From Ruegeria arenilitoris (lineage in GTDB: Bacteria; Pseudomonadota; Alphaproteobacteria; Rhodobacterales; Rhodobacteraceae), in contig NZ_WPZQ01000010.1 in the NCBI RefSeq assembly GCF_013030265.1, forward strand, positions 62,001 to 126,000: a stretch of 64,000 bases of DNA, read 5' to 3'. The notes beneath the pieces are model-generated. The model was not told the origin of the DNA. It saw nothing but the letters and a program-made list of their open reading frames with translations, and did no database searches. The position numbers and the translations under genes are program-made. Positions 1 to 64,000 of the stretch are shown here, one piece after another. Each line of letters starts with the position of its first letter. Position 1 is the first letter of the stretch.

Positions 1-1448
1 TCCTGCAGGCCCAGAATAAACTCATGCGCTTCGGCCTTGTGTGCGGCCGCGATCATTTCTTCTTCCGTCGCATCCGGACGTCCATAGAGGATGTTCTCGC
101 GCGCTGAGCGATTGAACATGGCAGTTTCCTGCGTGACCATACCGATATGACGGCGCAGGCTGTCCTGGGTCACCTGTGAGATATCCTGACCATCAATCAA
201 TATCGCACCGTTTTCCCTGTCATAGAGCCGCAATAGAAGAGAAACTAGGGTCGACTTACCTGCACCAGAAGCCCCGACGATACCCAGCTTTTCACCCGGC
301 CGTATCGCCAGATCCAGATCTGTGACACCTCCGATATTCCGACCATAGGCAAAGCTGACGTCATCGAACCTGATCCCGCCTTCGGCAACTTTCAGATCAG
401 CAGCGCGCGCCGCATCTTCAACGCGGTTTCGCTTGGCCAGAGTGTTCATGCCGTTTTCGATCTCGCCAACGTTGGCATAAAGGCCCATCAGCGTGAAACT
501 GACCCAACCGGTCATCTGAGCGATGCGAATGGACACAGCACCGGCAGCAACGATGTCGCCGGTCGTCGCACTGCCGCCCTGCCACAGCAGCACCGTGGCA
601 CCCAACAACAACACAGGCAGAACCCCGGCAAGCGTCATCAGAATAAAGCGGAAGCTCGCTGAGAGCTTTCCGAAATCCAGCGATCTTTCCCGCAATTCGA
701 CCATGGCGTTACGGGCGGCGTGATCCTCGAACTCGGAATGCGCGAACAGTTTGACAGTTTTGATATTGGTTATGGTATCGACCACCTGCCCCGACACCAT
801 TGCCCGCGCCCCTGCGCGCGCGGCCGAGCGTTTGCGGATACGCGGCAGATACCAGCGGATCAGCCAAAAATAGATGGCAAGCCAAGCTGCGAACGGGACC
901 ATAACAAGCGGATGAATAGACCCTAACAAAAGCAAAGAGCCGACAAGCGACGCCAAGGCAAAGACAATTGCGCTGATGGTTTCCGACACCACCGACGCCA
1001 TCGCATTCGAGGTCTGCATCTGCTTTTGGGCAATCCGGCCCGCGAAATCGTCATCGAAATAAGTCACCGACTGGCCCAGCGTCCAGCGATTGAGTTTGGC
1101 CAGAACCAACGGCGTGATGTTCGGCATCACGATATAGTTGTTCGACAGCGACGAGAGTCCGAACAGGATCGGGCGGATCAGCATGAAAAACGCGATCGCC
1201 CCGATGATCATCCAGGCGTTTCGGGCGGACAAAAACTCTTCTGGTCCGCTTGCGGTTGCCACATCGATAACGTGGCCAAGAATCCATGCCGTTCCGGCTT
1301 CCATTGCTCCTGCGGTGGCAGAAAAGAACGCGGCGACAAACAACATCGGCCACGCGCCGGACAGGCACCAGCGAATAAACGCCCCCAACGTCTGCGGTGG
1401 GGGCGTTTCGGTGTCCGTGAACGGATAAATCAGATCTGCAATTCTCAT
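1..1448 (-). CDS. ABC exporter, permease-ATPase fusion (partial, C-terminus beyond window)
   Basis: Half-exporter of the ABC type-IV exporter family: an N-terminal transmembrane domain of about six helices (residues ~20-320) followed by the nucleotide-binding domain. The Walker A motif GASGAGKST is near residue 391, and the usual D-loop/Q-loop stretch ending in NILYGRPDA follows. About 482 residues are visible. The signature LSGGQ, Walker B and the C-terminus lie past the left edge, so ATPase competence cannot be judged. The ATG overlaps the TGA of the upstream ABC gene by four bases (ATGA), so the two are probably co-translated and may form a heterodimer. Substrate is unknown; lipid or drug export is typical of the family. 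Confidence 0.9.
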   Translation of the reverse strand, partial: MRIADLIYPFTDTETPPPQTLGAFIRWCLSGAWPMLFVAAFFSATAGAMEAGTAWILGHVIDVATASGPEEFLSARNAWMIIGAIAFFMLIRPILFGLSSLSNNYIVMPNITPLVLAKLNRWTLGQSVTYFDDDFAGRIAQKQMQTSNAMASVVSETISAIVFALASLVGSLLLLGSIHPLVMVPFAAWLAIYFWLIRWYLPRIRKRSAARAGARAMVSGQVVDTITNIKTVKLFAHSEFEDHAARNAMVELRERSLDFGKLSASFRFILMTLAGVLPVLLLGATVLLWQGGSATTGDIVAAGAVSIRIAQMTGWVSFTLMGLYANVGEIENGMNTLAKRNRVEDAARAADLKVAEGGIRFDDVSFAYGRNIGGVTDLDLAIRPGEKLGIVGASGAGKSTLVSLLLRLYDRENGAILIDGQDISQVTQDSLRRHIGMVTQETAMFNRSARENILYGRPDATEEEMIAAAHKAEAHEFILGLQ

Positions 1449-3283
1449 TCAGCGGCCTCCGGGTTCATGAAGCCGCCAGATTGCCGTGCCCAGAACTGAG
1501 CGTAAAGACCACCATGCGACAACAATTCCGCATGGGCGCCTTCTTCGACGATCCGACCACCATCCATCACCAGGATCCGGTCCATCTGCGCAATGGTACT
1601 CAGCCGGTGCGCAATCGCGATCACGGTCTTGCCTTGCATCATGCCGTAGAGGGTCTCCTGAATCGATGCTTCGACCTCGGAATCTAGCGCAGATGTCGCC
1701 TCGTCCAGCAAAAGGATGGGTGCGTCTTTAAGGATCACCCGCGCAAGCGTCACACGCTGGCGCTGACCACCGCTGAGTTTGACACCCCGCTCCCCCACAT
1801 GCGCGTCATATCCTGTCCGGCCTTGCGGGTCCTGAAGGTCCAGAATGAACTCATGCGCTTCGGCTTGCTTGGCGGCGGCAATCATCTGCTCTTCGGTCGC
1901 ATCGGGGCGACCGTACAGGATATTGTCGCGCACCGACCGATGCAGCAACGCACTGTCCTGTTGAACCATCCCGATCCGCTGACGCAGACTGTCCTGGGTG
2001 ACAGAACTGATGTCCTGGCCATCGATCAGGATTGCGCCGCGTTCGACGTCGTAAAACCGCAAAAGCAGCTTTACCAGAGTCGATTTCCCGGCACCGGAAC
2101 GCCCGATCAGACCGATCTTTTCACCTGGCTGGATGGTCAGGTTGATATGGTCCAGACCACCCGTTTCACGACCGTAGTGGTGAGACAAATCGCGAATTTC
2201 AATCTCGCCCGAACTCAGCTGCAAGGGCCTTGCACCTTTGACATCCAACAGATCAACAGGCTGCGCGATGGTTTCCATTCCCTCGGCGACAACACCCAGT
2301 TGGCGGAAAAAGCTGGTCAGCGCCCACATGATCCATCCGGTCATCGCGTTCAGCCGCAACGTCAGGGCAGTTGCAGCTGCAACAACGCCAACCGATGCAC
2401 TGCCCTGCATCCACAAGGCAATCGCCCAACCGACAACACCGATGATCAACAGGCCGTTCAGCGTCACCAGAACTGCGTCCATAATGGTGAAGATGCGCAT
2501 CTCGACCTGAAATGTGCGGCGCGTTGCCTCGATAGCCTCGCGCGCATAGTCCAGTTCCTGATCCGCATGGGCAAACATCTTGACCGAATGGATATTGGTA
2601 TAGCTGTCCACCACACGCCCGGTCACCGTGGAACGCGCATCAGATGCGGCCTGCGAGGCCGGTCCAACCCGCCGCACCGTCCAGCGCACCAGCAGCCCAT
2701 AGAGCACAAGCCAGATCAACAGCGGCACCAACAACCGAGGATCAGCCGCCATCAACAGAATGGCCGCACCGATCAGATAGGCCAGCGAGAAGGAAATCGC
2801 GTCAAAGACCTGAAAGATCACCTCTCCCGCAGCGGGCGGTGTCTGCATGATCCGGTTCGCGATACGTCCGGCAAAGTCATTCTCGAACCAGCCAACCGAC
2901 TGGCGCAGAACGTGTTTATGCGCACGCCAGCGGATCAGCGTCCCAAAGTTCGGCAAGATCGCGTTGTTCAACAACAACACGTCAATCACGTGCAGCGCGG
3001 GCCGCAATAGCAGAACAAAGGCTGCCATCAGCAGCAGTTCTGTGCCGTGCGCCTGCCAGACTTCGGTCGGTGAACCCGACAGCAGGTCGACGACGCGGCC
3101 CATATAATAGATCAAGCCGATCTCAACCCCAGCCACGATGATTGACAGAAGTGCTGCCCAGACAAACACGCGCATGAATGGGCGCGAGTAGTCCAGCATG
3201 AAGGGCCACAGCCGCGTTGGTGGCGTGTCTACTTCGTCATAAGCGACAAAAGGGTCTACGAGGTTTTCGAAATAGCGAAACAT
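1445..3283 (-). CDS. ABC exporter, permease-ATPase fusion
   Basis: Complete half-size ABC exporter of 612 residues, normal for the family. Residues ~35-320 form the membrane domain. The nucleotide-binding domain has Walker A GRSGAGKST (~393-401), signature LSGGQRQR (~499) and Walker B ILLLDEATSALD (~523), all intact, so it should hydrolyse ATP. I chose the ATG that gives MFRYFENLVDPF; an in-frame TTG nine codons upstream is possible but less likely. Its 3' end overlaps the next ABC gene, suggesting that the pair works as one transporter in the inner membrane. Substrate unknown. Confidence 0.9.
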   Translation of the reverse strand: MFRYFENLVDPFVAYDEVDTPPTRLWPFMLDYSRPFMRVFVWAALLSIIVAGVEIGLIYYMGRVVDLLSGSPTEVWQAHGTELLLMAAFVLLLRPALHVIDVLLLNNAILPNFGTLIRWRAHKHVLRQSVGWFENDFAGRIANRIMQTPPAAGEVIFQVFDAISFSLAYLIGAAILLMAADPRLLVPLLIWLVLYGLLVRWTVRRVGPASQAASDARSTVTGRVVDSYTNIHSVKMFAHADQELDYAREAIEATRRTFQVEMRIFTIMDAVLVTLNGLLIIGVVGWAIALWMQGSASVGVVAAATALTLRLNAMTGWIMWALTSFFRQLGVVAEGMETIAQPVDLLDVKGARPLQLSSGEIEIRDLSHHYGRETGGLDHINLTIQPGEKIGLIGRSGAGKSTLVKLLLRFYDVERGAILIDGQDISSVTQDSLRQRIGMVQQDSALLHRSVRDNILYGRPDATEEQMIAAAKQAEAHEFILDLQDPQGRTGYDAHVGERGVKLSGGQRQRVTLARVILKDAPILLLDEATSALDSEVEASIQETLYGMMQGKTVIAIAHRLSTIAQMDRILVMDGGRIVEEGAHAELLSHGGLYAQFWARQSGGFMNPEAAE

Positions 3284-3477
3284 GGAGGATGCTCCGATTG
3301 AGCGAGTCAAAATAAGTCATGCGAAAGAAGATGGCGTCAGAACACCACCCCAACGGGTAAAGTGTTCCAGCCTTAGCCGAACCAGATCCCGTAATACATT
3401 CGCATTCCTCCATCCATGTGACACGCGCACCCTAGCCACAAATGATCCGCTTTGTCATCCCCTTTTGAGACTTCATT

Positions 3478-4632
3478 TTATTCCGCCAGCAATTCATCGC
3501 GATCCAAAAGGAAACCCGACGCAATCCAGCGCGCCTCAAGTTCGGCCAGTTTTTTGCCCAGCGCCGGACCGCTGTATTTCGGAATGAGATCATTTGCCTT
3601 GATCGGAAAGCTGGCCGCAGCCCCTTTTTCAAGGGCAATGGCAAGATCATCGGTCCAGGGTTGTTCCAGAAACGCGCAACGCAGAAGCGTTTCGTGCAGC
3701 CCCCCTGTTGAACCATACCGAAAGCCAAGTTCAGCAACACCTGCGGTTCCCATGGCCTCGTCCCGCATACGGGTCAGGCGTTGCAGTTGAGCTTTGCTGA
3801 GCCGCAGAGTTCGGGCAACTTCCAGTGGCGCGATTGCAGCCAATCGGCGAATCGGGTCGGGGGGTGCTCCGGCATCCCCTTCAAGTTTCACGAGAATTGG
3901 CAGGGCCTTGTCGTCAGCACCGGGCAGAATTCGGGCCAAAACGCCTGCACTTCGCATCGCTGCCACCGAAGGCGCGGGATCGGGTGCACCAAGCAGCTTG
4001 AGCATTTCAGCCCCAACCCTTTCGCGTGAGAGTTTCTCGAGACCCTCGAGGTGCGAGGCGATTGCAGACAGTGCCTCGGGGTCAAACCCGGCATCTGCAT
4101 CGCCGTACCAGGCGTGAAACCGAAAATACCGCAGTGACCGCAGATAATCCTCTTTGATCCGGTCCTCTGCATTCCCGATGAACCTGACGCGGCGCGCCCG
4201 TAGATCGGGCAGACCATTTAGCGGATCCAGAATGGTTCCATCCGGTCGCGCATAAAGCGCGTTCATTGTGAAATCGCGCCGGGCGGCATCTTCTTCGACT
4301 GCGTCCGCATAGGCAACGACCGCGCGCCGCCCATCGGTTTCGACATCGCGGCGGAAAGTCGTCACTTCGTGCGGGATACCACCGCTAACCACTGTAATTG
4401 TGCCGTGATCGATACCAGTCGGGATGGCTTTCAGACCAGCCTTACTGGTCAACTCCAGCACCCGTTCGGGATGCGCGTCCGTGGCTATATCAATGTCGGA
4501 AACCGGGGCATTCAAAAGCGCGTTGCGCACACACCCACCCACGAACAGGGCCTGCGCACCGGCGTTGGTCAAAGCCGAGCATACATCCTGTGTCGCTTCA
4601 ACCCTGATCCAGTCTTCTGTGATCTGCGTCAT
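3478..4632 (-). CDS. cca: CCA tRNA nucleotidyltransferase
   Basis: Adds or repairs the 3' CCA end of tRNA in the cytoplasm. The class II nucleotidyltransferase core is clear: GGCVR at residues 32-36 and the metal-binding pair D46/D48 in SDIDIA, followed by the RRD motif (ARRDFTMNALYA) and the ERV/RNA-binding neck region. At 384 residues it is the usual short alphaproteobacterial form without an HD domain. The ATG overlaps the stop of the upstream CoA pyrophosphatase gene (ATGA), a pairing seen in many alphaproteobacteria. A poly(A) polymerase is the main alternative for this superfamily, but context and length favour CCA addition. Confidence 0.88.
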   Translation of the reverse strand: MTQITEDWIRVEATQDVCSALTNAGAQALFVGGCVRNALLNAPVSDIDIATDAHPERVLELTSKAGLKAIPTGIDHGTITVVSGGIPHEVTTFRRDVETDGRRAVVAYADAVEEDAARRDFTMNALYARPDGTILDPLNGLPDLRARRVRFIGNAEDRIKEDYLRSLRYFRFHAWYGDADAGFDPEALSAIASHLEGLEKLSRERVGAEMLKLLGAPDPAPSVAAMRSAGVLARILPGADDKALPILVKLEGDAGAPPDPIRRLAAIAPLEVARTLRLSKAQLQRLTRMRDEAMGTAGVAELGFRYGSTGGLHETLLRCAFLEQPWTDDLAIALEKGAAASFPIKANDLIPKYSGPALGKKLAELEARWIASGFLLDRDELLAE

Positions 4633-5234
4633 TCACTCACTCGCGCCGCCAAACCCCGAAGCATCCGTGCCGTTGCGCCCCAAATGTAATAGGGGCCGTA
4701 AGGCACAGCGAAATAGTACCGTCTTTGGCCGCGCCAACGACGCGACTCGACGACATAATTCGCCGGGTTCAGAACATGCGCAAGCGGAACTGAAAAGACT
4801 TCTTCCACTTCTCCGGGTTCCGGGATTGGATCAAAACCATTCTCTAACACCGCCACGACAGGTGTCACGGTAAAGGACGTTACGGTTTCATGGGTTGGCA
4901 AGTGGCCTAGAATTCGCGGCAGATCTGGCGGTAAACCAATCTCTTCCTGCGCTTCACGTAAGGCTGTTGCAGTGACATCTGCATCGCCTTCGTCCTGTTT
5001 TCCACCGGGAAAAGCAATCTGGCCCGGGTGATGTTTCAGGGCCGACGAGCGCTTGGTCAGGATCAGGCGCGGTGTTTCACCGGACAACAATACCGGAACC
5101 AGAACACCAGCGGGGCGCAGCTTGCGTCCCGCTGGCAAAACGGTTTCAGGATTCAGATCAAAGTCGCTCGACCCGTCACCGGGGCGGCTCAGCGCCGCCG
5201 TCAGTTGTGAAATCGGATCAGGCACGATCCGCAT
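4629..5234 (-). CDS. CoA pyrophosphatase (Nudix, NudL type)
   Basis: Nudix hydrolase predicted to cleave coenzyme A to 3',5'-ADP and 4'-phosphopantetheine. The CoA-type signature LTKRSSALKHHPGQIAFPGG lies at residues 59-78 and runs into the Nudix box (GGKQDEG, then REAQEEIGL at 93-101). The ATG giving MRIVPDPISQ is preferred (201 residues). An upstream GTG would add 16 residues, all overlapping the Hsp33 gene. Even so, the chosen start overlaps the end of that gene by 17 bases. Operon order is hslO-nudL-cca. Confidence 0.85.
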   Translation of the reverse strand: MRIVPDPISQLTAALSRPGDGSSDFDLNPETVLPAGRKLRPAGVLVPVLLSGETPRLILTKRSSALKHHPGQIAFPGGKQDEGDADVTATALREAQEEIGLPPDLPRILGHLPTHETVTSFTVTPVVAVLENGFDPIPEPGEVEEVFSVPLAHVLNPANYVVESRRWRGQRRYYFAVPYGPYYIWGATARMLRGLAARVSE

Positions 5235-6204
5235 CTTCGGCGTCGAAGCCAACTGTGCTTGGATCCAACACGTAATGGGCACCGCAGAACTGACAATCGG
5301 CAGTCACGGTTCCTTCGTCAGTGGTCATCTTGGCAATGTCCCGTGCCGAATAGATCGACAGGCTTTGGCGCACGCGATCTTCGGAACAGGTGCAGCCGAA
5401 TTTGACCATCTGCGCATCATAGACACGCGGCTGTTCCTCGTGAAACAGTCGGATCAACAAGTCAGTTGGTGCAATCGATGGCCCGATCAGCTCGAGGTCA
5501 TCCACCGTATCGAGCAGGATGTTGACCCGGCCCCAATTTTCACCTTCATCGCCATCAACCAGATCCGAAGCCGAGAGTATCTCGCCACTACCTTCCCCAG
5601 ATGCCACAAACGGGGACGCCTTGGGCATGTGCTGCAGCATGATGCCCCCGGCGCGCCAATGTTCACCCACGCCAGGCTCGGTCGATTTGCCAAAGCTCAG
5701 CGAAAAGCGGGTTGGCAGCTGCTCGGACTGCGCAAAATAGGCCTCGGCACAGGCGCGAAGTGAACCGCCCGCCAGCGGAGTGATCCCTTGATAGGGTTGG
5801 GTTCCCTCACCCTGGTCGATCATGATCGCAAAATACCCTTCGCCCACCTGGTCAAAGGGTGCGCCATCGGTCAGGCGATCCCGATCAAAGCTGGCATAGG
5901 CACGGATCTGTGCGGGCTCTCCGTCTTTCTGCGGCGCATAGTAGTCGGTCGCAATCATGCGTACCGCGCCCTTGGACTGAACCTGAAGGGACAGCTTCCA
6001 GCGCAGCGCAACGGTCTGGCCGATCAATGCGGTCAGCAGGGCCATCTCGGCCACCAGGGCCTCGACCTGTTCCGGATAGTCGTGCTGTTTCAGGATGCCG
6101 TCCAGCACCCCGTCTAAACGCGCCACACGGCCACGCATATCCGATACATCAAGTTGAAAGGGCAGGACGGTATCGTCCCACGCGATTTTCGTTCCAAGAG
6201 ACAT
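5218..6204 (-). CDS. hslO: Hsp33 redox-regulated chaperone
   Basis: Cytoplasmic holdase activated by oxidation of a zinc-bound cysteine cluster. The switch cysteines are visible at the C-terminus as C271/C273 (CTC) and C304/C307 (CQFC), the family's CxC...CxxC arrangement. The N-terminal chaperone domain covers about residues 10-240. Length 328 is slightly above the usual ~290-300, with a short acidic tail after the last cysteine pair. It is first in the hslO-nudL-cca run, and a Nudix gene is divergent 76 bases away. Confidence 0.92.
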   Translation of the reverse strand: MSLGTKIAWDDTVLPFQLDVSDMRGRVARLDGVLDGILKQHDYPEQVEALVAEMALLTALIGQTVALRWKLSLQVQSKGAVRMIATDYYAPQKDGEPAQIRAYASFDRDRLTDGAPFDQVGEGYFAIMIDQGEGTQPYQGITPLAGGSLRACAEAYFAQSEQLPTRFSLSFGKSTEPGVGEHWRAGGIMLQHMPKASPFVASGEGSGEILSASDLVDGDEGENWGRVNILLDTVDDLELIGPSIAPTDLLIRLFHEEQPRVYDAQMVKFGCTCSEDRVRQSLSIYSARDIAKMTTDEGTVTADCQFCGAHYVLDPSTVGFDAEDADRA

Positions 6205-6280
6205 GGGGTTTCCTTACACGCCACAGGTTGGCATACCGCCACCATATAGGTCGAACAAACCGGGTTGAAAGGGGCCATAC

Positions 6281-6727
6281 ATGATCAGAAGGTTCGGTGA
6301 AACCCCGGAACCGGGGCGACGGTACATTCGGAGGCCCGGAGTGTATGCTTTGTTACCGCGAGGCAGCTCATTGCTCGTAACCTGGTATGATGACGGTCTG
6401 AACCCGGAACTCCAGCTTCCCGGCGGGGGAATTGACCCGGGTGAATCTCCGATGACGGCCCTTCACCGAGAGGTTTTTGAAGAGACCGGCTGGCTAATAA
6501 CAGCACCGCGACGTGTGGGTGCATTTCGGCGTTTCACCTATATGCCGGAATACGATCTTTGGGCCGAGAAAGTCTGCTATATATACCGCGCGCGGCCAGT
6601 CCGCCCAATGGGACCGCCCACCGAAGAATTCCACGAGGCCGTGTGGATGGAGACGTCAGACGCCACCAGAACGCTGGGCAATGAAGGTGACCGCCACTTT
6701 GCCACCCGTCATATGCAGGGGCTTTAG
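6281..6727 (+). CDS. Nudix hydrolase
   Basis: Small Nudix protein of 148 residues. The box is complete at residues 48-71: GGGIDPGES followed by HREVFEETGW, with the catalytic REVFEE core. It is preceded by PGVYALLPRGSSLLVT. Substrate cannot be told from sequence; small Nudix proteins hydrolyse nucleoside diphosphates linked to another group. Its 3' end overlaps the convergent receiver-phosphatase gene by four bases. Confidence 0.8.
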   Translation: MIRRFGETPEPGRRYIRRPGVYALLPRGSSLLVTWYDDGLNPELQLPGGGIDPGESPMTALHREVFEETGWLITAPRRVGAFRRFTYMPEYDLWAEKVCYIYRARPVRPMGPPTEEFHEAVWMETSDATRTLGNEGDRHFATRHMQGL

Positions 6728-7995
6728 GGCTGATAGTATTCGAAGAAGACGGCTGAAACATCGTCTCCCATACCATCATCAGGCGACATGGCCTGCGTTA
6801 ATCGCCAGAACATGTCGTCCAGAAAATCCGAGCCGCCGCCATCGGAAAGACAGTCCTGCGCTATGGCCTGAAGACCTTCTTCATCCAGAAGGCTGCCGTC
6901 CGCCAACCGACACTCGGTAAATCCATCTGAATGGAGCAACAACTTGTCACCCGGCTTCATGTAAACATCCGTTTGATGAAAAACCGCGTTTTCAATCAGA
7001 CCGATAGGCAGACCACCTGTGCCCAGAAATTCGGTACTGCCATCCTTGCGCAGCAGCAGTGGATGCGGATGCCCGGCCTGAACCATTTTGAGGTGACCGT
7101 TGCGCAAATCGACGATGGCGTAGACCATCGTAAAATACTCTTCGATCCCGGCATCGGCCATCAGGCGCGAGTTCAGTGTCGCGGCAACATTCTCGGGCGG
7201 CAACAGCGCATAGAATTTATCAAATCGCTGCTCCATCGCGACATTCTGATCGAAATGCTTGCTGGAAAGATAGCTGCCCAAGCGCGCCGTCATCATGGCC
7301 GACGTAATACCGTGACCTGAAACGTCGATGCTGTAAAAACCCAGACGGTTTGGACCGGGCGAGAACATACCGACCAGATCACCACCGATATGGCCACAAG
7401 GCTTCAGCAACATACTGACCCGTGAGTTCCCGAAGTCGCGCCGAAGCTCGGGCACCAGAGAATCCTGAATTTTACGCGCCTGCATCAGATCCTTGTCGAT
7501 GGCATCATGGGCCAACCGCAACTCCTCAAAGGCACTTTCAATCAGCCGGTTCTTGTCTGAGAGTTCGCGCTGCATATCCAAAATGCGGGCGCCTGCGGAA
7601 ATCCGGGCTCGCAACTCATCCGCCTCTAACGGTTTGATCAGGAAATCATCTGCACCCGCATCAAGGCCCCGTGCGACCTCCTGCTTTTCGCTCTTGGAAG
7701 TGAGAAGAATGAAGTATGTGTACTGATCCATTTCCAGCGCACGGAAAGCCCGACAAAATTCAAGCCCACCCATGCCAGGCATCACCCAGTCGCTGAGAAC
7801 CAGATCTGGTGGATCAACCTTACACAACGCGATCGCATCTTCGCCGTTGTCAGCCTCGACAACCTCAAAACCCCACTTTTTAAGCGAGGCCACAAGAATT
7901 CTTCGTTGAAGGCGGCTGTCATCAACAACCAGCACCTTCTGGATTGCACCAAATTTCGGTTTGCCCACAGTGTCTGTCTTACTGGCTGGCGTCAC
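6724..7995 (-). CDS. Response regulator with PP2C-type (SpoIIE/RsbU) serine phosphatase domain
   Basis: Two-domain signalling protein of 423 residues. The N-terminal receiver (about 18-140) has the acidic pair D25/D26, the predicted phosphoacceptor D69 in LVLSDWVMPG and the conserved Lys in FLIKPLEADE. A coiled-coil linker (~140-190) leads to a SpoIIE-type PP2C phosphatase domain with metal-binding GGD and DVSGHG motifs. Start is GTG; an ATG is not available in a sensible place. Such proteins usually dephosphorylate an anti-sigma-factor antagonist after phosphorylation of the receiver. No STAS antagonist is in the window, but an HPt gene is divergent 159 bases away and is a plausible phosphodonor. 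Confidence 0.88.
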   Translation of the reverse strand: MTPASKTDTVGKPKFGAIQKVLVVDDSRLQRRILVASLKKWGFEVVEADNGEDAIALCKVDPPDLVLSDWVMPGMGGLEFCRAFRALEMDQYTYFILLTSKSEKQEVARGLDAGADDFLIKPLEADELRARISAGARILDMQRELSDKNRLIESAFEELRLAHDAIDKDLMQARKIQDSLVPELRRDFGNSRVSMLLKPCGHIGGDLVGMFSPGPNRLGFYSIDVSGHGITSAMMTARLGSYLSSKHFDQNVAMEQRFDKFYALLPPENVAATLNSRLMADAGIEEYFTMVYAIVDLRNGHLKMVQAGHPHPLLLRKDGSTEFLGTGGLPIGLIENAVFHQTDVYMKPGDKLLLHSDGFTECRLADGSLLDEEGLQAIAQDCLSDGGGSDFLDDMFWRLTQAMSPDDGMGDDVSAVFFEYYQP

Positions 7996-8154
7996 CTTTT
8001 ACCCCACGCATTCCCTGAAACCGAGATGTGGAGAAGCTAAAATCTGCAGCTTAAAATTGAGTGAAAGCGGGTTGGCTACTTCGCATGAGCGATTTTAATC
8101 AGCTGTTTACGCGTTACGCCCTATCAGAGAGGTAAGCAGGTCCAGACGGAGGGC

Positions 8155-8487
8155 ATGATGATACATTGGCCCCGGGTAAATCAGCTGCGCGATGAAGTGG
8201 GCGCGGATGAGTTTGATGAGGTTGTCCAGATTTTCATGGACGAGGTGCAGGAAGTGATCTCGAAACTGCGTGAGGACACCTCCAGAACCGAGATTGAGCA
8301 GAACCTGCATTTCCTCAAAGGCAGCGCACTGAGCCTGGGTTTCGACAGATTCTCAAAGCTCTGTCAGGACGGGGAAAGAAAAGCTGCGGCCGGGGAAGGT
8401 TCTGACGTCAACCTTGCCGAAATCTATTCTGAGTTTGACCGGTCCAGATCCGTGTTCGAGGCAGGTTTGGCAGATAATCTGAAGTGA
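8155..8487 (+). CDS. HPt domain phosphotransfer protein
   Basis: Stand-alone histidine phosphotransfer domain of 110 residues. The phosphorylatable histidine is H52 in NLHFLKGSA, the canonical HxLKGSA motif. The rest is predicted helical. GGAGGG directly precedes the tandem ATGATG, so either ATG may be used. It lies back to back with the receiver-PP2C gene, consistent with a shared phosphorelay. The cognate hybrid kinase is not here. The 3' end is one base from the convergent ilvA stop. Confidence 0.85.
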   Translation: MMIHWPRVNQLRDEVGADEFDEVVQIFMDEVQEVISKLREDTSRTEIEQNLHFLKGSALSLGFDRFSKLCQDGERKAAAGEGSDVNLAEIYSEFDRSRSVFEAGLADNLK

Positions 8488-8488
8488 A

Positions 8489-9715
8489 TCAGATTACGAA
8501 CTGGGCAAGCGTCTCATCCTCGGTGATATCCGTATAGGTAAATCCGGCCTCATCCAGATGAGCAAACAGGCGCATGAAATTCTCAGGTTTGCGGGTTTCG
8601 ATTCCGATCAGGACCGAACCAAAATTGCGAGCCGATTTCTTCATGTATTCGAAGCGGGCAATATCATCTTCCGGCCCGAGTATGCCGAGAAACTCCTTCA
8701 GCGCGCCTGGACGCTGCGGCAGACGTAAGATGAAGTATTTCTTCACACCGGAATAACGCTGCGCCCGCTCTTTGACCTCGGGCAAACGCTCAAAATCAAA
8801 GTTCCCGCCCGAGGTCACACAGATAACCGTTTTGCCGCGAACAAAACTCTGAACGTCACCTATCGCTTCGACAGCCAAAGCGCCTGCTGGTTCTAAAACG
8901 ATGCCCTCGACATTGAGCATCTCGATCATGGTTGCGCAGATGCGATCCTCGGACATGACCAAAACGTCTGAGAGGTGTCGTGAACGCAAAAGCTCAAACG
9001 GCTTCGCTCCAATGCGACCGACGGCAGCGCCGTCTACGAATGTATCTACGTGATCTAAGGCAACGGGATGACCTGCCGCAAGCGCAGCACGCAGACACGC
9101 CCCACCTGCAGGTTCGACAAACAGGCAATGCGAGCGATCCCCGAACCATGTCGCAACGCCAGAGGACATACCGCCCCCACCTACCGGCAGGATCACGTGA
9201 TCCGGGACGGCACCCAACTGCGCTTCGATCTCAACCGCCAGCGAAGCCTGACCTTCAATCACGTCATCATCGTCAAAAGGAGACAGGAAATGCCCGCCCT
9301 GTTGCGCACACCAACTTTGCGCGGCCGCCAGCGTGTCATCAAAATAGTCGCCGGTCAGATGAATTTCGATGTTATCCCCGCCGAAAATCCGGGTCTTCTG
9401 AATTTTTTGCTGCGGGGTCGTCACCGGCATGAAGATCACGCCCTTCACGCCCAGATGCTTACACATATAGGCCACGCCCTGCGCATGATTGCCTGCGCTG
9501 GCACACACAAACAATTCCTGACCCTGCTGCTTACGCATGGCATTAAACGCGCCGCGGATTTTGTAGGACCGAACCGGGCTGAGGTCCTCGCGCTTGAGCC
9601 AGATATCAGCTCCGTAGCGATCGGACAGATGAGCATTCCGCTGCAGTGGCGTTGCAGGAAACACAGTGCGCATCGCCTGTTCGGCAGCGCGGGCGCGGGT
9701 CATGAAATCGGTCAT
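8489..9715 (-). CDS. ilvA: Threonine ammonia-lyase (threonine deaminase)
   Basis: PLP enzyme converting threonine to 2-oxobutanoate and ammonia, the first step to isoleucine. The PLP lysine is K52 in SYKIRGA, and the phosphate-binding loop VGGGGMSSG follows in the middle of the chain. The last ~80 residues (YFILRLPQRPGALKEFL onward) form a single ACT-like regulatory domain. With the ATG at MTDFMTRARAAEQ the product is 408 residues, normal for this short form; an upstream ATG would add 15 residues but has no visible ribosome-binding site. The C-terminal domain suggests isoleucine feedback control. Confidence 0.92.
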   Translation of the reverse strand: MTDFMTRARAAEQAMRTVFPATPLQRNAHLSDRYGADIWLKREDLSPVRSYKIRGAFNAMRKQQGQELFVCASAGNHAQGVAYMCKHLGVKGVIFMPVTTPQQKIQKTRIFGGDNIEIHLTGDYFDDTLAAAQSWCAQQGGHFLSPFDDDDVIEGQASLAVEIEAQLGAVPDHVILPVGGGGMSSGVATWFGDRSHCLFVEPAGGACLRAALAAGHPVALDHVDTFVDGAAVGRIGAKPFELLRSRHLSDVLVMSEDRICATMIEMLNVEGIVLEPAGALAVEAIGDVQSFVRGKTVICVTSGGNFDFERLPEVKERAQRYSGVKKYFILRLPQRPGALKEFLGILGPEDDIARFEYMKKSARNFGSVLIGIETRKPENFMRLFAHLDEAGFTYTDITEDETLAQFVI

Positions 9716-9773
9716 ATCGGTCTCAGTGTCGTATCGCTGCCCAAAGGGCAAGGAATACATATGTGTACGGGTA

Positions 9774-10547
9774 TCAGGCCAGCTCGCGTTTTTCGACGTA
9801 AATACCGTACACCGTGGTCAAAACGCTGACATTTACCAGTGAAATGACCAGCCCGATAATCGTTTGGCTTGCTATTCCCACTATAGGCAAGATCTGACTG
9901 GCCTGAAAGATCAGAAGACTGAGGACAACCTGAACAAACGCCAGAATCAACACAACAATTGTGATGGTGCCGTTAGAGCCTTCAGTTGCTTTTTTTGCGT
10001 CCATAAAACCAAGCGGTTCCCCAATCGCCGCTGCTGGCAAGGCTGCGCCAAGCCTTATGAAAAGCACATAGACAACAAAGAAGGCGGCAAACGGCAAAAG
10101 TTGAAGCAGGTAACCCAATGGCGGCACGATGGCGGCCAAAATTGAGCCAACCAAGAGCAACGGCACCAGAATTACCACCGATGCAATCACGCAAACGACA
10201 ATAAGCTGGACGGTACACCAGATGTAGGCCCCTATCCGATCTAAATTGAACGATGGGATCCAACCTTTGGGATACTCTTCGAGCAGTACGAACCGATGCC
10301 AGGCGACGAAAATCCACAAGCTCACTAGGATATTGATCAACGCTGCTAAAACGACGTTCAGCGCGTCTTTCGCAGTCAAGTGCATTGCTGGATCACCCGC
10401 ATCAATCCCGTTCGCACTCGCCAGGCCCAAGACGAGGGTACTGAATATTGCGGCGGCAACTGATGGTACCAATCCAATCTGCAGAGCTTCCAGTAGATTA
10501 CTGAACACCATTCGAACTGAATGGATGAAAATCTGCCAACCAAGCAT
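9774..10547 (-). CDS. Hypothetical integral membrane protein
   Basis: Not recognised with certainty. About 257 residues with roughly six hydrophobic segments: one near residues 20-45, one at 75-95, then long stretches around 120-170, and two at the C-terminus. A WHRFVLLEE motif follows the second segment. The ATG is chosen because GAGAGGG lies just upstream; a TTG six codons earlier is the alternative. It sits upstream of and divergent from argG and next to ilvA, but neither link suggests a function. Probably an inner-membrane protein of a conserved family of unknown role. Confidence 0.7.
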   Translation of the reverse strand: MLGWQIFIHSVRMVFSNLLEALQIGLVPSVAAAIFSTLVLGLASANGIDAGDPAMHLTAKDALNVVLAALINILVSLWIFVAWHRFVLLEEYPKGWIPSFNLDRIGAYIWCTVQLIVVCVIASVVILVPLLLVGSILAAIVPPLGYLLQLLPFAAFFVVYVLFIRLGAALPAAAIGEPLGFMDAKKATEGSNGTITIVVLILAFVQVVLSLLIFQASQILPIVGIASQTIIGLVISLVNVSVLTTVYGIYVEKRELA

Positions 10548-10687
10548 TCTGAACCGCCCTCTCAACCAATCCTTGTTATCTTTGCAATCGTTTCATCCCA
10601 ATTCCCGTCCTGCGTCAATGCTCGCAACTTGCCCCCGGGTCGAAAACCCGCTAGGGGCCAATCGTTCTACGCATAAAGGGAAGTCAG

Positions 10688-11914
10688 ATGTCCGCGCCCA
10701 AGAAAGTTGTTCTGGCCTATTCCGGTGGCCTTGATACCTCGATCATTCTGAAATGGCTGCAGACCGAGTATGGCTGTGAGGTTGTTACCTTCACCGCCGA
10801 TCTGGGTCAGGGTGAAGAGCTTGAACCGGCACGCCAAAAGGCTGAAATGCTGGGGATCAAGCCCGAAAACATCTATATCGAGGATATCCGCGAAGAGTTC
10901 GTCCGCGACTTTGTCTTCCCGATGTTCCGCGCCAACGCGCAGTACGAAGGTCTGTACCTGCTGGGCACCTCAATCGCGCGTCCGCTGATCTCGAAACGTC
11001 TGGTTGAGATCGCAAAAGAAACCGGTGCTGACGCCGTTGCGCATGGCGCGACCGGCAAGGGCAACGATCAGGTCCGTTTTGAGCTGGCTGCCTACGCACT
11101 GAACCCCGAGATCAAGGTCATCGCCCCGTGGCGCGAGTGGGATCTGACCAGCCGCACCCGTCTGATTGAATGGGCAGAAGCACACCAGATTCCGATCGCC
11201 AAAGACAAACGCGGTGAGGCCCCCTTCTCGGTCGATGCCAACCTGCTGCACACCTCGTCCGAGGGCAAGGTTCTGGAAGACCCCGCCGATATGGCGCCCG
11301 ACTATGTCTACCAGCGCACCGTCCATCCCGAAGACGCGCCGAACGAGCCGGAATTCATCGAGATCGGTTTTGAAAAAGGCGACGCCGTCAGCATCAATGG
11401 CGAAGCGATGAGCCCCGCGACCATCCTGACCAAGCTGAACGAGTACGGCGGCAAACACGGCATTGGTCGTCTGGACCTGGTCGAAGGTCGTTTCGTCGGT
11501 ATGAAATCGCGTGGCATCTATGAAACTCCCGGCGGCACCATCCTGCTGGAAGCGCACCGCGGTATCGAATCCATCACCATGGACCGTGGCGCGATGCACC
11601 TGAAAGACCAGCTGATGCCGCAATACGCGGAGCTGATCTATAACGGCTTCTGGTACAGCCCCGAGCGGGAAATGCTGCAAGCCGCCATCGACAAATCTCA
11701 GGAACATGTCACGGGCACCGTCCGAGTGAAACTGTACAAAGGCTTGGCCTCAACCGTGGGCCGCTGGTCGGATCACTCGCTGTACTCTGAAGCACATGTG
11801 ACTTTTGAGGAAGACGCCGGTGCTTATGACCAGACCGATGCGGCTGGTTTCATCCAGCTGAACGCTCTGCGTCTGAAGCTTCTGGCCGCTCGTGACAAGC
11901 GTTTGTCCAAGTGA
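10688..11914 (+). CDS. argG: Argininosuccinate synthase
   Basis: Joins citrulline and aspartate with ATP to give argininosuccinate, the penultimate step of arginine synthesis. The PP-loop ATP motif AYSGGLDTS spans residues 10-18, and [19 protein letters not shown] family motifs follow ([11 protein letters not shown]). Length 408 is standard for the type-1 enzyme. GGGAAG precedes the ATG. The TGA overlaps the GTG of the downstream DUF1810 gene (GTGA), implying coupled translation. Confidence 0.97.
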
Positions 11915-12351
11915 CTGAAGACGAAGGCATAAACGAAGAGCTCGAAATGTTCATCGAAGCGCAGGACACGGTTTGGCCGGATGTCCTGCGTGAACTTGAG
12001 CAGGGACAGAAAACCAGCCACTGGATGTGGTTCGTTTTTCCGCAACTGGCAGAACTGGGCCAATCTCATATGGCCCAGCTTTATGGGATCGAAGATCTGG
12101 ATGAGGCAACCGCCTATCTTGGGCACCCGGTCCTGCGTGAGCGCCTGATTCAGGTGTCCCGCCTGATGCTGTCGCACAAGGGCTCGGACCCGGCTGGTAT
12201 TCTGGGAAAGGTCGATGCCAAGAAGCTACGCTCGTCCATGACCTTGTTTGCGGCTGTACCCGGCGCACCATCCGAGTTTCAGGATGTCCTGACAGCTTTT
12301 TATGACGGTCAGATCTGCGAGCCAACCAAACAGGCGTTGATCAACGGCTAG
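11911..12351 (+). CDS. DUF1810 family protein
   Basis: Small soluble protein of 146 residues resembling DUF1810 (YHR-like) proteins. The family's features are visible: an N-terminal [19 protein letters not shown], the [10 protein letters not shown] motif, then GLGxS-like residues degenerated to ELGQSHMAQ, and [10 protein letters not shown]. Function is unknown. The GTG start overlaps the argG stop by four bases, so it is made from the argG message. Confidence 0.8.
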
Positions 12352-12433
12352 CCTTGGCTGGTTCCAGTAGGGTCATGCTTGCCTGAAGCTGAGACTTCTC
12401 TTTACGCAGGGCACAACTGCGAAAGGAATTCAT

Positions 12434-12715
12434 ATGCTTCAGGAAATAGCAGACGGTATCCAAAAGGGTCTGGGCGGCAAAACCTTTGACGGATCGCTCA
12501 AGTTCGATTGCGGTGAGGATGGTGTCATCGTCCTCGCCGACAACACTGCAACGACACAGGATCGAGATACCGACTGCACCATTCGCATCTCTCGTGACAA
12601 TCTGGGCAAGTTGCTTACCGGTAAACTGAACCCGATGACGGGTGTGATGATGGGCAAGCTCAAGATTTCAGGCGACATGGGTGTCGCTATGAAACTGGGG
12701 CAGTTGCTGGGCTGA
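12434..12715 (+). CDS. SCP2 sterol-binding domain protein
   Basis: Single-domain protein of 93 residues with the SCP2 fold signature: an N-terminal helix (IADGIQKGLGGKT), alternating beta strands, and the C-terminal NLGKLLTGKLNPMTGVMMGKLKISGDMGVAMKLGQLL typical of bacterial SCP2 proteins. It probably binds acyl-CoA or another lipid in the cytoplasm. AAAGGAA precedes the ATG. It lies between the argG-DUF1810 pair and msrA without overlap. Confidence 0.85.
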   Translation: MLQEIADGIQKGLGGKTFDGSLKFDCGEDGVIVLADNTATTQDRDTDCTIRISRDNLGKLLTGKLNPMTGVMMGKLKISGDMGVAMKLGQLLG

Positions 12716-12809
12716 CCGATAAACTCGTCTCACCAGCACGTGACAAATGATGTCAGTGGATTGCCAACTTCCGGGTCGCACGGCAGCCTGATCTCAAAGG
12801 AGATCTGCC

Positions 12810-13481
12810 ATGACCCGGAATTACAGTTTCGACCATTTCAAGTCCGCTCTTCTGTTTGTTCTGATTGCTCTGGTTGCGTTGTTACGCGCGATACCTGCAC
12901 CTGCGGCGGGCACCGAAACACTGACCGTTGCCGGCGGCTGTTTCTGGTGCGTTGAGTCCGATTTTGAATCGGTACCCGGCGTGATTGGCGCAGTCTCGGG
13001 TTATACCGGCGGAAAATCTGCGAACCCGACTTACGATCAGGTTTCCAAAGGCGGTACAGGTCACTACGAGGCCGTACAGATCACCTTCGACCCTGCCCGC
13101 GTCTCACGTGAAACACTTTTGAGCATGTTCTTCCGCTCGGTTGATCCGACAGATGCAGGCGGTCAGTTCTGTGACCGTGGCGAAAGCTACCGGACGGCAA
13201 TTTTCGTCTCTAACGCAGGCGAAAAAGCACAGGCGCAGAAGGCTAAGGCAAATGCCCAGCAGGCATTGGGACAAACAGTCGTGACGCCAATCCTGCAACA
13301 ATCAACCTTTTATCCTGCGGAAGCCTATCACCAGGATTACTACAAGGGAGACAAGCTGGTCTTCACCCGTTTTGGTCCCAAGCGCCAAAAGAATGCGTAC
13401 AAAGCCTATCGCAAGGCCTGCGGTCGCGACGCCCGGGTAAAACAGCTTTGGGGCAGTGCAGCACCCTTTGTCGGTTCCTAA
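12810..13481 (+). CDS. msrA: Peptide-methionine (S)-S-oxide reductase with signal peptide
   Basis: Reduces methionine S-sulfoxide in proteins. The catalytic motif GGCFWC is at residues 42-47, with C44 the nucleophile. Most MsrA are cytoplasmic, but here residues 1-33 are a signal sequence (hydrophobic [12 protein letters not shown], then APAA), so the enzyme is predicted to be periplasmic. AAAGGAG precedes the ATG. A 14/16 match to parS lies inside the gene (see findings). It ends with a 3-base overlap of the convergent sugar kinase stop. Confidence 0.92.
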
Positions 13482-14350
13482 TCGAAACGAGCCGCCTGAA
13501 CTTCCTTGAGATCAGGGATCACATCAGCCGTACCGTGTCGCATCACCATTAAAGCCGCGGCACGGTTTGCCTGTGTTATGGCCTGCGCCAGCGGCATGCC
13601 TCGGTCCATTCCGGCCAGGACATAGCCGGTAAAGGTGTCACCTGCCCCGGTCGTATCCACGGCCTGAACTTTGTGGGCATCAAACACCTCCGGATCTTTG
13701 CCGCGCTGATGATAGCGGGCGCCATTGGAACCTAGTGTCACGACCACATGCTCGACCGGCAAGTCTGCAGCGCTGAGACCGGTGGCTTGCTGTAGCTGTT
13801 CCGCTTCAATCTGGTTCAGGATCAGAAAATCCAGATAGGGCAAGACAGCCTGAACCGCATCCGCCTGAAACGGCGCTGCTGCGTAACAGACTGTCAGACC
13901 AAGTTCATGCCCCAGTCGGGCAGCCTCGACCTGTGCATTGGTTTCGTTCTGCATGACCAGCAGATCACCTGATTTGGCCAAAGACAGCGCCTGTTCCAGC
14001 TGCTGAACCTCAAGCGCGTGGTTGGACCCCGGGTAAAGAACGATCAGGTTCTCACCTTCGGCATCGACCGCGATGATTGCATGCCCGGTTGGTACATCCA
14101 CTTCGGTGATATGGCGCGTATCCACGCCATACTCGGTCAGACGGTCCTTGGCCCAGCGCCCGTCAGGCCCGACAGCTCCGATATGGCTGACCTGACATCC
14201 GGCACGTGCGGCGGCAACGGACATGTTCGCACCCTTGCCGCCCAGAAACCGTTCCAGCCCCTTGGCCGCAAGGGTTTCCCCCGGACCGGGCAGGTGCGGC
14301 AGGCCGTAGACCATATCGGCATTGATTGAGCCAAGGTTCCAGATCGTCAT
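13478..14350 (-). CDS. PfkB-family sugar kinase, ribokinase-like
   Basis: Carbohydrate kinase of the PfkB/ribokinase fold, 290 residues. The N-terminal sugar-binding motif ([21 protein letters not shown] and [17 protein letters not shown]) is ribokinase-like, and the anion hole/catalytic DTTGAGDTF has its GAGD at residues 235-238, with D238 the predicted base. Ribose is the likeliest substrate, but no ribose transporter or rbs gene is nearby, so rbsK is tentative. It is followed 3 bases upstream by the malic enzyme gene on the same strand. Confidence 0.85.
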
Positions 14351-14353
14351 CGC

Positions 14354-16609
14354 TTATCCGATATCGCAAGAGGCCAGGATGGCCATGTTCAGGATGTCGT
14401 TTGCAGTCGAAACGGTTGAACAGATCTGGATCGGTTTATCGACACCCGACAGGATCGGACCGATCACGGTCGCGCCACCCATTTCCTGCATCAGTTTGGT
14501 CGAGATGCTGGCCGAGTGCCGTGCGGGGACGATCAGAATGTTCGCGGGACCGGTCAGGCGCGAGAACGGGTAAGCCTCTTGCTGATCCATGTTCAGGGCA
14601 ACGTCGACGGTCATCTCACCTTCGTATTCGAAATCCACGCCGCGCCCGTCCAGAACTTCGGGAGCGACATGCATTTTTTCAGCACGTTCCGAGACCGGGT
14701 AGCCAAAGGTCGAAAAGCTGACGAAAGCAACGCGCGGCTCCAGACCCATATGGCGGGCAACGGCTGCTGCGCGCTCGGCGATATTGGCCAGATCATTCTC
14801 ATCCGGCCATTCGTGAACCAGCGTATCGCCCATCAGGACGATCCGGCCCTTGTGCAGCAATGCGGTGACACCGGCAGCGCCATGGGCCGCATCCGCGTCA
14901 AAGACGTGATTGATGCGATCCAACACATGTGCGGATTTCCGGGTTGCGCCCGTAACCAGACCATCGCCATGCCCATGAGCCAGCATCAAAGATGAGAACA
15001 CGTGCCGGTCACGCGCGGCCAGACGGTGGATATCCTTCCGGTCAAATCCCTTACGCTGCAGACGTTTATAGAGGAATTCCTTATAGGCATCGAGGTGCAT
15101 GGTGTTGGCGGCGTTCACTACCTCCAGCTCGCGAACAGCATCACCAAGACCTGCGGCTTCAAGCTTGATTTTGACGTCATCGGGACGACCAACAACCAGC
15201 GCCTTTCCGAAACCCGAGCGCTGATACATGACCGCTGCGCGCAGAACGCGCGGATCGTCACCCTCGGCAAAGATCATGCGACTTTGTGCTGCGCGGGCAC
15301 GTGCGTTCAGGCCGCGCAGGATGCTGGCAGTCGGGTCCATGCGGGATTTCAGGCTCAACTCATAGGCATCCATGTCGATGATCGGACGCCGCGCCGCCCC
15401 GGTATCCATACCAGCCTTGGCAACAGCGGGTGGGATACGGTGGATCAAGCGCGGGTCAAATGGCGTCGGAATGATGTAATCGCGGCCAAAGGTCAGAGAT
15501 TTACCATAAGCCATGGCAACTTCATCCGGCACATCTTCGCGCGCCAGACGGGCCAACGCGTGGGCGCAAGCGATCTTCATCTCGTCATTGATGGCACGGG
15601 CGTGAATGTCCAGCGCACCACGGAACAGGTATGGGAAACCCAGAACGTTATTCACCTGGTTCGGATAGTCGCTGCGCCCGGTAGCGACGATCGCATCGAC
15701 CCGCACCTCATGCGCCTCTTCCGGCGTGATCTCGGGATCCGGGTTCGCCATCGCAAAAATCACCGGGTTATCTGCCATTGACGCGACCATATCCTGCGTC
15801 ACAGCGCCCTTAACCGACACGCCCAGGAAGACGTCCGCGCCCTTCATGGCCTCTTCCAGAGTGCGCAGATCCGTGGTGATGGCATGCGCCGATTTCCACT
15901 GGTTCATACCCTCGGTCCGGCCCTGATAGATTACACCCTTGGTGTCACAGACGATGCAGTTCTCATGCCGTGCGCCCATCGACTTAAGCAACTCAATACA
16001 GGCGATCCCCGCCGCACCCGCGCCATTCAGGACGATCTTTACGTCTTCGATCTTTTTACCCGAAATATGCAGCGCATTCAGCAAACCCGCCGCGCAAATC
16101 ACAGCCGTACCATGCTGGTCATCGTGGAAGACAGGGATATCCATCTCTTCCTTCAGGCGCTGTTCAATGATGAAACACTCGGGCGCTTTGATATCTTCAA
16201 GGTTAATGCCGCCAAAGGTCGGCCCCATCAGGCGCACGGCACGACAAAACTCATCCGGGTCTTCGGTATCCAGTTCGATATCGATCGAGTTCACATCGGC
16301 GAACCGTTTGAACAGGACTGACTTGCCCTCCATCACCGGTTTCGAGCCCAGCGCACCCAGATTGCCAAGACCCAAAACCGCTGTGCCGTTTGAAATCACA
16401 GCAACCAGATTGCCCTTGTTGGTATAGTCGTAGGCTGTTTCCGGGGATTCCGCGATGGCTTCACATGGAACAGCCACGCCGGGGCTGTAGGCCAGCGACA
16501 GATCACGCTGAGTGGTCATCGGGACGGTGGCTTGAACCTCCCACTTGCCGGGAGTTGGTTCGAGGTGAAAGGCCAGCGCCTCTTCTTTGGTGATCTTCGC
16601 TTTGGGCAT
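14354..16609 (-). CDS. maeB: NADP-dependent malic enzyme with phosphotransacetylase-like domain
   Basis: Oxidatively decarboxylates malate to pyruvate, making NADPH. Of 751 residues, the first ~430 are the malic enzyme (YSPGVAVPC, FKRFADVNSIDIELDT, the NAD(P)-binding VLNGAGAAGIACIELL), and the last ~320 resemble phosphate acetyltransferase. The latter usually has a regulatory role in these fusion enzymes, binding acetyl-CoA. The ATG at MPKAKITKEEALAFH fits family starts; the upstream in-frame extension has no homology. The sugar kinase gene follows closely. Confidence 0.92.
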   Translation of the reverse strand: MPKAKITKEEALAFHLEPTPGKWEVQATVPMTTQRDLSLAYSPGVAVPCEAIAESPETAYDYTNKGNLVAVISNGTAVLGLGNLGALGSKPVMEGKSVLFKRFADVNSIDIELDTEDPDEFCRAVRLMGPTFGGINLEDIKAPECFIIEQRLKEEMDIPVFHDDQHGTAVICAAGLLNALHISGKKIEDVKIVLNGAGAAGIACIELLKSMGARHENCIVCDTKGVIYQGRTEGMNQWKSAHAITTDLRTLEEAMKGADVFLGVSVKGAVTQDMVASMADNPVIFAMANPDPEITPEEAHEVRVDAIVATGRSDYPNQVNNVLGFPYLFRGALDIHARAINDEMKIACAHALARLAREDVPDEVAMAYGKSLTFGRDYIIPTPFDPRLIHRIPPAVAKAGMDTGAARRPIIDMDAYELSLKSRMDPTASILRGLNARARAAQSRMIFAEGDDPRVLRAAVMYQRSGFGKALVVGRPDDVKIKLEAAGLGDAVRELEVVNAANTMHLDAYKEFLYKRLQRKGFDRKDIHRLAARDRHVFSSLMLAHGHGDGLVTGATRKSAHVLDRINHVFDADAAHGAAGVTALLHKGRIVLMGDTLVHEWPDENDLANIAERAAAVARHMGLEPRVAFVSFSTFGYPVSERAEKMHVAPEVLDGRGVDFEYEGEMTVDVALNMDQQEAYPFSRLTGPANILIVPARHSASISTKLMQEMGGATVIGPILSGVDKPIQICSTVSTANDILNMAILASCDIG

Positions 16610-16752
16610 GAGATAGGTCGTTTCTTTACATCTGTTGGGCTTTCGCCTCATAGCGCAGCAAGAGGCGCGCCTCAACGAGAATACTTTTCACCTTTCGTCG
16701 CGGGTGGGGTATTTGTAAGGTCGCGTCCGGAATACGCCAGAAGGGGTCAGCC

Positions 16753-19386
16753 TTGTCCACAGTCACGCCGATGATGGCGCAATATCTCGAGATCAAAGAG
16801 GCCCATGCCGACGCCCTGCTGTTTTACCGCATGGGCGACTTTTACGAGATGTTCTTTGAGGATGCCGTCAACGCAGCCGAAGCGCTGGACATCGCCCTGA
16901 CCAAGCGCGGCAAGCACAACGGAAGCGACATTCCGATGTGCGGCGTCCCTGTTCACGCAGCTGAGGGCTATTTGCTGACGCTGATCCGCAAAGGGTTCCG
17001 AGTCGCCGTCTGCGAACAGATGGAAAGCCCTGCTGAGGCGAAGAAAAGAGGCTCTAAATCGGTGGTTAAGCGCGATGTCGTGCGTCTGGTGACGCCCGGC
17101 ACACTGACAGAAGACGCGCTGTTGGAAGCCCGCCGCCACAACTTTCTTGCCGCATATGCCCAGGTCCGGGATGAGGCTGCACTGGCCTGGGCCGATATCT
17201 CGACCGGGGCGTTTCACGTGATGCCTTTGACGTCCGTGCGTCTTAGCCCCGAGCTGGCACGGCTGGCGCCGTCCGAACTGATCGTCGCCGACGGAGCACC
17301 GGAAAAGCTGAATGAGCCTGTTCGCGATCTTGGTATCTCTCTGACGCCCATCGGGCGTGCCAGTTTCGACAGTACTGCGGCGGAAAAGCGCATCTGCGGG
17401 TTGTTCCACGTGGGCGCTTTGGATGCCTTCGGCAATTTTGGTCGCGCCGAAATCTCAGCCATGGGCGCGCTGATCGACTATCTGGAGATCACGCAAAAGG
17501 GCAAACTGCCGCTGCTGCAGACGCCGCTAAAGGAATCCGAGGACCGCGTGGTTCAGATCGACGCCGCAACTCGGCGCAACCTGGAACTGACCCGTTCCCT
17601 GTCCGGAGGTCGCGCTGGCTCGCTGCTGTCCGTGGTGGATCGCACAGTCACTCCGGGTGGCGCGCGCCTGTTGGAGCAACGCCTTTCCAGCCCTTCCCGC
17701 AATCTGGACGTCATCCATGGACGGTTGGATGCAGTGAGTTTTGCGGCCGAAGACAGTTTGATTGCATCGGACCTGCGCGAGGCGTTGCGCAAAACTCCCG
17801 ATCTGGACCGAGCCCTGTCCCGCCTGTCTCTGGATCGCGGCGGCCCCCGTGATCTGGCCGCCATTCGCAACGGCCTGGCACAGGCATCAGCGATTGCCGA
17901 GCTTTGCGCGGATCAGGACTTACCAGTCCTTCTGGCAACGGCGTTGCAAAATCTGATTGGTTTCGATGACCTACTGAGCCTGCTCGATGACGCCCTTGTA
18001 GCAGAACCCCCGTTGCTGGCCCGCGACGGTGGTTTTATCGCGCCGGGGTACGATGCCGAGCTGGACGAGGCACGCACCCTGCGCGACGAGGGCCGCTCGG
18101 TCATCGCCGGGTTTCAGCAGAAATATGCGGAACATACCGGCATCACGTCTCTGAAGATCAAGCACAACAACGTGCTGGGTTACTTCATTGAAACTACAGC
18201 CACCCATGCCGAGAAAATGCTGAACCCCCCGTTCAGCGAAACCTACATCCATCGGCAGACCACAGCCAATCAGGTGCGGTTCACCACAGTCGAACTGTCC
18301 GAGATCGAAACCCGTATTCTGAACGCCGGAAATCTGGCGCTGGAGATCGAAAAGCGGCTCTATCAAAGGCTTTCTGATGAAATTCTGGGAAAAGCCGCCC
18401 GCCTGAACCAAGCCGCCCGAGGGTTGGCTGAGCTGGATCTGACCACCGCTCTGGCCGATCTGGCACGTGGAGAAAACTGGTGCCGCCCACAAGTCGACGC
18501 CTCGCGCGCATTCGATGTTCAGGGTGGCAGACATCCGGTTGTCGAACACGCCCTGCACCAGCAAAGCGGTGACGCATTCATCGCGAATGACTGCGATCTC
18601 AGCGCCAACGATGGCGCGGCGATCTGGCTGCTGACCGGTCCCAACATGGCCGGTAAATCGACCTTCCTGCGTCAGAATGCGCTGATCGCCCTGCTGGCCC
18701 AGATGGGTAGCTACGTCCCGGCGGAGCGCGCGCATATTGGTCTGGTAAGCCAGTTGTTCAGCCGCGTTGGAGCTTCAGACGATCTGGCGCGCGGACGATC
18801 GACCTTTATGGTCGAAATGGTAGAGACTGCCGCCATCCTCAATCAGGCAGATGACCGTGCCCTCGTCATTCTGGATGAAATCGGTCGCGGTACCGCCACC
18901 TATGATGGCCTGTCAATCGCTTGGGCTACCCTGGAACACCTGCACGCATCCAACAAATGCCGAGCCCTGTTTGCCACGCATTACCACGAGCTGACGGCAT
19001 TGGCCGGCAAACTCGAGGGTGTTGAAAACGCAACCGTCGCAGTGAAAGAATGGGAAGGTGAGGTCATCTTTCTGCACGAGGTCCACAAAGGCGCGGCAGA
19101 CAGATCCTATGGTGTACAGGTCGCCCAATTAGCCGGACTGCCGGTATCTGTGGTCGAACGCGCGCGTATCGTGCTGGATCAGCTGGAAAAAACCGAACGC
19201 GAAGGCGGTAAACAAAAAGCGCTGATCGACGACCTGCCGTTGTTTTCGGCTGCGCCCCCTCCGCCACCACCTGCGCCCAAGGCATCACCTGTCACCGACA
19301 TGCTCGATGAAATCCTGCCGGACGAGTTGACTCCACGTGAAGCATTGGACCTGATTTACAAATTGAAAGAGGCGGCCAGAACCTGA
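16753..19386 (+). CDS. mutS: DNA mismatch repair ATPase MutS
   Basis: Recognises mismatches and small loops. The mismatch-reading Phe-x-Glu motif is F30-Y-E32 in GDFYEMF. The ABC-type ATPase domain has Walker A GPNMAGKST (~629-637), signature-like SDDLARGRSTFMVEM and Walker B LVILDEIGRG. Length 877 is normal. The start is TTG with AAGGGG upstream (MSTVTPMMAQYLEIK); the in-frame ATGs are six codons in. A proline-rich linker (PPPPPPAPKASP) precedes the C-terminal dimerisation segment. Confidence 0.96.
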   Translation: MSTVTPMMAQYLEIKEAHADALLFYRMGDFYEMFFEDAVNAAEALDIALTKRGKHNGSDIPMCGVPVHAAEGYLLTLIRKGFRVAVCEQMESPAEAKKRGSKSVVKRDVVRLVTPGTLTEDALLEARRHNFLAAYAQVRDEAALAWADISTGAFHVMPLTSVRLSPELARLAPSELIVADGAPEKLNEPVRDLGISLTPIGRASFDSTAAEKRICGLFHVGALDAFGNFGRAEISAMGALIDYLEITQKGKLPLLQTPLKESEDRVVQIDAATRRNLELTRSLSGGRAGSLLSVVDRTVTPGGARLLEQRLSSPSRNLDVIHGRLDAVSFAAEDSLIASDLREALRKTPDLDRALSRLSLDRGGPRDLAAIRNGLAQASAIAELCADQDLPVLLATALQNLIGFDDLLSLLDDALVAEPPLLARDGGFIAPGYDAELDEARTLRDEGRSVIAGFQQKYAEHTGITSLKIKHNNVLGYFIETTATHAEKMLNPPFSETYIHRQTTANQVRFTTVELSEIETRILNAGNLALEIEKRLYQRLSDEILGKAARLNQAARGLAELDLTTALADLARGENWCRPQVDASRAFDVQGGRHPVVEHALHQQSGDAFIANDCDLSANDGAAIWLLTGPNMAGKSTFLRQNALIALLAQMGSYVPAERAHIGLVSQLFSRVGASDDLARGRSTFMVEMVETAAILNQADDRALVILDEIGRGTATYDGLSIAWATLEHLHASNKCRALFATHYHELTALAGKLEGVENATVAVKEWEGEVIFLHEVHKGAADRSYGVQVAQLAGLPVSVVERARIVLDQLEKTEREGGKQKALIDDLPLFSAAPPPPPPAPKASPVTDMLDEILPDELTPREALDLIYKLKEAART

Positions 19387-19393
19387 CCGCCTC
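19369..19393 (+). terminator. Weak terminator-like hairpin at mutS 3' end
   Basis: GAGGCGG and CCGCCTC form a 7-bp stem spanning the mutS stop codon, followed by AATATT rather than a run of T. It may terminate mutS against the convergent grpE gene, but without a T tract the call is weak. Confidence 0.35.
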
Positions 19394-19417
19394 AATATTC
19401 GTTTGAACTGAAATCGT

Positions 19418-19981
19418 TCAGCTTGCCGGGGTCGAAGATACCCCGACCTGCGCCGGGCGCAGCAGGCGATCATGCAGCATGAAGCCCTCGGCCGAAACCT
19501 GAATAATGTCACCAGCACGGGTACCTGGGACCGGTGCCTCAAACATCGCCTCATGCACATTTGGATCAAACCGGTCACCAACTTCGGGCGTGATCACTTC
19601 GATCCCGTGCTTTTGGAATACGTCCTTTAACGCGCGCATGGTCAGCTCGACGCCTTCCAGAAGCGGGCCTGCCACTTCTTTCTGTTCGTCGGTTGCAGCT
19701 TCGAGCGCGCGTTTCATGTTGTCGTAAACCGGCAGCATGTCACGGGCCAGTTTCGATCCGCCGTACTGTTCAGCATCCCGACGGGCCTTGTCGCCACGCT
19801 TGCGCGCGTTTTCGGCATCCGCCAAGGCGCGCATGAACTTGTCCTTGAAATCGTCCCGCTCAGCACGCAGCGCATCAATTTCCAGCGCCTCTTCGCTGAT
19901 CTCGGCAAATTCCTCGGCCAGCTCTTCCGCCTCGGCGGTTGCGATATCGTCCAGAAAATCTTCGTTCTTGGGCTCTGCCAT
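19418..19981 (-). CDS. grpE: GrpE nucleotide exchange factor
   Basis: Exchange factor for DnaK in the cytoplasm. 187 residues: an acidic N-terminus and long coiled coil (residues ~15-90, rich in A/E/R), then the beta-domain with the family signature around VYDNMKRALEAA and the C-terminal VITPEVGDRFDPNVHEAMFEAP. It follows hrcA by 10 bases on the same strand, the usual hrcA-grpE order. Confidence 0.95.
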   Translation of the reverse strand: MAEPKNEDFLDDIATAEAEELAEEFAEISEEALEIDALRAERDDFKDKFMRALADAENARKRGDKARRDAEQYGGSKLARDMLPVYDNMKRALEAATDEQKEVAGPLLEGVELTMRALKDVFQKHGIEVITPEVGDRFDPNVHEAMFEAPVPGTRAGDIIQVSAEGFMLHDRLLRPAQVGVSSTPAS

Positions 19982-19991
19982 CTCTTACCCT

Positions 19992-21056
19992 CTAGCTCCG
20001 GTCGGAAATCAGCTTGCCGACCAGTTGCGCCGTATAATCCACGATCGGCACGATCCGTCCATAATTCAGACGCGTGGGCCCGATGACCCCGACCGCACCG
20101 ATTATCTTTCGATCAGCGTTCATATATGGAGACACCACCAAAGAGGAACCCGAAAGTGAGAAAAGTTTGTTCTCAGACCCGATAAAAATGCGCACACCCT
20201 CGCCTTCCTCGGTCAATTCGAGGAATTCGGCGATGTCCTGCTTGCGCTCGAGGTCATCAAACAGCGTTCGGATTCGGTCCAACTCCTCAGCCTGGCCGGG
20301 TTCTCCCAGCAGATTCGCCCGCCCGCGCACGATCAAACGGGCTGAGTCGGTGCCGTCCCCATCCCAGGCGGCCATGCCACTTTCCACCATTTCGCGCGCC
20401 AAAACATCGATTTCCTGCCTGCGCGCAGTGATCTGGGATTGCATCTGACGCCGCACTTCACTGAGCGTACGCCCTTCGATCAGCGCGTTCAGGAAGTTCG
20501 CCGCCTCGCGCATCGAACTGGGCGTCTGTCCTGGAGGAGGCGTAAACAGGCGGTTTTCAACATGCCCATCGGCAAAGACCAGAACGACCAAAGCGCGGTC
20601 ATGGGCCAATGAAACGAATTCGATATGCTTGATCTCGGATTCATGCTTGGGCGTCAGAACCAGCGATGCGCCATGTGTCACGTGTGACAAAGCCGAACCG
20701 ACACGATCCAGCATTCCGCCCACATCGCCTGCATTAGAGCCTAATGTTTCGTCCAGCTTCTGCCGATCATCCGCGCCCAGATCACCCACTTCCAGCAATC
20801 CGTCCACGAACATCCGCAGCCCTTGCTGCGTGGGAATCCGCCCCGCACTGACATGAGGGCTGTCAAGCAAGCCGAGAAACTCCAGATCCTGCATCACGTT
20901 GCGCACGGTCGCGGCGCTGACCTTCTCCGACAAAGTGCGGGTCAGCGTACGGCTGCCAACCGGTTCTCCGCTATCCAGATAGCTCTCGACGATCAGCCGG
21001 AACACCTCGCGTGACCGGTCATTCATCTCGTCCAGAATTTTGCGCGCTTCGCTCAT
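19992..21056 (-). CDS. hrcA: Heat-inducible transcription repressor HrcA
   Basis: Repressor that binds CIRCE elements, typically at groESL. 354 residues: an N-terminal winged-helix domain (~1-80, with SGEPVGSRTLTRTLSEKVSAATVRNVMQDLE), then a GAF-like and insert domain, ending in the conserved SRLNYGRIVPIVDY-type motif (TRLNYGRIVPIVDYTAQLV). I see no CIRCE element upstream of hrcA itself, so autorepression through CIRCE is not supported. A sigma70-like promoter is visible instead. Confidence 0.94.
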   Translation of the reverse strand: MSEARKILDEMNDRSREVFRLIVESYLDSGEPVGSRTLTRTLSEKVSAATVRNVMQDLEFLGLLDSPHVSAGRIPTQQGLRMFVDGLLEVGDLGADDRQKLDETLGSNAGDVGGMLDRVGSALSHVTHGASLVLTPKHESEIKHIEFVSLAHDRALVVLVFADGHVENRLFTPPPGQTPSSMREAANFLNALIEGRTLSEVRRQMQSQITARRQEIDVLAREMVESGMAAWDGDGTDSARLIVRGRANLLGEPGQAEELDRIRTLFDDLERKQDIAEFLELTEEGEGVRIFIGSENKLFSLSGSSLVVSPYMNADRKIIGAVGVIGPTRLNYGRIVPIVDYTAQLVGKLISDRS

Positions 21057-21079
21057 GCGTCTTCCCCTGCTGGACCGGC

Positions 21080-21107
21080 ATTAAATCGCAGGCAAATGAA
21101 AGGTCAA
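21080..21107 (-). promoter_or_regulatory. Predicted sigma70 promoter of hrcA-grpE
   Basis: On the minus strand, TTGACC is followed after 16 bases by TTTAAT, close to the -35/-10 consensus, about 25 bases before the hrcA ATG. Inference from motif match only. Confidence 0.4.
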
Positions 21108-21168
21108 TCGGGGTTGCATCCTAAGGCACGGGGACGTTATCCCCAACCCAGCAAACAAAGGATTTTCC

Positions 21169-21882
21169 ATGCGACCCTCTGGACGAGATTTAAGCGAAAT
21201 GCGCCCGGTTTCAATCGAAACAGGGTTCACCAAACATGCCGAAGGTTCCTGCCTGATCAAAATAGGCGACACCCACGTACTGTGCACCGCCACGATCGAG
21301 GATCGCGTGCCACCGTTCATCAAGGGATCGGGTTTGGGCTGGGTCACTGCCGAATACGGCATGCTTCCCCGCGCAACCAACACCCGGATGCGGCGCGAGG
21401 CAGCCAGTGGCAAGCAAGGTGGTCGCACGGTAGAAATCCAGCGGCTGATCGGCCGTGCCCTGCGCGCCGGTGTGGATCGGGTTGCACTTGGCGAACGTCA
21501 GATCACCGTGGACTGTGATGTAATTCAGGCCGATGGCGGCACCCGTTGCGCTTCGATCACCGGCGGTTGGGTTGCGCTGCGTCTGGCCGTGAACAAGCTG
21601 ATGAAAGCTGGCGACGTGATCTCTGACCCGCTGGTCGATCCGGTTGCAGCGGTGTCCTGCGGTATCTATGCAGGCCAACCGGTGCTGGACTTGGACTACC
21701 CAGAAGACAGTGAGGCCGGCGTCGATGGCAATTTCATCATGACCGGTTCGGGCAAACTGATTGAAGTTCAGATGAGCGCCGAAGGTTCTGTCTTCAGCCG
21801 CGCACAGATGGATCAGCTGATGGATCTGGCTGAAAAAGGCGTTGCCGAGCTGGCCGCTGCTCAAAAGGCTGCCACCGCATGA
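21169..21882 (+). CDS. rph: Ribonuclease PH
   Basis: Phosphorolytic 3'-5' exoribonuclease that trims tRNA precursors. 237 residues with the start [13 protein letters not shown], the [20 protein letters not shown] core and the conserved [19 protein letters not shown] stretch. The stop overlaps the next gene, rdgB, by four bases (ATGA). It is divergent from hrcA, an arrangement common in alphaproteobacteria. Confidence 0.96.
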
Positions 21883-22493
21883 CCCGCAAGTTCGACGGGG
21901 ACAGGCTGCTGGTGGCCACGCATAACAAAGGCAAGCTTGAGGAGATGACTCATCTCCTAGAACCTTTTGGTGTGACGGTTGTTGGCGCAGGTGAGATGAA
22001 CCTGCCGGAACCCGAGGAAACCGAAGATACATTCGTCGGCAATGCCCGGATCAAAGCACATGCCGCTGCCAAGGCCACCGGCCTGCCTGCCCTGTCGGAC
22101 GATTCCGGGATTACCATCGACGCGCTGGACGGCGCGCCGGGCGTTTATACTGCCGACTGGGCAGAAACCGGCAATGGCCGCGATTTCCTGATGGCGATGA
22201 CGCGCGCGCATAACGAATTGGAGGCCAAAGACGCCGCACACCCGCGCACTGCTCAATTCCGCAGCACGCTGGTACTGGCCTGGCCCGATGGTCATGATGA
22301 AGTGTTCGAAGGCGTCGCGCCAGGCCACCTTGTCTGGCCGATCCGCGGTTCCGAAGGGTTCGGCTATGACCCAATGTTTGTCCCTGATGGATACGATATT
22401 ACCTTTGCCGAGATGGATCGCTGGGAAAAGAACAAGATCAGCCATCGCGGTCGCGCGGTGGAGATGTTCGTGAAGGGCTGCTTTGGCGGATGA
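21879..22493 (+). CDS. rdgB: XTP/dITP diphosphatase (non-canonical purine NTP pyrophosphatase)
   Basis: Removes ITP, dITP and XTP from the nucleotide pool. The HAM1/RdgB fold is marked by [11 protein letters not shown] at the N-terminus, [26 protein letters not shown] and the C-terminal [12 protein letters not shown]...[10 protein letters not shown]. Length 204 is standard. It is translationally coupled to rph and overlaps the hemW start. Confidence 0.95.
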
Positions 22494-23637
22494 TTGGCGC
22501 AACGGGGGCTTTGGCCTGTATGTGCATTGGCCTTTTTGCGAGGCCAAGTGCCCCTATTGTGACTTCAATAGCCATGTCTCCAAGAAAATTAATCAAAAAC
22601 AATGGCTTGATGCATATCTGAGTGAGCTGAAACGCTCAGCATCTGAAACGCCGGACCGGGTCTTGAACACGATCTTCTTTGGCGGTGGCACTCCGTCTTT
22701 GATGGAACCTGAAACTGTTGCAGCAGTGATTAATGAAGCGCGGGCCTTGTGGCGCCCTGCCAACGACATGGAAATCACGCTTGAGGCCAATCCCGGATCA
22801 GTCGAAGCTGGTCGCTTTGCCGCCTACCGTGATGCCGGGGTGAATCGCATTTCCATGGGTGTTCAGGCTTTGAACGACAAAGACCTGAAACGGCTCGGCC
22901 GCATTCACACAGTTGCTGAAGCGCGCGCAGCATTTGATATCGCGCGGAATTGCTTTGATCGCGTCAGCTTTGACATGATCTATGCGCGCCAGCATCAAAC
23001 CGTAGAGGCGTGGTGCGCAGAATTGAACGAAGCACTATCGATGGCGGTCGACCACCTGTCCCTTTATCAGTTGACGATCGAAGACGGCACCGCGTTCGGT
23101 GACCGCTATGCAATCGGAAAACTACGCGGACTGCCCGAGGATGACAGCGCGGCCGACATGTACCTTGCGACTCAGGAAATCTGCGAAAGCCGCGGCATGC
23201 CAGCCTACGAAGTCTCGAACCATGCTCGGCCCGGAGCGGAATCTCAGCACAATCTGATCTACTGGCGCTATGGCGATTATGTTGGAATTGGCCCCGGAGC
23301 CCATGGCCGCATCACATCACAAGGGCGCAAGCTCGCGACCGAAACGTACCTGGCCCCGAATACATGGATAAGTGCCGTCTCGGCAGGGTCCGGTGAATCC
23401 CATAGAGAAGAGCTCAGTCGCTCGGATCAGGCAAATGAATACCTCATGATGGGTTTGAGAATTGCAGAAGGTCTAGATGTTGATCGATTCAAACTACTGT
23501 CTGGTACCTCTCTCGATCAGGACAAAGTAGATGATCTCTGCGAGATTGGCATGTTGTACCAGGAGGATAACCGTATAAAGGCGACAAGAGATGGTCGCGC
23601 AGTTCTGAATGCCGTTATTCGGGAACTATTAGGGTAA
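22483..23637 (+). CDS. hemW: Radical SAM heme chaperone HemW (oxygen-independent CPO-like)
   Basis: Radical SAM protein of 384 residues with the cluster cysteines C19, C23 and C26 (CEAKCPYC) and the HemW start FGLYVHWPFC. The fourth cysteine typical of true HemN is absent, so heme chaperone rather than coproporphyrinogen dehydrogenase is the better call. The start is TTG, overlapping the rdgB stop by 11 bases; no ATG fits before the cluster. Older annotations would call it hemN. Confidence 0.9.
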   Translation: MADDWRNGGFGLYVHWPFCEAKCPYCDFNSHVSKKINQKQWLDAYLSELKRSASETPDRVLNTIFFGGGTPSLMEPETVAAVINEARALWRPANDMEITLEANPGSVEAGRFAAYRDAGVNRISMGVQALNDKDLKRLGRIHTVAEARAAFDIARNCFDRVSFDMIYARQHQTVEAWCAELNEALSMAVDHLSLYQLTIEDGTAFGDRYAIGKLRGLPEDDSAADMYLATQEICESRGMPAYEVSNHARPGAESQHNLIYWRYGDYVGIGPGAHGRITSQGRKLATETYLAPNTWISAVSAGSGESHREELSRSDQANEYLMMGLRIAEGLDVDRFKLLSGTSLDQDKVDDLCEIGMLYQEDNRIKATRDGRAVLNAVIRELLG

Positions 23638-23640
23638 ATC

Positions 23641-23994
23641 ATGCAGTTTCTTTGGGCAGGATTGGGATTGCTTTGTGTTGCGCTGGCGGCAATCGGTGTG
23701 GTGCTGCCCTTGTTGCCAACGGTTCCCTTTCTCCTTCTGGCAGCTTTCTTTTTTGCGCGCTCGTCGTCCCGCCTGCACAACTGGCTTTTGAGCCACAGAA
23801 CATTTGGCCCCATGATCATAGATTGGCAGCAATCCGGGGCAATTCGACCAGCCGCAAAAAAAGCGGCCACCATATCGGTCGCCGCTGTCTTTGGGTTGTC
23901 CCTGATTTTCTCAGTTCCGTCACATGTTCTGATCATTCAAGCTGTCGTACTGAGCGGCGTGATGATCTTTATCTGGACCCGGCCTAACGGCTGA
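23641..23994 (+). CDS. DUF454 (YbaN-like) inner-membrane protein
   Basis: Small membrane protein of 117 residues with the DUF454 pattern: an N-terminal hydrophobic segment with LGIVLPLLPTVPFLLLAAFFFARSS-like residues, the SSRLHNWLLSHRTFGPMI motif and two more hydrophobic segments. Function unknown. It begins three bases after hemW and its 3' end overlaps the convergent parB stop by 11 bases. Confidence 0.82.
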   Translation: MQFLWAGLGLLCVALAAIGVVLPLLPTVPFLLLAAFFFARSSSRLHNWLLSHRTFGPMIIDWQQSGAIRPAAKKAATISVAAVFGLSLIFSVPSHVLIIQAVVLSGVMIFIWTRPNG

Positions 23995-24880
23995 GTTTCG
24001 CGCAAAGATCGTCCAGCTGATCAAGGTTTTCGTAGGTGAGAACCACCTGCCCTGTCTCGGTACCCGCCTTGTGATTAATCGCAACCTTCATGGCCAGGAT
24101 CGCAGAAAGGTCCTTTTCCAATGCCCGTGTATCCGCATCCTTGCCCGCATTCAGGTTCCGTGACTTTGGCGTAGGACGATCTGCATCACCTTGTTGCTGC
24201 TTTTTCACCAAAGCCTCGGTTGCACGCACTGACAAACCGTCACGGACAACAATTTTTGCCAGTTCCGACGGATCTTCTGCCGTAATCAACGCCCGAGCAT
24301 GACCGGCAGACAGTTTCCCTTCGATTACAAGGGTTTGCACATCAATCGGCAATGATAGCAAACGCAGCAGGTTGGCGATATGGCTTCGGCTTTTTCCCAA
24401 GGCCTCGGCCAGCTTTTCCTGCGTATGGCCAAATCGATCCATCAGCTGCTTATAGCCTGCCGCTTCTTCAACAGCGTTGAGATCCGCGCGCTGGATGTTC
24501 TCGATAATCGCGACTTCCAGTACTTCGGTATCGTCAAACTCGCGTATAATTACCGGGATATCGTGCAACTGCGCCATCTGCGCAGCGCGCCAGCGACGTT
24601 CGCCGGCAACAATCTCGTATTCGCTGTCGTTCACAGCGCGCACGATCAGTGGCTGAATGATCCCCTTTTCCTTAACTGATGCCGCTAGCTCATCCAGTTG
24701 TTCAGGGGCAAAAGTGCGACGCGGCTGATTTGGATTGGCGCGAAGCTTTTCGATTGGAACTTTCATGTCCGGGCGGCGCGGTTCAGCAGAAACGCGGCCT
24801 TCAACATCCTGTGTGACATCCGCCATCAATGCGGACAGCCCCCGCCCCAAACCTCTGGGTTTTCCTTTCTTGGCGCTCAA
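23984..24880 (-). CDS. parB: Chromosome partitioning protein ParB
   Basis: Binds parS and spreads along DNA as a CTP-dependent clamp, loading SMC and engaging ParA. 298 residues: the N-terminal CTPase motif ENPNQPRRTF-like and GERRWRAAQ, a central helix-turn-helix region with LGKSRSHIANLLRLL, and a C-terminal dimerisation domain. Two perfect parS sites lie within 5 kb. The gene follows parA by 20 bases. Confidence 0.96.
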   Translation of the reverse strand: MSAKKGKPRGLGRGLSALMADVTQDVEGRVSAEPRRPDMKVPIEKLRANPNQPRRTFAPEQLDELAASVKEKGIIQPLIVRAVNDSEYEIVAGERRWRAAQMAQLHDIPVIIREFDDTEVLEVAIIENIQRADLNAVEEAAGYKQLMDRFGHTQEKLAEALGKSRSHIANLLRLLSLPIDVQTLVIEGKLSAGHARALITAEDPSELAKIVVRDGLSVRATEALVKKQQQGDADRPTPKSRNLNAGKDADTRALEKDLSAILAMKVAINHKAGTETGQVVLTYENLDQLDDLCAKLSR

Positions 24881-24900
24881 CTCGCCCTCCTGACAGCCGC

Positions 24901-25704
24901 TCAGGCGGCCACTTTGTTATTTTTATGCATGATCTCGCGCGCCAGATGCCGGTAAGCCATAGCGCCCAAAGACCCGGAATCGTATTGCAGAACCGGAAGC
25001 GCATATGATGGCGCCTCGCTGACCCGCACATTTCTGGGTATTTTGGTTTTAAATACCATCTCACCCAGATTGTCACGTGCGTCCTTTTCAACCTGACGGG
25101 ACAAGTTGTTGCGGTTGTCATACATGGTCAGCACAACACCTTCGATTCTAAGATCCGGGTTCGCAGTCTGCCGAACCTCACGAATTGTCAGCATCAGTTG
25201 TGACAACCCCTCCAGAGCAAAGAACTCACTTTGCAGTGGTACAAGGACGGAATGCGCCGCAACCATTGCGTTTACAGTGAGAAGATTCAGCGAGGGTGGG
25301 CAATCGATCAGTACAAAATCGAACGAGAACTCATCAATTGCAGTCTGTCTGAGCGCATCGTGCAAAAGATAGCTGCGCTTTTCATTGGAAATAAGCTCAA
25401 TATCAGCCGAACTGAGATCGACGGTCGCAGGAACCACATAAAGACCACCGATCTCGGTTTCCTGAACAACCGCTTTCAACGGGGCGTCGTCCAGAATCAG
25501 ATCATAGGTCGTCCAATCCCGATCTTCGACACCTAAACCTGTCGAGGCATTTCCCTGTGGATCCAGGTCAACCACCAGAACCCTGCACCCTGCCTCGGCC
25601 AATCCCGCTGCCAGGTTTATCGCCGTCGTTGTCTTTCCCACCCCACCCTTTTGATTGGCAACCGCGATAATCCGGGGCCCTGAAGGGCGAGACAGATCAA
25701 CCAC
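24901..25704 (-). CDS. parA: Chromosome partitioning ATPase ParA
   Basis: Deviant Walker ATPase that moves the ParB-parS complex. Signature Lys K19 and P-loop Lys K24 are in QKGGVGKTTTAINLA. The switch regions DLDPQGNASTG and VLIDCPPSLNLLTVN follow. 267 residues, a chromosomal (Soj-type) length with no N-terminal DNA-binding domain. The start overlaps the rsmG stop by eight bases, giving an rsmG-parA-parB run. Confidence 0.96.
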   Translation of the reverse strand: MVDLSRPSGPRIIAVANQKGGVGKTTTAINLAAGLAEAGCRVLVVDLDPQGNASTGLGVEDRDWTTYDLILDDAPLKAVVQETEIGGLYVVPATVDLSSADIELISNEKRSYLLHDALRQTAIDEFSFDFVLIDCPPSLNLLTVNAMVAAHSVLVPLQSEFFALEGLSQLMLTIREVRQTANPDLRIEGVVLTMYDNRNNLSRQVEKDARDNLGEMVFKTKIPRNVRVSEAPSYALPVLQYDSGSLGAMAYRHLAREIMHKNNKVAA

Positions 25705-26320
25705 GTGAGACTCCTTTGATCTTCAGGATAACGGCCTGGGGTTCAGTTAAACTTGTAATAGGCTCCGCTTCGAAATTCCATTCCTCGCGGGCATCAGACA
25801 GCTCTTTTTTCCAGATTGCGCCCTTTGGGAACAAGGCTGTGCCATTTTCACCTAAATGCCTGTCACAAAAGGACATTAACTGGCGTAGATCCGCCAACGC
25901 ACGTGCAGACAGTATGTCGGCATTCAATGGTTCAACAGCTTCGATTCGTTTGGAGATCACTTTGCAGTTAGCTCCGCATTCACGAGACACAGTTCTCAGA
26001 AAAGCGGATTTTCTCTGATCGCTTTCAACAAATGTAAACCGCGTTTCGGGTGAAGTCTCAATTGCCATGATTGCGCAGACCATACCCGGGAAACCCCCAC
26101 CACTTCCCAGATCAACCCAGCGATCAACTTTATCCGCAAGACGAAAGACCTGAACAGAATCCAGAATATGCCGATCCCAGATGTCTTCCAGGCTTTTGCG
26201 CGACACCAAGTTGATCTTTGGGTTCCAACGTGCAACCAGATCGACGTAAATCGACAGGCGGTCTAATGTTTCACGTGAAACATCTAAACGCTCAAGAACC
26301 GCATTGTTTTCAGGGATCAT
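25697..26320 (-). CDS. rsmG: 16S rRNA (guanine527-N7)-methyltransferase
   Basis: Methylates G527 of 16S rRNA; formerly GidB. 207 residues with the SAM motif [16 protein letters not shown] and the family's [13 protein letters not shown] region. A perfect parS sequence is embedded near the 5' end, where it encodes VSRET. The ATG overlaps the mnmG stop (ATGA). Confidence 0.94.
26267..26282. promoter_or_regulatory. parS centromere site, inside rsmG
   Basis: The 16-base palindrome TGTTTCACGTGAAACA is a perfect match to the bacterial parS consensus. It lies inside the rsmG coding region and about 1.4 kb upstream of the parB start. Confidence 0.93.
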
Positions 26321-28194
26321 GCCTTGAGCGCTTTCTGTTCACGCCGCAATTTAGCAAGGACCAGCGTCAAAGCTGCGGGTGTTACACCTTCAACCCGCCC
26401 TGCCTGCGCTATGTTTGCAGGCTTCGCATTCGACAACTTTTGCTTCATCTCCGTGGAAAGACCATCCAGGGCAAAGAAGTCAAAATCGCGTGGAATTACA
26501 TACGATTCATCCCGCTTCATTGCTTCGACATCGCGCTTCTGCCGTGCAATGTAGTTTGCGTATAAGGCATCCCGCTCTACTTGCCGACGAATTTCATCTT
26601 CGGTTTCACCCAATCCCTCAACGAGAGGAAGCAGATCATCGAAGGTGACGTTCGGAAATGCCAAAATCGCCATCCCATCGCGTCGGTTCCCGTCCTGGTT
26701 AACCTCAATTCCAGCTGCGCGAATTTCTTTAGGTGTATAGGTTTGATCTGTTAGCTTTCCCTTAGCTTTATCAAGCTTATCCATCTTATTGTTGAATGAG
26801 GCCTGCCGTTCACTTCCAATGCAACCAATCTGACTCCCGATTGGCGTCAAACGTTGATCTGCATTGTCAGCGCGTAACGACAATCGAAACTCGGCGCGCG
26901 AGGTGAACATACGGTAAGGCTCCGCGACTCCACGGGTGGTCAGATCGTCCACCATCACTCCGATATAGCTATCGGCACGCGTGAAATGGACAGGATCTTT
27001 CCCTTGAACCTCCAACGCGGCGTTAAGACCAGCAACAAGCCCTTGGGCTGCTGCTTCCTCATATCCTGTGGTTCCATTGATCTGACCCGCAAGATATAGC
27101 CCAGGAATCTCCGGAAGAGACAACGAAGCAGTTAACACACGGGGATCGATGTAGTCATATTCGATGGCATAACCCGGCTGAAGAATCTCGGCCTTCTCCA
27201 ATCCCTTTATCGATTGGACATATTCCACCTGCACATCCTGGGGGAGCGAAGTTGAGATCCCATTGGGATATATGGTGTGATCATTGAGCCCTTCTGGCTC
27301 AAGGAAGATCTGATGTGAATCCTTATCCGCAAATCGAACGATCTTGTCTTCGATCGAAGGACAATATCTCGGCCCCACACCATCGATATGACCACCGTAC
27401 ATCGCCGAGCGCGAGAGGTTCTTTTCGATTATTTCATGTGTCTTGGCGTTCGTATGTGTGATGCCACAAGCAATCTGTGGAGCAACAACGGTTTTGGACA
27501 GGAACGAAAACAAGGTAGGTTCTTCGTCACCATCCTGTCTTTCCAAATCTGACCAATCGATTGTCCGACCATCCAGACGTGGAGGTGTACCCGTCTTCAA
27601 GCGAGCCATAGGTAGTGAATAAGTATCCAGCCGCTCTGCCAGCTTTACAGATGGTCGATCGCCCATTCTACCACCGGGGCGAGATACATCTCCGATATGA
27701 ATAACACCGCGCAGAAAGGTACCGGAGGTGAGAATTACTGTTTTCCCCGGGATTTCCGAACCATCCGCAAGCTTCACACCTGAAACACGGTTCCCATTCA
27801 TCTGGAAATCAACAACTTCGCCGGTAATCACCGAAAGATGTTCTCGATTGCGCGTTTCTCTTTGCATCGCCGCACGATACAAGGCTCGGTCTGCCTGAGC
27901 CCGTGGGCCTTGAACAGCAGGGCCCTTTCGACGGTTCAATAGACGAAACTGTATACCCGCCTGATCCGCAACACGCCCCATGACGCCGTCCAGTGCATCA
28001 ATCTCACGCACCAGATGCCCCTTACCCAATCCGCCAATAGCCGGATTGCAGGACATCACACCGATATCTGTTTCTGACAAGGTTACCAAAGCAGTGACAG
28101 CACCCATACGGGCTGAAGCATGCGCGGCCTCAGCACCGGCGTGACCTGCACCAATAACAATGACGTCGAACTGTGAATGTTTCACGTGAAACAC
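26317..28194 (-). CDS. mnmG: tRNA uridine-5-carboxymethylaminomethyl modification enzyme MnmG
   Basis: FAD enzyme that, with MnmE, modifies U34 of tRNAs (cmnm5U). The FAD motif [10 protein letters not shown] is at residues 15-24. 625 residues, standard. The start is GTG, and the N-terminus MFHVKH is the translation of an overlapping parS. The C-terminal Gly/Ala-rich segment [13 protein letters not shown] binds MnmE and tRNA. mnmE lies three bases upstream on the same strand. Confidence 0.95.
28178..28193. promoter_or_regulatory. parS centromere site, at the mnmG start codon
   Basis: Second perfect TGTTTCACGTGAAACA, covering all but one base of the mnmG GTG start codon, about 3.2 kb from the candidate oriC. 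Confidence 0.93.
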
Positions 28195-28197
28195 TCC

Positions 28198-29484
28198 TTA
28201 CTTACCAAGGCAGAAGCTGGAGAATATCTCATCCAGAAGATTCTCGACATCTATTCTGCCAACCAAAGATTCAAGTGCCCGAATGGCTGTGCGCAACTCT
28301 TCGGCAGCAATATCATACAGGTCAGGTCCTGATTCCAGAACCGTCATAGCCTGGCTAAGCGCGTCCAGTGCTTTTGTCATTGCAACGCGGTGGCGTTCCC
28401 GGGTTGCAATACCAGTGCTTGTGGTTCGGTCAGACAAAACACGCGAAATCTGGGAAATCAGTTGATCAATCCCTTGCCCTGTCTTTCCCGAGATCCCGTT
28501 TTCACCAATGCCCCTGAGATCTGATTTAGGTAATACCTGCACATCTCCCGGCTGCATCTCGACCCCAAGCTCGGTTGGATCATCTGTCAGAAACACACGC
28601 AGGTCCGCGGTTACAGCGCGTTTCCGGGCCAGCGCTATCCCCAATCCTTCGACATGATCTTCGGTTTCGCGCATTCCGGCAGTATCCAGAAGGGTAACTG
28701 GTAGCCCGGCCAAGTCCATTCGCACTTCAATCACATCTCGGGTGGTTCCGGCGTATTCAGACGTAATCGCCGCTTCCCGTCCTGCAAGAGCATTCAGAAG
28801 CGTAGACTTCCCAGCGTTCGGCAGCCCAACAATGGCGACTTCGAAGCCCGTACGAATACGCTCCGCAATCTTTACCCCGCGCGCTTCACGCTCCAGATCG
28901 CCCATTACCCCTGTAATCAGTTCGCGAACTTCGGGTGATACATCCGTTGGCACTTCTTCATCGGCAAAATCAATCACTGCTTCCAACAGTGAGGCAGCCC
29001 GGATCAGATCCCGCCGCCAGCGTTCGGCCAGATCCCCAAGCTCACCTGCCAGAATGGTCTGAGCCTGCTTTCTCTGCGCTTCAGTTTCGGCATCGATCAG
29101 ATCGGCAAGGCCTTCGACCTGAGCCAGATCCATCTTGCCGTTTTCCAATGCCCGGCGTGTGAATTCACCGGGCTCTGCCATACGCAGGTCTTTCATATCG
29201 GACAGGCAGCGCAACACCGCATTGACCGAAGCGGTGCTTCCGTGAATTTGCAGTTCGGTGACATCCTCGCCGGTAAAGCTTGCCGGTGCTGCGAAAGTCA
29301 AGACCAGCCCATCGTCCAACCGTGATCCATCACTTGCACGGAGCTCACGCAACCGCATTCCCCTGGGTGGTAAATCTGAACCCGTCAGCGCGCCCGCGGC
29401 TGCATGAGCCTGCGGGCCAGAGAGGCGGATGACCGCCACCCCTGCTTTGCCTTGTGCGCTGGCCAAGGCGAATATCGTATCCAT
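28198..29484 (-). CDS. mnmE: tRNA modification GTPase MnmE
   Basis: Partner GTPase of MnmG. The N-terminal folate-binding domain runs to ~120, followed by helical arms and an inserted G domain with P-loop GLPNAGKST, switch AGTTRDV and DTAGMRET. The product ends in CLGK, the family's C-terminal C(I/L)GK motif with its catalytic cysteine. 428 residues, a little shorter than the E. coli protein but complete. Confidence 0.95.
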
Positions 29485-29514
29485 TCGAAGGCCTCGCGTC
29501 GTTTAAGACCTGTG

Positions 29515-30786
29515 TCAGGTGTTCATCGAATCGAAGAACTCACCGTTCGTCTTCGTCTGTTTCAGTTTGGACAGCAGGAACTCGATCGCGTCGGTGGTGC
29601 CCATCGGGTTGAGGATGCGGCGCAGAACGAAGGTCTTGGCCAGATCACCCTTGTCGACCAGCAGGTCCTCTTTCCGGGTACCGGACTTGAGGATGTCGAT
29701 CGCCGGGAACACGCGCTTGTCTGCAATCTTGCGATCCAGAACGATTTCCGAGTTACCGGTGCCTTTGAATTCTTCAAAGATCACTTCGTCCATCCGGCTG
29801 CCGGTGTCGATCAGCGCGGTGGCGATGATGGTCAGCGAACCACCCTCTTCGATGTTCCGCGCGGCACCAAAGAAACGCTTGGGCCGTTGCAAGGCATTCG
29901 CGTCCACACCACCGGTCAGAACTTTACCCGAGGATGGTACCACAGTGTTAAACGCCCTACCAAGTCTTGTGATCGAGTCGAGAAGAATAACAACATCTCG
30001 TTTATGTTCGACCAGACGCTTGGCTTTTTCGATCACCATTTCTGACACGGCTACGTGACGAGTCGCCGGTTCGTCGAAGGTCGAGGAGACAACCTCACCC
30101 TTCACCGAACGCTGCATGTCGGTCACCTCTTCCGGGCGTTCGTCGATCAGCAGAACGATCAGGTAGCACTCAGGGTGGTTCTGTTCGATCGAGTGCGCGA
30201 TGTTCTGCAGGATCACCGTTTTACCGGTCCGCGGCGGCGCCACGATCAGCGAACGCTGACCTTTACCGATGGGTGCGACTAGGTCGATCACACGGGCCGA
30301 TTTATCCTTGATGGTCGGATCTTCGATTTCCATCTTTAGACGCTCGTCGGGATACAAAGGCGTCAGGTTATCGAACAGGATCTTGTGCTTGGCCTTCTCA
30401 GGATCTTCAAAGTTGATCTTGGTGACCTTGGTCAGCGCAAAGTAGCGCTCGTTATCATCAGGCGCTTTGATCTCACCTTCCACTGTGTCACCAGTCCGCA
30501 GCGAATGCTGGCGGATCATTTCAGGTGAGACGTAGATGTCGTCCGGACCCGGCAGATAATTCGCCTCGGGCGAGCGCAGAAAGCCGAAGCCGTCCTGCAG
30601 GACTTCCAGCACACCGTCGCCACCAACGGTCCAGCCCTCATCCGCGCGTTCGCGCAGGATCTGGAACATCATTTCGCCTTTTCGCATGGTCGAGGCGTTT
30701 TCGATCTCCAGCTCTTCGGCCATCGCCAGAAGGTCTTTGGGGCTTTTGGCCTTAAGGTCGGCCAGATTCAGGGATTCAGTTGTCAT
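29515..30786 (-). CDS. rho: Transcription termination factor Rho
   Basis: Hexameric RNA helicase that ends transcription. 423 residues: N-terminal helical and cold-shock RNA-binding domains ([22 protein letters not shown]), P-loop APPRTGKT near residues 184-191, and the Q- and R-loop regions. No long insertion is present. Located between mnmE and hemJ, as near the replication origin of other alphaproteobacteria. Confidence 0.97.
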
Positions 30787-30911
30787 GATGATACGAACCT
30801 TGTCCGCATAGGTCGCGGCACAGAGTGGAAATTCAATACGGAAGATACGCCGCCCGGACGGGCGTGTTGATCTCTACATAAGCGTGACAGCAGTCGGAGT
30901 CAAACAGGCCC

Positions 30912-31361
30912 TCAGAACTTCAGAACGACCGCCAGAACGATGATAACCATCAAAACGGTCGGTACCTCGTTCATCATGCGGTACTGGCGCCCAGTGAGCT
31001 TATTTCGCCCCTCTAAGAAGTCTTTGCGTCGCGCCATCAGCCAGTGATGGAACCAGGTCATTCCAATCACGGCTGCACCTTTGACCCAGGGCCACGACCA
31101 GTCCCATCCGACAATCCCCGGGGTGAAGACCATGATCAAACCGCAGACCCACGCCACGATCATTGCAGGGCGCATGATGACACGAAGCAGCTTATCCTCC
31201 ATTTCAAAGAAGATTTCCTGCGCTCCGTCGACCGATTGTGCCTTTTCTACGTGATAGACGAACAGTCTGGGTAAATAGAACAAGCCGGCCATCCAAGAGA
31301 TCACGGCCATGATGTGTAAAGACTTCACCCACGGGTACAGCGTGAAAAGAAGATCAGTCAT
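30912..31361 (-). CDS. hemJ: Protoporphyrinogen oxidase HemJ
   Basis: Membrane enzyme oxidising protoporphyrinogen IX in heme synthesis. 149 residues with about four membrane helices. The family motif LYPWVKSLHIMAVISWMAGLFYLPRLFVYH contains the conserved histidines, and WFHHWLM and NEVPT follow. It is the last minus-strand gene before the gene-free origin region. Confidence 0.9.
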   Translation of the reverse strand: MTDLLFTLYPWVKSLHIMAVISWMAGLFYLPRLFVYHVEKAQSVDGAQEIFFEMEDKLLRVIMRPAMIVAWVCGLIMVFTPGIVGWDWSWPWVKGAAVIGMTWFHHWLMARRKDFLEGRNKLTGRQYRMMNEVPTVLMVIIVLAVVLKF

Positions 31362-31766
31362 TCTGGCTCCAGACGTTGCTCGGAACTCTCCCTAATAAAA
31401 AAATAAGAAAAGAAAAAGGAAGATGGTTTTGTAGGGTGAGTAAAATCCGTGGATTACTTTTTTACCCATGTGTTTTCCCCAGGTGGATAGAATAGTCTTT
31501 CAGAGGGCATGTTTTGTTGATACTGAAAATTACATATTAAAAACAATAAGTTAAGATCATTAAGATATTTAGATTCTGGGGATATCTCTTTGGGTAACTG
31601 TGGAAACCTCTCTTATCCAAGTTTACAAAGTTATCCTTGTCCCGATTGGACAGCGTTCGAGCGACTCATGGAAGTTTTGCGCGAAAATCCCGGGGTTGCG
31701 TGTCAACAGGAAAACCATACAAACCGTTCGAGAACACTCAACGTTTTTTCCACGGGGTTTTCCACA
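31362..31766. other. oriC: Candidate chromosomal replication origin (oriC)
   Basis: This is the only gene-free stretch over 300 bases. It is AT-rich (notably 31391-31430 and 31520-31575), unlike its surroundings. DnaA-box-like 9-mers (consensus TTWTNCACA) include TTTTCCACA at 31758-31766 (perfect), TTTTCCACG at 31746-31754, GTTTCCACA on the minus strand at 31599-31607, TTTTCCCCA at 31473-31481, and weaker TTATCCAAG at 31613-31621. One GANTC methylation site (31572) is present. Genes on both sides are transcribed away from it. The flanks rho/mnmE/mnmG/rsmG/parAB and maf/aroE/coaE/dnaQ resemble the Caulobacter origin. Confidence 0.75.
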
Positions 31767-32365
31767 TGTCTGTCCCCTTAGTTCTGGCCTCTGGTTCAGC
31801 AATCCGAGCGCAACTGCTGGAAAATGCCGGCGTCCCGTTTTCCGTCCAGGTGGCGCGCGTCGATGAAGAGACTGCCAAGCGCGCCCTATTGGCCGAAGAG
31901 GCTTCACCACGGGATATCGCTGATGCGCTGGCCGAACTGAAAGCGCGCAAAGTCAGTGACAAAACACCGGGCGCAATGGTTTTGGGTTGCGATCAGGTAT
32001 TGGATTTTGATGGTCAGCTGCTTTCCAAACCCAGTTCACCCGAGGATGCATTGGCGCAGCTCAAGGCGATGCGGGGTAAGCGACACATGCTGCTTTCCGC
32101 TGCTGTCATATACATGGATGGTGAACCGATCTGGCGCCATGTCGGTCAGGTTCGCTTGCGTATGCGCGCCAGTTCGGATGCCTATCTGAAGTCATATGTC
32201 GCGCGAAATTGGGACAGCATTCGCCACGCCGTGGGCGCATACAAGCTTGAGGAAGAAGGTGTGCGTCTGTTTGCTACCATTGACGGCGACTATTTTAACG
32301 TTTTGGGTATGCCCTTATTGGAACTGCTCAATTTCCTGGCGTTGCGAGGGGTGATCGAACAATGA
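31766..32365 (+). CDS. maf: Maf-family nucleoside triphosphate pyrophosphatase
   Basis: Septum-formation-inhibitor family enzyme hydrolysing modified or canonical pyrimidine NTPs (house-cleaning). 199 residues with [18 protein letters not shown] at the start, the metal-site CDQVL motif and the C-terminal [15 protein letters not shown]. The ATG is the first Met consistent with homology; its A is also the last base of a DnaA-box-like sequence. It starts the maf-aroE-coaE-dnaQ run. Confidence 0.9.
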
Positions 32366-33195
32366 CAGAGAACCGCATTCCACTGGCCGGGGTTATCGGA
32401 CATCCCATAGCGCATTCCAGATCACCCAAGTTGCACGGTCACTGGCTCAGAACCTATGGGCTGCCGGGTCACTATATACCGATGGATGTTGCGTCAGCAG
32501 ATCTTGAAACAGTTCTGCGTACCTTGCCGAAGGCCGGGTTTGTTGGTGCAAACGTTACGGTCCCACACAAAGAAGCTGCCCTGCGACTGGCGGATCATGT
32601 TTCTGACCGGGCTTCGGTGATTGGTGCCGCCAACACGCTGGTTTTCCGTGATGATGGATCAATCCATGCAGATAACACCGATGGCTACGGTTTCATGGAA
32701 AACCTGCGAAGCGGAGCGCCTGACTGGAATCCAAAGGATGGGCCAGCCGTGGTTCTGGGTGCCGGAGGTGCTGCGCGCGCAGTCCTGTGCGCTTTGGCTG
32801 ATGCCGGAGTGCCGGAGATTCTGCTGACAAACCGGACGCGCACCCGTGCAGATCATTTGAAAGAGGAATTTGGCCAGCGGATCACCGTGGTAGACTGGGT
32901 ACAGGCCGGAAATGTGATCGAGAATGCCGAGCTTGTGGTCAATACGACCTCATTGGGAATGCAAGGCCAACCCGGGCTACGGGTGCCCATGGACGGGCTG
33001 CAACCGGGAACGGTTGTCACCGATCTGGTCTACGCGCCGCTGAAAACCCGGCTGCTGCAAACAGCGGAAGAGGCTGGGTGCACGACGGTCGATGGGTTGG
33101 GCATGTTGCTCTATCAGGCGGTTCCCGGCTTTGAACGCTGGTTCGGAACACGGCCCGAAGTTGATGCGGCAACCCGTGCGGCGGCCTTGGCATGA
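32362..33195 (+). CDS. aroE: Shikimate dehydrogenase
   Basis: NADPH-dependent reduction of dehydroshikimate in aromatic amino-acid synthesis. 277 residues: substrate motif [16 protein letters not shown], catalytic Lys in [14 protein letters not shown]-binding [15 protein letters not shown] and the NRTRTRAD loop favouring NADP. Four-base overlaps with maf upstream and coaE downstream point to coupled translation. Confidence 0.95.
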
Positions 33196-33785
33196 GTTTT
33201 TCTCTTGGCCTGACGGGCTCGATCGGGATGGGCAAAAGCACAACCGCCCGAATGTTTGTGGATGAAGGATGTGCTCTGTGGGATGCAGACGCCGCTGTTC
33301 ATCGCCTTTATGCAGCAGGTGGTGCGGCCGTTGCCCCAATGTCAATGGCATATCCAGATGCAATCGAAGACGAAGCGGTCAGCCGGAATGCGTTGAAAAA
33401 GATCATTTCAAACAATCCTGAGGCACTGAAGGTGATCGAGAGTATTGTTCATCCGTTGGTTGCCACGGATCGCGCAGCGTTTAGGCAATCTACAACGGCT
33501 GATATTGTAGTATTCGACATCCCTTTGTTGTTTGAAACAGGCGGTGACGCCACCATGGATGCCGTAGCCTGTGTATCTGTTCCCGCTGACGAACAGAAAC
33601 GTCGGGTAATGGAACGCGGAACCATGTCTGAGGCTCAGTTCGTACAAATTCGCTCCAAACAGATGCCGAATGACGAAAAATGCGCGCGATCGGATTTCGT
33701 GATCGTGACAGATACGCTGGACCACGCCCGTGCACAGGTGCAGGATATAGTCAGGCAGATACGGGCGGGGATGTCAGATGCGTGA
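33192..33785 (+). CDS. coaE: Dephospho-CoA kinase
   Basis: Last step of coenzyme A synthesis. 197 residues, with P-loop GLTGSIGMGKSTTAR near the N-terminus, DADAAVHRLYA as the substrate site and the lid region with the RV..R..M motif (QKRRVMERGTMS). It overlaps aroE by four and dnaQ by eight bases. Confidence 0.94.
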   Translation: MSFSLGLTGSIGMGKSTTARMFVDEGCALWDADAAVHRLYAAGGAAVAPMSMAYPDAIEDEAVSRNALKKIISNNPEALKVIESIVHPLVATDRAAFRQSTTADIVVFDIPLLFETGGDATMDAVACVSVPADEQKRRVMERGTMSEAQFVQIRSKQMPNDEKCARSDFVIVTDTLDHARAQVQDIVRQIRAGMSDA

Positions 33786-34500
33786 GATTGTACTCGATAC
33801 CGAAACCACGGGATTTGATCCAGAAGGTGGCGACCGGATTGTCGAGATCGGTGCGGTAGAGCTGTGGAACCACGTTGCCACGGGTGAGACTTATCACGTC
33901 TATATCAACCCGGAACGCTCAATGCCCGAAGAGGCATTTGGTGTGCATGGGATCGGACCCGACCTGCTGGAAAGCCCCCGCCCTCCAGAAAAGGGTGAGG
34001 TCACGCTGAAGGACAAACCGGTCTTTGCAAAGGTTGGTCAGGGATTCCGCGACTTCATCAAAGATTCGAAGCTGGTCATCCACAACGCCTCGTTCGATAT
34101 GAAGTTCCTGAACGCGGAACTCAAATGGATGGGTCTTCCGCCTATTCCGATGGATCAGGCGCTGGATACACTGGCGATTGCGCGCAAGCGATTTCCGGGC
34201 TCGCCTGCGTCACTGGATGCGTTGTGCCGCCGGTTCAACATCGACAACACCAACCGTGTTCTGCACGGGGCCTTGCTCGACTCGGAAATTCTGGCTGAGG
34301 TGTATCTGGAGCTTATTGGTGGACGACAGCCGGATTTTGGCCTGTCCACCAGCGCGGCTTCTGCTGCCGGCGGCGACGACGACTGGCGCCCGACACCGCG
34401 TCCAACGGCCCTGCCGTCGAAGATCACCGCAGAAGAGCGCGCGGCGCATGATGCTTTTGTCGAGAAATTGGGCGAGAACGCCCTGTGGACCCGCGCCTGA
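33778..34500 (+). CDS. dnaQ: DNA polymerase III epsilon subunit (proofreading exonuclease)
   Basis: 3'-5' exonuclease subunit of the replicase. 240 residues of the DEDDh type: ExoI DTETTG with D7/E9, ExoII HNASFDMKFLNAEL, ExoIII H-x4-D in LHGALLDSEILAEVYL. A short C-terminal tail follows a low-complexity linker and would bind the alpha subunit. Last gene of the run that starts at maf. Confidence 0.95.
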   Translation: MREIVLDTETTGFDPEGGDRIVEIGAVELWNHVATGETYHVYINPERSMPEEAFGVHGIGPDLLESPRPPEKGEVTLKDKPVFAKVGQGFRDFIKDSKLVIHNASFDMKFLNAELKWMGLPPIPMDQALDTLAIARKRFPGSPASLDALCRRFNIDNTNRVLHGALLDSEILAEVYLELIGGRQPDFGLSTSAASAAGGDDDWRPTPRPTALPSKITAEERAAHDAFVEKLGENALWTRA

Positions 34501-34514
34501 GGTTTTCAGGCGCG
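34492..34514. terminator. Hairpin between convergent dnaQ and secB
   Basis: CGCGCCTGA and TCAGGCGCG form a perfect 9-bp stem with a five-base loop; the dnaQ stop codon is inside the left arm. No T tract follows, so it may act as a bidirectional, Rho-assisted or mRNA-stabilising hairpin. Confidence 0.5.
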
Positions 34515-34524
34515 GCTCAATTGA

Positions 34525-35025
34525 TCAGGCTTCGGTCTTTTGTGCCTGCTCGGCCTGGCGGCGCATCAGTTCATTGCGGTAGAGACCCACAAAGTCGATG
34601 TTGTCCAGGTTCACTGGCGGGTAGCCACCATCGCGCGTTACGTCGCTGACGATCCGGCGCAGGAACGGGAACAGCATCCGCGGGCATTCGATCATCAGGA
34701 ACGGGTGCATCTGATCTTCTGGCACGCCTTCGATGTGGAACAGACCGCAATAGTCGATTTCGAACACGAACAGGACATCTTCCATGCCCTTGGCTTTGGA
34801 GTTCAGGTTCAGTTTGATCGAGACTTCAAATTGGTGATCTGCCGCACGTTTCTTGGCATCCAGGTTCACCTGAACCGAAATTTCAGGCTGAACGTCACCT
34901 GAGACACCCTTTTGTGCCATTACGTTTTCAAACGACATGTCGCGGACAAACTGCCCCAGAACACGCATTTGAACCTGAGGGGCGGCTTGGGCCGCGGTGT
35001 TTTCTGTGGCGTTTTCTTCGGCCAT
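34525..35025 (-). CDS. secB: Protein-export chaperone SecB
   Basis: Cytoplasmic tetrameric chaperone delivering preproteins to SecA. 166 residues from MAEENATENTAAQ, chosen because GGAG lies seven bases upstream; a longer in-frame form has no support. The core VLGQFVRDMSFENVMAQKG, ELSVKLNLNSKA-like strands (EVSIKLNLNSKAKG) and ECPRMLFPFLRRIVSDVTRDGGYPP are typical. Confidence 0.94.
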   Translation of the reverse strand: MAEENATENTAAQAAPQVQMRVLGQFVRDMSFENVMAQKGVSGDVQPEISVQVNLDAKKRAADHQFEVSIKLNLNSKAKGMEDVLFVFEIDYCGLFHIEGVPEDQMHPFLMIECPRMLFPFLRRIVSDVTRDGGYPPVNLDNIDFVGLYRNELMRRQAEQAQKTEA

Positions 35026-35085
35026 GGATCTACTCCAAAAATAAAATTCGCCACTGCTTATCAACTTGGGCGTGGCACCTCAATG

Positions 35086-35580
35086 CTACTGCGGCCCTTC
35101 GACCCATTTTGATGGCTTTGCGGGGTCACGCCGGGGCCGAACTTCGGTGAATTCACCATCAATCACGTCATCCTGAGCAAAAGGATTGTTGTCTGTACGG
35201 AACTGTGTTCCGGACCCCATCTGAAAAGAGGCCACAGTTACTTTGGACCGCAGATATCTGAACACAGCCAGCCGAACGGCAGGAATTAGCAGTGCAAACC
35301 CAATGGCATCCGTGAAAAAGCCCGGTGTCAGCAGCAATGCGCCTGACAAGAGGATCATCGCGCCATAGGCCAGCGGCTCGGTTGGATCATCCAGTTCGGC
35401 AAAAGATTTCTGCAACTGACCCAATGCCATGCGACCTTGTGTCCTTACCAAAACGGTCCCCAAAACAGCGGTCAGAACCACGATGGCAAGCGTTGGCCAC
35501 AATCCGATCAGACCGCCAACCTGAATGAACAGGGCAATCTCGATGATAGGCACCAACAAAAATGCCAAGAACAGATACAT
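35086..35580 (-). CDS. fxsA: FxsA family membrane protein
   Basis: Cytoplasmic-membrane protein of 164 residues. The FxsA pattern is clear: an N-terminal LFLAFLLVPIIEIALFIQVGGLIGLWPTLAIVVLTAVLGTVLVRTQG with two helices, then a long hydrophobic LLLTPGFFTDAIGFALLIP region, and a polar tail. In E. coli its overproduction relieves phage exclusion, but the normal role is unknown. It is 60 bases upstream of secB on the same strand. Confidence 0.88.
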   Translation of the reverse strand: MYLFLAFLLVPIIEIALFIQVGGLIGLWPTLAIVVLTAVLGTVLVRTQGRMALGQLQKSFAELDDPTEPLAYGAMILLSGALLLTPGFFTDAIGFALLIPAVRLAVFRYLRSKVTVASFQMGSGTQFRTDNNPFAQDDVIDGEFTEVRPRRDPAKPSKWVEGPQ

Positions 35581-35688
35581 TTGCGTTATCCTTTACCATA
35601 TGTCGGGCTGTGGACTTGCCACCCAGTGTCACCTACATAGTGGCATGAGGCCGTGTACACAAAGTCCCGGCGCTGAAAAGAGAATGAA

Positions 35689-36351
35689 ATGAGCGACAAC
35701 CCTATGATCCAGTTGCTGGTCTTGGCCGGAATTGCCGTTTTCCTGATCCTGCGCCTGAAAAGCGTATTGGGCACGCGTGAGGGTTTTGAGAAACCACCGC
35801 TGCAACAACAGCCCGATGCAAGCAAATCGCGCCCTGATTTCGAAGTGATCGAGGGTGGTCCGGATCATGACATCACTGACCATGTGCCCGAAGACAGCGA
35901 ACAGGCGCAAACCCTGGCCGCGATGAAGCGGGTTGAACCCGGATTTTCGGTCAATGAGTTTGTTCAGGGCGCGCGCGGTGCCTACGAGATGATCGTGATG
36001 GGGTTCGAAAAGGGAAATCTGGATGAAATCCAGCCGTTCCTTTCTGAAGAGGTGTTCGACACCTTCGTTTCGGTTGTTGCCGACCGCGAAGACAAGGGTC
36101 TGACTATCGAAGCTGAGTTTATCGGTGTTCGTGAAACGACGCTGACCGATGCTCGCTTTGACAAGGATACCAACGAAGCCGAGATCACCATGTACTTCGT
36201 AGGTGAGCTGACCTCGGTCGTACGTGATCGCGGTGGCGATATCATCGAAGGCAACCCCAACACCGTCAAACGCCAAAAGGACAGCTGGACCTTTGCCCGT
36301 GTCATGGGCAAGGACGATCCGAACTGGCTGCTTGTTGCCACGGACGCATGA
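35689..36351 (+). CDS. Tim44/TimA-domain protein
   Basis: 220 residues: an N-terminal membrane anchor (residues ~6-24), a charged linker, and a C-terminal Tim44-like domain (~85-215) with FLSEEVFDTFVSVVADREDKG and WTFARVMGKDDPNWLLVATDA. Alphaproteobacterial TimA proteins are inner-membrane homologues of mitochondrial Tim44; a role in membrane-protein handling is assumed, not shown. Divergent from fxsA, and overlapping mltA by four bases. Confidence 0.85.
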   Translation: MSDNPMIQLLVLAGIAVFLILRLKSVLGTREGFEKPPLQQQPDASKSRPDFEVIEGGPDHDITDHVPEDSEQAQTLAAMKRVEPGFSVNEFVQGARGAYEMIVMGFEKGNLDEIQPFLSEEVFDTFVSVVADREDKGLTIEAEFIGVRETTLTDARFDKDTNEAEITMYFVGELTSVVRDRGGDIIEGNPNTVKRQKDSWTFARVMGKDDPNWLLVATDA

Positions 36352-37388
36352 TTGCCGCGCTCCGGTCGCTATTTCTGGTGGGCGTCATGACCACCGCAAG
36401 CGCTGCCGGAGCCGAGGCAACGCGCGCGATTCTGTCATTTGATGATCTGGATGGCTGGGCTGCGGACGATCATGGCGCAGCCCTTTCAGTTTTTCTGAAT
36501 ACGTGTGGAGATCTGCGGGACCCAGACTGGCAGGCACTGTGTGCGGTAGCCAAGACCTATGAACAGGATGCGGCGCGCGCGTTCTTTGAACTGTTTTTCC
36601 GACCTGTACTGGTCGAAGATGGCAAGGACGCGTTGTTCACGGGTTATTTTGAACCCGAGTTGGATGGTTCGCGAACCCGGTCGGATAAATACCGATATCC
36701 GATTTACAAGATGCCGCCCGAAGCGCGAGAAGCCGGACAATGGCTCAGCCGTCGTGAGTTGCTGACCACCGATGTGATGAAAAATCGCGGTTTGGAAATC
36801 GCCTGGGTCGATGACCCGGTCGAACTGTTCTTTCTGCAGATCCAGGGGTCCGGTCGTGTTCGATTGCCGGATGGATCAGCGCTGCGGGTTGGTTATGGTG
36901 GCGCGAATGGCCACCCGTATCGCTCGATCGGTGTTGAACTGGTGCGTCGCGGGGCGCTGGGCGCGCATGAGGTCAGCGCACAGAGGATACGATCCTGGGT
37001 ACGCAAGAACCCCGAGGCAGGCACCGAACTGCTGTTTCACAATCCGTCTTACGTGTTCTTTCGTGAAGTTTCGCGTGTTGCACCCGAACGCGGCCCTTTG
37101 GGGGCCATGAACCGCTCTGTTACAACAATGCGTAGCATTGCAGCTGATCCGGCTTATACCCCGCTGGGCTCGCCTGTATGGGTCGAAAAGGACGGCAAGG
37201 ATCCGATCAGGCGATTGATGATTGCGCAGGACACGGGCTCTGCCATCAAAGGGGCGCAACGCGCCGATATATTCTTTGGTACAGGCGATGATGCCGGACA
37301 GGCAGCGGGCAGACTTAAGGATCCGGGTCGGATGGTTGTGCTGCTGCCAATTCAGCGCGCCTACGCCCTGTTGCCGGATGAGTTCTGA
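36348..37388 (+). CDS. mltA: Membrane-bound lytic murein transglycosylase A
   Basis: Cleaves peptidoglycan with 1,6-anhydro ring formation. 346 residues, with a signal sequence (cleavage near ASAAGA), the MltA domain (GYFEPELDGSRTRSDKYRYPIYK, FFLQIQGSGRVRLPDG) and the C-terminal 3D domain where AQDTGSAIKGAQRADIFFGTG carries the predicted catalytic Asp. No lipobox cysteine is visible at the cleavage site, so the mature form may be soluble in the periplasm. Coupled to the Tim44-like gene. Confidence 0.93.
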   Translation: MIAALRSLFLVGVMTTASAAGAEATRAILSFDDLDGWAADDHGAALSVFLNTCGDLRDPDWQALCAVAKTYEQDAARAFFELFFRPVLVEDGKDALFTGYFEPELDGSRTRSDKYRYPIYKMPPEAREAGQWLSRRELLTTDVMKNRGLEIAWVDDPVELFFLQIQGSGRVRLPDGSALRVGYGGANGHPYRSIGVELVRRGALGAHEVSAQRIRSWVRKNPEAGTELLFHNPSYVFFREVSRVAPERGPLGAMNRSVTTMRSIAADPAYTPLGSPVWVEKDGKDPIRRLMIAQDTGSAIKGAQRADIFFGTGDDAGQAAGRLKDPGRMVVLLPIQRAYALLPDEF

Positions 37389-37975
37389 TGACACGGCGCA
37401 AACTGACGGCAGAAGAAATCGAGCTTTGGCGCAAAGTAGCGAAGCAGGCCGAGAGGCTGCATCCGGAAATTCCGCAATCAGTACACCCGGCCACCCTGCC
37501 GAAACCAAAGCCAACAAAAACCCCGAAAGCACGGATTGATGCGTTTGAGTTGGGTCAGAAGGTACCGGCCAAACCATCACGGAACACACTGAAACCTTCG
37601 GTTACGGAACAATTGCGAAGTGCGCCGGTCCAGATGGACAACAAGGCTTTCGGACGCATGAAGCGTGGAAAGCTGAAGCCAGAGGGCCGCATTGATCTGC
37701 ACGGCATGCGCGTTGATACGGCCCATCCGGCTTTGGTTCGCTTTGTTCTGTCGGCACAGGCTTCGGGCAAGCGACTGGTTCTGGTCATCACCGGCAAAGG
37801 CAAAGATCGTGATGAACCGGGGCCAATTCCGACACCACGCGGGGTATTGCGCGATCAGGTGCCGCATTGGTTGTCGATACCACCTTTGGCACAAGCCGTA
37901 ATGCAGGTAACACCCGCCCATATCAGCCATGGCGGTGATGGTGCTTATTACGTGTATCTGCGAAGGGTTCGCTAA
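37388..37975 (+). CDS. Smr-domain protein
   Basis: 195 residues: a basic, proline-rich N-terminal half and a C-terminal Smr domain (~100-195) with the LDxH-like RIDLHGMRVD motif and the TGKGKD loop (LVLVITGKGKDRDEPG). Smr domains bind or nick nucleic acids. Its ATG overlaps the mltA stop by one base. The 3' end overlaps a convergent MFS gene by four bases. Confidence 0.87.
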   Translation: MTRRKLTAEEIELWRKVAKQAERLHPEIPQSVHPATLPKPKPTKTPKARIDAFELGQKVPAKPSRNTLKPSVTEQLRSAPVQMDNKAFGRMKRGKLKPEGRIDLHGMRVDTAHPALVRFVLSAQASGKRLVLVITGKGKDRDEPGPIPTPRGVLRDQVPHWLSIPPLAQAVMQVTPAHISHGGDGAYYVYLRRVR

Positions 37976-39192
37976 AGGCTGCGGGCAGCCCGGCTGATCC
38001 CCGTCCATGCCATCAAACAAACCAGAACAAAAAAGACAGCGATCCACAGAAATTGTGTGCTGAGCGGTATGCCCAGATCAATCAGAACTCCGGTCAGGCC
38101 CGGGCCAATGGCCGAGCCCAGAACCATCACTGCGGTTGCCATTGCCTTGATGGAACCGATGTGACGGGTGCCATAGAACTCGGCCCAGAACGCGCTGGGC
38201 AAAGTGTTGTTCGCACCGACCGTCAGGGCAAGAAAGGACATTCCTATAAGTGCCCCGCTGATCGAGTTGGTCACCCCGATGATGGCAAATCCGACTGCCA
38301 TAGGTAGTTGGTAGAACGGCATCATCCGCGCCGTTCCCCACTTGTCCAATGCCCAGCCCGAGGTGAACATCGCAAGAAGTGAAACCCCGGTAAAAACCGG
38401 GAACAATGCCACCAGTTCAATATGCTGCCAGCCCTTCACCTCAGCCAGATGGACCTGATGAAAGAAAAAGGCAGTTATAAACGCGGATGGTCCCAATATC
38501 GCAGGTGTCATCAGCCAGAACAGCGGATGAAACAGGGTTTCCTTGCGGGTCCAGTGATGGCCCTGCATCCCGGTTGAAGAATAGGCATCCGACAGGCTTT
38601 GCGGGGTCCTCTCTTGCCGCAACAACCGGATCAGAACCGGAATGCCCAATGCGGTGATCCCGGCTGATACGATCCAAAGCCAGTGCCAGTCTACGAAAGC
38701 CATGGCGGCAACGAAGCTCAGCGGCAGCAATGCTTCACCCAGCGCAATACCAATTGTCGCAATCGACAACGCCTTGCCTCGTGTGACCGTAAACCAGCGG
38801 GCCATGGCGACCATGGCGATGTGGATGCTCATACCCTGGCCGAACAGGCGTAGCAGAAAGATTACTACGGGCAGCAACATGAGCCACGAATTCAACGCCA
38901 TCGATATCGCCGCCAGCGCAAGACCAGCCAATACCACCGGGCCAAGAACCCGGACCCGAAAAACATCAGTCAAACCGCCAGCCCAGATCATCACGATGGC
39001 GGATACGGTCGTACCCAGAGAATAGAGACCTCCCCAGGCACCATGGCTCAGGCCGAATTCAGTGCGGATTTCCCCGGCAAAAATGGAAATGAAAAAGGTC
39101 TGACCGAAGCTGGACAGAAAGGTCAGCAGAACACCGGCACTCAACCAGGTAGCGTTATCGTACAGATACTGGCGCAGTCTGAACTGCGTCAC
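37972..39192 (-). CDS. MFS transporter
   Basis: Major facilitator of 406 residues with about 12 membrane helices. The N-terminus FGQTFFISIFAGEIRTEFGLSHGAWGGLYSLGTTVSA and the RWFTVTRGKALSIATIG motif after helix 4 resemble the monocarboxylate/oxalate-formate antiporter branch. Substrate not determined. The start is GTG, overlapping the stop of the upstream alpha/beta-hydrolase lipoprotein (GTGA), so they are co-expressed. Confidence 0.85.
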   Translation of the reverse strand: MTQFRLRQYLYDNATWLSAGVLLTFLSSFGQTFFISIFAGEIRTEFGLSHGAWGGLYSLGTTVSAIVMIWAGGLTDVFRVRVLGPVVLAGLALAAISMALNSWLMLLPVVIFLLRLFGQGMSIHIAMVAMARWFTVTRGKALSIATIGIALGEALLPLSFVAAMAFVDWHWLWIVSAGITALGIPVLIRLLRQERTPQSLSDAYSSTGMQGHHWTRKETLFHPLFWLMTPAILGPSAFITAFFFHQVHLAEVKGWQHIELVALFPVFTGVSLLAMFTSGWALDKWGTARMMPFYQLPMAVGFAIIGVTNSISGALIGMSFLALTVGANNTLPSAFWAEFYGTRHIGSIKAMATAVMVLGSAIGPGLTGVLIDLGIPLSTQFLWIAVFFVLVCLMAWTGISRAARSL

Positions 39193-40289
39193 GGAGAGCT
39201 GACCTGGGCCTGCCCGGTTTCTGTCAGAACAATTTCGGTCGCACCGTCTGGATTGCGTTGGCTGGGCGGAACCAGAATGTCGATGCCCGGTCGATCTTCG
39301 CGGCCGAAGGTATTGTTTACGCGTCTTAGCGAATTGAGGATCGACAAGAGTGCCGGAGAGGTGGCCGCAACGAAATGTGAGGACTCTGCGTCTTTGTTAA
39401 ACGCGGTTGTATCGATCACGTTGATCGGGAATTCTTCAAGCGTTTTAACCGAGCTTATATTACCCAATCTCTCGCTCTCGTCTGTTCCGCGGAGGCGGCC
39501 TGAAATGTTCAGGATCTTGTCCTTCTGTGACACCATAACAAGGAAAGGGTCGGGCGGGTTCTTGATGCGTCTCATCTGCGAACGGAACAGGTCAACATCC
39601 AGATCCGGCGAAATCAAGACGACCCCTTCGATGTTTCTGTTGGCCCAGCCCGGTTCTTGCAGTTCAGCTTGTCGCATCATCTCCATTGCCAGAGCGCCGC
39701 CCATGGAATGTGCGACCAGAATGACGCGTTTGACGCCCATGGCTTTCAACTCACGGATCGTCTGCTCTAACCCGTCGCGGGCGAACAACATGCTGTCCAG
39801 ATCATAGGCATACCCATACCCGGTTGCGCGGCTGGGCCAGGAGTAGACCAAGGTGGAGCCCGGAAGGCCAATGTCGTGCGTCAGCTGAGCCGCGCGGAAA
39901 ATCGTCTCGGTTTGGGTCGAATTATAGCCGTGCACAAATATTGTAACGTCGTCCTCGCCACGTAGATGTTCGCGCAGTCCCTTTGGCCCGCCCAGCTCGG
40001 TCACATCTGTCAGAACGAACTCTTTTTTTGGATTTGGGTTTGCGTATGAAAACTTCAGCGTTCCTGGTGTGTGCGTTGGCGGGATCGATACTGTTGTTTC
40101 CAGAAACTTCAGCGAATCCCCGCGCCGGAATCCGTAGGTTCCATCTGCTTCACGCGCTCGGGTCGTACTTGCGAATATCTTTTCGGGTGTCCCAATGTTT
40201 ACTGCCGAAGGCACGATCTCGGTTACCGTTCGGTCGACGCAGGCGCTTAGCGACAGAGATACAATCAGAACTAAAAAATAGCGCAGCAC
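39189..40289 (-). CDS. Alpha/beta-hydrolase lipoprotein, DUF900 family
   Basis: 366 residues. The lipobox LSAC has its cysteine at residue 17 (signal MLRYFLVLIVSLS), so the protein should be lipid-anchored. The hydrolase core is DUF900-like, with VTIFVHGYNSTQTE, the GxSxG-type nucleophile elbow VAHSMGG and PSRATGYGYAYDLDS. Asp and His of the triad are plausible further on (SPDLDVD; DAESSHF). Substrate unknown; a lipase or esterase is likely. GTG start; followed by the MFS gene. Confidence 0.85.
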   Translation of the reverse strand: MLRYFLVLIVSLSLSACVDRTVTEIVPSAVNIGTPEKIFASTTRAREADGTYGFRRGDSLKFLETTVSIPPTHTPGTLKFSYANPNPKKEFVLTDVTELGGPKGLREHLRGEDDVTIFVHGYNSTQTETIFRAAQLTHDIGLPGSTLVYSWPSRATGYGYAYDLDSMLFARDGLEQTIRELKAMGVKRVILVAHSMGGALAMEMMRQAELQEPGWANRNIEGVVLISPDLDVDLFRSQMRRIKNPPDPFLVMVSQKDKILNISGRLRGTDESERLGNISSVKTLEEFPINVIDTTAFNKDAESSHFVAATSPALLSILNSLRRVNNTFGREDRPGIDILVPPSQRNPDGATEIVLTETGQAQVSSP

Positions 40290-40387
40290 GGGCCAACCCT
40301 CAGGATGAATTGCGCCTACGCTATCGCATTCTCGCCCTGCGTCCAGCGGCGCAGGGCGGAATTAACGGCAAGAACCGGCTGGCAGTG

Positions 40388-41695
40388 TTACAAAACGTAA
40401 CGGCTCAGGTCGGTTGATTTGGTCAGCTCACCCAGATTGTCGTTCACAAACTGCGCGTCGACTGTGATTTGCGTTCCGGCCTGGTCGGGTGCGGTAAAGG
40501 ACAGTTCTTCGAATACGCGTTCCATCACTGTGTACAAACGACGCGCCCCTATGTTCTCGACGCTTTGGTTTACGTCTGCCGCGATACGTGCCAGTGCGGC
40601 AATGCCATCCTCACTGAAGCTGACGGTCACCTCTTCGGTTCCCATCAGGGCGGTGTATTGCAGGGTCAGGGCGTTGTCGGTCTCGGTCAGAATACGAACG
40701 AAATCCTCTTCGGTCAGCGCGCGCAGCTCTACGCGGATCGGCAGACGGCCCTGAAGTTCGGGCAACAGATCCGAAGGCTTGGCGATGTGGAAGGCACCGC
40801 TTGCGATGAACAGGATGTGGTCGGTTTTGACCGGACCGTGCTTGGTCGAGACGGTTGTCCCTTCGATCAGAGGCAGCAGGTCGCGCTGAACACCTTCGCG
40901 GCTGACATCACCGCCACGTGCATCAGTGCGGGCGCAGACCTTGTCGATTTCGTCCAGGAATACGATGCCGTTCTGTTCAACGGATTCCAGTGCAATACGA
41001 GTGACGGTTTCATCGTCCAGAAGCTTGTCGGCTTCTTCACCGATCAAGATGTCATAGCTCTCTGCAACGGTCAGGCGCTTCTTGACGGTGCGACCACCAA
41101 AGGCCTTGCCGAAGATATCACCCAGATTCATCATGCCCATTTGGCTGCCGGGCTGGCCGGGAATGTCGAACATCGGCATCGGGTTTGATGTGTCGGACAG
41201 TTCCAGCTCGATTACGGTGTCGTCCAGCTCGCCTGCCTTCAGCTTTTTGCGAAACATCTCACGTGTGGATTCACGCGCATCCGTCCCCGCGATGGCTTCG
41301 ATTACACGATCTTCGGCTGCCTGATACGCCTTGGCTTTGACATCCTCGCGCATGTATTCGCGGGTCTGCAGGATGGCGGCATCTGCCAGATCACGAACGA
41401 TCTGTTCGACGTCGCGGCCGACATAGCCCACTTCGGTAAACTTCGTCGCCTCGACCTTTATGAATGGCGCCCGCGCCAGTTTTGCCAGACGCCGGCTGAT
41501 CTCGGTCTTGCCGACACCGGTGGGGCCGATCATCAGGATGTTCTTGGGATAAACCTCGTCCCGAATGTCATCAGGCAATTGCTTGCGCCGCCACCGGTTC
41601 CGCAGCGCCACTGCCACCGCACGCTTTGCGTCCTTCTGTCCGATGATAAAGCGGTCCAGTTCCGAGACAATCTCGCGCGGGGTCAGGTCGGTCAT
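40388..41695 (-). CDS. hslU: ATP-dependent protease ATPase subunit HslU
   Basis: AAA+ unfoldase of the HslUV protease. Walker A GPTGVGKT is at residues 57-64, the pore-loop motif GYVGRD follows, and Walker B VFLDEIDK and the C-terminal YVL complete it. 435 residues, standard. Unusually, hslV is not adjacent: two plus-strand genes lie between. Confidence 0.96.
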
Positions 41696-41892
41696 GTGTT
41701 TTCTATCCGTTTGTTTCGCACGGGAACCTAATCATAAGGCGCGAAAACACAAGCCGATCACAGAAAGATCACAGCAATACACGGTAAGCACACGCAAATT
41801 CTAGGTGATGTGAATCGCCAGACAGTGAATACCTGCGCATAGTTTGCGACGACGGGCAAACCCGCCTGCACTTACTAATGGAGACACACATC

Positions 41893-42294
41893 ATGATGAC
41901 TCGTCGTTCGCTCTTTCTGAACGCGGCTGCCACTGGTGCAGCTCTGACTCTGGCCAACGCCGGTGTTGCAGTTGCTGGCGGTGCCAAGAAAAAGGGCACA
42001 TTCGAGGGCCGTTCGAAACACGTGACCACGGGTTCGGTCAAAGTAGTCAAGGATGGCGATCGTTACATTGTGGAGCTGGGTGATGACTTTTCTCTGGACA
42101 ATGGTCCTGACCCGCGCGTGGCCTTCGGTAAGAACGGCACCTATGATCCCAATTCCAAGCTGGGCGCGCTGCTGAACCTTACAGGCAAGCAGCAATATGC
42201 CGTCCCGCCCACCATGGATATCTCGGGCTATGACGAGGTCTACATCTGGTGCGAAGTGGCGGGCGTTCCGCTGGGCGTTGCGGCGCTTAAGTAA
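41893..42294 (+). CDS. DM13-domain protein with Tat-type signal
   Basis: 133 residues from MMTRRSLFLNAAATG. GGAG lies about ten bases upstream, and an ATG five codons earlier is less likely. The N-terminus has a twin-arginine pattern TRRSLFL and a hydrophobic stretch ending in AVAGG. The rest is a DM13 domain (SVKVVKDGDRYIVELGDDF, then YDEVYIWCEVAGVPLGVA with a conserved Cys). DM13 domains are proposed to have redox roles. Tat export would fit a cofactor or prior folding, but that is inference. Confidence 0.82.
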   Translation: MMTRRSLFLNAAATGAALTLANAGVAVAGGAKKKGTFEGRSKHVTTGSVKVVKDGDRYIVELGDDFSLDNGPDPRVAFGKNGTYDPNSKLGALLNLTGKQQYAVPPTMDISGYDEVYIWCEVAGVPLGVAALK

Positions 42295-42314
42295 TCATTT
42301 ACGAAACACCAATT

Positions 42315-42340
42315 CAGCGGCCGGAGCAAATCGGCCGCTG
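42315..42340 (+). terminator. Inverted repeat after DM13 gene
   Basis: CAGCGGCCG and CGGCCGCTG form a perfect 9-bp stem with an eight-base loop, 20 bases after the DM13 stop. There is no T tract, so intrinsic termination is uncertain. Confidence 0.5.
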
Positions 42341-42410
42341 ATCTGCGGTTAGGTGACGCGCTGCCAATCTGCTACAGTGATCCCGGGTATTGGAACCAGG
42401 GACATGTTGC

Positions 42411-43652
42411 ATGAGTAAAATTGCCAAGATCACATTGCTGTTCGTTGTATTTGTGGATCTGATTGGGCAAGGGCTGGTCTTTCCCATCATCAACTCTCTG
42501 ATTATGGAGACGAAATCCGGGTTCCTGCCTGACAACACCCCGGATGGCCGTCGGCATTTCTACTACGGGTTGGTGATCGGATGTTTCTTTCTGTCCTGGT
42601 TTCTGGGGGTCGTATATGTATCCAAGGTCTCGGACTCGATCGGGCGTAAGAATGCGTTGTTGGTTTGTCTTGGTGGTGCGCTAGCCGGGTATGCGATTAC
42701 TATTGCCGCCCTGTATCTAAACAGCTTGCTTTTACTAATTCTGGGACGGTCGATTACCGGCTTTACCGCAGGCAACCAGCCCATCGCGCAGGCGGCGATG
42801 ATAGACGGCAGCACGGATGCCGCTGATCGCGATCGCAACATGGGGTACATCGTAACCGGTGTCAGCTTTGGCCTTGTAGGGGGGCCTATCATCGGCGCGG
42901 TTCTCTCTGATGCGGCACTGCTGGGCAGCGCGGCGACACTAAAGACACCGTTTTATGGTGCCTTTGTTCTGGTGCTGATCGCGATATTCCTTGTGTCAGT
43001 CTTCTTTAAGGACACAAGAACCGAGCGCGAGCCTTTTGTTTTCAGGCCTCGTGATATCACCGACAGCCTGATCGCGGTGCGCGGACATCCGATGGTTCTG
43101 AAGATCCTGCCGGTCTATTCATTCTTCATGATCGCAAATGTAACGTTTTACGTCTTCGTGGATAACTTCCTGACCAGTGCGTTTGGCTATGGCGTGATCG
43201 GTGGCAGTGTCGCGATGGTCGTCATCGGCGTTGCGCTTGCGTTTTCGAGCACCTTCCTTGTGAAACCCGCACAGGAGCGATTCAGTAAACACAGCATCAT
43301 CCATACTTCTCTGATCGTCATGATCGTCTGTGGCGCTGCTTTTGCCTTCAGTCCGAGCGGTGTTTTCAGCTACGTCCCGGTCTTCTTCTTCTACTTCCTG
43401 TTCGGAGTCGCGTACCCGACTATGCTCGGGCTGTTTTCATCCAGCGTCAGCGAAACGGATCAGGGCTGGGTCATGGGTGTCACAACCGCTGTGTTCTGCC
43501 TTGCCGGGGGGGTCATGTCGCTGATCGGAGGAGGATTGATGAGCATCGACATCCGTGTGCCGTACTACATCGTTATCATAGCGGCGATGCTGGGCCTCGT
43601 TGGCATGCATCGCCGCTGGAAAGGTAAGGAGATCTCAACGCTCCTGGCTTGA
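42411..43652 (+). CDS. MFS transporter
   Basis: 413 residues, about 12 helices, DHA1/tetracycline-resistance-like layout. The N-terminus LLFVVFVDLIGQGLVFPI and the motif A region VSKVSDSIGRKNALLV are visible, and motif C-like GLVGGPIIGAVLSD occurs in helix 5. It may export small molecules; substrate unknown. The ATG of MSKIAKITLL is preferred to an upstream TTG. It lies between hslU and hslV on the opposite strand. Confidence 0.85.
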   Translation: MSKIAKITLLFVVFVDLIGQGLVFPIINSLIMETKSGFLPDNTPDGRRHFYYGLVIGCFFLSWFLGVVYVSKVSDSIGRKNALLVCLGGALAGYAITIAALYLNSLLLLILGRSITGFTAGNQPIAQAAMIDGSTDAADRDRNMGYIVTGVSFGLVGGPIIGAVLSDAALLGSAATLKTPFYGAFVLVLIAIFLVSVFFKDTRTEREPFVFRPRDITDSLIAVRGHPMVLKILPVYSFFMIANVTFYVFVDNFLTSAFGYGVIGGSVAMVVIGVALAFSSTFLVKPAQERFSKHSIIHTSLIVMIVCGAAFAFSPSGVFSYVPVFFFYFLFGVAYPTMLGLFSSSVSETDQGWVMGVTTAVFCLAGGVMSLIGGGLMSIDIRVPYYIVIIAAMLGLVGMHRRWKGKEISTLLA

Positions 43653-43655
43653 ACC

Positions 43656-44213
43656 TCAGGCCGAGATCGTTTCGACTGTCAGCTTACCATTGGTGTAAAC
43701 GCAAATGTCGGCAGCGATCGCCATGGATTGACGTGCGACGTCCTCGGCCGATTTGTCGCTGTCCATCATCGCGCGGGCTGCGGCCAGTGCAAAGTTACCG
43801 CCGGATCCGATGGCTGCAACATTGTGTTCGGGCTCAAGCACATCCCCTGCCCCGGTGATCACAAACAGGTCTTTGCCGTCGGTTACGATCAGCATCGCCT
43901 CAAGCTTTTGCAGGTACTTGTCAGTACGCCAGTCCTTTGCCAGCTCGACAGATGCGCGGGCCAGTTGACCGGGTGTTGCCTCAAGCTTGGCTTCCAGCCT
44001 TTCCAGCAAGGTAAAGGCATCCGCAGTTGAGCCGGCGAAACCAGCCACGATCTCGAACCCGCCAGGCGACAGGCGACGCACCTTTCGCGCGGTTCCCTTA
44101 ATCACGGTCTGACCCAGGCTAACCTGCCCGTCACCCGCGATGACGATCTGCCCTTCTTTTTTGACGCCAATGATCGTGGTCCCGTGCCATCCGGGGAAAT
44201 CGCTGTCTGCCAT
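43656..44213 (-). CDS. hslV: ATP-dependent protease peptidase subunit HslV
   Basis: Proteasome-like threonine peptidase of the HslUV complex. The processed N-terminal threonine is T12 in [11 protein letters not shown], and [22 protein letters not shown] is the family signature. 185 residues from the ATG preceded by GGAGG. A heat-shock-like promoter is visible upstream. Divergent from a DUF1127 gene. Confidence 0.95.
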
Positions 44214-44240
44214 GAAAGCCTCCGTTATCACCGGCGACAT

Positions 44241-44268
44241 ATATGGGCTGGGGACGGGATCGGCGCAA
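44241..44268 (-). promoter_or_regulatory. Possible heat-shock (RpoH) promoter of hslV
   Basis: On the minus strand TTGCGC is followed after 14 bases by GCCCATAT, resembling the RpoH CTTGAA / CCCCATnT pattern, about 28 bases before the hslV ATG. Motif match only. Confidence 0.35.
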
Positions 44269-44330
44269 CCCGTTCCGAAACTGCCCAAAAGATATGCAAA
44301 AAATGCATTCCGGGGTTACCAGACTATCAA

Positions 44331-44384
44331 TTGTGAGTCCGTCCTGCCGGTACTACATGGGGCTCACAACCGACAACGGGTCGG
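44331..44384 (+). promoter_or_regulatory. Structured leader of the DUF1127 gene
   Basis: Two potential hairpins precede the DUF1127 ATG. TTGTGAG (44331-44337) pairs with CTCACAA (44363-44369), and CCGAC (44370-44374) pairs with GTCGG (44380-44384) around a five-base loop. Whether they are transcribed together is not known. Confidence 0.4.
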
Positions 44385-44410
44385 CTGTTTCAGATCAAAG
44401 GACTGGGCAA

Positions 44411-44605
44411 ATGGCAACTACCGCAAATATCCACGCGCCGCTCGGAGCAGCTACCATTCTGCATGTAGTGGACGCGTTCATCAATGTCTTCAACAACGTT
44501 GTCGCGTGGAACGAATCCCGCAAGACGCGCAATATCCTGAACCACCTGACAGACGCTCAGCTGGAAGATATCGGCCTGACACGCGCCGAAATCGCAAAAA
44601 TCTGA
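44411..44605 (+). CDS. DUF1127 small protein
   Basis: 64 residues from MATTANIHAPLG, with AAAGGA upstream. The C-terminal half is the DUF1127 arginine-rich motif (WNESRKTRNILNHLTDAQLEDIGLTRAEI). In Rhodobacter a DUF1127 protein (CcaF1) influences RNA turnover and is encoded with small RNAs; this is a related small protein, not necessarily an orthologue. The gene is flanked by hairpins on both sides. Confidence 0.85.
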   Translation: MATTANIHAPLGAATILHVVDAFINVFNNVVAWNESRKTRNILNHLTDAQLEDIGLTRAEIAKI

Positions 44606-44641
44606 TCCCTCGATAAGGATCAGCAGAGGAAAGAGGAAGAG
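44603..44641 (+). ncRNA. Possible 3'-UTR-derived small RNA region after DUF1127 gene
   Basis: Starting at the stop codon, TGATCC and GGATCA form a 6-bp hairpin. A GA-rich linker (44623-44641, repeated AGGA/GAGG units) follows, then an intrinsic terminator. The layout hairpin / open purine-rich stretch / terminator suits a processed small RNA, but no transcript evidence exists here. Confidence 0.3.
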
Positions 44642-44667
44642 GCCGTCCGATCCTGGGCGGCTTTTTT
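44642..44667 (+). terminator. Intrinsic terminator of the DUF1127 gene
   Basis: GCCGTCC and GGGCGGC form a 7-bp stem (one G-T pair) with a six-base loop, followed by six T. Confidence 0.82.
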
Positions 44668-44671
44668 CATT

Positions 44672-45034
44672 TCAGCTCTGTACGTATTGGCCTGTAAGAT
44701 CGGGAAGAAATGCCTCGATCGCAGCTGTGGCAACGGCGTGACGCGTTCCTGCCTCTGTGTCCTCAACATCCAGACCACCTTTGACGGCGCGAACCTCGGC
44801 CCGGCCACGTGGCAGATCGGACGCAACCAGATCACAATCCACATCCTCGGGATGTTGCACACCGATTGTTACGCAAACCCGCATTTCCGAATGATCAATG
44901 CCCAGTTTGGAAAACAATGTGATCGAGGAATGGTGCAGCGCGTCCTGCACTGCCCGGCGCGCCGCTTTGGTATAATCCTGACCATAAAGGTCGTTGCCGG
45001 TACCCATTTCCAGAATGATACGCCTTTCGGTCAT
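44672..45034 (-). CDS. Lin0512 family protein, copy 1
   Basis: 120 residues of the Lin0512 family of unknown function. The N-terminal glycine-rich motif GTGNDLYGQDYT is close to the family's reported GxGxDxHG, with Tyr for His. Then come ARRAVQDALHHSS, IGVQHPEDVD and KGGLDVED, which are shared with the neighbouring copy. Its ATG overlaps that copy's stop (ATGA). The two products align over their whole length, so a hetero-oligomer is plausible. Confidence 0.8.
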   Translation of the reverse strand: MTERRIILEMGTGNDLYGQDYTKAARRAVQDALHHSSITLFSKLGIDHSEMRVCVTIGVQHPEDVDCDLVASDLPRGRAEVRAVKGGLDVEDTEAGTRHAVATAAIEAFLPDLTGQYVQS

Positions 45035-45381
45035 TGGGCCGGCTCCATGTCGAACGATACAACAACTGCTGCGTTTGCGATGACTGTGTTCCCTTCGGTA
45101 TGAGGCTTGTCGACATCCAGCCCACCCTGCGTGACTTTGATGTTGGGCTTGCCATATGGAAACACGGCCTTCAGCGCTTCGACGTCGACTTTCTCTGGCT
45201 GCTGAACGCCAATTTCCGCATCAATGATCATCGCTTCTTTTGGAAAACCAAATAACTCCGCCATGTTGACCGAGTTGTGCCAAAGCGCATCCTTGATTGC
45301 TCGTAGTGCAGCTTCGGTATAGTCCTCGCGTCTTAGCGACGTCCCCATACCGAATTCCACCAATACTCTTGTTTTGGCCAT
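45031..45381 (-). CDS. Lin0512 family protein, copy 2
   Basis: 116 residues from MAKTRVLVEFGMG, with AAGGAA upstream. It is paralogous to the next gene: EDYTEAALRAIKDALWHNS, IGVQQPEKVDVEAL and QGGLDVDKP match copy 1, but the glycine motif has diverged to GMGTSLRRED, losing the conserved Asp and final Gly. Copy 2 is translated first. Function unknown. Confidence 0.8.
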   Translation of the reverse strand: MAKTRVLVEFGMGTSLRREDYTEAALRAIKDALWHNSVNMAELFGFPKEAMIIDAEIGVQQPEKVDVEALKAVFPYGKPNIKVTQGGLDVDKPHTEGNTVIANAAVVVSFDMEPAQ

Positions 45382-45464
45382 GTCGTTCCTTCGTCTCTGT
45401 CCGCGCAATATTCGCCCTGGATCAACGCTCAGGCAAAATCCAGTTGGCGGGCTTTGATCGGACC

Positions 45465-45490
45465 AAAAAAAGGCGCCCGATTGGACGCCC
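45465..45490 (-). terminator. Intrinsic terminator of trxA
   Basis: On the minus strand GGCGTCC pairs with GGGCGCC (one G-T pair) around a short AATC loop, followed by seven T. It separates the trxA transcript from the Lin0512 pair. Confidence 0.85.
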
Positions 45491-45514
45491 TTAATGATCA
45501 GATATCGTTACCGA

Positions 45515-45835
45515 TCAGATCGACTCGTCGATCCAGCTTTGCAGAGCGGCTTTGGGGGCAGCACCTGCGCGGTTTGAAATGACCTGACCGTCTTTGAAGA
45601 TGAACAGCGCCGGAATACCACGAACGCCCATTGCAGCGGCAGAGTTCGGGTTGCTATCAACGTCGACCTTGGCGATTTTCACCTTGCCGCCATACTCAGC
45701 TGCCAGCTCTTCCAGTGCGGGACCGATCTGCTTGCAGGGTCCGCACCATTCGGCCCAGAAATCTACTACTACGGGGACGTCCGAGTTTTTGACTTCGGCG
45801 TCAAATGTGTCGTCAGTTACGGCTACGGTCGACAT
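45515..45835 (-). CDS. trxA: Thioredoxin
   Basis: General disulfide reductase of the cytoplasm. 106 residues with active site WCGPC (C31, C34) and the cis-proline motif RGIPALFIF. It follows addA by 60 bases and ends in a strong terminator, which suggests it closes the addBA operon as well as having its own expression. Confidence 0.97.
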
Positions 45836-45895
45836 ATTCTGTCTCCTGAATGGGATGCGCTTGGGAATCGAAAGTAGGTGTCGTGTTGGGGGAGG

Positions 45896-48800
45896 TCAAG
45901 ATATCCGGTAGCGGGCCAGTGCATCTGTCACAAGATCGTGTGGCAGCCACATCAGGCTGGCGGTCCGGGTCCACAGAATGGCCGTTCGGATTTTCCGGTC
46001 GGGATAGATCTGCGCCATCGCCTGCGCATATGCACCCATCTGACGCAATAGACCTTCTGGGCAGGATTCCGCACTCGACGGAACGGTCGCATTTGATTTG
46101 AAATCAATCACATGAACCTCGGATTCGGTGACGATCAGCCGGTCGATCACCCCATGCATCCGGCGATCACCAAGAGTTGCTGTCACCGGCACTTCAGCAA
46201 GCGTGTCAGCGGCAAAGACGGATTGCAGATCGGGTGCGGTCAGAACCCGGGTAGCTTCGGACAAAAGCTCGCTCCTATCCGCCTCATGCATATCGGGCAG
46301 AAGCCGTGCGCAAAGCTGGGGCCACGTAGGTTGATCGGTGGCCGGAAGGTGTTCAAGCAGCATGTGCAGCAGCGTTCCACGCAGCTTGGCAGCCTCTTCA
46401 TCCTGCCCGGTGTCACCTGGCAATGTTTTTGCCCCGCCCAGATCAGATGGGCTGACGGTTTCTGCAGGTGTTTCGGGTTCCTGCGCAGGCTTGGTGAAGT
46501 AAACCGGCAATTCCACAACAGGCGACACTTGCTCGGCATGTTCCTCAAGGGGCGGCGCGTCCCAGTTACCATGGGAAAGCCTGCGGATATCGGACCCCGG
46601 CAGCTGCGTGGCCCCTGCCCGCTCCATCGCGGCCTCGACCATTTGATACCAACTGGTCCCATCCTTTCCGACATCCCCGGCGGCGGCAACAATCAACCAC
46701 TTTTCCGCCCGTGTCAGAGCAACATACAGCAAGCGAAGCCGTTCATTTTCTTCTCGGGAGCGGGCCTCTTCGCGTGCGCGGGAAATGAGTGCGGGGGAAA
46801 CATCCGCAGAGACTTTCCACAAAGGTGTGCCATCGGCGACCATGATCTCGGCATCGCGCGGCGGCTGCCTCTTGCCGGTATCCGGCAAGATTACAATCGG
46901 AGCCTCGAGACCCTTTGAACCATGAACTGTCATCACCCGGATCATGTTTCCAACGCCGCTCATCTGACGTTTGATCTCGAGATCGTCGGTCTGCATCCAG
47001 ACCAGAAAACCAGTCAGGCTGGGAATATCCGTTCGTTCATAAGCCAAAGCCTGCGACAGTAGCGCGTTGATGCCGTCTTCAGCCTCTGCCCCCAATCGGC
47101 CCAGCAGTTTGCGACGTCCATCATGGCGGGTCAGTATGCGTTCGATCAGATCATAGGGGCGCAGGAAATCAATCTGTCCCCGCAGATCGTTCAGCACCGC
47201 AAGCGTTTCGGGGAATTCTTCGCCGCGGTTGCGTAGAGCCGCCCACAGAAAGGTTTCTTTGCGGCGATGCGCCAGATCGAAAAGCTGCTGCTCGGTCCAG
47301 CCGAACAACGGGGATTTGAGAACCGTTGCAAGCGAGAGGCTGTCTTCCGGTGTTGCCAGAAAGTTAAGCAAGGCGGCAAGGTCTTTAACCGCCAACTCTG
47401 CCCCGACCTTCAGCCGGTCCGCTCCGGCAATCGGTAGTCCTGCTGCTTTGCAGGCTCGAATGATCTCGGCAAACAGATCTGATCGTCGCTGAACAAGGAT
47501 CAGGAAATCACCTGGCTGAACCCGGCGGCGAACAAAGGTGCCCGGCTTCTCTCCGTCCTCGGGGATTGTTTCACCGCGCTCGATCATTGATTTGATCGAG
47601 CTGGCTACTTGTTCGGCCAGAATGACCGTGTGATGCCTGGCACCGGGTCGGTCGACAGGATCGGTCCAGTCACCCTCTTCTTCTTCGTCGACCTTTTCAA
47701 CCACGGGCCACAGGTCCACCCGGCCCGGCAAGTCTGCTTTGAAGGCGCGGTGCAACGAGTCCTTGTGAAACCCTGCCTCAGATTGATTTTCGAACAGAAT
47801 GTCGACCAGACCAAGGATCGCGCTGGAGGAGCGGAATGAATACTCCAACGTGGAATCCCACAGTTTAGAGCCTGATTCTTCCAGTTTCCGACCAAACTCG
47901 GCCTGCATCCTGTCAAACGCCTGTGGGTCAGCACCTTGAAAGGAATAGATCGACTGTTTCTTGTCTCCGACCACAAAAATGGTGCGTTCGATGCCGGATC
48001 GCGCACCCTCACCGCTGGTGAATTCCTGTGCCAGTTTTTCGACCACATCCCACTGATCGGGGCTGGTATCCTGAGCTTCGTCCACAAGGATATGATCGAT
48101 GCCGCCATCCAGACGATAGAGCACCCATTCAGCCACTGCCGGATCGTTCAGAACCTGTCGCGCCCGCAAGATCAGATCGTCGAAATCCAACCAACCCCGC
48201 AGCTGCTTGCGTCGTTCATACTCCGGCAAGAACGCGGTTGCGAAGCGGTGCAGCACAGCGGTTTTCCGGGCCGCGACAAGCGCGAGGCGATGTTCGCGCG
48301 CGGCCTCGACCCGTAGCATCAAGGCCTCTAGCTGTGGCATCCGGTCCGCCAACACGCCTTCGCGCACTGCCTTGGTTGGGAAACTGTTGATTTTGGCCGT
48401 GAAGGGTTCTTTGGCGGACTTTCCGGTCAGAAAGACACTCTCAAGTATCGGAAGGTAGCTCAGCCGCGGCTCGTCAAAGCCAGACAGCTTGGCAGCAGCC
48501 TTGGCGTTATTGCCGCCGCTTTCGATCAGTGCGGGTAGTATGGAACGGATCAGTTCGACCTCGCCGCCAAGGTAAACCTGCCCCAGTAAGGTCTCTTCGT
48601 CGAAACCTTCAGGCAAGCCAAACCGTTGCTGCAGGCCGGACCAGTCCAATGGCTGAGCAAACTGACTACGTCTTTGCGTGATCGCCGCTGTCAGCTTGTC
48701 AAAACCGGTATCGGTGACATATCGCGCAATATCTTCGACCAGGCCGGCCTGAGGGCCGTCGGCGAAATCCTCAACGATTTCTTCGCGCAACAGGGATGCA

Positions 48801-49255
48801 GCGCGATCTTCCATCTCGGCGAATTGAGGGCTGACGCCAGCCTCCAGAGGAAACCGCCGAAGCAGTGATGCGCAGAAAGAGTGAATGGTTTGAATTTTCA
48901 GACCGCCCGGGGTCTCGATCGCGCGCGCAAACAAGGTTCGCGCCTGCCCCAATCGTTCGGGCGTGATAACTCCGTGCACGCCTAAGTCGGTCAGCTGTTT
49001 CAGAAGGCGTTCATCGCCCAGCATTGCCCATTCGCCAAGGCGCTTGAACAGGCGGTTCTGCATCTCGCTGGCAGCGGCCTTGGTGTAGGTCAGACACAGG
49101 ATGTGCTGTGGTTGAACCCCATCCAGCAAAAGGCGGGCGACCCGGTCGGTCAAAACGCGCGTTTTGCCCGATCCGGCATTGGCAGCCAACCAGGTCGAGG
49201 CATCAGGTCGCGCCGCTTGCACCTGCCGCTCGGTTGCGTCGTTGCGCGGGCTCAT
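45896..49255 (-). CDS. addA: Double-strand break repair helicase AddA
   Basis: UvrD-type helicase-nuclease subunit of the AddAB recombination complex. 1119 residues: Walker A NAGSGKT at 26-32, helicase Walker B VDEAQDTSPDQWD, and a C-terminal nuclease domain with VHVIDFKSN. The ATG at MSPRNDATERQ overlaps the addB stop (ATGA). The size and domains match alphaproteobacterial AddA. Confidence 0.93.
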   Translation of the reverse strand: MSPRNDATERQVQAARPDASTWLAANAGSGKTRVLTDRVARLLLDGVQPQHILCLTYTKAAASEMQNRLFKRLGEWAMLGDERLLKQLTDLGVHGVITPERLGQARTLFARAIETPGGLKIQTIHSFCASLLRRFPLEAGVSPQFAEMEDRAASLLREEIVEDFADGPQAGLVEDIARYVTDTGFDKLTAAITQRRSQFAQPLDWSGLQQRFGLPEGFDEETLLGQVYLGGEVELIRSILPALIESGGNNAKAAAKLSGFDEPRLSYLPILESVFLTGKSAKEPFTAKINSFPTKAVREGVLADRMPQLEALMLRVEAAREHRLALVAARKTAVLHRFATAFLPEYERRKQLRGWLDFDDLILRARQVLNDPAVAEWVLYRLDGGIDHILVDEAQDTSPDQWDVVEKLAQEFTSGEGARSGIERTIFVVGDKKQSIYSFQGADPQAFDRMQAEFGRKLEESGSKLWDSTLEYSFRSSSAILGLVDILFENQSEAGFHKDSLHRAFKADLPGRVDLWPVVEKVDEEEEGDWTDPVDRPGARHHTVILAEQVASSIKSMIERGETIPEDGEKPGTFVRRRVQPGDFLILVQRRSDLFAEIIRACKAAGLPIAGADRLKVGAELAVKDLAALLNFLATPEDSLSLATVLKSPLFGWTEQQLFDLAHRRKETFLWAALRNRGEEFPETLAVLNDLRGQIDFLRPYDLIERILTRHDGRRKLLGRLGAEAEDGINALLSQALAYERTDIPSLTGFLVWMQTDDLEIKRQMSGVGNMIRVMTVHGSKGLEAPIVILPDTGKRQPPRDAEIMVADGTPLWKVSADVSPALISRAREEARSREENERLRLLYVALTRAEKWLIVAAAGDVGKDGTSWYQMVEAAMERAGATQLPGSDIRRLSHGNWDAPPLEEHAEQVSPVVELPVYFTKPAQEPETPAETVSPSDLGGAKTLPGDTGQDEEAAKLRGTLLHMLLEHLPATDQPTWPQLCARLLPDMHEADRSELLSEATRVLTAPDLQSVFAADTLAEVPVTATLGDRRMHGVIDRLIVTESEVHVIDFKSNATVPSSAESCPEGLLRQMGAYAQAMAQIYPDRKIRTAILWTRTASLMWLPHDLVTDALARYRIS

Positions 49256-52179
49256 TTCACGTCCTCGGGGTGCGTTTCTGCGGTACGATCCCACTCACCA
49301 AACCGGGCAAGATGATCATAGTCGCCAATATCAGTATCCTTGTGTAGCATCCGCCGGGATGAGAAACCCTGATCAGGCTCTAAATAAGAGGAAATCAGCA
49401 CTTTCAACTCTGCAAGAACCTTTTCAGGCGGTTCTTTTGTTAGTGGTGCGCGAACCTCTTTGTAGGTTCCGCCCATGCCGATAAACACCGCCTCAGCGAC
49501 GGGTAAGGGATCAAACCCTTCAATACCGCCCTGCTCTGCCATGGCGGCTTCGATCAGCAGCTGTTTGTCGAATTTCGCCTGCTGGCTTTCAGTTGGTGGC
49601 ATGCCGGTCTTATAGTCGACGATCCGCAACGCGCCGCGGCTATTGCGATCGATCCGGTCAGCACGCCCGGCGATGGTGAAATCAAGCGGTGACAAGACCA
49701 GCTTCATTGTGGCCTCAAAGGCGACGGGACCACCATCCCCACGACGTCCGATTTCGGCCTGCAGAAAGTCATCGGCAATTCGTTCCAGACGCGCCAGCCA
49801 CAACTTGCGTGCCGTGGGCCAGGCTACGTGTTCATCCAGCAAAGCCTCAGCGCGTTTCATGAAGTTCTCACGTGACAACAACGCACTATCCAGAACGCTG
49901 TCCTGAATGAAATGTTCAAGTATCTCGTGGATCACGATACCACGCAGCAACGCATCGGGGGCCTGAACCAGAGGATCCAGAGGCTTCAGTCGCAGTACAT
50001 GCTTGGCATAAATCGCGTAAGGATCGCGGATCAGGCGCTTGATCTCGGTCACCGTCAGCCGTTTTGGGCGCGCCGCAACCGGCGGACGGGGTGATGGGCG
50101 TTGCGCAGCTACAATCTCGGGCGCATCTTCAAGAGTTTCTGACCAGTCCAGCCATTGCTGGCCTCGCGCTTTCATACCGGCCAAGGCTTCTGGGCCGCCC
50201 TGCCCCGATAACCCTTGCAGAAGGTTGGTCATGCGGTTCAGCCAGCGGGATGGAACAGTTTCGGCGTCATCAGAGCGGGTCGCCCGTGTCAGCCAAACTT
50301 CGGGCGCACCAACAGCTTGTTGGAAATCATGCGCAGATAGCCCAATGCGCCGTTCCGGCAGCAAAAGACCCGCCTTGTCACGCATTTGCCGGTTAAGCCA
50401 CGGATCCGGGGATGGCGCTTCGGGCCAGCTGCCTTCGTTCAAACCGCCTAGGATCAGAAGATCGGCTCCCTGAACGCGCGCCTCAAGCGTGCCCCAGATC
50501 ATGATGCGCGGGTGTGGTGCATCCCGGTCGCGCACTTCTTCACCAGCAAGTAATGCGCCCAAAAGATCGGCAAAATCATGAGCGGTCATCGCGCCGCCAT
50601 GTTTGGCTTCGTCTTCCAATGAGGTCAGAACTGCCAGCGCCTTCTGCCCTGCATTCTTATCCCATAGCGTGCCGGTTTCACCCGAGCTTCCTGCTGAAAT
50701 CGCTTCGGCCAGTTTGCGCAGGTGCTTGATCCAGTCCACCAGCGGGCGTTCGCCCGAAATCTGCTGATCACAGAGGTGCGTGGAAACCCAGTTTACCCAG
50801 TCCTCAGGGATTTCCTTGCGAATGGCGGCTTTGGCCAGGCTGTCACTGTCAGGGAATGGGGGTCCGTGGCGGCGCAAATCCAGTTCCAGATCGCGCGTGT
50901 TTAACAGATGCGCTCCGCGATCCTCACCGTCATGGCACAAGGGGTGCTTAAGCAGTGTAAGCAATGCCTCGCCATCCAGACGGCGCGTAAACAATCCGGC
51001 AACATGGCGCAGGAACCGGCCGGGAGGTGACAGTTGCAGTGGCAAACCAGCACTGTCATCCGGCAGGATGTTCCAACGGTCCAGTGCTGCACTGACCTGA
51101 CGGGTCAGCATTCGGTCAGGCGTGATCAGGGCAGCGGTTTGGCCAGTCTCAGCCGCTTGCCGCAGGCGCAGCGCAATGGCCAAGGCCTCAGCCCGTGGCG
51201 ACTGGGCTTCGACCAGAGTCAGATCTGCGGTTGCTTTGTCCAGATTGGCCAGCTGGGGACCTTCGGTCATCCAGGCATCGGTTATGGGCGCTGGGCGTAA
51301 TGCAAGAGATATCAACTGGTTACGAGAAGGTGAGGGGGCTTGTTCATCCGTCCAGTGTTGAATTTGATCCGGTTCTAGATCCAGCTCGCGCACCAGCTTA
51401 CGGAATCTGTATTGCGGATGATCCTCTGATGTCAGCGCGTCATCCAGCCGACGCCAGACGTGATCCGGCTGGTCAAAATCATACCCAGGCAGAACCAGCG
51501 CCCCCTGAGGCAATCGCGCGACGGCCTGCATCAGCATCAAAGTCGTCCCGCGCGAACCGGTCGAGCCTGCCAGAATGACCGGATGCTGAGGCGGCGCTAC
51601 CTGCCAGCGTGCGATCAGATTCTCCACCACCCGACGTTGTCGCGCGTTTACGTCGAGCGCGTCCTCATCTGAATCGATGAAGTGATCCGCGATGCCGATA
51701 AAGGCCTGAGCCCGCGCCCAGTGACCTGACATATCGCTTACATCCAGTTGGCGGATAGCGTCCGGAGACACGCCTTCGCCCTGCATCTCGTCAATCAGGG
51801 CGGCCAGACTGTCGGACAGGTCAAACAATGAAGACCGCGCAGCCAGATCAGGCTGTTGTTCAAGAAGTCTGGCAATAAGCTGGGTCAATTCCAACCTTCG
51901 GCGCAATGGTGGAATAGCAGGCGGTATTTGTGCCAGATCGACGCTTTCACCCAGATCGGTGACCAGCGAGAGTTTCGGTAACAGACAAGCCGGTTCCTGA
52001 TCGAACAGATCACGCACCCGTCGTGCCATGCGTCTTGTGTTCACGACCAGCTGCGCGCGCGCCAGTGCTTCCGGAGGAAAATGCGCGGACCGCGATTGCA
52101 GACCACGAACCAATGCCTTGGGAAAGTCTGCGCCGGGTGGCACTGCAAAGACACGGGGCAGGGTGCTGGCCTCAAACAT
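49252..52179 (-). CDS. addB: Double-strand break repair protein AddB
   Basis: Second subunit of AddAB. 975 residues: an N-terminal inactivated helicase fold (VILAGSTGSRGTTLMLMQA in place of a Walker A) and a C-terminal RecB-type nuclease with LRIVDYKTGMPP. I chose the ATG giving MFEASTLPRVFAVPPG, which overlaps the murU stop by eight bases. Longer in-frame starts overlap murU more and look unlike the family. Confidence 0.9.
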   Translation of the reverse strand: MFEASTLPRVFAVPPGADFPKALVRGLQSRSAHFPPEALARAQLVVNTRRMARRVRDLFDQEPACLLPKLSLVTDLGESVDLAQIPPAIPPLRRRLELTQLIARLLEQQPDLAARSSLFDLSDSLAALIDEMQGEGVSPDAIRQLDVSDMSGHWARAQAFIGIADHFIDSDEDALDVNARQRRVVENLIARWQVAPPQHPVILAGSTGSRGTTLMLMQAVARLPQGALVLPGYDFDQPDHVWRRLDDALTSEDHPQYRFRKLVRELDLEPDQIQHWTDEQAPSPSRNQLISLALRPAPITDAWMTEGPQLANLDKATADLTLVEAQSPRAEALAIALRLRQAAETGQTAALITPDRMLTRQVSAALDRWNILPDDSAGLPLQLSPPGRFLRHVAGLFTRRLDGEALLTLLKHPLCHDGEDRGAHLLNTRDLELDLRRHGPPFPDSDSLAKAAIRKEIPEDWVNWVSTHLCDQQISGERPLVDWIKHLRKLAEAISAGSSGETGTLWDKNAGQKALAVLTSLEDEAKHGGAMTAHDFADLLGALLAGEEVRDRDAPHPRIMIWGTLEARVQGADLLILGGLNEGSWPEAPSPDPWLNRQMRDKAGLLLPERRIGLSAHDFQQAVGAPEVWLTRATRSDDAETVPSRWLNRMTNLLQGLSGQGGPEALAGMKARGQQWLDWSETLEDAPEIVAAQRPSPRPPVAARPKRLTVTEIKRLIRDPYAIYAKHVLRLKPLDPLVQAPDALLRGIVIHEILEHFIQDSVLDSALLSRENFMKRAEALLDEHVAWPTARKLWLARLERIADDFLQAEIGRRGDGGPVAFEATMKLVLSPLDFTIAGRADRIDRNSRGALRIVDYKTGMPPTESQQAKFDKQLLIEAAMAEQGGIEGFDPLPVAEAVFIGMGGTYKEVRAPLTKEPPEKVLAELKVLISSYLEPDQGFSSRRMLHKDTDIGDYDHLARFGEWDRTAETHPEDVK

Positions 52180-52858
52180 CCGCCAGAAGACCTTCGGCCA
52201 TTGCGATACCTTCGGGTCGGCCCACATCGCACCACCGCCCGGGATACTGAACGGCAAACAATCGCTTTTGGTTGTGCATCTGGTCCCAGAGCAGGTTCAG
52301 CGAAAACGCCTTTTGCTGAAACGCGTGCAGCCCGTCGGTTTTCAGGATCTGAGCACCGCCATAGATCAGACCGGGGCCCCGGGTGATCCGGCCATCCTTA
52401 TCAATCGTGAAATCACCCTGTCCAGAATGCCCAATGGTCTGATTGACGGGGATGCACATGAGCAACGCATCCATCCGATCAGGATCCCAGGTTTCCCGCA
52501 GCAGTCTCAGAGGGTTCGGACCGGCCCAGATGGCATCGGTGTTCAGGGTAAAAACAGGTTTGGTGCCCAGTAGCGGAAGCGCGGCGCGCAATCCGCCACC
52601 GGTTTCCAGAATATCCGGTTCTTCACGTGACAGAACAACGTCTTTTGGCGCCAGATGTGCCTCAAGTTGATCAGCGCGATAATGGGCGTTTGCGACCACC
52701 TTAATCGGGCGCAGTTCGTCCACAAGATCAAGCGCATGGTCGATCAGGGGTTTGCCTGCAACCTCGATCAGGGGCTTCGGCCTGTCGCGGGTCAACGCAC
52801 CCATGCGAGTGCCAAACCCGGCAGCAAACATCATTATGGATTGGGGGCTTTGGGTCAT
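52172..52858 (-). CDS. murU: N-acetylmuramate-1-phosphate uridylyltransferase
   Basis: Nucleotidyltransferase of 228 residues with the GxGTRM motif FAAGFGTRMGALT, PKPLIEVAGKPLIDHALD and NTDAIW as metal site. Next to AmgK it fits the MurU role: making UDP-MurNAc from recycled sugar and bypassing de novo synthesis by MurA. Coupled to amgK by ATGA. Confidence 0.87.
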   Translation of the reverse strand: MTQSPQSIMMFAAGFGTRMGALTRDRPKPLIEVAGKPLIDHALDLVDELRPIKVVANAHYRADQLEAHLAPKDVVLSREEPDILETGGGLRAALPLLGTKPVFTLNTDAIWAGPNPLRLLRETWDPDRMDALLMCIPVNQTIGHSGQGDFTIDKDGRITRGPGLIYGGAQILKTDGLHAFQQKAFSLNLLWDQMHNQKRLFAVQYPGRWCDVGRPEGIAMAEGLLADV

Positions 52859-53859
52859 TGCGGCCTCAGCCTGTCCAGATTTTCCGGTGTGGGTTCTGGT
52901 AGTGCGCTACGCACCAGATCTGCGATCGCAATCAGCGCCGGATGTTCAAGATCGCGCATCAGATGTGCCCATACAGCAGGAATCAGGTCGATGTATTGCG
53001 GTTTCCCGTAGTCCGTTGCCAGACGCGCAAAGCCACCGAGAATGCGTAGGTTTCGCTGCGCTCCAAGAACACTGTATGCGGTGCGGAAATCGTGCCCATC
53101 TACACCGCTTGCGGCGATGTAGCGGTCGATCATGCGCATTTCTATCCCAGCCGGAACAGTGCGGCGCACATCCTGAAGCAAAGACATCAGATCATAGGCC
53201 GGATGACACAGCATTGCGCTTTGAAAATCCAGCAGGCCGACGCGCTGGATTCCGTCGCGATTCGGCAACCAGATCAGGTTCTCGGCATGGTAGTCGCGCA
53301 GAACAACGACGCGTGTTCCGGAGGTTTCCTGATGCAGGATGTCGGCAAAGCGGTGCTCAAATCGACTGCGCGCGTCACCATCATGTTTTCCAAGGATGCC
53401 TTGTGCGTATTTGGTGAAGGCAAGCGATGAATACTCTGTCATCAGGGAAGGGTCATAACTGTCCAAAGACAGTACCGGAGCCTCGTGCAGGTGTACCAGA
53501 ACATCTGTAGCTGCCTCATACAGCGTACGTTCCAGCTTTGGTTCTGTTTGCAGAACCCGCGCAAACAGATCATCCCCCAAATCTTCGAGCAACAGAAAGC
53601 CGTAATGCGCATCTTCTGCGTAGATTTCAGGTGCGTTGAGGCCAATGGAGCGCAGATATTCCGCAACACGCACAAAGGCTTTGACGTCCTCGCCCTTTTC
53701 AGGTGGCGCATCCATCAACACAGCGGTGCGGCCGGTCTCAGGGTCGGTCAGCCGCTCGTACCGACGGTTCGACGCATCGCCGGCCAACGGTGCGTGGGTA
53801 GAGCCCACCCAAGGCGTTTGCGCGATCAGGGCTTCGGCCAGAACTGCCCGGTTTGTCAT
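52855..53859 (-). CDS. amgK: N-acetylmuramate/N-acetylglucosamine kinase (AmgK)
   Basis: Phosphotransferase of the aminoglycoside-phosphotransferase fold, 334 residues, with the catalytic VVLRDYHAENLIWLP and the metal-site LLDFQSAMLCHPAYDL. The family phosphorylates the anomeric position of MurNAc/GlcNAc, feeding MurU. Between tsaE and murU with ATGA overlaps on both sides. Confidence 0.87.
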   Translation of the reverse strand: MTNRAVLAEALIAQTPWVGSTHAPLAGDASNRRYERLTDPETGRTAVLMDAPPEKGEDVKAFVRVAEYLRSIGLNAPEIYAEDAHYGFLLLEDLGDDLFARVLQTEPKLERTLYEAATDVLVHLHEAPVLSLDSYDPSLMTEYSSLAFTKYAQGILGKHDGDARSRFEHRFADILHQETSGTRVVVLRDYHAENLIWLPNRDGIQRVGLLDFQSAMLCHPAYDLMSLLQDVRRTVPAGIEMRMIDRYIAASGVDGHDFRTAYSVLGAQRNLRILGGFARLATDYGKPQYIDLIPAVWAHLMRDLEHPALIAIADLVRSALPEPTPENLDRLRPQ

Positions 53860-54326
53860 CTAAGGCTCTCCAGCTTTGAAACCCATTTCGGGTCAGACCA
53901 TGTGATTGTCATGGTGCGCAATTCTTCCTCGTCATCATCTGTTTTGAAGCTCAGCATCAGGGCAGAGGCTGGCGTCAGCGATCCCAGTTTGTCAGGCCAT
54001 TCGATCAGGCAGATCGCGGTGTCGAAGGCTTCGGTCAGGCCAAGCTCTTCAATCTCTTCAACGTCGGAAAGCCGGTAGAGATCGGAATGCCAGACTTCAC
54101 CTTTATCCGTGTCATAGACCTGTACCAGGGTGAAGGTCGGCGAGGGGACATCTTCGGGTTCCTGCATCACCGACTGGATCAGGCTGCGGGCGAAATGTGT
54201 TTTGCCGCTGCCAATTGTGCCGTCCAGCAACAGAATGTCACCGGGCAGCAGCCCGGCACCCAAACGTGTGGCCAGTTCAGCGGTTTCTTCGGGTGAATGA
54301 AGATCAATTGAGAGCGGCGAATTCAT
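53856..54326 (-). CDS. tsaE: tRNA threonylcarbamoyladenosine ATPase TsaE
   Basis: ATPase needed for t6A37 synthesis in tRNA with TsaB/TsaD. 156 residues: Walker A DGTIGSGKTHFARSL, the SPTFTLVQVYD motif and the HSDLYRLSD motif. It overlaps amgK (ATGA) and follows the PAS-protein gene by 41 bases. Confidence 0.94.
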   Translation of the reverse strand: MNSPLSIDLHSPEETAELATRLGAGLLPGDILLLDGTIGSGKTHFARSLIQSVMQEPEDVPSPTFTLVQVYDTDKGEVWHSDLYRLSDVEEIEELGLTEAFDTAICLIEWPDKLGSLTPASALMLSFKTDDDEEELRTMTITWSDPKWVSKLESLR

Positions 54327-54367
54327 GGCGCCACAATGGACCCGCGACTTGGCCGCTGCAACCCGGT

Positions 54368-55876
54368 TCAGGCTGAGATTTGCCGCAATTCGGAAGCCTT
54401 GGTCACTTTGGGATCAACGGCAAAGCGCACGATGGTTGCACCGTTTTGCATCGGGCTGATGGTACAGGCAATCATAGTGCCATTGCGCATACGCATATCA
54501 GCGGACCATTCAGCCCGATTTTCACGCATTTCGACGAAATCGCGAATTTCGCCAAGGACCGGAGTCGCAGCGCACTGTTCCTGCCACTGTCGGGTGACCT
54601 CGAGCACGCTCGCGGGTTCAAAACCCGTCTCATGATCATCGCCCCACATTAGCTGATAGGCGTAGTTGGTGCAGGCGAGCGTTCCGTCATCGGCAAAAAC
54701 TGCAATGGCGTCTGCCAGCTTGTCCAGAATGGACTGCATCAGGTCCATTTCTGAACGAAACCGGCGTGTCAGGGTTATTTCGGCCGTAATATCCTCAAAT
54801 AGAAATGCCACGGCACCATCGGGGTGCGGACGTCCACTGACAGAGTAAACAGAACCGGAAGGCAACGACCAGGTTTCCTGATAGTTTCCATCTTCGGCAG
54901 CCTCGAGCAGATCGTTCATCTGGCTGCGCCAGCTGCGGTAGTTCTTAGGCTCCGGCATCATATGTTGATCCCGCAGACGGTCAAAAAAGCTCGACAGGCT
55001 GGGGCGACAACTCAGGAAATCCGGGGGCAGGGTGGTCAGATCGATCAGTGCCGGATTGAACAGTGCAAGCTGACGATTGCGATCGAAAATCGCCAGACCG
55101 ATGGATAGTTGCGCAAAGGTCTTGGTCATCGTCTGGACGAATTTACGCTGGGTTGTTTCAGCTTCGACAATCGCATTGATGTCGACTGCATAGCCCAGTT
55201 GACCTTCTTCGCGATCCGTTCGCGTCAGATCAAACCAAAGCTTGTTGTTGCTACCCTCAACGTCAATTGCTGCCCGGGTTTTTTTGCCAAGATGAGCTTC
55301 ATCCTTTTGTGCGGGAAACAGTGGATCTGTCAGGTCCGCGTCCTGACCACGGGCCTTTCGCACCAGAGAAACATAAGCTGCATTGCACCACCTGACCTTG
55401 TCAGAGTGATCCAAAAGCCAGACGGGATAGGGCGCTTTGTCCATCGCCAGACGTACAGGGTCATTGGGATCGCGGCGTGCCTGATTGGGGCTACCTGTCA
55501 GATCTCGTAACTGGACCCGGATGATGCCATCAATCCACTCACACAGAACTTCTCGTTCGACTGTGCAGTCGATGGCCGCGACAACAAGGTTGCCCTGATC
55601 ACGAACGACTTCGGGCGTCTCGGGAAAGGCTGGAAAATCGCGCTGCAGCAATCGTCTCAGATCATTCCAGTCGTTAACAGTTTCATACCCCGACAAAGCG
55701 ATGTCCGAGTGACTGATCAGCCGGTTTCCGTCGAAAAGGAACACCGCATCGTACAGGGATTGTGGAGATGAAAGGCCAAAACTATCCCCGTGCCGTGGTC
55801 GGCGCGGCAATAGCCACTGAACCGCAAGGCTGGACGAGACCAGGCTAATCGCAGCCAGAATGATCCAATCCGCCAT
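54368..55876 (-). CDS. PAS-domain protein lacking a kinase domain
   Basis: 502 residues. One N-terminal membrane helix (residues ~4-23) is followed by a cytoplasmic part with several PAS-like regions: APYPVWLLDHSDKVRWCNAAYVS (~150-240), LAIFDRNRQLALFNPALIDLT (~260-370) and AIAVFADDGTLACTNYAYQLMWGDD (~390-490). After the last PAS the protein ends, with no H-box or HATPase region. It may sense and relay by protein contact, or be a truncated kinase. It lies between regB and tsaE on the same strand. Confidence 0.8.
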   Translation of the reverse strand: MADWIILAAISLVSSSLAVQWLLPRRPRHGDSFGLSSPQSLYDAVFLFDGNRLISHSDIALSGYETVNDWNDLRRLLQRDFPAFPETPEVVRDQGNLVVAAIDCTVEREVLCEWIDGIIRVQLRDLTGSPNQARRDPNDPVRLAMDKAPYPVWLLDHSDKVRWCNAAYVSLVRKARGQDADLTDPLFPAQKDEAHLGKKTRAAIDVEGSNNKLWFDLTRTDREEGQLGYAVDINAIVEAETTQRKFVQTMTKTFAQLSIGLAIFDRNRQLALFNPALIDLTTLPPDFLSCRPSLSSFFDRLRDQHMMPEPKNYRSWRSQMNDLLEAAEDGNYQETWSLPSGSVYSVSGRPHPDGAVAFLFEDITAEITLTRRFRSEMDLMQSILDKLADAIAVFADDGTLACTNYAYQLMWGDDHETGFEPASVLEVTRQWQEQCAATPVLGEIRDFVEMRENRAEWSADMRMRNGTMIACTISPMQNGATIVRFAVDPKVTKASELRQISA

Positions 55877-55939
55877 ATATCGTCCCGCCCTGAAAAACTG
55901 GACGTGACTATGATTTACAATGGTTAACGGTGTCTTAAT

Positions 55940-57337
55940 TCAGATCTTGATCTGCTGGTTTACACCGGACGGGACCGGGGTATCACCAGTTTGGGCGTCG
56001 ATCAGGTTTCGCGGCCAGATCACTTTGACGATTGCCCCCCTGCGATCGGGTTGATCCGTCAAGGTTTGATAGGGGTCCGAACCATTTGCGAATTTGAGCT
56101 CGGCACCACTCCGTTCCAACAGAGTTTTTGCGATAAACAGCCCCAAACCCATACCCTCGTATTCAGGCCGTGTGCGTTGATCGTTCTCGGCGCGTCGACG
56201 TCGCATGAACGGATCACCGATCCGTCCAATCATTTGCGAAGGGTATCCGCGTCCGTCATCCATGATGCTGACGGTGATCCAGCTATCGGTCCATTCCGCA
56301 TCAACCCAGACATTGGCGCGGGCGAAATCCACGCCGTTCTGGATCAGGTTGCGCAGGCCGTGGATGATCTCGGGTTTGCGCAGGATCGAAGGTTGTTGCA
56401 CATCGCCACCCTGACCCGGGCCCTCTTCGAAATGCACATGTTTGCCACGATGGATATGTGGCTCGGCGGCTTCGTGGATCACCGCCGATAGCGGAGCCTG
56501 ACGCAGATGCAGGTCATCTTTACCCGCGCGCCCCATATCCCTCAGGATATCCCTGCAGCGATTGGCCTGTTCCCGAATAAGCGCTGCATCTTCCTTAAGA
56601 TCGGGGCGGTCATCCAATTCTTCGATCAGTTCGGAACTGGTCAATTTGATCGTCGCAAGGGGCGTCCCCAGCTCATGGGCAGCGGCGGCGACAACGCCAC
56701 CCAGATCGGTCAGCTTCTGTTCACGTGCCAGTGCCATATGAGTCGCAGCCAATGCCTCGGACATGGACTGAACTTCGGAGCTGACACGATGCGAATAAGC
56801 GCCCAGGAACACGATCGCGATGACGATAGCGGCCCAGTTTCCGAACAGAAGGATATCCGGAATATCCAGAACAAGACCCAAATCCGTGTGCAACGGCAGA
56901 TGAAACTGCGCCAGCAACGTGGTCAGTACAACGGCAACGCCACCAACAATCATGGTAGAGCGCGTGCTCATGACGTTTGCGGAAATTGTGACCGGACCGA
57001 CAAGAAGCAGGGCAAAGGGGTTGTTCAAACCACCGGTGAGATACAACAGGAATGCCAGTTGCAGCAGGTCGAACAAAACCATCAGAAAGTTCTCGAACTC
57101 TGACAGACGTTTGTTCTGTGGAAACAGCAAAATGGCGGTCAGATTCCCCAGAACCGAAACCCCAATGGCCATATAACACAGGCCCAGTTCGAGCTGAACG
57201 TGATAGGTCTGCTGGGCGACCGTGATCGCCGTAATCTGACCGATGATCGCCACCCAGCGCAGCAGAATAAGGGTCCGCAGCCTGATCCAGCTGCTTCTCT
57301 CCTGTCCGCGCCAAAGGCTGATATTGGAATTCTTCAT
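55940..57337 (-). CDS. regB: Redox sensor histidine kinase RegB (PrrB)
   Basis: Membrane kinase controlling RegA in response to redox state. 465 residues with about six helices (residues ~25-190), including the quinone-site motif GGLNNPFALLL. The H-box AAAHELGTPLATIKL has the phosphorylated histidine H221, and the redox-box cysteine is C261 in ANRCRDIL. The catalytic N, G1 and G2 boxes follow (DDGRGYP, GLGLFIAKTLLERSGA). Divergent from senC-regA, the arrangement known in Rhodobacter. Confidence 0.95.
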   Translation of the reverse strand: MKNSNISLWRGQERSSWIRLRTLILLRWVAIIGQITAITVAQQTYHVQLELGLCYMAIGVSVLGNLTAILLFPQNKRLSEFENFLMVLFDLLQLAFLLYLTGGLNNPFALLLVGPVTISANVMSTRSTMIVGGVAVVLTTLLAQFHLPLHTDLGLVLDIPDILLFGNWAAIVIAIVFLGAYSHRVSSEVQSMSEALAATHMALAREQKLTDLGGVVAAAAHELGTPLATIKLTSSELIEELDDRPDLKEDAALIREQANRCRDILRDMGRAGKDDLHLRQAPLSAVIHEAAEPHIHRGKHVHFEEGPGQGGDVQQPSILRKPEIIHGLRNLIQNGVDFARANVWVDAEWTDSWITVSIMDDGRGYPSQMIGRIGDPFMRRRRAENDQRTRPEYEGMGLGLFIAKTLLERSGAELKFANGSDPYQTLTDQPDRRGAIVKVIWPRNLIDAQTGDTPVPSGVNQQIKI

Positions 57338-57427
57338 CGGTCAATTATGTCCTATTGCGTCGGCTGATCATCTTGATAGGTGTCCCGGTCGAAACGATCA
57401 ACAACACCCTGTGACAGGATTTTAATC

Positions 57428-58048
57428 ATGGTCCGCATATACGCCATACTCGCAACTGTTGTTCTGGCCGTCGGTCTGGGTGCCATGTGGCTGCTCACGC
57501 GTGGAGCGGGTTCCGATGACAAGTTCGCGCAGTGCCGGTCAAGCCAGATCGCAGGCGGTACCGCAGCGATTGGCGGACCTTTCGAATTGATCAACGCCAA
57601 GGGCGAAACCGTTACGGACAAGGATGTGATCACCGAGCCGACCCTTGTCTACTTTGGCTACACCTTCTGCCCCGATGTCTGCCCGTTTGACATGTCGCGA
57701 AACGCGGATGCCATCGATATCCTCGCCGAGCGCGGGCAATCCGTCACACCACTGTTCATCTCGATCGACCCGGAACGCGACACGCCCGAGGTCGTCGGGG
57801 ATTATGCCTTCAACCTTGGCGGCAAGACCATTGCCCTGACCGGGTCGCCTGAGCAGGTCAAAGCCGCCAGCCGGGCCTACAAGACCTATTATAAGGCGCA
57901 GGACAAGAGCGACGAGTATTATCTGGTCGATCACTCGACCTTTACCTATCTGGTCACGCCCGAGGACGGCTTTATCGAGTTCTTCAATCGTGATGATACC
58001 GCTGAACAGATGGCGGATAAGGTCGGTTGCTTCCTGGATAAGATGTAA
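57428..58048 (+). CDS. senC: SCO1/SenC (PrrC) copper chaperone-like protein
   Basis: 206 residues from MVRIYAILA, with AGGA upstream. One N-terminal membrane helix; the copper/thiol motif FCPDVCP has C81 and C85 and the third ligand H169 (VDHSTF). It delivers copper to cytochrome c oxidase and affects RegB signalling. Upstream of regA on the same strand. Confidence 0.93.
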   Translation: MVRIYAILATVVLAVGLGAMWLLTRGAGSDDKFAQCRSSQIAGGTAAIGGPFELINAKGETVTDKDVITEPTLVYFGYTFCPDVCPFDMSRNADAIDILAERGQSVTPLFISIDPERDTPEVVGDYAFNLGGKTIALTGSPEQVKAASRAYKTYYKAQDKSDEYYLVDHSTFTYLVTPEDGFIEFFNRDDTAEQMADKVGCFLDKM

Positions 58049-58133
58049 CAGAAACAGGTAATTTGACCTTTGTTGCGGCGCTGCTAATACTTCTTAGCAA
58101 GCCAACGGCAAGACAGAATGGAAAGACCCACAT

Positions 58134-58688
58134 ATGGCAGACACTTCTCAGCTGGAAATCGGCCCCGACAAATCCCTGCTTCTGGTGGACGATGACGAGC
58201 CGTTTCTGAGACGTCTGGCAAAGGCCATGGAAAAGCGCGGGTTCGAGATTGAGACCGCCGGTTCTGTCGCTGCAGGCCGCGCAATCGCAACCGCGCGCCC
58301 GCCTGCCTATGCGGTGGTTGACCTTCGGCTTGAAGATGGCAACGGACTGGATGTCGTCGAGGTGCTGCGGGAAAAGCGCCCTGACAGTCGTGTGGTGGTT
58401 CTGACCGGCTACGGTGCGATTGCCACCGCCGTTGCAGCGGTAAAGATCGGGGCGACCGATTACCTGTCGAAACCCGCCGACGCCACCGACATCACCAACG
58501 CGTTGCTGGCCAAGGGTGACGAACTGCCCCCACCGCCGGAAAACCCCATGAGCGCGGACCGCGTGCGCTGGGAACATATCCAGCGGGTTTATGAGCTGTG
58601 TGATCGGAATGTCTCCGAGACGGCGCGCCGCCTGAACATGCACCGCCGAACGTTGCAGCGGATTTTGGCGAAGCGCAGTCCGCGTTGA
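58134..58688 (+). CDS. regA: Response regulator RegA (PrrA)
   Basis: 184 residues. Receiver with D19-D21 and phosphoacceptor D63 (VVDLRLEDGNG), same numbering as Rhodobacter RegA. A four-proline linker (LPPPPENP) leads to the Fis-type helix-turn-helix VSETARRLNMHRRTLQRIL. It regulates respiration, carbon and nitrogen fixation and photosynthesis genes in relatives. No photosynthesis genes are in this window. Confidence 0.96.
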   Translation: MADTSQLEIGPDKSLLLVDDDEPFLRRLAKAMEKRGFEIETAGSVAAGRAIATARPPAYAVVDLRLEDGNGLDVVEVLREKRPDSRVVVLTGYGAIATAVAAVKIGATDYLSKPADATDITNALLAKGDELPPPPENPMSADRVRWEHIQRVYELCDRNVSETARRLNMHRRTLQRILAKRSPR

Positions 58689-58716
58689 TTGTCTCGATTG
58701 GAGTATAGTATTTGGA

Positions 58717-59310
58717 ATGAAGCGCTCGTTCACTTTTCTGTTCATTTTCTTGTGCTTAACGACTAATAAAGCTCTAGCAAACTGTGTGGATTTAACGAAA
58801 GGTAACTCCTTTTCATTGACTAGGAATATCCCGCTTTTCGAGATCACAAATATCGTTGCCGAGGACGGTACTGTCGTAGAACAGCGCAGGATGCAGCGTG
58901 ATGGCTCAATTGAAAGAGTGGAGACGACTTATTGGAACGGCGTAATTGCTGTTGATAGGAGATCAAACTCAAGTCGTGTGCAAATCAAAATCAGTGAAGA
59001 AGCCAAGCTAGCGGATTTGAATAAGACGCGAAAAACATACAAATTTCCAATCTCGATCTTTGTGAATGGAAGAGAAATTGATCAGGGTTGGTATGTTGTA
59101 AAGCCAATGAAGAAAGTCCGAGTTTCCATCGACGGCTGCAAGTATCGTGCAATGGTTGTTCGAACCAGCATTGAACGGAACAGTGGGAATCCGATTAATG
59201 AGGAAGCGCTACTTAGCCTTGATGCAGGCATGCTTCTAGGAAATGTGGCGATGACGCCAGACTGGAAACCTCGCAGTTCTGTGCTTTTTGACAAAATCAC
59301 AGCGAATTAA
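58717..59310 (+). CDS. Hypothetical secreted protein, low-GC
   Basis: Not recognised. 197 residues with a signal peptide (MKRSFTFLFIFLCLTTNKALA, predicted cleavage before NC). The mature part is mostly beta with two cysteines (C22 and one in DGCKYRA), which could be disulfide-bonded. Its codon use is visibly AT-richer than its neighbours', suggesting recent acquisition. A GGAG is 15 bases before the ATG, somewhat distant. Between regA and a convergent HD gene. Confidence 0.7.
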   Translation: MKRSFTFLFIFLCLTTNKALANCVDLTKGNSFSLTRNIPLFEITNIVAEDGTVVEQRRMQRDGSIERVETTYWNGVIAVDRRSNSSRVQIKISEEAKLADLNKTRKTYKFPISIFVNGREIDQGWYVVKPMKKVRVSIDGCKYRAMVVRTSIERNSGNPINEEALLSLDAGMLLGNVAMTPDWKPRSSVLFDKITAN

Positions 59311-59332
59311 GTCGTGGTTGGATAGTTGAGAA

Positions 59333-59926
59333 TTAGAGTAGCGACAGCAACAGTTCATGCCGCTCGGTATACGCCTGCCGCACTTCAACCGCTGGCCTCA
59401 GCCTGATCTCCAACCCCTCCATCACCGCCTTATCCGGTCTACCAAAGAACTTCGTCGCCTCGGCCTCAGAAAAGCCCGCGATCTGGGTGGCCTCCATCCA
59501 GGCGCTGATCTTGTCGGCCTTCTTGATTTGCCGCTTAACGGTTTTAGGCACCGCTGCGGGCAGGCCGAACCGAATATGGATCGCTGCAGCCAGACGATCA
59601 TCCAGCGCACCGTAATCGGGGCCGACGGCAGATTTGACGGGTGAAATCATGTCTCCGATCACATATTCCGGCGCATCATGTAACAAAGCCGCCAGCCGCC
59701 ATTTTATCGGTGCTTTGGGGGCTATGCGGCCAAAAAGCTCTTCCACCAGAAGGGAGTGCTCGGCCACGGAATAGGCGAAATCACCCGCAGTTTGCCCGTT
59801 CCAACGTGCGACAAACGCCAGACCGTGGGCGATATCTTCTATCTCGATATCCACGGGCGTCGGATCCAGCAGATCCAGCCTGCGGCCCGACAGCATTCTC
59901 TGCCATGCTCTGGGTTGTGTTGCCAT
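59333..59926 (-). CDS. HD-domain hydrolase
   Basis: 197 residues. The HD metal motif is visible as AEHSLLVEEL followed by ALLHDAPEYVIGD (~87-99), with D in IKKADKISAW further on. It resembles YfbR-type 5'-deoxynucleotidases. The ATG at MATQPRAWQRM, with AAGG upstream, is chosen; a long upstream in-frame stretch is antisense to the next gene and has no domain. Confidence 0.8.
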   Translation of the reverse strand: MATQPRAWQRMLSGRRLDLLDPTPVDIEIEDIAHGLAFVARWNGQTAGDFAYSVAEHSLLVEELFGRIAPKAPIKWRLAALLHDAPEYVIGDMISPVKSAVGPDYGALDDRLAAAIHIRFGLPAAVPKTVKRQIKKADKISAWMEATQIAGFSEAEATKFFGRPDKAVMEGLEIRLRPAVEVRQAYTERHELLLSLL

Positions 59927-60137
59927 TATGCCATGCCTTGTGAAGTGGGACACATTGAATTCGGATTTTTGTGCTAAGATGTATCTGTCAGGATCACCGG
60001 CTGCCAACGTTTTCTTGAGCATTCGTGCTTTGAAATGGTGTGTAGCGATCCCGACATTAAGGACTGAGGGGGGTGCATACTCCTCCCAGTGTGCCCCTCT
60101 CGAAACGAAACGGAACTCGTATCGAAAGGAGCTTGTC

Positions 60138-60452
60138 ATGTTCAAGCGTTTGTTCGCAATATCCCTGACCTTTGGAATGGCTGCCACTGCACCGCCCGCT
60201 TTTGCCCAAAGCTGTGCGCAACGTGATGATGTCATTGCCAAATTGCAGAATAGCTACTCTGAAGAATTGACCTTTGGAGGCCTGCAAAAGTCGCGCGGAG
60301 CGCAATCGGTCATGGAGGTCTGGTCCTCGAAGGAAACGGGAACCTATACCGTTCTGCTGACCCAAGCCAACGGCATTAGCTGTATTGTTGCCGCCGGCAC
60401 GGATTTTTTTGAAGCGATACCTAAAGTGAAAATAGACGGCACGCCGAGCTGA
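60138..60452 (+). CDS. Small secreted hypothetical protein
   Basis: 104 residues. Signal peptide to about AFA (residue 23), then QSCAQRDDVIAKLQNSYSEELTFGGLQ. AAAGGAG upstream of the ATG. Two cysteines remain (SCAQ, ISCIV). Related small secreted proteins occur in roseobacters; function unknown. Upstream of ahcY with ~100 bases between. Confidence 0.75.
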   Translation: MFKRLFAISLTFGMAATAPPAFAQSCAQRDDVIAKLQNSYSEELTFGGLQKSRGAQSVMEVWSSKETGTYTVLLTQANGISCIVAAGTDFFEAIPKVKIDGTPS

Positions 60453-60489
60453 TTTTGAAGGCGTCAGACCTGTTTCCGCCTATCTCCGT

Positions 60490-60553
60490 TGCCACTTGCA
60501 TAAAGTGATGCTAGTGGCACCCCGGATCGAAATTTACCGGAATGGAGCATCTG
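60490..60553 (+). promoter_or_regulatory. Structured ahcY leader with ribosome-binding-site complementarity
   Basis: A hairpin at 60490-60519 has outer stem TGCCACT/AGTGGCA and inner stem GCAT/ATGC around a six-base loop, with one mismatch between the stems. GATGCT at 60507-60512 is fully complementary to AGCATC at 60546-60551, which includes the last two bases of the GGAG ribosome-binding site. Alternative pairing could therefore hide the ribosome site. No known riboswitch class was recognised. Confidence 0.45.
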
Positions 60554-61942
<1,389 letters not shown>

Positions 61943-61955
61943 GTGCGAAAGACGC

Positions 61956-62705
61956 ATGAGCAAGCAATCCGGACGCCGCCGATTTCTGTTATCGGCGGCG
62001 TCTTTTGCTTTCAGGGTCGCCGTTGTGGTCATCCTGTTCGGAGGCGGCGGCTGGTTGCTGCTGGCGCATCCTGAAACACCCGTACCGTCGCATTGGAACC
62101 CGTTGCGTGAATTGAAAGTGACCGCACCAGTCACTCCGATCACCCGGTTTCAGCTTAATCGCGCGCTTGCTGATGAGTCGCAGTGCCGCGCAACGCTGGC
62201 AGAGGCCGGTGTTTCCTTTGCAGAGATGAATGATCTGATAGAAAGCGAATATTGCGGCATTCCGGGCCGAGGTTTGCTGTCTAGGCTGACTACATCAGGT
62301 GTGAACGCCGTTGAAACGAGTTGCACGACGGCTCTGCGCCTGACGATGTGGGAATATCATGTGGTCCAGCCCGCCGCGCAAGAACATCTGGGAACGCGGG
62401 TCAACCAACTGCGGCACGTCGGCAGCTATAACTGCCGCCAGATGCGCACCGCGCAGGGCGAGACCAGCGCCTGGAGCAGCCATGCAAAGGCCGATGCCAT
62501 AGACATCGTTGGTGTGCGACTTGACGACGGGCGCAGTCTGACATTGCTGTCAGACTGGCAGGCGGCGGGTCCTGAGGGTGCATTTTTGCGCCAGATCTGG
62601 CGCGGCGCATGTGACTGGTTTCGGGTGGTTCTGGGCCCGGATTTCAATCACTTGCACGCCGATCACTTTCACCTGCAGGGTCCAGGCTGGGGCTATTGCC
62701 GCTAA
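61956..62705 (+). CDS. Extensin-like family protein
   Basis: 249 residues: a membrane anchor (~20-37, VAVVVILFGGGGWLLL), then an extensin-like C-terminal domain with the cysteine pairs and GSYNCR, SSHAKADAIDIVG and FNHLHADHFH motifs. The histidines look metal-binding and peptidase-like (D-Ala-D-Ala carboxypeptidase fold). Its first codons contain the ahcY terminator, so expression depends on readthrough or a start further in. Confidence 0.83.
   Translation: MSKQSGRRRFLLSAASFAFRVAVVVILFGGGGWLLLAHPETPVPSHWNPLRELKVTAPVTPITRFQLNRALADESQCRATLAEAGVSFAEMNDLIESEYCGIPGRGLLSRLTTSGVNAVETSCTTALRLTMWEYHVVQPAAQEHLGTRVNQLRHVGSYNCRQMRTAQGETSAWSSHAKADAIDIVGVRLDDGRSLTLLSDWQAAGPEGAFLRQIWRGACDWFRVVLGPDFNHLHADHFHLQGPGWGYCR
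61972..62006 (+). terminator. Strong intrinsic terminator of ahcY inside the extensin-like gene
   Basis: A perfect 12-bp stem (GACGCCGCCGAT / ATCGGCGGCGTC) with a seven-base loop is followed by TTTT. It lies 30 bases after the ahcY stop and within the first 17 codons of the next gene. Confidence 0.85.
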
Positions 62706-62722
62706 GTTCGCTTGGCAGGCCG

Positions 62723-63370
62723 TCAGCGTAGAGACGGAAAGAAATCTCCCCGGCCGTGCGGTGTAAAATCCAGAATGTTCCACAAAGGCCATGCTGCATC
62801 CACATGCCGCGGATGCCAGTCGCTGGGCTCAAAGAACAGTTCGGAACTCCAGAAATGGTTGATACCGTTCTGATTGCGCTGAAAGACGTTCAGGATCGGC
62901 AGTTGGCTTCCGTCCTCGGCTTCGGCCAGATAGTCGCGCTGATAATCCGTGCCCAGCGCGGAATAAAGCGGCAGATCGTTCCAACCCATAGTCGCCTTCA
63001 GCTCAGCCAGCTTCTCACAGGTGTTTTGTGCCACGACAGCAAACGCAATTTTCTGGGAGATATGTGGGACCTGTCCATTCAGCCCGTCCAGAAAGGCTGA
63101 ACACATCGGGCAGGGTGCCTGCGCGTCGGGTCCATACATAAGTGAGTAGATTGCCAAGGTGTCATGTGATCCGAACAAGGCCGACAAAGGTGTTGGTGCT
63201 CCACGATCTGACCGGAAGGCATAATCCTGCGGAACCGCCCCGCCATTGGGTAGCCCGCGTCGCAGGCTGGCTACTTCTTCCACTTTGGCGCGCAGTTCGG
63301 CTTCGGCGGATAGCAACCTGTTGCGTGCGGTTCTGTACTCGGGGCTTTCATTGGGCAGCGAAACGGGCAT
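62723..63370 (-). CDS. DUF899 family thioredoxin-like protein
   Basis: 215 residues. The DUF899 features are visible: an N-terminal coiled helix (ARNRLLSAEAELRAKVEEVASLRR), DYAFRSDRGAPTPLSALFGSHDTLAIYSLMYGPDAQAPCPMCSAFLDGL with a CPMC pair in a thioredoxin-like position, and NHFWSSELFFEPSDWHPRHVDAAWPLWNILDFTPHGRGDFFP. Function unknown. A palindromic operator-like site lies between promoter and start, suggesting local regulation. Confidence 0.82.
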   Translation of the reverse strand: MPVSLPNESPEYRTARNRLLSAEAELRAKVEEVASLRRGLPNGGAVPQDYAFRSDRGAPTPLSALFGSHDTLAIYSLMYGPDAQAPCPMCSAFLDGLNGQVPHISQKIAFAVVAQNTCEKLAELKATMGWNDLPLYSALGTDYQRDYLAEAEDGSQLPILNVFQRNQNGINHFWSSELFFEPSDWHPRHVDAAWPLWNILDFTPHGRGDFFPSLR

Positions 63371-63390
63371 GGTAATCTCCTTGTCCTATA

Positions 63391-63410
63391 ATTTAACATA
63401 TAAGTTAAAT
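63391..63410 (-). promoter_or_regulatory. Palindromic operator-like site upstream of DUF899 gene
   Basis: ATTTAAC-N6-GTTAAAT is a perfect inverted repeat about 20 bases before the DUF899 ATG and beside an AAGGAG ribosome site. AT-rich imperfect or perfect palindromes of this size are typical for small dimeric repressors. Confidence 0.5.
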
Positions 63411-63559
63411 AAAGGGGGAGGCGAAATCAAGCCTGCTGTAGGGTCAGGAACTGCTTAGGGGGAATGCCGCTGATTTTTCCCTTTGTGCAAATTCTTGTGG
63501 CCGTTACCGTATTGGCGGTGCTGGAATGGCCATAAATAAACCTGAACCAGGAGACGACT

Positions 63560-63901
63560 ATGGGAAAACGCGACGAACTGATCGCCAAATATGCCGAAGA
63601 CCTGAAAAACAAGTGCGGTATGGAACCTGATATGGACCTGTTGACCAAGGTCACCATCGGGTGCGGTCCTGCAATCTATGACGCGGATGCCGAAACCGTC
63701 GCAGCCAGCCAGGATAGCGAGTTGGAAACGGTCAAGAACAACTTCCTGATCAAAAAACTGGGCCTGTCTGATGGTCCCGAGCTGATGGAAGCGATCAACA
63801 AAGCCATGGAAACCTATGGCATGTCCGAGCGGAACAAATACCGCGCTGTCGTCTACTACATGCTGACCAAGCATTTCGGCAAAGAGGCTGTCTACAGCTA
63901 A
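63560..63901 (+). CDS. DUF2853 family protein
   Basis: 113 residues with the DUF2853 pattern: RDELIAKYAEDLKNKCGM, CGPAIYDADAETVAASQDSELETVKNNFL, then MSERNKYRAVVYYMLTKHF. It is a small helical cytoplasmic protein of unknown function. CAGGAG upstream of the ATG, and a strong terminator follows. Confidence 0.87.
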   Translation: MGKRDELIAKYAEDLKNKCGMEPDMDLLTKVTIGCGPAIYDADAETVAASQDSELETVKNNFLIKKLGLSDGPELMEAINKAMETYGMSERNKYRAVVYYMLTKHFGKEAVYS

Positions 63902-63922
63902 CGCTGCCTTTGACTTTTTCTT

Positions 63923-63951
63923 ACGCCCGTTGGGAAACCAGCGGGCGTTTT
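63923..63951 (+). terminator. Intrinsic terminator of the DUF2853 gene
   Basis: ACGCCCG and CGGGCGT form the outer stem, TGG/CCA the inner one after a mismatch, with a GAAA loop and a following TTTT. Confidence 0.85.
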
Positions 63952-64000
63952 GCATTTGAGACATAATTTAAGAACTCGGTGTTTGATCCAACTGACGGAT

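Follow-up and report, generated by a model that had tools for sequence, protein, structure and literature searches.

A probable replication origin between hemJ and maf in Ruegeria arenilitoris carrying a candidate variant DnaA-trio tract

INTRODUCTION

Is the gene-free gap between hemJ and maf in Ruegeria arenilitoris the chromosomal replication origin and, if so, at which of its elements would DnaA open the duplex? Opening of oriC is thought to depend on an A-centred trinucleotide that a single pocket of DnaA reads. This element, the DnaA-trio, was reportedly first described in a paper of 2016. The basal unwinding system consists of a DnaA box, a spacer (with a peak at 10–13 nt) and repeats of the consensus 3'-GAT-5' (PMC8287927; PMC6669920). 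The published search for trios demands three A-centred (NAN) motifs; 15% of the origins examined had no A-centred motif, and deviant trios without a central adenine were suspected (PMC8287927).

The DNA analysed here (the window, 64 000 nt, whose coordinates are used throughout) covers positions 62001–126000 of the 207,141-bp contig C2 in a genome of 4.62 Mb and 25 contigs. An initial annotation, made from the letters of the window, had pointed to the gap as a candidate origin.

RESULTS

The gap and its DnaA boxes

The gap spans 404 bp (31362–31765) and lies between hemJ (PF03653, UPF0093; 30912–31361, minus strand) and maf (PF02545; 31766–32365, plus strand), both identified by domain matches. 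As the initial annotation had described, genes point away from it on both sides: leftward, the minus strand carries hemJ, rho, mnmE, mnmG, rsmG (GidB), parA and parB; rightward, the plus strand carries maf, aroE, coaE and a dnaQ-like exonuclease gene. In the same genome the dnaA match lies on contig C5 and hemE on contig C14. Among the best 80 of 422 Maf matches, the nearest relatives of the Maf protein are mostly from Ruegeria. An Rfam search of the window returned no family at the gathering score, and a scan of 31300–31800 for sigma-70 consensus promoters and for terminators found neither; a conserved TTGC...TACAAA ahead of maf may be a maf promoter, although the consensus scan finds none. 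Elsewhere in the window, two adjacent long minus-strand genes (45896–52257) with UvrD helicase and PD-(D/E)XK nuclease domains are presumably an AddA/AddB-like pair.

On both strands of the gap together we found 10 sites with at most two mismatches to TTATCCACA. The runner-up among non-overlapping 405-bp stretches of contig C2 contains five such sites, and 2000 dinucleotide-shuffled versions of the gap all fell short of 10 (mean 1.4, maximum 7), so that the cluster of near-perfect 9-mers that had been noticed (10 in 405 bp) is above the shuffle expectation. The 'perfect' box reported with it does not exist, as TTATCCACA is absent from the whole window. The best box in the gap is TTTTCCACA (31758–31766, plus strand), which has one mismatch and ends, as had been seen, on the A of the maf ATG; it is conserved, with columns TCCACATG retained among relatives. 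All other sites have two mismatches. TAATCCACG (31448–31456, minus strand) adjoins the putative trios described below, and its GTGGATtA columns are conserved in relatives. It is followed by TTTTCCCCA (31473–31481, plus strand, partially conserved), CTATCCACC (31482–31490, minus strand) and the weak GTATCAACA (31515–31523, minus strand), then by ATATCCCCA (31577–31585, minus strand, conserved), the weak TTACCCAAA (31589–31597, minus strand), GTTTCCACA (31599–31607, minus strand), TTATCCAAG (31613–31621, plus strand) and TTTTCCACG (31746–31754, plus strand). A direct repeat of 29 nt with 72% identity (31456–31484 and 31741–31769) puts similar TTTTCC-rich blocks close to each end of the gap.

Of all 400-bp stretches of the contig, the one with the lowest GC (0.385) starts at 31235 within hemJ and extends into the gap, where duplex stability is low, as sought in an unwinding region. 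Contrary to the initial annotation it is not unique: the 400-bp stretches from 58685 (GC 0.407) and 58941 (GC 0.43) are AT-rich as well. The region 58685–59340, the second most AT-rich of the contig at this length, is without a box cluster.

parS sites and strand bias

Two perfect 16-bp palindromes TGTTTCACGTGAAACA (26267–26282 and 28178–28193), matching what we take to be the parS consensus, lie 3–5 kb from the gap, which is thus situated near parAB and parS as expected of an oriC. Strand bias was sampled in three single-contig relatives (G055, G101 and G093, in this order below) in twenty 20-kb blocks each. Left of hemJ the GC skew is zero or negative in 8/9, 8/9 and 9/9 blocks; right of hemJ it is positive in 8/10, 7/10 and 9/10 blocks until the reverse switch, which in all three genomes is found about half a chromosome away from hemJ. 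The remaining block of G055, 13 kb left of hemJ, has a skew of +0.031 contrary to the trend, while those of G101 and G093 lie past the reverse switch. Summed over the same blocks, the motif GGGNAGGG, which we assume to be KOPS, is minus-oriented left of hemJ in 16/20, 23/25 and 31/40 cases and plus-oriented right of it in 27/31, 23/30 and 36/43. Because blocks closer than 250 kb to hemJ are mixed, these data locate the switch with a resolution of about 200 kb.

On the contig itself, the mean skew is −0.040 left of the gap and +0.004 right of it, and GGGNAGGG occurs as 1 plus and 8 minus copies on the left and as 13 plus and 5 minus copies on the right. The cumulative GC skew has its minimum far to the right, at window coordinate 116,625, and GGGNAGGG changes orientation most clearly near 50–52 kb; neither falls at 31.4 kb. 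In the skew check proposed with the initial annotation, a switch is thus seen about the orthologous locus in three relatives (at ~200 kb resolution), but it is not sharp on the contig at hand.

Conservation of the gap and its relation to the Caulobacter position

The spacing of hemJ and maf is 393–456 bp in 104 relatives (among 113 loci, taken from best-match lists). Two such lists supplied the origin set, one with the top 80 of 422 Maf matches and one with the top 30 loci from the 103 genomes in which hemJ was matched; together with the window it comprises 105 origins with 102 distinct gap sequences. Six loci with no hemJ or no maf match (L002, L003, L056, L066, L067, L081) and one with a 175-bp gap (L103) were left out, L001 and L084 are the window itself, and L066 was restored for a single table of 106 origins (TAG-only anchoring). 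Among the best-conserved columns of the gap in the 104 relatives and the window are boxes at both ends and in the middle.

Two of the relatives bear on the parallel that had been drawn to Caulobacter. In G093 the order is rho-hemJ-hemE-gap-maf (hemE as PF01208), and in G101 it is rho-hemJ-hemE-gap-Kinase-PPPase-maf (PF01208; PF03618), where PF03618 is presumably the COG1806/DUF299 gene. The Caulobacter Cori is flanked by hemE and COG1806 (PMC1914354). Relatives in which hemE, alone or together with Kinase-PPPase, still adjoins the gap connect the two positions and bear the parallel out; on these gene orders, the hemJ–maf gap would most simply be the Caulobacter-type position after loss of the two genes. 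In the GC-rich G101 (L186), which has hemE and Kinase-PPPase at the gap, the longest C-free run from hemJ to maf is only 15 nt.

A C-free tract with a three-nucleotide repeat beside a DnaA box

On its hemJ side, the gap contains a stretch of 54 nt without C on the plus strand (31393–31446), which we consider a candidate DNA unwinding element; no other run devoid of C, or devoid of G, is longer than 29 nt in the 64-kb window. Within it, AGG AAG ATG GTT TTG TAG (31417–31434, plus strand), read 3' to 5' as GAT, GTT, TTG, GTA, GAA and GGA, represent candidate variant DnaA-trios by sequence and conservation. On the plus strand the proximal TAG is followed by a 13-nt spacer (31435–31447) and then by the box CGTGGATTA.

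In each of the 105 gaps the longest C-free run (median 45 nt) lies at this tract, and apart from the boxes the hemJ side shows the strongest conservation in the gap. The tracts of the relatives vary as three-base repeats, e.g. as ATG repeats, TTG repeats or ATG-ATG-ATT-ATG-TAG. A box with at most three mismatches is found 10–15 nt after TAG, TTG or TAA in 103 of 105 origins (spacer of 13 nt in 73 and of 14 nt in 26), under a loose rule for which shuffled sets reach 36 on average. Under a strict rule (box with at most two mismatches; spacer of 13 or 14 nt; TAG, TTG or TAA) 94 of 105 origins remain, whereas 40 rounds of dinucleotide shuffling gave 2.3 on average and never more than 5. Anchoring on TAG only succeeds for 87 of 106 origins and leaves 19 unanchored.

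Measured against the basal unwinding system, the tract has a DnaA box with at most two mismatches beside the repeat (TAATCCACG) and a spacer below the limit of 16 nt (13 nt in the window; 13 or 14 nt in 99 of the 103 anchored origins among the 105), whereas at least three consecutive A-centred trios are found in 0 of 49 distinct tracts when the first three trios are read. The tract thus lacks the three NAN motifs asked for, the central base of the trios after the first being mostly T. Of 49 distinct tracts, 43 carry A in the middle of trio 1, and in trios 2–5 the middle base is T in 36, 38, 35 and 28; A-centred trios are not absent, with A at the centre of trios 2–6 in 10, 2, 5, 11 and 20 of the 49. 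The third trio usually lacks its G in the window's family (first base G in 11/49). G recurs at lags 3, 6 and 9 in the family tracts (z = 12.3, 3.7 and 7.8), but the spacing is not clean, as lags 4 and 7 are raised too (z = 5.8 and 6.1). Because position, strand, direction and spacing match those of the basal unwinding system, our reading of this T-centred tract, made from sequence comparison, is that of a variant DnaA-trio.

The published A-centred rule, applied to the same 105 origins, picks different boxes in different species. Its hits fall into bins 31575 (33/105) and 31605 (37/105, the maximum at one place), and beside the hemJ-side box into bins 31440 (20/105) and 31425 (8/105); the spacer of the window contains a run TAA-AAT-GAG that satisfies the letter of the rule, as do runs at other boxes. 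A loose one-mismatch pattern of the tract was discarded as a detector, being unspecific (three matches in the window versus 0.64 expected).

Alternative roles for the central stretch and the tract

By nearest-neighbour energy, the 60-nt segment with the lowest duplex stability in the 64 kb is not the tract but a central AT-rich stretch (31517–31576). It contains an IHF-like site, AAACAATAAGTTA (31541–31553, plus strand), with one mismatch to WATCAANNNNTTR, which we take to be the IHF consensus; an exact consensus is absent from the gap of the window. A match with at most one mismatch occurs at the same place in 50 of 105 origins (six of them exact); for the stretch 31525–31570, 51 hits were observed whereas shuffles give a mean of 7.2 and a maximum of 15, and owing to this recurrence we retain the site as likely.

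The low stability of the central stretch raises an alternative, namely that the gap is an ordinary oriC which unwinds at 31517–31576 with canonical A-centred trios by the box at 31577, the hemJ-side tract serving otherwise. The window itself offers five consecutive A-centred triplets 10 nt from that box. Across the 105 origins, however, A-centred runs at this box occur in just 33, and the central stretch is poorly conserved in sequence except for the IHF-like site, whereas relatives preserve the sequence of the hemJ-side tract along with its spacing and strand asymmetry; we regard central unwinding as rather unlikely, although it is the strongest competitor. A second alternative, that the tract is the promoter and leader of hemJ (elsewhere of hemE) and not an unwinding element, draws on its location 32–85 nt upstream of the hemJ start and on a minus-strand TACAAA 17 nt past the first hexamer of the box, a spacing like that of −35 and −10 elements. 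We judge it improbable: the consensus scan gives no sigma-70-like promoter, the tract persists without an adjacent hemJ match in L066 and next to hemE in G093, and we know of no promoters for which a trinucleotide period and the absence of C on one strand are known traits.

Spread of the variant tract across Alphaproteobacteria

A sequence-only profile of tract and box gave one match each in 72 of 148 genomes of the order (E 0.01). In the seven of these 72 that also figure among the listed hemJ matches (G006, G023, G031, G043, G055, G075 and G092) the profile match lies 46–58 nt from hemJ. Over the class, the profile matched in 16 of 385 genomes, five of them in the family; the 11 matches outside the family are weak (E 0.00095–0.0093) and their number is about that expected by chance. 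Since a profile cannot keep up with the rapid divergence of the tract, the class was investigated by means of the regions upstream of hemE. From a sample of 57 genomes, 50 with hemE, two loci of the window's family with hemE off the gap (L277, L278) were excluded, leaving 48 hemE-upstream regions.

These regions contain tracts like TGG TGG TAG TGG TGG TGG, six consecutive TTG, TAG TTG TAG TTG TGG, or five ATG followed by TAG. In the first 28 of them, G recurs at lags 3, 6 and 9 (z = 6.9, 8.0 and 6.1 against within-tract shuffles). An in-frame G run score of at least 4 was reached by 19 of these 28 regions (500 shuffles: mean 5.3, maximum 12), and among 32 regions with at least four boxes by 23 on the expected strand versus nine on the other. 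The same score is found in 10 of 16 hemE-upstream regions with fewer than four boxes and in 7 of 29 dnaA-upstream controls, whose base content was not matched (their longest C-free runs have a median of 15 nt, versus 33 nt). Because of these box-poor regions and unmatched controls, the class test separates origins uncleanly. In the 23 scoring regions the centre of G-bearing trios is G in 48, T in 46 and A in 40 cases. A comparable variant, with 3'-G, then T, G or A, then mostly T or A, is seen in many alphaproteobacterial families.

Outside the class, a C-free run of at least 30 nt near a box with at most one mismatch is present at 2 of 22 dnaA loci, and no tract common to these 22 loci was seen. 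Two proteobacterial loci outside the class (L314 and L316), with Asn and Arg at the positions 187 and 202 of DnaA discussed below, have TCA-type repeats near a box-like site; a simple pattern finds such C-centred repeats (read 3' to 5') at two of seven loci of their family, too few to use. In those portions of the literature on the DnaA-trio, oriC and unwinding elements that our search returned, we did not find trios centred on T or G described for Alphaproteobacteria.

DnaA residues at the trio pocket

The DnaA of this genome aligns without gaps to that of B. subtilis (entry 8btg) over the initiator-specific motif, with Asn187, Arg202 and Glu228 of B. subtilis corresponding to Tyr212, Lys227 and Glu253. 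In B. subtilis, Asn187 contacts the central A of the trio, Glu183 is a second adenine contact and Arg202 and Glu228 contact the G; T or G at the trio centre impairs function and C is tolerated (PMC10721633). Among the best-scoring 28 of 57 alphaproteobacterial DnaAs, 27 carry Tyr at the Asn187 position and one carries Phe. The positions that read guanine are invariant in all 28, with Lys in place of Arg202 and Glu retained at Glu228. This set includes the own DnaA of this genome and one further family member; two of 30 loci (L253, L262) were left out because they yielded no usable protein. At the Asn187 position, the residues of six more alphaproteobacterial DnaAs are Y, Y, Y, F, H and S, and Q, T, A, S or N is found in proteobacteria outside the class; Glu183 is kept in the alphaproteobacterial DnaAs of the alignment.

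A retained G at the first trio position together with a free central base fits the kept guanine readers and the changed adenine reader, and we infer that the residue change at the Asn187 position may be tied to the base change in the trios. Given the non-Tyr residues elsewhere, the sampling of the best-scoring 28 of 57 and the retained Glu183, this link between residue and central base is a correlation. A hydrogen bond donated by Tyr could conceivably create a preference for T or G.

DISCUSSION

Taken together, the box cluster, parS and parAB nearby, a gap kept in 104 relatives, the strand switch at the orthologous place in three sampled single-contig relatives and the intermediates with hemE, or with hemE and Kinase-PPPase, uphold the origin reading of the initial annotation, and by this comparative evidence the hemJ–maf gap is very probably the oriC of this Ruegeria genome. 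The contig's skew minimum at window coordinate 116,625 would suit a DnaA-regulated divergent promoter region in the gap and an origin elsewhere, e.g. near that minimum, but with parS sites beside the gap, no other box cluster above five sites on contig C2 (the one contig of 25 scanned) and the strand switch at the orthologous gap of three relatives, this is highly improbable.

We consider it fairly likely that this oriC is opened by way of the hemJ-side variant DnaA-trio tract, in a form widespread in the class and accompanied mostly by Tyr at the Asn187 position. DnaA would occupy the box cluster, and an IHF-like protein would probably bend the AT-rich centre. From the box at 31448–31456, a DnaA oligomer would cross the 13-nt spacer onto the plus strand of the C-free tract; we infer that DnaA binds this strand and that unwinding starts here. 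The oligomer would capture bases in steps of three nucleotides and open the duplex toward hemJ, and the opened duplex would permit helicase loading. In this model the proximal trio is the canonical 3'-GAT-5', and the following trios mostly retain the 3' G with T at the centre (elsewhere in the class also G). Whether alphaproteobacterial DnaA in general uses a distinct single-strand code 3'-G-D-W-5' (D = T, G or A) instead of 3'-GAT-5', read by a pocket with mostly Tyr for Asn187 and the guanine readers kept, is in our estimate evenly balanced.

The origin would by itself be an ordinary finding, and the origins of Rhodobacteraceae have already been predicted in bulk (PMC6699656); the new part is the variant trio with the residue that accompanies it. 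If the distinct code is real, it would represent a deviant DnaA-trio such as Pelliciari et al. (2021) suspected, and would show that the code for opening an origin and a residue of the initiator can change together. As the candidate spans many alphaproteobacterial families and comes with a nearly fixed spacing in the window's family, one C-free strand and a named residue difference, it makes that suspicion testable. It could also sharpen origin annotation, where the published rule scatters across several boxes in our 105 origins.

Like the Caulobacter Cori, the gap measures about 400 bp and has imperfect DnaA boxes and a candidate IHF-like site. Unlike the Cori, it is flanked by hemJ and maf and not by hemE and COG1806, and it lacks the CtrA pairs TTAA-N7-TTAA; the perfect spacing that the initial annotation had looked for in vain is indeed not found in the gap even with one mismatch allowed, and the TTAA copies at 31537, 31551 and 31560 are spaced by N10 and N5 as it had reported. 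The motif TGATCCACA, which we take to be the G-box, is absent from the gap, a further difference to the Cori.

In E. coli, the left half of oriC is arranged as DUE, R1 and IHF site. The window resembles it in that an AT-rich element precedes a DnaA box oriented as TGTGGATAA, with the order tract, box and IHF-like site; in E. coli oriC, TTATTAG is followed by 13 nt and then by the box TGTGGATAA. Where the DnaA of this genome has Tyr212 (the Asn187 position), that of E. coli has Gln. The likeness in architecture to the basal unwinding system of B. subtilis and other bacteria lies in a box, a 13-nt spacer and a three-nucleotide repeat on the same strand that begins with a proximal 3'-GAT-5', and the difference lies in the trios that follow, which are mostly T-centred in the window and in the class also G-centred.
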